Virus record (IMG/VR): IMGVR_UViG_3300014501_001233
Coordinates: 1 to 20,797 of that record
Source: a virus
Direction: 5' to 3' (one strand)
Length of the DNA stretch: 20,797 nt
Made by a program: the position numbers and the translations under genes. The notes below the pieces were generated by a model that saw only the letters and a list, made by a program, of their open reading frames with translations, was not told the DNA's origin and did no database searches. Positions 1 through 20,797 of the stretch are shown here, piece by piece (position 1 is the first letter of the stretch; every line of letters starts with the position of its first letter).

Positions 1-1605
1 TCAAACAGGGAAATTACCCCCGTTGCCAGCGAAAGCTGCTGCACGCGGCTGAAGTGTCACGATTAAATCGGTAATCTCCGCGTCGGTTAGTTGCTTGCCC
101 GCATACTGCTTTTCATAGCGGTCCTGTATCTCTTTGGTCTTTGCCGCTATCTCATCTTGCGACAAGCCCTTGTTGCGGGTCTCCGCTTCGACTTCACCCG
201 AAGCCAATCCCCTAGCCTGTTTAGCGTCCAAGGTCTTGCCTTCGTACTTATCACGTACATCTTTCGTGGCTTGCGTCTTAATGGATATTTCCGCAATCTT
301 GTCGGCAACATAATTGACGATATCGTCCCATACTTGCTTGAACACGTTGGCCAGTTGCTTCATGATCCCCCATGCTTTAACCGCGAACTCCGCTAACGCC
401 CCGCCCCAACCGTAGACTACGTTCGGGAACTCTGATTTCAGGAACTCCCAAACGGTCGTAGCCGCTGACTTGATGCTAAGCCACGTTGAATCCCAATAGT
501 ATTCCAGTTGATGCCAAAGGGTAACCAGCCCAGCGGTAAAGCCGTGCCATGAGCCTAGCATCTTATCCAGGAACTCCACGATCTTCACGAAGCCGCTGAC
601 CGTTCGCTCAACGAAGGTATTGCCGCCACCGATGGCATAGGCGAAGGCGGTTACCAACGTGGCAAGCCCCGCGATTACGATAGCGATTGGTGACGTTACA
701 AGGGCTATTAGAGCGGCCCCAAGGGAAAAGACGGCTCCCGCTATGGCCACGAACCCCGCGACGCATGTGCCGACGAACGTGGCGATTGCGGGGCCAAAGG
801 CGATAACTGCCGCAATGGCCGCTCCGACCTCCGCCCAATGGATGATCTGCTGTTTCATTTCGGGGGTTAGGTGCTGTAGGTACATCGCTAGATTCTGTAG
901 GAAGGTGGATACTTTTTGGAGTTGCGGGACGAATATGGCCCCGAAGGTCTCCGCCGTCTCCATGACGGTATTATGGAGTTGTGAGAGTTGGCCATAGAAG
1001 GTATTGGTTTGCGCTTGTGCTTCTTCCATGCCCTTATTGCCGTAGGCCATGACGATATTCAGCCGCTCCTGATCGCTATGGGCGCGCTTGAGGTCTTCGG
1101 ACAGTTTGCCGTGTCCGCGCTCCAACATGCGGAAATTGCCGTCTTGGGCCTCCGTTACCGCCTTAATCCCTTCCTGGATGTCGCCACCGAACAAGGTAGA
1201 CATACCAATGCCCGCTTTGGTTACCTCTTCCATGTCGTCGGCGGTAACGCCTAGGTTAGCAGCGTAAGCCAACCCTTGCTTGATCGCGTCTTTTGAATAG
1301 GTCGTGATTCGTTGAAGTGATTCCGCGAATGCGTCATACTTCTTCATGTTTTGTTCTACTTCCATGCCGTTGGCGGAAAGAGCGGCATGGAGGGCGCTTT
1401 CGGCCTTCTCCGCGTCTCCGAAGGCTTTGGCGATGTAGGTAGCGCCAGCGGCTAGGAGGCCGAATACTTTGGTAGCCGCCCCGCTCAAAGCGGAGAAGCC
1501 ACTACCTAGTTGGGAGACGCTGGACTTCACGCGGCTCATGCCGCTGTCAAAGCCGCCAGTCTTTGCGCCGATATCCACGAATGCGTCAGCGATTGAAAAT
1601 CCCAC
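1..1605 (-). CDS. Phage tail tape measure protein
   Basis: This 534-residue protein probably fills the tail tube lumen, sets tail length and helps DNA delivery. It directly follows the tail assembly chaperone pair, which is the conserved place for a tape measure gene. The N-terminal third is Ala/Gly/Ser-rich and helical, with the amphipathic 'tape' character of this family. A strongly hydrophobic block at about residues 257-327 looks like two or more membrane segments, as is usual in tape measure proteins. The C-terminal part (about 430-510) is charged and coiled-coil-like. The start is GTG, with a GGGGGAG Shine-Dalgarno just upstream. At 534 residues it is short for the family, so a short siphovirus tail is expected. 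The stop codon occupies the first three bases of the window. I saw no lysozyme or peptidase motif. Confidence 0.9.
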   Translation of the reverse strand: MGFSIADAFVDIGAKTGGFDSGMSRVKSSVSQLGSGFSALSGAATKVFGLLAAGATYIAKAFGDAEKAESALHAALSANGMEVEQNMKKYDAFAESLQRITTYSKDAIKQGLAYAANLGVTADDMEEVTKAGIGMSTLFGGDIQEGIKAVTEAQDGNFRMLERGHGKLSEDLKRAHSDQERLNIVMAYGNKGMEEAQAQTNTFYGQLSQLHNTVMETAETFGAIFVPQLQKVSTFLQNLAMYLQHLTPEMKQQIIHWAEVGAAIAAVIAFGPAIATFVGTCVAGFVAIAGAVFSLGAALIALVTSPIAIVIAGLATLVTAFAYAIGGGNTFVERTVSGFVKIVEFLDKMLGSWHGFTAGLVTLWHQLEYYWDSTWLSIKSAATTVWEFLKSEFPNVVYGWGGALAEFAVKAWGIMKQLANVFKQVWDDIVNYVADKIAEISIKTQATKDVRDKYEGKTLDAKQARGLASGEVEAETRNKGLSQDEIAAKTKEIQDRYEKQYAGKQLTDAEITDLIVTLQPRAAAFAGNGGNFPV

Positions 1606-1616
1606 CGCTCCCCCTA

Positions 1617-1811
1617 TTAGATAGGCTTAGGCTTCTTCTTAGCCTTCGCCCTTATTTTGGCAATATGTTTCTCTAGTGCGGCAGGGCTACGGCTTTTCTT
1701 GTCATCCGCTTTCACATAGAGCATAACCTGACGCAACGTCATACGGTCGATTTCATAGGGCTTTACGGAATAACTGGATTGCTCCATTACTTCGCGGTAG
1801 AACCTTTCCAA
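1617..1811 (-). CDS. Tail assembly chaperone, downstream (T-like) frame
   Basis: A TTG-initiated reading gives 64 residues, basic at the C-terminus (Lys/Arg-rich with a KKKPKP tail). I do not think it is made from its own start. The same frame stays open upstream without a stop to a CCCTTTG heptamer at 1871-1877, inside the preceding ORF. It therefore looks like the gpT-type extension reached by -1 ribosomal frameshifting, as for lambda G/GT. The predicted fusion has 138 residues from the upstream frame plus 84 from this one, 222 in total. Its place between tail tube/chaperone and tape measure genes fits exactly. The role of GT-type proteins is to chaperone the tape measure during tail tube polymerisation. 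Confidence 0.82.
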   Translation of the reverse strand: MERFYREVMEQSSYSVKPYEIDRMTLRQVMLYVKADDKKSRSPAALEKHIAKIRAKAKKKPKPI

Positions 1812-1834
1812 GTCCCAGCCCTCCGAAGGCGCTT

Positions 1835-2284
1835 CTACTCTTGCTTCGCTTTCGCTTCCGGAGGCACTATCAAAGGGTCGTTCTTGAACCCCGCCATTTC
1901 CAGAATCTTCTCCGTCAATTCACCAATGTTATTTGCCGTCAACATGTCAAAGGCCTCCGCCTTCGTCACGCTCTCTTGCCGCTTGCGAAGCGACAGATAC
2001 AGCATAAGCGCCGTACCGTTCATCGTCGCGGCCCTAACGTCGAACTCTGGCGATCCTAGCCGTATCCCCTTGATGTCATCGTAAGCCTTGCCTAGAAGAA
2101 ACTGACGGTCTTCAGGCTCCAAACCGCCCAACTCCGACTTGATAAGCCGCAACTGTTCGCGCTTGAAATCGTCCTCCATCTCCTTGAAGTCACTCATGAC
2201 CAACGGAGACATAAGCCACGTCTTACCCTTGAAGTCGAAGGTAGTATTCGCGGCAATATGGTCGTTTGAATCGTTTGAACTCAT
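1835..2284 (-). CDS. Tail assembly chaperone (G-like)
   Basis: This 149-residue acidic protein lies between the tail tube gene and the tape measure gene and is predicted to be the abundant short product of the G/GT chaperone pair. It has a strong AAGGGGAG Shine-Dalgarno before its ATG. The sequence contains the pattern typical of phage tail assembly chaperones: an N-terminal beta section (FDFKGKTWLMSPLV), then helices, including a region around residues 100-130 ending in ILEMAGF. The identification rests on gene position and frame architecture more than on a recognised motif. The slippery heptamer near its 3' end (codons CCT TTG in the zero frame) allows read-through into the -1 frame. Confidence 0.82.
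   Translation of the reverse strand: MSSNDSNDHIAANTTFDFKGKTWLMSPLVMSDFKEMEDDFKREQLRLIKSELGGLEPEDRQFLLGKAYDDIKGIRLGSPEFDVRAATMNGTALMLYLSLRKRQESVTKAEAFDMLTANNIGELTEKILEMAGFKNDPLIVPPEAKAKQE
1871..1877 (-). promoter_or_regulatory. Programmed -1 frameshift slippery heptamer
   Basis: On the minus strand the bases read CCCTTTG, phased as C CCT TTG in the zero frame. This matches the X XXY YYZ rule for -1 slippage: the P-site codon can re-pair CCT to CCC and the A-site codon TTG to TTT. After the slip the -1 frame is open from here to 1617 and encodes the T-like extension. The upstream frame ends shortly afterwards at 1835. I did not identify a clear downstream pseudoknot by eye. Confidence 0.8.
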
Positions 2285-2373
2285 AATCTCCCCTTGTTGT
2301 TTTCTTATTGTCTATCGACAGCCTACAGCCTTCGGCTTTACGTCGTAGCGCCATAGGCGGACAACTTGTGAGA

Positions 2374-2781
2374 TTAAGGATTAAACGTGAATGCTCCAGT
2401 GACTTTTGCGGCAAGCGTATAAGCCACTACCGCTTCAACGCTCAAGTCTACGTTTACGTCAGATACCTTGGCGTATGCCGCGCTGATCGTCGGAATACTG
2501 GAGGCCGCGTTGACGAACAACTGTAGTGCCGTCAGGATGTAGTTATTGCTTTGTAGGTTGATCGGCGCTTCGGCGGGGTCTTTGGTAGCGTCCCATTGCG
2601 CATCTACGGTAACTTCACAACCTTGTAGACCCGCCTGATACTCGTAAAAGCCGCCGCTGGTGGTAGACGTAGTGTCCAAGTCTTGCGTCATCACCTTAGC
2701 CGTCCATTTCTTCACTGATAGCGCGGTCCCGTTAACGGTAACCTTGCCAGCGTAGCCGATGAGATATTGATTCAAAGCCAT
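2374..2781 (-). CDS. Major tail tube protein
   Basis: This 135-residue protein is predicted to polymerise into the tail tube. It is beta-rich and mostly hydrophobic/Thr/Ser, with the family-typical N-terminus (short beta strand, a V-x-G-T turn and a K-W strand) and a 'GCEVTVDAQWD' segment like the 'g.ev.v.g.wd' strand of siphovirus major tail proteins. It sits upstream of the tail chaperone pair, as expected. The start is ATG with GGGGGC upstream. It is separated from the chaperone gene by about 90 bp containing only weak hairpins. At 135 residues it is a compact version without an added Ig-like domain. Confidence 0.85.
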   Translation of the reverse strand: MALNQYLIGYAGKVTVNGTALSVKKWTAKVMTQDLDTTSTTSGGFYEYQAGLQGCEVTVDAQWDATKDPAEAPINLQSNNYILTALQLFVNAASSIPTISAAYAKVSDVNVDLSVEAVVAYTLAAKVTGAFTFNP

Positions 2782-2851
2782 ATAGCCCCCTAAAAAAGAT
2801 TAATCTTACTATCGTATTCGACTTGCCGTCTATCGGTTCCTTCAAATAGAG

Positions 2852-3553
2852 TTACGGTATCTTGACATCTTGATTCCAGCCGTAGGTGGCATTACTTCGC
2901 GGCAAGCAGCAGTTGGGATTGATCGTATAGACTTCTAAGAGCATAGCGGCATGGAGGCCGTGGGCGATGGCCGCTGGAGCCGATTGGTTGCCGACGAATA
3001 GCCTTGAGCCTTTGATCATTTGTGCGGCTTCTAACAGGTTAGCGGTTGGGAGGTACGGTAGTGGCCCTACGTCTTTCTGGAACTGCTGGTGCTCATCGGG
3101 AAGCCCTATGAAGGCCGCTTGATCGTGATATTTGGCATAAACCTTATGCCACGGGAAATGGGGATTATGGTAGCGGCTGGAGCGGCTGAAGATAATAGGG
3201 TAGTCGGTAGCCAATGGAGTTACGCGGAGCCAAGGAGTATCCCTTTCCGTCAGCGGTATATTGAAGGCTTTTAGATGCGCGTCAACAATGGATTTACTGT
3301 ACGGCATGTAGTCCCGCCAAGCGTTGAGGTTAATGGCATCGTCGGGGGCCGAAGGCGTAACGTACTGTACATCGTTGATATAGGGCTGTTGGAGCAAGAG
3401 CGGTCTTATCATGTTTACGCGCTCTTGCGTCATTCGGTGGGTAGTTTCGGGGGAGTTATAGAGGTAGAGAGTTGCGGGGGTCTTTGACAACGCTCTGATA
3501 GTTGCTAGGCCGTACAGCAAATCACCTAAATCGCCATAGTGAGCAAGGTTCAT
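2852..3553 (-). CDS. GT9-like (heptosyltransferase-type) glycosyltransferase
   Basis: This 233-residue protein resembles GT-B glycosyltransferases of family 9. The N-terminus has the GDLGDLLYGLATIRAL pattern (GT9 'G.iGD.l...p.i..L'). The C-terminal half has a strand-helix FIGLP and then the nucleotide-sugar loop SRLFVGNQSAPAAIAHGL, like the GT9 'F(V/I)GnDsG..HlAaa.G' motif. It is shorter than bacterial heptosyltransferases (about 320-350 residues), so the interdomain region is reduced. Its ATG follows the stop of the tail terminator gene after one base, with no Shine-Dalgarno of its own, so it looks translationally coupled to tail synthesis. The donor and acceptor are unknown. It could modify a virion protein or host surface sugars; I favour the virion because of co-expression with structural genes. 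Confidence 0.75.
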   Translation of the reverse strand: MNLAHYGDLGDLLYGLATIRALSKTPATLYLYNSPETTHRMTQERVNMIRPLLLQQPYINDVQYVTPSAPDDAINLNAWRDYMPYSKSIVDAHLKAFNIPLTERDTPWLRVTPLATDYPIIFSRSSRYHNPHFPWHKVYAKYHDQAAFIGLPDEHQQFQKDVGPLPYLPTANLLEAAQMIKGSRLFVGNQSAPAAIAHGLHAAMLLEVYTINPNCCLPRSNATYGWNQDVKIP

Positions 3554-3554
3554 G

Positions 3555-3977
3555 TTAATCGACTTGTCCTACGTCTTCAGTAATCAAAAACTCATACGTA
3601 ACGAAGGCGTGATAAGTCTGTTCATCTTCGGCAAGGATACCTTCGCTCTTACGAATCGTGCCGACGCTAATATCCGTCAGTTCATACTCATCCCCCAGCG
3701 TCAAGGTAACAAAGTCAAAATGCGCCTTGATTAGACCGATAGCGTTGAGCGCAACCGTATCGGTCGTAGCCCATACGCTAAACTGTACTTGAACAGTATT
3801 CAAGAGGCACGTCGGTTGGGTTTGGAAGTCGGGAGTAGCGGTTACCAAAGTCAGTACGCACGTAGGCAGCGGCTCCGCGTTGCGCGCATGAGACAGGAAA
3901 CAGCCGTTGGGGAAGATCGCCGTTAAGGCTGGTATATCGTTGAACAAGGTTTGAATACCGATTAACAGTTGGATCAA
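3555..3977 (-). CDS. Tail terminator / tail completion protein (gp17-like, DUF3168 type)
   Basis: The product is a 140-residue protein. Its N-terminal helix (LIQLLIGIQTLFNDIPALTAIF) and the later 'VQVQFSVWATTDTVALNAIGLIKAHF' section resemble HK97 gp17-type proteins, which cap the tail tube after assembly. I chose the TTG at 3975-3977 because it has an ideal AAGGGGAA Shine-Dalgarno seven bases upstream, matching the other phage genes. The frame is also open farther upstream to 4160, but that extension runs through hairpins and a dispersed repeat and has no family-like sequence. It lies after the gp10-like gene and before the tail tube gene, as in HK97-like phages. A GT9-like gene is coupled to its stop codon. 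Confidence 0.8.
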   Translation of the reverse strand: MIQLLIGIQTLFNDIPALTAIFPNGCFLSHARNAEPLPTCVLTLVTATPDFQTQPTCLLNTVQVQFSVWATTDTVALNAIGLIKAHFDFVTLTLGDEYELTDISVGTIRKSEGILAEDEQTYHAFVTYEFLITEDVGQVD

Positions 3978-3988
3978 TTTATTTCCCC

Positions 3989-4028
3989 TTCCGCAGAAAA
4001 CTGCCACGCTTGTCGTGGCAGATGAATG
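3989..4028 (+). repeat. 40-bp dispersed hairpin repeat, copy 1
   Basis: This 40-bp block is identical to the reverse complement of 18489-18528. It contains the hairpin CTGCCACG-CTTGT-CGTGGCAG (8-bp stem, 5-base loop) at about 4001-4021, flanked by conserved CCGCAGAAAA and ATGAATG. It lies directly upstream of the Shine-Dalgarno of the tail terminator gene. The flanks outside the 40 bp differ between copies. Confidence 0.85.
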
Positions 4029-4178
4029 CGGTAGCGGCCTCCGGCCGATAACGCAATAGAAACATTTGCCAAAAAGATGGAACAATCTTAAATCCTCTTC
4101 GGAGGTATTTGTCACCTGTTTTAGCAAATGCGGCAATTGAATCTGCCGCTCCGGAAGCAACTCCGTTGCCCCGGGAAT

Positions 4179-4199
4179 CCCCTACGCTTGTCGTAGGGG
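4179..4199 (+). repeat. Hairpin with the same loop as the 40-bp repeat
   Basis: The sequence is CCCCTACG-CTTGT-CGTAGGGG, a perfect 8-bp stem with a 5-base loop. The inner ACG-CTTGT-CGT core is identical to that of the 40-bp repeat, while the outer stem bases differ but remain paired. It starts five bases after the stop codon of the gp10-like gene on the minus strand. No U-tract follows, so it is not a typical intrinsic terminator. Confidence 0.7.
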
Positions 4200-4204
4200 T
4201 AAGT

Positions 4205-4570
4205 TCAATTCCCCTTTAGGATCGCTAGGATACGCGGTATCATTAGTTGGTAGGCTGGCCGTATGAACGGTCTTGCGGCCATCCGCCTACTACCTAGTTC
4301 CAGGAACTTCGCGTAGATAACATTCGTGCCAACGCGCGCTTTCATATTGGCAATGTCTATCTCATGACTGATACTGGCGCGGAGCCGTCCCAAATCTTTA
4401 TGGGGCGGCTCCCCAGCGGCCGAAGGCGTAGTGCCGTGATTCGACGGCTCCGAAATACTTTCCTTAATGGCGTTCTGGAGTTCATAAGCGGCGCGCTCAA
4501 GTTTCTTGACGGTCGTAGCCTTCAAGAGTTTCTTGAACTCCTCTCCTCTCCATGAAACATTGCTTGCCAT
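4205..4570 (-). CDS. HK97 gp10-like tail component
   Basis: The product is a 121-residue protein of the HK97 gp10 family, a minor neck/tail-joining protein. Visible family features are the N-terminal helix with LKKLERAAYELQNAIK-type residues, a 'GEPPHKDLGRLRASI' turn (family: 'aP.dTG.Lr.sI'), the 'VGTNVIYAKFLELGSRRMAARPFIRPAY' core (family: 'vgt...Ya...E.Gt....a.PFlrpA'), and a C-terminal helix. The ATG has an AGGAG Shine-Dalgarno and directly abuts the stop of the head closure gene, so the two are probably cotranslated. Length and position match the family. Confidence 0.92.
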   Translation of the reverse strand: MASNVSWRGEEFKKLLKATTVKKLERAAYELQNAIKESISEPSNHGTTPSAAGEPPHKDLGRLRASISHEIDIANMKARVGTNVIYAKFLELGSRRMAARPFIRPAYQLMIPRILAILKGN

Positions 4571-4912
4571 TTATGTTTCTCCTGTCGGTTTGCGTTCACA
4601 ATCACAAGCAAAGAGCCTGTTAAGATCGCCACCCATATTGAGGATCGACAGTACGCGGAAGTTACTCCCGTCGTAGACAAACCTATCATCTACGTTCACG
4701 TTAGGGTTAATCGCGGAGTAGATGCGATAGAGTTTAGTGCTATCGAAATCTCCGTACATTATTTTGGCAAGGTCCGCTTTCAGGTTGTCGAAGCGACAAG
4801 GGAAATTAGAGGTAACCGCTGACCAGCCGACAACAACGCCACCGGTAGGGCTTTTGCTCTGTTGCTGGACTTCAATCGTTGCCGTATGGATCATTAGTCG
4901 CGAGATACTCAT
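4571..4912 (-). CDS. Head closure protein (SPP1 gp16 / head-tail joining type)
   Basis: The product is a 113-residue beta-barrel-type protein that would close the connector after packaging and form the tail docking site. The family pattern is visible: an N-terminal R-L-M-I-H-T-A-T-I-E-V strand, then a G-G-V-x-V-G-W strand pair, a central hinge with 'ADLAKIMYGDF', and the C-terminal 'DDRFVYDGSNFRVLSILN' section (family: 'gDri...G..y.V..v.d'). It has a good AAGGGGAGAT Shine-Dalgarno and abuts the gp10-like gene. Its position after the connector gene is standard, apart from the interposed glycosyltransferase. Confidence 0.88.
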   Translation of the reverse strand: MSISRLMIHTATIEVQQQSKSPTGGVVVGWSAVTSNFPCRFDNLKADLAKIMYGDFDSTKLYRIYSAINPNVNVDDRFVYDGSNFRVLSILNMGGDLNRLFACDCERKPTGET

Positions 4913-4928
4913 ATCTCCCCTTACTCTC

Positions 4929-5324
4929 TTAGGCTCCCCACGACCTTCCTTGATTCGCCACCAGCCGCCGCTCCGTTACCTTCTCATCCGTCGCGTTCCA
5001 TGCCTTGACTTGCTCCGCTGGCCCCGCAGGGGGCCCCGTAAACTTGAAGCGTAATTCGTTGGAATGTTGTATCTCTCTGGCCCCTGGACCGTGAACCACC
5101 AGCCACCTACAGCGCGACGCCTTGGCTCTTGCCCGCAAGTCGTGGTCCTCATTGCCCCAGCCCTTATGGTCCTCATCGTAACCGCCTAACGAATAAAACG
5201 TATCGCGGTACAACCCTATGTAGCCGTTGAGGTCAGTTGAGGAATACACCACGTTATGCGGAGTATAGGTGTCCAACTGAAGGCTTAACGAAGCCCGCAA
5301 GACATTATGACTTGCGGGCCCCAA
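4929..5324 (-). CDS. Glycosyltransferase, C-terminal fragment after frameshift
   Basis: This is the second part of a GT-A fold glycosyltransferase whose N-terminal part is 5348-5620. Reading this frame upstream of the TTG at 5324 gives LVSLDADNL, which supplies the missing D-A-D metal/nucleotide-sugar motif and joins the end of the first fragment (DGDF) seamlessly. The fragment carries the acceptor-side motif GWGNEDHDL, typical of the galactosyltransferase C-terminal domain (Glyco_transf_7C, 'GWG.EDxDl'), preceded by 'LGGYDEDHKGWG'. The TTG has no Shine-Dalgarno and lies after the DAD motif, so independent translation would give an inactive piece. A functional enzyme needs a -1 shift or the loss of one base to be real only in the assembly. 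Confidence 0.75.
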   Translation of the reverse strand: MGPASHNVLRASLSLQLDTYTPHNVVYSSTDLNGYIGLYRDTFYSLGGYDEDHKGWGNEDHDLRARAKASRCRWLVVHGPGAREIQHSNELRFKFTGPPAGPAEQVKAWNATDEKVTERRLVANQGRSWGA

Positions 5325-5347
5325 CAGGTTATCGGCGTCAAGGCTGA

Positions 5348-5620
5348 CTAGAAATCCCCGTCAGCGGCCTTATGGGCTACGTTCTTGGCATGGGCGTGAT
5401 GATACGTGCCCGTATGATCGTAGAGAACGTACTTGACCTTGGGATACCTGTTGATCCCCGAAGACTTCACCCAATCGTCCAGCCCTTCGCTGTCTCCGTA
5501 ATTGACAATCACGAATTGGGTAGCCTCATCGGTAAACTTGAGGTTGTAGGGCAAGGTCTGCTTGAGGTGTTCAAGACGGCCCTTGATCGGCGTACAGTAG
5601 GAAATCAGCCCAGTATACAT
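5348..5620 (-). CDS. Glycosyltransferase (GT2/GT7C type), N-terminal fragment before frameshift
   Basis: This 90-residue fragment holds the first half of a GT-A Rossmann domain: a 'LISYCTPIKGRLEHLKQTLP' start (family 'CT.nR..hL.qTLp'), a strand FVIVNYGDSEGL, and the helix HAHAKNVAHKAADGDF that leads into the DAD motif. The stop TAG follows DGDF at once. The -1 frame continues as LVSLDADN and then the C-terminal fragment at 4929-5324. The ATG overlaps the stop of the connector gene by one base (TAATG), so translation is coupled to a structural gene. The intact product would be about 230 residues, a normal single-domain length. This is probably a broken gene; a recoding event is less likely because the site GGGGATTTC is not a canonical heptamer. 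Confidence 0.75.
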   Translation of the reverse strand: MYTGLISYCTPIKGRLEHLKQTLPYNLKFTDEATQFVIVNYGDSEGLDDWVKSSGINRYPKVKYVLYDHTGTYHHAHAKNVAHKAADGDF

Positions 5621-6537
5621 TAAATCACAAACCTTTTGTACTTGTTCAATACGCTCTTAATCTCATCGGTAATCGTCATAAAGGCGTCCAGGCGGTTCTT
5701 ATAGTTGTAATCCCCTATTCTTTCGCTGTCCTTCGTAGTATCAATTTGCGAAGCGTAATAGAGCCGCTGAACCACTTGAGCCGTCGCCAACTGAACGTCG
5801 TTAGGGACCGTCGCATAGCCAGCGGAGTACACTACTTCAACCGATTGGAACCCCCATGGAAAGTTGTAATACGTTGACGTTGACGTTGCCGTCGTAGTAG
5901 CACCAGGTTTAAGGGCTATGATCCCCGCGGCGCTGACGATAAAGTCGGAGCCGCTGACGGTAACAGGATCGGTGAAGTAAGGGAACAAGGTAACCGTAGT
6001 CAGCGCGGTAACAGGGTAGTTCTTCAACGCCAACTTATACCCACCTTCGGTAAGGTCGTAGAACTCAAGATAGTTAGTGATAACGAAATTGTTGTGACAA
6101 TAACTGACAACCGCTTGTGAAGCGGCGTCAATCAGTTGCCCTAAGAGAGTATCGTAGGTGGTAACGGTAAGGCTTAGGTATTGTTTCGCGTAGTTGAGAG
6201 TTATCAAGTCGGTGCTGTTGGGGAGGCCTCCGCCCCATTGAACGGTGCCGATGCCGATTACATCGTCGGTAGAAGCGGGGGAGCCGCCAATCTGTTGGTA
6301 GTAACTGACGCTGTAGGTTCCAGCGGTAATAATCAGCGTCGGGAAGTTTCCTTCATAGAAGCCGTCAGTAGGTTGCTCCGTCATGGCTACCGCGTACGCT
6401 GATTGGTCGGAGGTACTGTAGTTCTCAAAGGCGGAGGTAGAGTTGTTCCAGAATTGGCCAAGGCTATTAGAGACTATCGCGTAGGCCACGGCTCCGTGAA
6501 GCGGCGGTAAAGTTTGGAGCGTTAATTCATTGGCCAT
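5620..6537 (-). CDS. Head-tail connector (gp6-like) with extra N-terminal beta domain
   Basis: This is a 305-residue protein. Residues about 105-305 look like the HK97 gp6-like connector/adaptor that binds under the portal: 'LITLNYAKQYLSLTVTTYD' followed by 'LLGQLIDAASQAVVSYC', a beta-hairpin section (LALKNYPVTALTTVTL...), 'VEVVYSAGYATVPNDVQLATAQVV', and a C-terminal helix. Residues 1-104 form a separate Tyr/Thr/Ser-rich beta domain (GQFWNNSTSAFENY, GFYEGNFPTLIITAGTYSVSYYQQ), which is not part of ordinary connectors (about 100-200 residues). It has an AAAAGGGGAAT Shine-Dalgarno before ATG. The glycosyltransferase gene overlaps its stop by one base. Confidence 0.83.
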   Translation of the reverse strand: MANELTLQTLPPLHGAVAYAIVSNSLGQFWNNSTSAFENYSTSDQSAYAVAMTEQPTDGFYEGNFPTLIITAGTYSVSYYQQIGGSPASTDDVIGIGTVQWGGGLPNSTDLITLNYAKQYLSLTVTTYDTLLGQLIDAASQAVVSYCHNNFVITNYLEFYDLTEGGYKLALKNYPVTALTTVTLFPYFTDPVTVSGSDFIVSAAGIIALKPGATTTATSTSTYYNFPWGFQSVEVVYSAGYATVPNDVQLATAQVVQRLYYASQIDTTKDSERIGDYNYKNRLDAFMTITDEIKSVLNKYKRFVI

Positions 6538-6562
6538 AGATTCCCCTTTTCGTTACACTACT

Positions 6563-8557
6563 TTATATCCTGTTATAGTCCAATGTTGTTGAGCCAGCAG
6601 TGTCCTGGTTAAATACGGACGTAGTGCCGGTCGATTGCGCTTGTAGGTTGATCGTCGTCGCGCCGGTTACCGTCAGTATCCAATCCAGCCCGACAGTTAC
6701 TTGGCATCCAGCGTTCAACCCATAAGAGACGAGGCGAATAGAGCCAGTTACTATTGCTGAAGTAGTAGAGTTGTATAACTGGACCGTGTTTACGTCCGAC
6801 GAGACCCCCTGACCGATTCGCATATTCGCCATGAGCCGATAGGTTCCCGCCGATGGCAAGGAAACGGTCAATCCAGTATTGGCATAACTGGTGGTTAGCG
6901 TATACGCACTTGAAAGTACCGATGAACCCGAAGCGGAAACCGCCAAAATTCCGGACGTAGGCAATGTGACGTTAGTGGTTGCTGTTAAGGTCAAGGTTGT
7001 CGCGTACGCCCCGGAGGTCGTGAATGCCCCGCCGAGGGTAATAGTCGAGCCGGCGGCATTCGCTACTCCCGTTCCCCCGTGATTAGCAGCAATTGTAGTC
7101 CCCGCCCAACCACCAGTCGTGATAGTGCCGACGGACACGAGGCTGGAAGCGGTCGTTAGGCCAGAGAGAGTAGTTAGCGTTGAATTGCTGGTTCCAGTTA
7201 TGTTGGCTGCAGAACCAGTCGTGGTCAATAATGTTCCCGAGGTCGGTAGCGTCACATTGGTTGCTGCCGTAGTTGTCAAAGTAGTGGCAAATGCGCCAGA
7301 AGTAGTGAGATTGCCAGCAAGCGTCAGCGCGAAATTATTAAAGAGCGTCCCATTGGGCAACTGGATAGTCCCCGATCCACCTGCGCTAAATACTATGTCA
7401 CCGGACGAATCAAAATACACCGACTGACTTGCGCCACCGAAGATATACTGGTTATCGGCGATTGATAATCCGCCACTGAAAGTAGTAGAGCCGAGTGTTG
7501 AGGGAATATCCGCAGCGACGAGCGACCTCATAGTAGGAATTGCCGCGCTGCCAGTCGTTGGGCCAGCAAATACCTTATTGGCTGCTTGGGTTGGTAGAGT
7601 AACAGCGAAGGTGCCACTGGAGGTAATAGCTGCTGGTGAGACAGAGAGGATACTGGGCACTGTTAGCCCAATACTGGTAACTGTCCCGCTGGTCAGTTGC
7701 GAGGTTGTCGCCAAGGTTCCCGAAGTGGGCAAAGTAAGTTGCGTGAATCCTGTAGTGGTGAACTCTATAGTATTGTTGTTAATGGTTTCAAATCCACCCG
7801 CGAGTTTCAACAGTTGTCCGTTCAGGCTGAGATTTCCGCTTCCCGAAGCGTTTAGGTAGATATTGCCACTATTATCAGCTTGTAATGATTGAGCAGAAGT
7901 GTTGCCAAAGAACAATCCCGTAGTTGAGGTCTCGCCTTGAGGAAGGATTAGCGCGCCGGTGAGAGTTCCGCCAGCAAGAGGCAGGTACGAGGCTAGAGCA
8001 GTAACAACTGCTGCTGGCGTTTCGTATCTCAAATCCAATTGTGATAATGGGAGGTCGTCACCTACAACGTACCAAATACCTGTTGAGGCTTGATACTGGA
8101 ACAGGACACCTTGCGATGGAAGTGACAGAGTATCGCTGGTTGAACCTCCCGCTTTATTAAGTACGTCGGAACCACCTGTAGAGATTACAACTGTATTTGT
8201 TCCTCCCTGAATAACCAGTTTTACACCGCAACGGGTACCGTCTGGAGGTGCGGTTGGGAGGTGGCAAGTGAGATTACCGGAGGTAGTATTGAATGGAACA
8301 AAATCGCCAGCAGCAAGATTGTAATTTGCGGTCTTGATTGCTGTTGGGAATAAACCGAGAGCGTAGGCAGCGCCAGAGAACGCCAAGGTTCCGCTGGTCA
8401 GCGTCAAGCCATTGGCGGAAGTAACAGCGGTAACGACGCCGATATCGGCGGCATTCTTGCCGCTGTCAATTAAATTGCCGTTTTCATCCAAGGCCGCGAA
8501 GTCACCAGCCGTTGCCCCTTGAACCCTGTCTGCTTTACTGTTAATCGGATTGCTCAT
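6563..8557 (-). CDS. Fibre-like Ser/Thr-rich structural protein (possible head fibre)
   Basis: This 664-residue repetitive, Ser/Thr/Gly-rich protein resembles phage fibre proteins. Recognisable pieces are a YLPLAGGTLTGAL segment (191-203), a SPAAITSSGTFAVTLP segment (about 307-322), the IAANHGGTGVANAAG motif (about 489-503) common in tail fibres, and repeats ending in TNVTLPTSG at about 413-447 and 508-541, with a weaker copy near 274-285. The C-terminus (about 552-664) looks like a trimeric jelly-roll receptor-binding head (SYANTGLTVSLPSAGTYRLMA). The gene starts with ATG after AGGGGAGAGT. It lies between the capsid and connector genes, not with tail fibres, so a capsid or neck fibre is likely. 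I infer that it is a candidate glycosylation target. Confidence 0.7.
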   Translation of the reverse strand: MSNPINSKADRVQGATAGDFAALDENGNLIDSGKNAADIGVVTAVTSANGLTLTSGTLAFSGAAYALGLFPTAIKTANYNLAAGDFVPFNTTSGNLTCHLPTAPPDGTRCGVKLVIQGGTNTVVISTGGSDVLNKAGGSTSDTLSLPSQGVLFQYQASTGIWYVVGDDLPLSQLDLRYETPAAVVTALASYLPLAGGTLTGALILPQGETSTTGLFFGNTSAQSLQADNSGNIYLNASGSGNLSLNGQLLKLAGGFETINNNTIEFTTTGFTQLTLPTSGTLATTSQLTSGTVTSIGLTVPSILSVSPAAITSSGTFAVTLPTQAANKVFAGPTTGSAAIPTMRSLVAADIPSTLGSTTFSGGLSIADNQYIFGGASQSVYFDSSGDIVFSAGGSGTIQLPNGTLFNNFALTLAGNLTTSGAFATTLTTTAATNVTLPTSGTLLTTTGSAANITGTSNSTLTTLSGLTTASSLVSVGTITTGGWAGTTIAANHGGTGVANAAGSTITLGGAFTTSGAYATTLTLTATTNVTLPTSGILAVSASGSSVLSSAYTLTTSYANTGLTVSLPSAGTYRLMANMRIGQGVSSDVNTVQLYNSTTSAIVTGSIRLVSYGLNAGCQVTVGLDWILTVTGATTINLQAQSTGTTSVFNQDTAGSTTLDYNRI

Positions 8558-8600
8558 ACTCTCCCCTATTCGCTATTATCGGCTTGATACCCTTCAAATG

Positions 8601-8635
8601 AACGGAGCCGCAAGGTTGTCCCTCGCGGCTCCGTT
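8601..8635 (-). terminator. Strong hairpin downstream of capsid gene
   Basis: AACGGAGCCGC and GCGGCTCCGTT form a perfect 11-bp stem around a 13-base loop. It lies between the major capsid stop (8657) and the fibre-like gene start (8557). On the minus strand the following bases (CATTTGAAGG) are not a good U-tract. On the plus strand TTTGTTTG follows. It may be a partial terminator or an mRNA-stabilising 3' structure that keeps capsid mRNA more abundant than downstream messages. Confidence 0.6.
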
Positions 8636-8656
8636 TGTTTGTGTATTTACTCAAGA

Positions 8657-9988
8657 TTAGGTGCGGCTACCCAATACCACGAATGGCGAATACTTCGTGT
8701 TGTTCGTCGCGTAGTTAGGGTCTTTCAGCGGTTGGGCAAGTCCAGGCTTGCCGTCAATACGGAAAGTGAATCGGAACGCCATAGCGTCCTGATTGAAGTA
8801 CAAGTGCATAGAGGTTGCGGCCTCTACTCCGCTACCTTTGGTAGCGGTAATGTAGGCTGACATATCGGCTAGGATAATGTCTCCAGGACTACCAGCAGTA
8901 GCGCAATGGAACGATTCCATAACAGGTATCCCAAGCATAGTACCGCTTGGGGTCTGTTGAATCGTACCTGGCGCGTAGTACAAGTTACGACCGCTATCGT
9001 CCTTCAAATTATAGAGGTTGTTTAACAGTGATTTATTGACAAGCCAAACAGGGCTAGGGCTGTTGGTCCTGAGGAAGACCGCAAGCATTGCCGACAAATC
9101 CTTATACGTGAAGTCGGAGCCGCTAACATATTCGTCCGCGTTCTGCGCGGTAACTACGACCGTCGCGGCATTGCCGATTATCCCTGTCGGTTGGTTGACA
9201 CCAGTACCTTGTACGATGGCCTGATTGACAGCGTAGGTAATTGCGTACCCCGCTTTGGCGGTTAGGAACTGCTCAAGCAGCACATCATTATCACTCAAGA
9301 GTTCATCGGTAACGCTGACCAGAACGCCATACTTGCTGAGAGTGAAACTCAACTGGTTCACGAAGCCGCTGCCCGATATGTTGAGCGCGGTATTATCTGG
9401 TGATATCCATGACCCGCCGATTGGGTTAGTGCCGATGGTAACAAGGTTATCAATCGGCAGTTTGAAGTATGCGGTATTGGTAACGTAGTTGCGAGTCTTC
9501 GGCAATAATGATTGCTCACTCATGATAATCGCGAATATCTCTTTAGCGTATTCAGTTGGCACCGCGTACTGACCGTCTTGCGGAACTCCGTCGCCTTCGT
9601 TCATACCTGCCTTGAGGTGAACAAGACGCTCATCGGCTTTGTTATTCACCTTGCTGCTCATGACAGCCTTAGCAAAACTACCGAAGTTGGCGAAGCCGCC
9701 CTTCGGGTCAAGCGTTGAGCGGTCGGGACCAACGTTGATAACGGGTCGCCCCTTGACTGCCTTGTTGAGAGCGTCCGCAACGGCCTTTGATACCTTGCTG
9801 TCAACGGCGATTTGAATACGTGCGTCAACGCTGTCCAGCAACTCTGTTGCGGCCTTGCTGGCAACGTCTTCAACGGTTGGCGTCACTTCTACAACAGCGT
9901 CACCAAACGCCTTTGCTTCTACGTCGGTAACTTCGATTTCTTGATCTATTTTGTGGCCGAATGCGGCCTTATTGAACTTAATTTTCAC
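8657..9988 (-). CDS. HK97-fold major capsid protein
   Basis: This 443-residue protein is expected to form the icosahedral head. Residues about 1-110 form a charged, helical delta/scaffold-like domain that is normally cleaved by the prohead protease. The HK97-fold part follows: GGFANFGSFAKAVM (N-arm), 'GQYAVPTEYAKEIF' (family 'gg.lvP.e.a.eI'), 'FKLPIDNL' and 'WISPDNTALN' beta strands, LSFTLSKYGVLVSVTDELLSD (spine helix entry), 'YAITYAVNQAIVQGTGVNQPTGI' (family 'g..eD.a.l.GdG..qP.Gi' with Gln instead of the usual acid), and 'GTMLGIPVMES' (family 'g.llG.PVv.s'). The start is GTG behind GGGGGAATCA. The gene directly follows the protease gene, as is standard. Confidence 0.95.
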   Translation of the reverse strand: MKIKFNKAAFGHKIDQEIEVTDVEAKAFGDAVVEVTPTVEDVASKAATELLDSVDARIQIAVDSKVSKAVADALNKAVKGRPVINVGPDRSTLDPKGGFANFGSFAKAVMSSKVNNKADERLVHLKAGMNEGDGVPQDGQYAVPTEYAKEIFAIIMSEQSLLPKTRNYVTNTAYFKLPIDNLVTIGTNPIGGSWISPDNTALNISGSGFVNQLSFTLSKYGVLVSVTDELLSDNDVLLEQFLTAKAGYAITYAVNQAIVQGTGVNQPTGIIGNAATVVVTAQNADEYVSGSDFTYKDLSAMLAVFLRTNSPSPVWLVNKSLLNNLYNLKDDSGRNLYYAPGTIQQTPSGTMLGIPVMESFHCATAGSPGDIILADMSAYITATKGSGVEAATSMHLYFNQDAMAFRFTFRIDGKPGLAQPLKDPNYATNNTKYSPFVVLGSRT

Positions 9989-10085
9989 TGATTCCCCCTA
10001 AGCGATAGGCTTAGTTATTTCATTATCCCTTTCGTTGGTGATAATCTCCGTCCCTCTTGCTCCGCTGATAGTTCTACTTCAAACG

Positions 10086-10832
10086 TTAGTGAGTTAACTG
10101 ATTACTCTTGAGCACCTTACTAAGTTGCCCATAGAAACTACGGCGGATTTCAGATTCCGTAGGTGCTATTATTTCTGTTTCCTTAATAGGCTCCGCTGTT
10201 CCTTCATTTCCCCTGAAGAACTTCACGACTGCTTCGGAGTACCCTTTGCTGATTGCCATGGTTACCGCGTCGGTATTGCTTGGCATCCCCACTAACGAAA
10301 ACTCTAAAAGGCTGGTCTTACGGTGTACTGCTCTTGCTCCCTTCCATTCGGGATGGAAGCGGAGTTCTTGCGGCGATGGAGCGTCGTGGTCCTTGGAGAG
10401 GAAGCCTACTGAATGGCTACGGTAGGCTCCCGCCTTGATAAGTTCCCATAGGGCCGCGTGTAGTTCGCTTGCTTTGGTGACAACCTGATATTTGGCAATG
10501 ATTTTCTTTTCCTTTGCGGCTATCCATAGGCATGGGCCTAATGGGAGGGCATTGGAATCGTGTTGAAAATAAACCGCGGGTTGCTTGCGGAAGTCCGTAA
10601 GGTCCATACCCTTCGGCAAGACGATTTCCCCGTCGCGGTCGATCTTATCGGTTGAAATAGTAGCAATAACGATATGCTTGTCCTCATCGTCGCAAGTGAG
10701 GTCTACATCGTCGGGGTCTACCGCTTTGAGAACGTAACCAGCCGCTGGGTGAGCGGCGAGATAATCAACAATAGCACCGTCGTATGCTGCGCGCTTCGTT
10801 TCAAGTGATACCCAATTAAAATCCTTAATCAT
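10086..10832 (-). CDS. HK97-type prohead protease
   Basis: This 248-residue protein fits the HK97 prohead protease family (herpesvirus-assemblin-like serine protease), which cleaves the capsid delta domain during maturation. Visible marks are a 'ISTDKIDRDGEIVLPKGMDL' strand-turn (family 'D..gDii.p.a'), PAVYFQHDSN with the likely catalytic His91 (family 'vl..Hd'), a helix ending in AYRSHSVGF with the likely nucleophile Ser141 (family 'gl..lSvGf'), and EFSLVGMPSNTDA (family 'EvSlV..PaNp.A'). The C-terminal 60 residues are less conserved and may be self-cleaved. It has an AAAAAGGGGAAACAG leader and overlaps the end of a small basic ORF. It is located just before the capsid gene. Confidence 0.93.
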   Translation of the reverse strand: MIKDFNWVSLETKRAAYDGAIVDYLAAHPAAGYVLKAVDPDDVDLTCDDEDKHIVIATISTDKIDRDGEIVLPKGMDLTDFRKQPAVYFQHDSNALPLGPCLWIAAKEKKIIAKYQVVTKASELHAALWELIKAGAYRSHSVGFLSKDHDAPSPQELRFHPEWKGARAVHRKTSLLEFSLVGMPSNTDAVTMAISKGYSEAVVKFFRGNEGTAEPIKETEIIAPTESEIRRSFYGQLSKVLKSNQLTH

Positions 10833-10926
10833 TCTGTTTCCCCTTTTTCAATTTCTGTAACCACGCGGCCTTCGATTTAGTGTTTACTACCTTGGCTTTC
10901 GCTGGTTTCTTAGATTTGCCCTTCAT
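10825..10926 (-). CDS. Small basic ORF (33 residues)
   Basis: A 33-residue ORF starts with ATG and is preceded by an AGGGG Shine-Dalgarno inside the last codons of the HNH gene. It ends in a TAA overlapping the start of the protease gene (ATGATTAA arrangement). It is extremely Lys-rich (12 Lys, one Arg-free basic cluster per third) with a single Trp at residue 22. The tight overlap and Shine-Dalgarno support translation. I do not recognise a family. It could simply provide translational coupling into the protease gene after the HNH insertion, or be a small DNA- or scaffold-binding peptide. Confidence 0.5.
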   Translation of the reverse strand: MKGKSKKPAKAKVVNTKSKAAWLQKLKKGKQND

Positions 10927-10929
10927 CGT

Positions 10930-11562
10930 TCACCCCTGTAATGCGTTGTCCCTTGCGGCTACGGCTTCGGCTAGCGTTTTATATTCGCCTAAATAACGTC
11001 GGACGCCGTTTATCGCGGGTAGGCGGACGCCATATGTTTTTCCGCGTCTAAAGCAAATGCCGTCGCCCCAAGGGCTTTTGCGTTCGTTCCATTTCGGCGC
11101 TTCCCCATTAATCAACCGCTCCCTGATCTTATCTGCTTCGATTTGTGCTTGCTGCTTACTGTCATAACCGCCGAAGCATCGTTGAGCACCGTCTACCGTA
11201 AAGTAGACATAGAAGCGACCCTTCATCTCGCGGACGTTACCAGGGCAACTCTGATTATAGTTATTAACCGAATACGTTACGTTGCGTAGGTTGGCTTTGC
11301 GATTGTCCAGAATATCATGGTTGATATGGTCAACTACAAAACCTTCAGGCGGAGCCATAATCACACGATGAAGGTAAATGCGGCCTAATCGCCATTTACT
11401 CGCAATGGCATAACCGTGTATAGCAATCGCCCATGTTGATCCCTTTGCCTTATCAACGTCTTCAGGGTCGATTAAGATCGTTCCCTTTAGGTGTTCTCCG
11501 TCCCTAACTTCTATAGAAACGTAGTCTCCGCAATCCAGATAAATGTTAGTATATCTTTTCAT
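10930..11562 (-). CDS. HNH homing endonuclease with AP2-like DNA-binding domains
   Basis: This 210-residue protein joins an HNH_3 nuclease to two AP2-like three-stranded DNA-binding domains. The nuclease core is LHRVIM (64-69), then VDHINHDILDNRKANLRNVT (77-96, with the D-H-I-N-x-D signature) and NN (100-101). AP2-like units follow at about 114-150 (GRFYVYFTVDGAQRCFGGYDS, with an A-x-x-A-x helix) and 168-210 (KTYGVRLPAINGVRRYLGEYKT). Such enzymes are typical free-standing homing endonucleases inserted between phage structural genes. It stands between portal-MuF and protease, where phages normally have no gene. The ATG directly follows AAGGGGA, which is closer than ideal, so initiation may depend on coupling to the portal stop six bases upstream. 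Confidence 0.88.
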   Translation of the reverse strand: MKRYTNIYLDCGDYVSIEVRDGEHLKGTILIDPEDVDKAKGSTWAIAIHGYAIASKWRLGRIYLHRVIMAPPEGFVVDHINHDILDNRKANLRNVTYSVNNYNQSCPGNVREMKGRFYVYFTVDGAQRCFGGYDSKQQAQIEADKIRERLINGEAPKWNERKSPWGDGICFRRGKTYGVRLPAINGVRRYLGEYKTLAEAVAARDNALQG

Positions 11563-11567
11563 TCCCC

Positions 11568-14228
11568 TTATTCGTCCTCATTCTCTTGCGAGGAATCGTC
11601 TTCCACGTCGGTATCGCCACCGCTCGCGGCGTCAGGGTCTAAGACTTCGAGTAGCGCGCACCCGCAAGAAGGATGGATCGGGACAGCCCCCGAAGCGTCC
11701 ACCTCCCCCGAATCATCATAATCATCTATGTCTACTTCTTCGTCAGAATATTCCTGACAAACTGGGCATGCGTCGGAACTCACTAAATATTTGAAGCCTT
11801 TGACAATTTTCGAAGCCTTAGCGGCTGTCACTTGACCGCTGGTTACTGCCGCCGCTACTTCCGTTCTCGCGATACGCTCCGCTTGATAATCTTCCGCGTT
11901 CTCAAAAAAGTCACTTACCTTTTGCGTCAAGGTGTCAATACTGTCGCCCTCCAGCGTACCGTCTTCCACCAAGTCCCTGACGCCGCTTACCACGTCAGTA
12001 AGGCTCTTGCGAGTAGTTACCATCGTTGAATGAGCAAACTTGTAGGCACGTTTGTCTACCGCGTCGGAAATGCCCCTTGGGACCACCGCAAACGAATCGG
12101 GAGACGCTCCGACCCTAGTAAGCCGTTGCTCCGTCGCTTCAGCGCTCTTTTGTGCTTGGATTTCTATCAGGGGTTTCACGCGGTAGGCTAAATCGTCTTC
12201 CGTCCCTTTTAAGTTATCTATCCAATCGTCGATATCCGTAAAGGCTGTCGGTACTTTTCCAGTATCCGCCTTCAGCGTTACGCCTTCGGCGGCCTTCGTT
12301 ATTAGTGATATCTCAACACTTTTCTTAATCGTCTTGAGCGCGTCTTTTTTCAAGTCGGAGAACCAACCCGCTACAGCCGTCTTGATCTTCTTCACGGCCG
12401 CTTGCGTCGGGGTCGGCTGTAGAGCGGCCTTTCTGGTGCCGCCTTCGGCGTTAGGCCGTAGGCCGCCTTCACAAGCGACGCAATGTCCCTTTTGCGGCGG
12501 CCTACGGCCTAACGCAAACTTCGTTTGCGGCGTTTGAATGCTCAATGGCGGATTATGCCCCACCAGCGCCTTCGCTTCGGCAAAACCCAATTGCTCCGCA
12601 AGGTTAATGGCGACGGCACGGCTCATCGTTCCCGCCGCTACGTCCAGGTTGACGGCGCGGAGCCGATCCCACCGCTTGCCTTCGGCGTCTTGATCGTCGG
12701 CGCTGTCGCCATCGTCGGTAGGCTTCGGAGCCGCTTCGGTCGGTTGATCGTCGGGGGCCGATTGATCGTCTGGCGTTGCCAGCCTTACCGTGGTCGTAGA
12801 AGTAAAGTCGTCTCCGCCCTCTACAGGCTCCAACCCCAAACGCTCCCTTACGTCGTTCTTAGTGATTGCTCCAACCTTAGCCGCCGCATCCCACCTTGCG
12901 TCTTCCGCTTTCTGTTGCTCCAATTCAAACTCTTCATCTTCGGGAATAGGATTATCAAATTGTAAGAACACTCCATCATCGTCAAGCCCTAATTTGTCCT
13001 TATTCTCATTTAGAACTTGGTCAAACAAGTTAACGCGCGGCAAAATACATTGCCTACGATAGAGTTCTAGGCTTGCTTCCATATTGGCATAATTGGAATC
13101 CTTATCTATCAAGGCTGGTGGGTAAGCAAAAGCATTGGCAACCAACTTAATCACTTCATCGTTAATCTTCAAACCCGCAAGGTCGGTCGGTTGCCAAAAC
13201 AATGGCTTGATATCCACCGACTTGTCAAGTATCAGCGGCTTGCCGTTATTGCCGCCGCTTAATCGTTGCTTGTACAGTTGCTCAATACGTGCCCGTTCGT
13301 TCTCGTCCAATACGTCAATCTTAGGAATAATCACCACGTCAGCCCTACTACGGTTCGTCAAGGTAGAGTTGAGCAAGTCAGTATATTGGCTTGACTGTAA
13401 GACCGACCTTATGGCGCTTCTTAACGGAGACAAGCCGCCACCGAAGCGGTCGCTACTGGTGATAAAGCGGAAGTCTATCACTTGCTCTTTAGGGATAATG
13501 GTTACTTTGGTCAAATCGGGACCGTCACTAGGATTGGTTGGTCCCTCAACGATGTAGCCTTCGATGAGGTTGAAGTATTGATAGCAAACTACGTAGCCGC
13601 TCATGTCTCGCAAAGGTATCATGCGTTGCGGAGCAAGCGGAGTAATCCGCTTTTGTCCGCCATCGCCTTCGTCAATGTACCAATACGCTCTACCCATTAT
13701 CTCTAAATCTTGATCTGTCAACTTGAACAACTGGTGGCCGTTTATATCTTCGTTGACAGTACAAAGTAGATCGATCCAAGGATGTTCAGTGACTTCTACG
13801 ATGTCCTCATCGTCACTAAGCATCTTGCGGCGCGCTTTGACTTTATTCTGTTGGTTCTTAGTGAGTTTCCGAATGCCTTTGAGGCTCATACTTTTCGATA
13901 CTTTGCCACTGACAGGCTTATAGAGTTTCCAAGGGGTAGAGGCGACAGCGGTGGAATTGCGGTCTACGAAGATATAAGCCAGCGGGTTATTGATCGCTTC
14001 GGAGAGTAAGGTGTAATCGGAGATAGGACGGCGCATGCCGTTGGAGTTGCCGTAGCCTCCGATACTGTCTCCCATGAAGGACCAAATCTTTTCTACTTGG
14101 GCGATTTGATCTTTAGTGATTACCCCCCCTTTGTAGTATTCCGCGGCGCTGAAACCTAGGTTGACCAGGTCGGCCTCCGCCACGTAGAGCGGTTGATTGA
14201 AGTGCGTATGCCTAGTTTTGAAGTTCAA
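11568..14228 (-). CDS. Portal protein fused to MuF-type head morphogenesis domain
   Basis: This 886-residue fusion has residues about 50-480 as an HK97-type portal (NPLAYIFVDRNSTAVASTPWKLY; DQDLEIMGRAYWYI; PLRSAIRSVLQSS; NAFAYPPALID; ASLELYRRQCILPRV), which forms the dodecameric DNA gate. An acidic linker (about 500-560) and an in-frame palindromic insert (about 572-600) follow. The C-terminal part (about 640-860) is a MuF/SPP1 gp7-like domain, with 'YQAERIARTEVAAAVTSGQ', the metal-binding-like 'SSDACPVCQEY' and 'IHPSCGCALLEV'. MuF proteins are minor head proteins, sometimes ejected with DNA. The start is TTG after GGGGGAACT, in frame with the portal N-terminus. Portal-MuF fusions are known but not common. 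No C-terminal toxin domain is seen. Confidence 0.93.
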   Translation of the reverse strand: MNFKTRHTHFNQPLYVAEADLVNLGFSAAEYYKGGVITKDQIAQVEKIWSFMGDSIGGYGNSNGMRRPISDYTLLSEAINNPLAYIFVDRNSTAVASTPWKLYKPVSGKVSKSMSLKGIRKLTKNQQNKVKARRKMLSDDEDIVEVTEHPWIDLLCTVNEDINGHQLFKLTDQDLEIMGRAYWYIDEGDGGQKRITPLAPQRMIPLRDMSGYVVCYQYFNLIEGYIVEGPTNPSDGPDLTKVTIIPKEQVIDFRFITSSDRFGGGLSPLRSAIRSVLQSSQYTDLLNSTLTNRSRADVVIIPKIDVLDENERARIEQLYKQRLSGGNNGKPLILDKSVDIKPLFWQPTDLAGLKINDEVIKLVANAFAYPPALIDKDSNYANMEASLELYRRQCILPRVNLFDQVLNENKDKLGLDDDGVFLQFDNPIPEDEEFELEQQKAEDARWDAAAKVGAITKNDVRERLGLEPVEGGDDFTSTTTVRLATPDDQSAPDDQPTEAAPKPTDDGDSADDQDAEGKRWDRLRAVNLDVAAGTMSRAVAINLAEQLGFAEAKALVGHNPPLSIQTPQTKFALGRRPPQKGHCVACEGGLRPNAEGGTRKAALQPTPTQAAVKKIKTAVAGWFSDLKKDALKTIKKSVEISLITKAAEGVTLKADTGKVPTAFTDIDDWIDNLKGTEDDLAYRVKPLIEIQAQKSAEATEQRLTRVGASPDSFAVVPRGISDAVDKRAYKFAHSTMVTTRKSLTDVVSGVRDLVEDGTLEGDSIDTLTQKVSDFFENAEDYQAERIARTEVAAAVTSGQVTAAKASKIVKGFKYLVSSDACPVCQEYSDEEVDIDDYDDSGEVDASGAVPIHPSCGCALLEVLDPDAASGGDTDVEDDSSQENEDE
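12440..12529 (-). repeat. In-frame palindromic element inside the portal-MuF linker
   Basis: GCGTTAGGCCGTAGGCCGCC (12448-12467) and its perfect reverse complement (12496-12515) are 20 bp each and enclose 28 bases. Adjoining small hairpins are CGCC-TTC-GGCG (12440-12450) and CGCAAAC-TTC-GTTTGCG (12513-12529). The element translates as FALGRRPPQKGHCVACEGGL and RPNAEGG in the portal frame, a low-information stretch between two folded domains. This resembles the in-frame palindromic elements known from Rickettsia and other genomes. Whether it is mobile is inference. Confidence 0.75.
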
Positions 14229-14246
14229 AGTTCCCCCGATTATCTG

Positions 14247-15896
14247 TTATCTGTAGTAATTATCATCAAGATCGCCCCACGCCGCCGCATATTCTAATCT
14301 TTTCTGATTTAGTGCCTCTTGTTCCTTTAGTGCCGTAGCCGCCGCTGTCCCATCGTCGCTAATAATTCCTAACCTGTTGGCGGCTTCAATGTCACGGATA
14401 TGCTTGTCATCGACGCTTAGGCTGTCATCAGGATTTAACGGAGTAATCTTCTTACCCACCATGTGAGAAGCGCATAGATACCTAAGACTGTCCATTGCAT
14501 GATCGTCCTTCCCTACGGGTTCGTCGATATAATCCCCACTACGGTCCTGTTTCCATGCGTAGCGTTTGGCTTCACTAATGAGGTTCTTACAGCGCGCCGA
14601 AATAATCAGCCGCCCCGCCTTGAACATGGCCGCTACGGTCATAATCGAAGCCGTGCGATTATTGGCAAGGTCTTTATGGTAGGGCCGCGCGGAGATCCCG
14701 TAAGAGCGTAAGGCGTCGATGGCTTTGGGATCTTCGCGGTCGCAATACCAAACGGGCCGTGTTGACTGTAGCAACTCGGCATACTTGAAATCCCTGCTAA
14801 TCGTCCACCGCTTTTCGATCTTCAACACTTCCGCCGCTAACTGGTCATTGTTCAAACCTGTCTGATAGCATTCATCAACAACGTAAATCACTCCGTTCTC
14901 GCATTCGACGCCTAGTAAGGAGACTGCGGGGTCATTGGTGTAGCCGAAATCCTGTCCACCGATAATGCGAACGGCTGGAGACGGCAAGCGCTCTATCTCG
15001 GCTACTACGCCGCTTGCGTTGCGGTAGACAGGGTATTCCTTCACCTTGTCATCGCCGAATTGCTCATAGACAAGACCTTCAAAGCGGCTGAATACTCCGC
15101 GGAACATACGATCAAACATGACAGATGGCATAGTGCGTTTGGCTTCATCAAAGGCTTTAAGGTTGAACCCTGGACGGCAAATAGATTCCCAACGCCTCAT
15201 GTACCATTCGCCATCGTCACTCTTACGCTGCTTATCTTCGCTGTCCATGGGCTTCGTGGCGGAGTAGAAGGCGTCGTAGATCGGAGACGCCATGTCGGGA
15301 GTTGAGACGACCAAGACGGGCGCGTTCCGCGCCGCGGCTCTAGTCTGAATACGTTGCCAACATTCAAGTGAGTATTCTTTTTTCGCGGCCTCATCGACTA
15401 CGATGTAATCGTAAACGCCACCGTCAAGGCTTGCGGGGTTATCGGCGGTGCGGAAAAGTATTTCACCGAATTGCTGATTGGCAAAACGGAAGATACTTTC
15501 GTTCTTGACGTACTTGCCCGCGTAGGTCGTACCAGAATAGTAGCGTTCAAGGTGTTGAACGATTTGTGACTGTTGGCGCATCGGGACGGTAGGGGAGACG
15601 AATAGGCCTCTAGGCGGCTCCCCCTTGGGTCGGTTACTGGACGGCTTAGTAAGTACGTCTTCAATCCGTTTCTTCATCCATAATGGAGCACACGCGGTCT
15701 TACCGCCTTGCGCACCAGCGAAGGCTCCGACGAACTTCGCGGTTGATTTCAGTACGTCGATTTGCCCTTCATGGAGAACGTAGATTTTACAGCCGTTGAC
15801 TATCTCACCCCATTCATAGGGCTTGCCGCGCTTTTTAACGTGCTTGTCGGCGTCAAGAGGGTCAACTATTGCTATCTGTAGGTTTGTCGTTCCCAT
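14247..15896 (-). CDS. terL: Terminase large subunit
   Basis: The product is a 549-residue packaging motor ATPase and nuclease. The ATPase part has the Walker A variant GAFAGAQGGKT (57-67), a hydrophobic strand plus acidic Walker B IVVDEA (165-170), and the coupling motif VLVVSTP (194-200). The RNase-H-like nuclease part has GGQDFGY with Asp316, CDRED around 385-389, and the terminal acidic site DDHAMDSLRY (464-473). It would cut concatemers and translocate DNA through the portal, which is encoded next. ATG is preceded by only a weak Shine-Dalgarno. An HNH gene lies immediately upstream. Confidence 0.95.
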   Translation of the reverse strand: MGTTNLQIAIVDPLDADKHVKKRGKPYEWGEIVNGCKIYVLHEGQIDVLKSTAKFVGAFAGAQGGKTACAPLWMKKRIEDVLTKPSSNRPKGEPPRGLFVSPTVPMRQQSQIVQHLERYYSGTTYAGKYVKNESIFRFANQQFGEILFRTADNPASLDGGVYDYIVVDEAAKKEYSLECWQRIQTRAAARNAPVLVVSTPDMASPIYDAFYSATKPMDSEDKQRKSDDGEWYMRRWESICRPGFNLKAFDEAKRTMPSVMFDRMFRGVFSRFEGLVYEQFGDDKVKEYPVYRNASGVVAEIERLPSPAVRIIGGQDFGYTNDPAVSLLGVECENGVIYVVDECYQTGLNNDQLAAEVLKIEKRWTISRDFKYAELLQSTRPVWYCDREDPKAIDALRSYGISARPYHKDLANNRTASIMTVAAMFKAGRLIISARCKNLISEAKRYAWKQDRSGDYIDEPVGKDDHAMDSLRYLCASHMVGKKITPLNPDDSLSVDDKHIRDIEAANRLGIISDDGTAAATALKEQEALNQKRLEYAAAWGDLDDNYYR

Positions 15897-15911
15897 CTAA
15901 TACCTAATCGC

Positions 15912-16451
15912 TTAATCGAAACTACAGCGCCCGTTATTATGATTGACTACACGTTCACAATGCGAGAGATATTCTGTAGCGGTCATCGTGTGCTTTGCGA
16001 TATTACAGGGCCAACAACACGAACGGCAATTAGATATTTCATAACCTATCTTGCTATCAATGCGGTCTATCCCGTTACATGGGTAATATCCATTAAGTTG
16101 AAGGTTCATTGAGGTTTTCCTAACCGCTGGCTTCGCTCCGCAATAATGACAACCGCTAGAGGTTATCCTTTTGAACTCTTCTTTTGTCAGATTGAACGAA
16201 CGGTTGTTCGTTTTTGCGGAGCGTTGGTATTCACTATAATATCGATTGAAATCGGCCACTCCAGGTTCCCTATGAAATGTACCAATACAGCCGCAACTTT
16301 TAGTATGTCCACGAACCAAACTGCGAATGCGTATTACTTTGCGTTTTCCGCAATCGCACCTACATAACCAATAGGTTCCGTTCCTACTACCATGGGCAAA
16401 CGTTTCCGCTGTTAGTCTATAGTGGTTGAATCCAGTATAATCTTTTCGCAT
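15912..16451 (-). CDS. HNH endonuclease with zinc-ribbon N-terminus
   Basis: This 179-residue protein carries an N-terminal zinc-ribbon-like module (CRCDCG at 30-35 and SCGC at 52-55, of the 'WlCrCDCG...l..G.tkSCGC' type common in phage HNH proteins). It is followed by an HNH-like nuclease with CHYCG (101-105), NGIDRID (126-132) and NCRSCCWPCNIAK (141-153). The zinc cysteines and the NGIDRID core are intact. It stands between the small and large terminase genes. HNH proteins near terminases may be homing endonucleases, or they may assist cos cleavage. The Shine-Dalgarno is weak (AGGT). Confidence 0.88.
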   Translation of the reverse strand: MRKDYTGFNHYRLTAETFAHGSRNGTYWLCRCDCGKRKVIRIRSLVRGHTKSCGCIGTFHREPGVADFNRYYSEYQRSAKTNNRSFNLTKEEFKRITSSGCHYCGAKPAVRKTSMNLQLNGYYPCNGIDRIDSKIGYEISNCRSCCWPCNIAKHTMTATEYLSHCERVVNHNNGRCSFD

Positions 16452-16469
16452 ACCTATGGTCGTCTAGTT

Positions 16470-17279
16470 TCAAATTGATTCTGAAGACGACCACGCAGGT
16501 TTACTCGACACCTCAGGAGAATCTGCGTCCAATACTTCGGCGTCCGAAGGACTAACTTCGTCCGCTTTTAACTCGATTAAATCCAGGACGCTCTTGCCGC
16601 TCGCCGTTGCATCCAAGTCGGTGGGCTTGACGGGCACGAAGCCGTTCCCGTTAAAGCCTATATTCACTATGCTTGGCGCGATGTTCAATCGGGTAATCCG
16701 TTCCAACGTAGTCAAGGCGTCATTATGCCATAACTCATTCACTTGATCTAATAACACTTGCGTCGGCTGGTCCTGACCAATCATTTTAGTGATAGCGAAC
16801 TTTTGGAAGTCTAAGTAGCATTCGGGTTTGATAGAGCCGTCTTCGGCGAGGTATTGAGCGGCATCGGGGTCTAACTTGAGTTTCCGTAACGGCAAGACAG
16901 CCTTAGCCGCTACCGTTACGGCTACCTTGCGGCCGCGCCGCTGTTGGGTTAGCCCCTGGTCGCACAAGTCATCCAGTACCGATTCGGTCCAATGGTCATA
17001 GCCTTTTGCTTCTTCAACCTGTCGCCGCGCTTCTATCTGGATAGCCTTTAACTTGGCGGTTTCGGGATTGCGTCCTAACCAAAAGCGTTGTGCCCTGCGT
17101 TCGCCTGTTACCGTTTTGAAATGGCCAATGTTCTTACGGAATTGCTGGACCCTCTTGTCCCATACTACGGTAATGGGCGGTATGCTCCGCCGCTTAGACA
17201 TATCCGTGATCTTACGCTTAACTGGTTTTACTGGCGTTACTGGCGCTGTCGGCACTACTTTCGGAGTTGGAGTGTCCAT
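16470..17279 (-). CDS. Putative terminase small subunit / DNA-binding protein
   Basis: I do not recognise a family for this 269-residue protein with certainty. It lies one gene upstream of terL (with an HNH gene between), where a small terminase subunit is expected. The N-terminal 30 residues are Pro/Thr/Lys-rich and probably disordered. Residues about 38-95 (GERRAQRFWLGRNPETAKLK, then a helix and DHWTESVLDDL) resemble the N-terminal segment of the integrase in this same window (RRFYFGRD ... WTDEAV), suggesting a three-stranded DNA-binding domain. The middle is helical; the C-terminus (about 225-269) is acidic and Ser-rich. The ATG follows GAGGAATAGT, one base after the methyltransferase stop. 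It could recognise the pac/cos site. Confidence 0.5.
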   Translation of the reverse strand: MDTPTPKVVPTAPVTPVKPVKRKITDMSKRRSIPPITVVWDKRVQQFRKNIGHFKTVTGERRAQRFWLGRNPETAKLKAIQIEARRQVEEAKGYDHWTESVLDDLCDQGLTQQRRGRKVAVTVAAKAVLPLRKLKLDPDAAQYLAEDGSIKPECYLDFQKFAITKMIGQDQPTQVLLDQVNELWHNDALTTLERITRLNIAPSIVNIGFNGNGFVPVKPTDLDATASGKSVLDLIELKADEVSPSDAEVLDADSPEVSSKPAWSSSESI

Positions 17280-17280
17280 A

Positions 17281-18468
17281 CTATTCCTCTACCCCTTGAG
17301 ACTGTAGATAGAACAGCCTATTCAATTCGTCCTCTTCATCGGCAGTCAAGTAGCCGCCGCAATGGTTCTCCTCATCGCAATACGTGCCTACGGGAATCTT
17401 CGCGGTTAACTCCGCTATGCGTTTGTTCAAACTGTCATCGCGTATTGTATTAGTTATGGTTATGGCAAGTTCATAATGATAGTTGCCGTCACCATCTATG
17501 TAATCATCGGCATGCCAACTATCGGCCTTTTGTAATAGTTGATCCTCCCCTAAAATGTTAACGGCTTTTATCTGCGCGGCCTCTATTCGCTCCCTTGATA
17601 GTTCCATATAAGCCGCGCTCAACTCTATTCCGAGATAATGACGGTTGCGCTGTACCGCTACGACCCCCGTAGTGCCCGCCCCCGAAAAGGGGTCAAGAAC
17701 CGTATCACCTTCCCTGGAACCTGCTAATACGCAAGGGTCTATCAGGTCGGTAGGAAAGGTAGCGAAATGCGCCCGCTTGTAAGCCTTTGTTGGGATAGTC
17801 CAAACGGAGCGGCGGTTGCGTCCACTGGCCTTATCTTCATCAGTCCATTTCCCAAGCGTTCCGCCAACGTGCCCTAACTTCGTATTCTTCCAGCCTGGTA
17901 CTATATTCGGACTACCGTGACTATTTGCGCTACAAGCCTCCCGAACAGCCTTGGCATCGTAGTAATAATGCGGTTGCTTACTCAACAGAAACAAATTCTC
18001 ATGCGCCTTCGTCGGTCGGTCGGTAACGGGTTCGGGCATAGCGTTAGGCTTATGCCAAATAATGTCACTCCGCAAATACCACCCGTCATTGCGAAGCGCA
18101 AAGGCAACCGCCCACGGAATACCGATTAAGTCTTTCTCCTTCGTTCCTGCGGGAGTAATGGAGCGGTGGCGGTCACCTAAACCTTTTGACATTTTCGGAT
18201 CGTAAGCGGACCCGCCCCCACTAGCGTAACTGTCGCCAAGGTTCAACCATAACGTTCCGTCGTCTTTCAATACCCTACGAACCTGACGGAAGACCTCTAC
18301 CATCTTGGCAACGTATGCTTCAAAGGTTTGCTCTAATCCGATTTGCCCTTCTACTCCGTAATCACGTAATCCGAAATAAGGAGGCGAAGTAATACAGGTT
18401 TGAACCGAAGCGGCTTCAAGTTCACTCAATACTTGCTGACAATCCCCTAATCGTAAATCAACATTCAT
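17281..18468 (-). CDS. Orphan DNA methyltransferase (beta-class, TSPPY type)
   Basis: A 395-residue S-adenosylmethionine-dependent DNA methyltransferase with motif IV TSPPYFGLRDYG (residues about 27-38) before motif I DPFSGAGTTG (about 259-268), the beta-class order. The TSPPY version is most common in N4-cytosine enzymes but also occurs in N6-adenine ones. The region between (about 90-240) would contain the target recognition part. The last 110 residues are an added tail. I chose the ATG at 18466-18468 because MNVDLRLGDC is the usual family start. The frame is open to a TTG at 18507 inside a repeat. No restriction enzyme gene is near, so it probably protects phage DNA or marks replication/packaging sites. 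Confidence 0.9.
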   Translation of the reverse strand: MNVDLRLGDCQQVLSELEAASVQTCITSPPYFGLRDYGVEGQIGLEQTFEAYVAKMVEVFRQVRRVLKDDGTLWLNLGDSYASGGGSAYDPKMSKGLGDRHRSITPAGTKEKDLIGIPWAVAFALRNDGWYLRSDIIWHKPNAMPEPVTDRPTKAHENLFLLSKQPHYYYDAKAVREACSANSHGSPNIVPGWKNTKLGHVGGTLGKWTDEDKASGRNRRSVWTIPTKAYKRAHFATFPTDLIDPCVLAGSREGDTVLDPFSGAGTTGVVAVQRNRHYLGIELSAAYMELSRERIEAAQIKAVNILGEDQLLQKADSWHADDYIDGDGNYHYELAITITNTIRDDSLNKRIAELTAKIPVGTYCDEENHCGGYLTADEEDELNRLFYLQSQGVEE

Positions 18469-18488
18469 TATTATGTATCGGCTTTTCA

Positions 18489-18528
18489 CATTCATCTGCC
18501 ACGACAAGCGTGGCAGTTTTCTGCGGAA
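18489..18528 (-). repeat. 40-bp dispersed hairpin repeat, copy 2
   Basis: This is the exact reverse complement of 3989-4028. It lies in the leader of the methyltransferase gene, so the hairpin would be in its 5' untranslated RNA. Copy 1 also lies immediately upstream of a gene, but in the opposite orientation relative to transcription. Because the hairpin is palindromic, only the flanks (CCGCAGAAAA, ATGAATG) define orientation. Confidence 0.85.
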
Positions 18529-18550
18529 AAATCTATAAAGATTATCGGCA

Positions 18551-18568
18551 AGCGCAATAAGCGCAATA
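18551..18568 (+). repeat. Two tandem 9-bp units AGCGCAATA
   Basis: AGCGCAATA occurs twice in tandem in the gap between int and the methyltransferase, beside the int terminator. On the minus strand it reads TATTGCGCT twice. It could be a small operator for the methyltransferase/packaging operon promoter, which should lie in this gap. I see only weak -35/-10 matches (for example TTGCGC with TAATCT at 16 bases), so the promoter itself is not annotated. Confidence 0.35.
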
Positions 18569-18571
18569 AGA

Positions 18572-18591
18572 AAGCCGCAACGTTGCGGCTT
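18572..18591 (-). terminator. Intrinsic terminator of the integrase gene
   Basis: AAGCCGCAACGTTGCGGCTT is a perfect 20-bp palindrome; it can form an 8-bp stem with an ACGT tetraloop. On the minus strand it is followed by TCTTATT, a modest U-rich tract. It lies about 56 bases after the integrase stop, and no other gene ends here. It would separate int transcription from the packaging operon. Confidence 0.65.
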
Positions 18592-18646
18592 CTGTCAGTT
18601 AGTCCATTCTTAAAAGACACTGTAATCTCCCTAGCGTCTACTTCCG

Positions 18647-20128
18647 CTAGGCGGCTAGAGTATCTTTTGCCTTCGGTCCAGGTTTCCCTTTGGGAGCCGC
18701 CTTCACATCAAACATCGGTTGGAGCCGCAAGCGGAGTTGGTCAGTTGCCACCGCAACCCGATCAAAGTCGGCTTGCGACCGTTGGGTATAATGTTTCTCT
18801 GATACCGTCTTGCGCCCGCTAGGATCGACAGTAGACCACGCTCCGAATACTTGCTTGACCTCATGGCCCGCGATGTCTTGAACCAACTGCGCGGCAGTAC
18901 GACGGAGACAGTAGAACCCGTAGCCGTCTCCATTATTGACGTTGCCTTTCACTCCCTTGTTGTTCATGAGCCGTTGCCAAGCCAAAGCGATAGCGTCAGT
19001 ATTGCCGTGTTTCAAGGGGTAGCCGTCTTCCGTCAATATGGCAAGGTTGTCGGTATTGGGCTTCGGTTGGTTGACGGGTTCAATGTCAAACGCGCTCATC
19101 GTGCTTTGCTCAAGTAAGACGTACTCAAGGGCGGTTGCCGTCTCATCCCAAAGTTTCCATTTCGCCTTCACCCCTGTCTTGTTCCGCTTGCGTTCAATGA
19201 AGGCTGGTTTGCCGTCAGCATAGATAATATGCGCCTTGCGAAGCGTTGAGATTTCCTTTTGGCCCATGGCGCATTGAAGCCCTAGAAGCAAGTAGAGCCG
19301 CGTACGGGTCGTGGCGTTGGCGTAGAGCGTTGCCAACTCCGATTCGGTGTATTGCTTTGGTGAGTTGTCAGCGTCCTTCTCATCGTCGGTCAAGAGCCGT
19401 TCCACTTCGACTTGGAACAGTTCATCCCAATCGGCAAAAGCCGTCCAACATGACTTCCTAGCCCAATCGAAAAACTGACGGAAGATGGAAAGCACGTTAA
19501 TGACGGTCTGGACCTTCATTGGCTCCCCATAGCGGAGCGTCTTAGGACGACGCTTGAAATGGTTCGTCATGGCGTGGAGTTGTACGGGGCCGATACTCGC
19601 CATTGGAACGTCAGCAATAGAGCGTTTGAGCAACTTGTATTTCCATGCGTCCTTGCTGACAGTATCGGCGCTGACGCTGATACCGCTCTCCCCTTGACGG
19701 TAGGCAATGTAGGCGTCGATGGATTGGTGAAGGCTGACAGTTGGGCTAGGAAGGCCGCTGGCGCTGTTATTGGCGTTCAAGGCTCCGACAGTCGCCATTG
19801 GGGCCGCTGACGCATTAGCGACCGTTTTTGACGCCATTGCGGCCCCAAGCAAGACGTTCCTTGCGTTTGCCTTCGCGGTGCCGACTGCTTCATCGGTCCA
19901 GGCGCTGATACCAGCCGCTTGAAGCCGCTCATACTCGCTGCGAAAGATGTCAGCGGCTTGATTGGCGCGTTTCGCTTCGGCGGTGCCGTTGGTCAAGATG
20001 CCAAAGTCACGACCGAAGTAGAAGCGCCTTCCGCCGATCATTGTCTTGAAGCCGTAGAAGGTGCCGTTAATGGTGTGCTCTGAAAGGCGTTTGAAGGGGG
20101 TCTTCAAGGTGTTTTTAAGGGTTTTCAT
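18647..20128 (-). CDS. int: Tyrosine recombinase (phage integrase) with divergent active site
   Basis: This 493-residue integrase lies next to the attachment site. An N-terminal arm-binding-like segment (TFYGFKTMIGGRRFYFGRD, about 22-40) is followed by an Ala-rich linker, a SAM-like core-binding domain (about 130-230) and the catalytic domain. In the catalytic domain, CAMGQKEISTLR has Gln290 where Arg I is usual; RNKTG gives the beta-hairpin Lys317; YCLRRT has Tyr406 in place of the box II His but keeps Arg409; FGAW431 can supply the His/Trp position; and Tyr447 in KHYTQ is the likely nucleophile. The Gln-for-Arg variant matches what I remember of planctomycete integrases. ATG has no clear Shine-Dalgarno, unlike the structural genes. 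The gene has its own terminator. Confidence 0.9.
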   Translation of the reverse strand: MKTLKNTLKTPFKRLSEHTINGTFYGFKTMIGGRRFYFGRDFGILTNGTAEAKRANQAADIFRSEYERLQAAGISAWTDEAVGTAKANARNVLLGAAMASKTVANASAAPMATVGALNANNSASGLPSPTVSLHQSIDAYIAYRQGESGISVSADTVSKDAWKYKLLKRSIADVPMASIGPVQLHAMTNHFKRRPKTLRYGEPMKVQTVINVLSIFRQFFDWARKSCWTAFADWDELFQVEVERLLTDDEKDADNSPKQYTESELATLYANATTRTRLYLLLGLQCAMGQKEISTLRKAHIIYADGKPAFIERKRNKTGVKAKWKLWDETATALEYVLLEQSTMSAFDIEPVNQPKPNTDNLAILTEDGYPLKHGNTDAIALAWQRLMNNKGVKGNVNNGDGYGFYCLRRTAAQLVQDIAGHEVKQVFGAWSTVDPSGRKTVSEKHYTQRSQADFDRVAVATDQLRLRLQPMFDVKAAPKGKPGPKAKDTLAA

Positions 20129-20180
20129 GGCGTCAGTATTGCCATTTGGCTAAAGAAAGCAAGGGTATTGGCTCAAGATT

Positions 20181-20215
20181 TGACTAAAAGCAAAATGACT
20201 AAATCATAAGTCATT
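20181..20215 (-). promoter_or_regulatory. Short repeats near att: possible integrase arm sites or int operator
   Basis: TGACTAAA occurs twice (20181-20188 and 20196-20203), and AATGACT (20194-20200) is inverted as AGTCATT (20209-20215). Such short repeats between int and the crossover site are typical of integrase arm-type or excisionase sites. The inverted pair also overlaps the -10 of a candidate int promoter, so it could serve for autoregulation. Confidence 0.4.
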
Positions 20216-20232
20216 GAAAATAATGGAGTTAA
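20203..20232 (-). promoter_or_regulatory. Candidate int promoter
   Basis: On the minus strand TTAACT (20232-20227) and TATGAT (20208-20203) are separated by 18 bases, matching sigma70-type elements at 4 and 5 of 6 positions. Transcription would start about 70 bases upstream of the int ATG. The evidence is only a consensus match in AT-rich DNA, and the host sigma preferences are unknown. Confidence 0.3.
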
Positions 20233-20245
20233 AATTATGAGACAT

Positions 20246-20292
20246 GCGGTTTTGTAAACCGCAGGTCGTCGGATCGTGCCCGACCGGTGGCT
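20246..20292 (+). tRNA. 3' part of tRNA-Thr(TGT): attachment-site remnant
   Basis: The anticodon arm GCGGT-TTTGTAA-ACCGC (anticodon TGT), variable region AGGTC, T arm GTCGG-ATCGTGC-CCGAC, 3' acceptor strand CGGTGGC and discriminator T are all present. The matching 5' half (acceptor strand GCCACCG and a D arm) is absent: AT-rich phage DNA lies upstream. This is what remains at one end when a phage integrates into the 3' half of a tRNA gene. The complete, restored tRNA should stand at the other end of the prophage. No CCA is encoded. The T loop has A54 and T58 in place of the usual T54 and A58, which could preserve the pair in swapped form. Confidence 0.75.
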
Positions 20293-20336
20293 TTGCCGTC
20301 CCGACTCCTACTCCCGATGCGAAAAACCCGGTTCCC

Positions 20337-20351
20337 CCCGAGAAATTCGGG
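20337..20351. terminator. Hairpin between tRNA remnant and antitoxin gene
   Basis: CCCGA-GAAAT-TCGGG forms a 5-bp stem with a 5-base loop between two converging transcription units. On the plus strand CCTTT follows; on the minus strand a GGGTTTTT run lies a few bases beyond. It is a weak candidate for a terminator serving the tRNA, the antitoxin gene or both. Confidence 0.35.
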
Positions 20352-20374
20352 CCTTTCCCCGGATCGGTTCTCGA

Positions 20375-20797
20375 TCACAGGAACAAGTCGGCTGAAACCT
20401 TGAAGTGATCGGCAAGGGTCCGGATGTGGGCCTTGCTGAGTTTCCGACCGCCGTTCAGTATCTTTGAGCCAAGTGAGCGCTCACCAAGCATCTCGCCCAG
20501 CTTAGAAGCGCTCATGCCGTGGCCTTCCATCAGAGCGCGCAGTACCTCAATCGGCCCGATGTCCGACGCGTCGATCGCGTGGTGCTGGTCCTCGTAGTCG
20601 GCCAGCAGAATCGTCAGCGTTTCGAGGTACTGCGCTTGACCCGGCGACATTTTCTCGATGCACGTAAGGGCGTCGATCATCTCCTGTGAGTTGCGGTAGG
20701 CGACCTCGTCGCTGATCGCGCAGGGCGGGAGCATCCGCACGAGAGACTCAAAATCGGCGGGAAGCTTGGCGGCGACCGGGCTGGTTACTCGCGGCAT
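20375..20797 (-). CDS. HigA-type antitoxin / HTH (XRE) regulator, host gene
   Basis: The frame gives 140 residues from an ATG at the very edge of the window; a start farther right cannot be excluded. The N-terminal half is helical and acidic (MLPPCAISDEVAYRNSQEMIDAL, LTILLADYEDQHHAID). The C-terminal half (about 83-140) is a Cro/C1-type helix-turn-helix of the HigA family: IEVLRALMEGHGMSASKLGEM, SKILNGGRKLSKAHIRTLADHF and an ending VSADLFL. HigA proteins neutralise the HigB mRNA endonuclease and repress their own operon. In most such loci higB precedes higA, so it would lie just to the right. Base composition is clearly GC-richer than in the prophage, so I take it as chromosomal DNA beyond the att junction. 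Confidence 0.85.
   Translation of the reverse strand: MPRVTSPVAAKLPADFESLVRMLPPCAISDEVAYRNSQEMIDALTCIEKMSPGQAQYLETLTILLADYEDQHHAIDASDIGPIEVLRALMEGHGMSASKLGEMLGERSLGSKILNGGRKLSKAHIRTLADHFKVSADLFL

Follow-up and report, generated by a model that had tools for sequence, protein, structure and literature searches.

Gene content and organisation of the late operon

The window, a complete 20,797-base IMG/VR contig from an environmental sample, reads as part of a temperate siphophage-like virus, covering its left arm and its late region, with the late genes on the minus strand. On this strand the large terminase is followed by a portal fused to a MuF-type domain, a protease, the major capsid protein (MCP), a Ser/Thr-rich fibre-like protein, the head-tail adaptor, a GT-A glycosyltransferase, head completion and neck proteins, the tail terminator, a GT9-like glycosyltransferase, a putative tail tube, a tail chaperone pair and the tape measure (Table 1). 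A DNA methylase gene and an integrase-like gene lie upstream of the late genes, and no tRNA was found in the 20,797 bases. No near DNA relative of the window was present in INPHARED. The terminase found distant matches only (24-35%) in viral contigs and none in genomes, and the MCP found none in viral contigs, its best match being 29% to a Bradyrhizobium phage.

Table 1. Coordinates of the glycosyltransferase genes, their motifs and other features of the window
Feature	Position	Strand	Basis or remark
Putative tail tube, candidate acceptor	2374..2781	-	Position and sequence style only
GT9-like GT-B glycosyltransferase, 233 aa, intact	2852..3553	-	AlphaFold2, Foldseek, VIA
GNQSAPAAIA motif, GT9-like protein	2963..2992	-	Alignment; region partly aligning to GT9 Pfam model
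RSSRYHNPHFPW motif, GT9-like protein	3149..3184	-	Alignment; nearly invariant in three members
GDLGD motif, GT9-like protein	3521..3535	-	Alignment; invariant in three members
Tail terminator, likely start near 3976	3555..3976	-	PF11367, phrog_176
GT-A C-terminal part, -1 frame, 140 codons	4929..5351	-	PF02709, 34.4 bits alone
GWGNED motif, GT7C/GT2-type GT-A	5145..5162	-	-1 frame part
DADN, DxD-type motif of GT-A	5328..5339	-	-1 frame part; lost to frame-0 translation
Premature TAG where one base is lost	5348..5350	-	Frame open here in 31/31 relatives
GT-A N-terminal part, nucleotide-sugar-binding half, 90 codons from ATG 5620	5351..5620	-	Joined protein matches PF10111; aligns with 31 viral relatives
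Head-tail adaptor (connector)	5620..6537	-	phrog_442, 1.3e-25; PF05135
Fibre-like protein, candidate acceptor	6563..8557	-	28.5% Ser+Thr; only first 43 aa match phrog_31688
Major capsid protein, candidate acceptor	8657..9988	-	phrog_10, 1.1e-40
HNH endonuclease gene	10930-11562		

The neighbours of the two glycosyltransferase (GT) genes were identified as virion genes using PHROG and Pfam (MCP, head-tail adaptor, head completion, neck, tail terminator and tape measure), in agreement with the initial annotation, which had placed both GT genes in the late operon. The gene junctions it described were also found. The stop codon of the connector gene, whose product carries an N-terminal extension of ~107 aa, overlaps the GT-A start in the sequence TAATG (5622-5618), and the GT9-like gene begins (ATG at 3553) one base past the tail-terminator stop (3557-3555). 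As these starts overlap or lie one base apart from the preceding genes in a late operon, the GTs would be synthesised together with the connector proteins. A strongly structured element of about 230 nt was also seen in the window, as an insert at 3975-4210.

The GT9-like protein and its relatives

The AlphaFold2 model of the GT9-like protein, which was built from three sequences, had a pLDDT of 78 and a pTM of 0.78. Its best Foldseek match was to a GT9 (E 1.6e-6), and all of the top 20 matches were GT9 structures. In VIA-align the model matched WaaC with a Z score of 12.7 (205 residues, 3.9 A), WaaF with 12.1 and TibC, a heptosyltransferase that acts on protein, with 11.6; NDH-PSI subunits were an exception at Z 11.3-10.4, and the remaining unrelated structures scored from 7.7 down. 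The GT9-like GT-B call made previously for 3553-2852 was upheld by all three methods, and the modelled structure confirms a GT-B fold that is most like those of GT9 enzymes. The two-Rossmann fold shared with WaaC, WaaF and TibC spans all 233 residues. However, the protein is ~90 residues shorter than these enzymes, is only 11-17% identical to them and falls below the cut-off of the Pfam model (PF01075; 11.8 bits against 22, E 0.15). No PHROG match was obtained at the cut-off.

The only relatives found were encoded by two IMG/VR contigs, L002 (39% identity) and L003 (37%). All three members share GDLGD, most of RSSRYHNPHFPW and GNQS-P-A without change. In both contigs, as in the window, the homologue lies in a block of virion genes, here the packaging/portal block between the terminase and the portal, which were assigned by reading the sequences as neither had a PHROG match. 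The family therefore adjoins virion genes in 3/3 known members. However, L002 and L003 represent an unrelated phage type with another terminase and portal, and their homologue has a C-terminal extension of ~100 aa, with a LAGLIDADG-like gene next in the order. GT-A was searched for in both and not found. A 259-aa gene beside the GT9-like gene in L002 and L003, considered by eye as a possible GT, was not retained as one, having no Pfam or PHROG match, a pLDDT of 39 and no match to a GT-A profile.

The interrupted GT-A gene

The region 5620-4929 had been annotated as one GT-A gene. It is 692 nt long, a length not divisible by 3, and does not form a single open reading frame, as it is interrupted by a TAG (5350-5348) and a -1 frame change. 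When the two halves are joined, with the joint reading GDF + LVSLDADN, the resulting 230-aa protein is clearly recognisable from its sequence as a GT-A of the GT2/GT7C type. It exceeds the cut-offs of both PF10111 (46.6 bits against 27.3) and PF02709 (33.3 against 23), and includes DADN and GWGNED as the DxD and GWGxED motifs of such enzymes, from which it differs in being short and divided over two frames. The GWGNED region also aligns weakly to a beta-1,4-galactosyltransferase (E 0.07). The joined protein is about 28-48% identical to 31 viral relatives, and its alignments to these and to a relative of 295 aa show no gap at the joint. The best INPHARED match, MT837976, was set aside as an unverified scaffold in which the neighbouring genes look bacterial. 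Two unrelated GT folds within the late operon, as initially proposed, are thus recovered, GT-A being recognised with its halves joined. In the profile and structure searches, membership of the GT-A families was confirmed only for this joined form, although the C-terminal part matches PF02709 on its own, and the GT9-like protein was supported by fold and not at the Pfam cut-off.

As no start codon precedes the DxD motif in the C-terminal part, neither of the two halves could work as an enzyme by itself. In all 31 viral relatives the codons at the joint lie within one open frame, which points to a private one-base loss just before the DxD motif in the window and not to a conserved recoding site. 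No near-identical copy of the junction was found in viral contigs. Up to the joint, frame 0 has a coding-like codon bias, and beyond it the -1 frame does, the switch falling at the same point. The other long genes of the window are all open and in frame. Together these observations fit a very recent mutation or an error in the sequence and, judged from one contig, either origin fits the loss.

There is about an even chance that the missing base at 5351 reflects a mistake in sequencing or assembly and that the phage itself has an intact GT-A, a question that concerns the state of the gene and is separate from the functional readings considered below. Besides the integrity of the other long genes, indels elsewhere in related contigs point in this direction, as GT-A is broken at another site in L040 and an oxygenase gene is read in a shifted frame in L035. 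However, no long homopolymer is present at the site (GGGGATTTCTAG). Programmed -1 frameshifting at GAU UUC UAG, which would yield full-length GT-A and, as a by-product, the 90-aa form, is very improbable. Although re-pairing of tRNA-Phe from UUC to UUU is conceivable and there is modest local structure (z -2.0), the site has no heptamer of the canonical form X XXY YYZ, the strong hairpin lies at a distance of ~30 nt and 31/31 relatives need no shift at the joint.

If the loss is real, GT-A may be a recent pseudogene and the two GT genes passenger cargo in a late operon that tolerates insertions. The loss of one base where every relative is open is in keeping with this, as are the HNH gene and the structured insert in the same operon and the small number of relatives of the GT9-like gene. 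Against it, both halves of GT-A have kept their coding bias, no second stop occurs in 140 codons and all motifs are retained, so that decay would have barely begun, and the tight gene couplings suggest selection for late expression. This explanation is considered unlikely, though it deserves some weight.

Gene neighbourhoods and possible targets

The gene neighbourhoods of the GT-A relatives are varied. In L019, L022 and L034 the gene has tail sheath and sheath-N-like proteins on one side and, in L019, a baseplate gene on the other. Sheath-N-like proteins of this kind also surround it in L025, where the portal is close by. The L013 lineage has it immediately after a 2OG-Fe(II) oxygenase, in an interval bounded by the portal and an Mtd-type tail fibre. 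L014-L017 and L024 carry a Methyltransf_24 methyltransferase either next to it or fused with it, and in L012, L023, L036 and L041 it stands beside GtrB-like or other GT genes, with glycan-gene clusters in several relatives. Linkage to virion genes thus holds for the GT9-like family (L002, L003) and is mixed for GT-A, which is beside virion genes in some relatives and in glycan clusters in others. An association of GT-A with structural genes above chance was considered and dropped. It occurs in roughly 4/11 lineages (our own grouping), and since structural genes make up a large share of any phage genome, the linkage could be due to chance in many lineages.

Pfam GT9 proteins are encoded in 10/31 GT-A records, and within a few kilobases of GT-A in L024, L030 and L037, but the GT9-like family of the window is absent from all 31. 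Conserved linkage of the two GT genes in related phages was therefore not borne out; the exact pair is unique to the window among the records searched, and the two-enzyme arrangement recurs only loosely at the level of gene content. Relatives of GT-A were also seen to pair often with a 2OG-Fe(II) oxygenase. A wider lead from these neighbourhoods is a small phage GT-A family that appears with an oxygenase, a methyltransferase or a second GT beside virion genes.

Glycosylation of the virion by phage GTs is already known in mycobacteriophages such as Che8 and Corndog. The initial annotation had referred to published glycosylation of capsids and tail tubes by phage enzymes, and this is corroborated in PMC12363180, which cites Freeman et al. 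2023; as described there and in PMC11600133, phage enzymes glycosylate the capsid and tail tube in Che8 (gp110), Corndog (gp38) and Myrna. Cluster O mycobacteriophages carry an O-methyltransferase followed by three GTs (PMC11600133), an order resembling that of methyltransferase and GT in the GT-A relatives L014-L017 and L024. The window shares with Che8, Corndog and Myrna the presence of several phage-encoded GTs, of which the GT9-like gene is intact and GT-A frameshifted. It differs in having no O-methyltransferase, in the break in GT-A and in being known from its genes alone. No detectable match to the GTs of the window, in mycobacteriophages or in other named isolate phages, was obtained using tblastn against INPHARED.

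Late synthesis, together with the published phage GTs that act on the capsid and tail tube, favours a role in the virion. The reading preferred here, tentatively and at slightly under an even chance, is that two late-expressed GT genes are translationally coupled to head-tail connector genes and that their intact products most likely glycosylate virion proteins during assembly. The late-made GTs would meet capsid, tube and fibre subunits, GT-A would hold the nucleotide-sugar through its DxD motif and addition of the first or second sugar would fall to the compact GT9-like GT-B enzyme. Candidate acceptors are the Ser/Thr-rich fibre-like protein, the capsid and the tail tube. The fibre-like protein was correctly described as Ser/Thr-rich, and its Ser+Thr content is the highest, against a window mean of 14.6%. 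The putative tail tube, also described as Thr/Ser-rich, exceeds this mean at 17.8% but is below the connector (20.3%), and it matched no Pfam or PHROG family. In the genome as deposited, barring a sequence error, GT-A is knocked out and the GT9-like enzyme would be the only one produced.

The families and folds, the coupled late starts and the occurrence of each family beside virion genes elsewhere count for virion glycosylation; the frameshift in GT-A, the finding of the pair in no other record and the position of several relatives in glycan clusters count against it. For an intact version of the locus it is the best guess, with acceptor, donor, activity and order of addition all inferred.

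GT9 enzymes are classically lipopolysaccharide heptosyltransferases, which would favour modification of the host surface (lipopolysaccharide or capsule), resulting in a block to superinfection or a change of receptor. The GT-A relatives that stand beside GtrB-like or other GT genes are consistent with this and, like others in glycan-gene clusters, could act on host surface glycans, and PMC7029224 argues for such a role of phage GTs in host-recognition clusters. However, genes for lysogenic conversion would not be expected in a late structural operon, and a gtrA/gtrB-type partner was not found in the window. This role is rather unlikely for the two enzymes but still a serious alternative. Glucosylation of modified phage DNA bases, a purpose for which phage GTs exist (named in PMC7029224), is most unlikely. 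No hydroxymethylase or base-synthesis gene was seen in the window, and there is no DNA glucosyltransferase among the fold matches listed, a result that alone excludes nothing.

A broader form of the virion-glycosylation reading is that the GT9-like family, which is dark to Pfam and PHROG and whose known members all lie in phage structural operons, is a GT dedicated to virion proteins. Together with a small GT-A family, often accompanied in other phages by a 2OG-Fe(II) oxygenase or methyltransferase, it would take part in a late, multi-step hydroxylation, glycosylation or methylation of virions in environmental phages well outside the actinobacteriophages. This proposal is speculative and has only a small chance of being correct. 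The GT-A gene of the window should not be counted as functional without checking at the level of reads, and at least one record with GT-A beside virion genes, L025, is isolate-derived as judged by its IMG name. If intact homologues decorate virions, self-glycosylation of phages would extend far beyond the mycobacteriophages, and it would be predictable from GT genes placed in structural operons.

A structured element among the late genes

The segment between the neck and tail-terminator genes (~230 nt) was found to fold far more strongly than shuffled sequences (z −5.1), and its hairpins have the loop ACGACAAGCGT in common. An exact inverted copy of a 40-nt piece of this element adjoins the start of the DNA methylase gene. 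An Rfam search with the element returned no match; by eye, it resembles an IS200/IS605-type palindromic element lacking tnpA/tnpB.

Elsewhere in the window, the head-tail adaptor carries an additional N-terminal domain of ~107 residues, outside the adaptor family matches, and the portal-MuF linker includes a perfect 20 bp inverted repeat (loop 28 nt) that keeps the reading frame. The frames that overlap between the putative tail tube and tape measure genes resemble a typical tail-chaperone pair expressed by frameshifting (G/GT).

Features and their locations
Feature	Location	Context	Basis
Structured element	window 3975-4210	between neck and tail-terminator genes	fold vs shuffles
Inverted 40-nt copy	window 18489-18528
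Head-tail adaptor	window 5620-6537
Inverted repeat	window 12448-12515
Overlapping frames	window 1617-2284
2OG-Fe(II) oxygenase-like gene	L013:6393-7016	overlaps GT-A start directly
Collagen-like protein gene	L028 13218-14060	same record as oxygenase-like homologue
Methyltransferase-GT-A fusion	L024:6437-7741

Genes associated with GT-A relatives

Among viral contigs carrying relatives of the window GT-A glycosyltransferase, L024 has a single reading frame joining a Methyltransf_24-type domain to GT-A. In L019, L022, L034 and L025, the GT-A gene is surrounded by several copies of short sheath-N-like proteins, possibly decoration proteins, which share ~90 N-terminal residues with a tail sheath family and diverge beyond.

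Homologues of the L013 oxygenase-like gene, for which the PHROG label is endonuclease V, were found in L020, L021, L026-L029 and L031, and in L013 and these contigs the oxygenase-like gene directly overlaps the start of GT-A between the portal and Mtd-type tail fibre genes. This suggests that a fibre protein is hydroxylated and then glycosylated.
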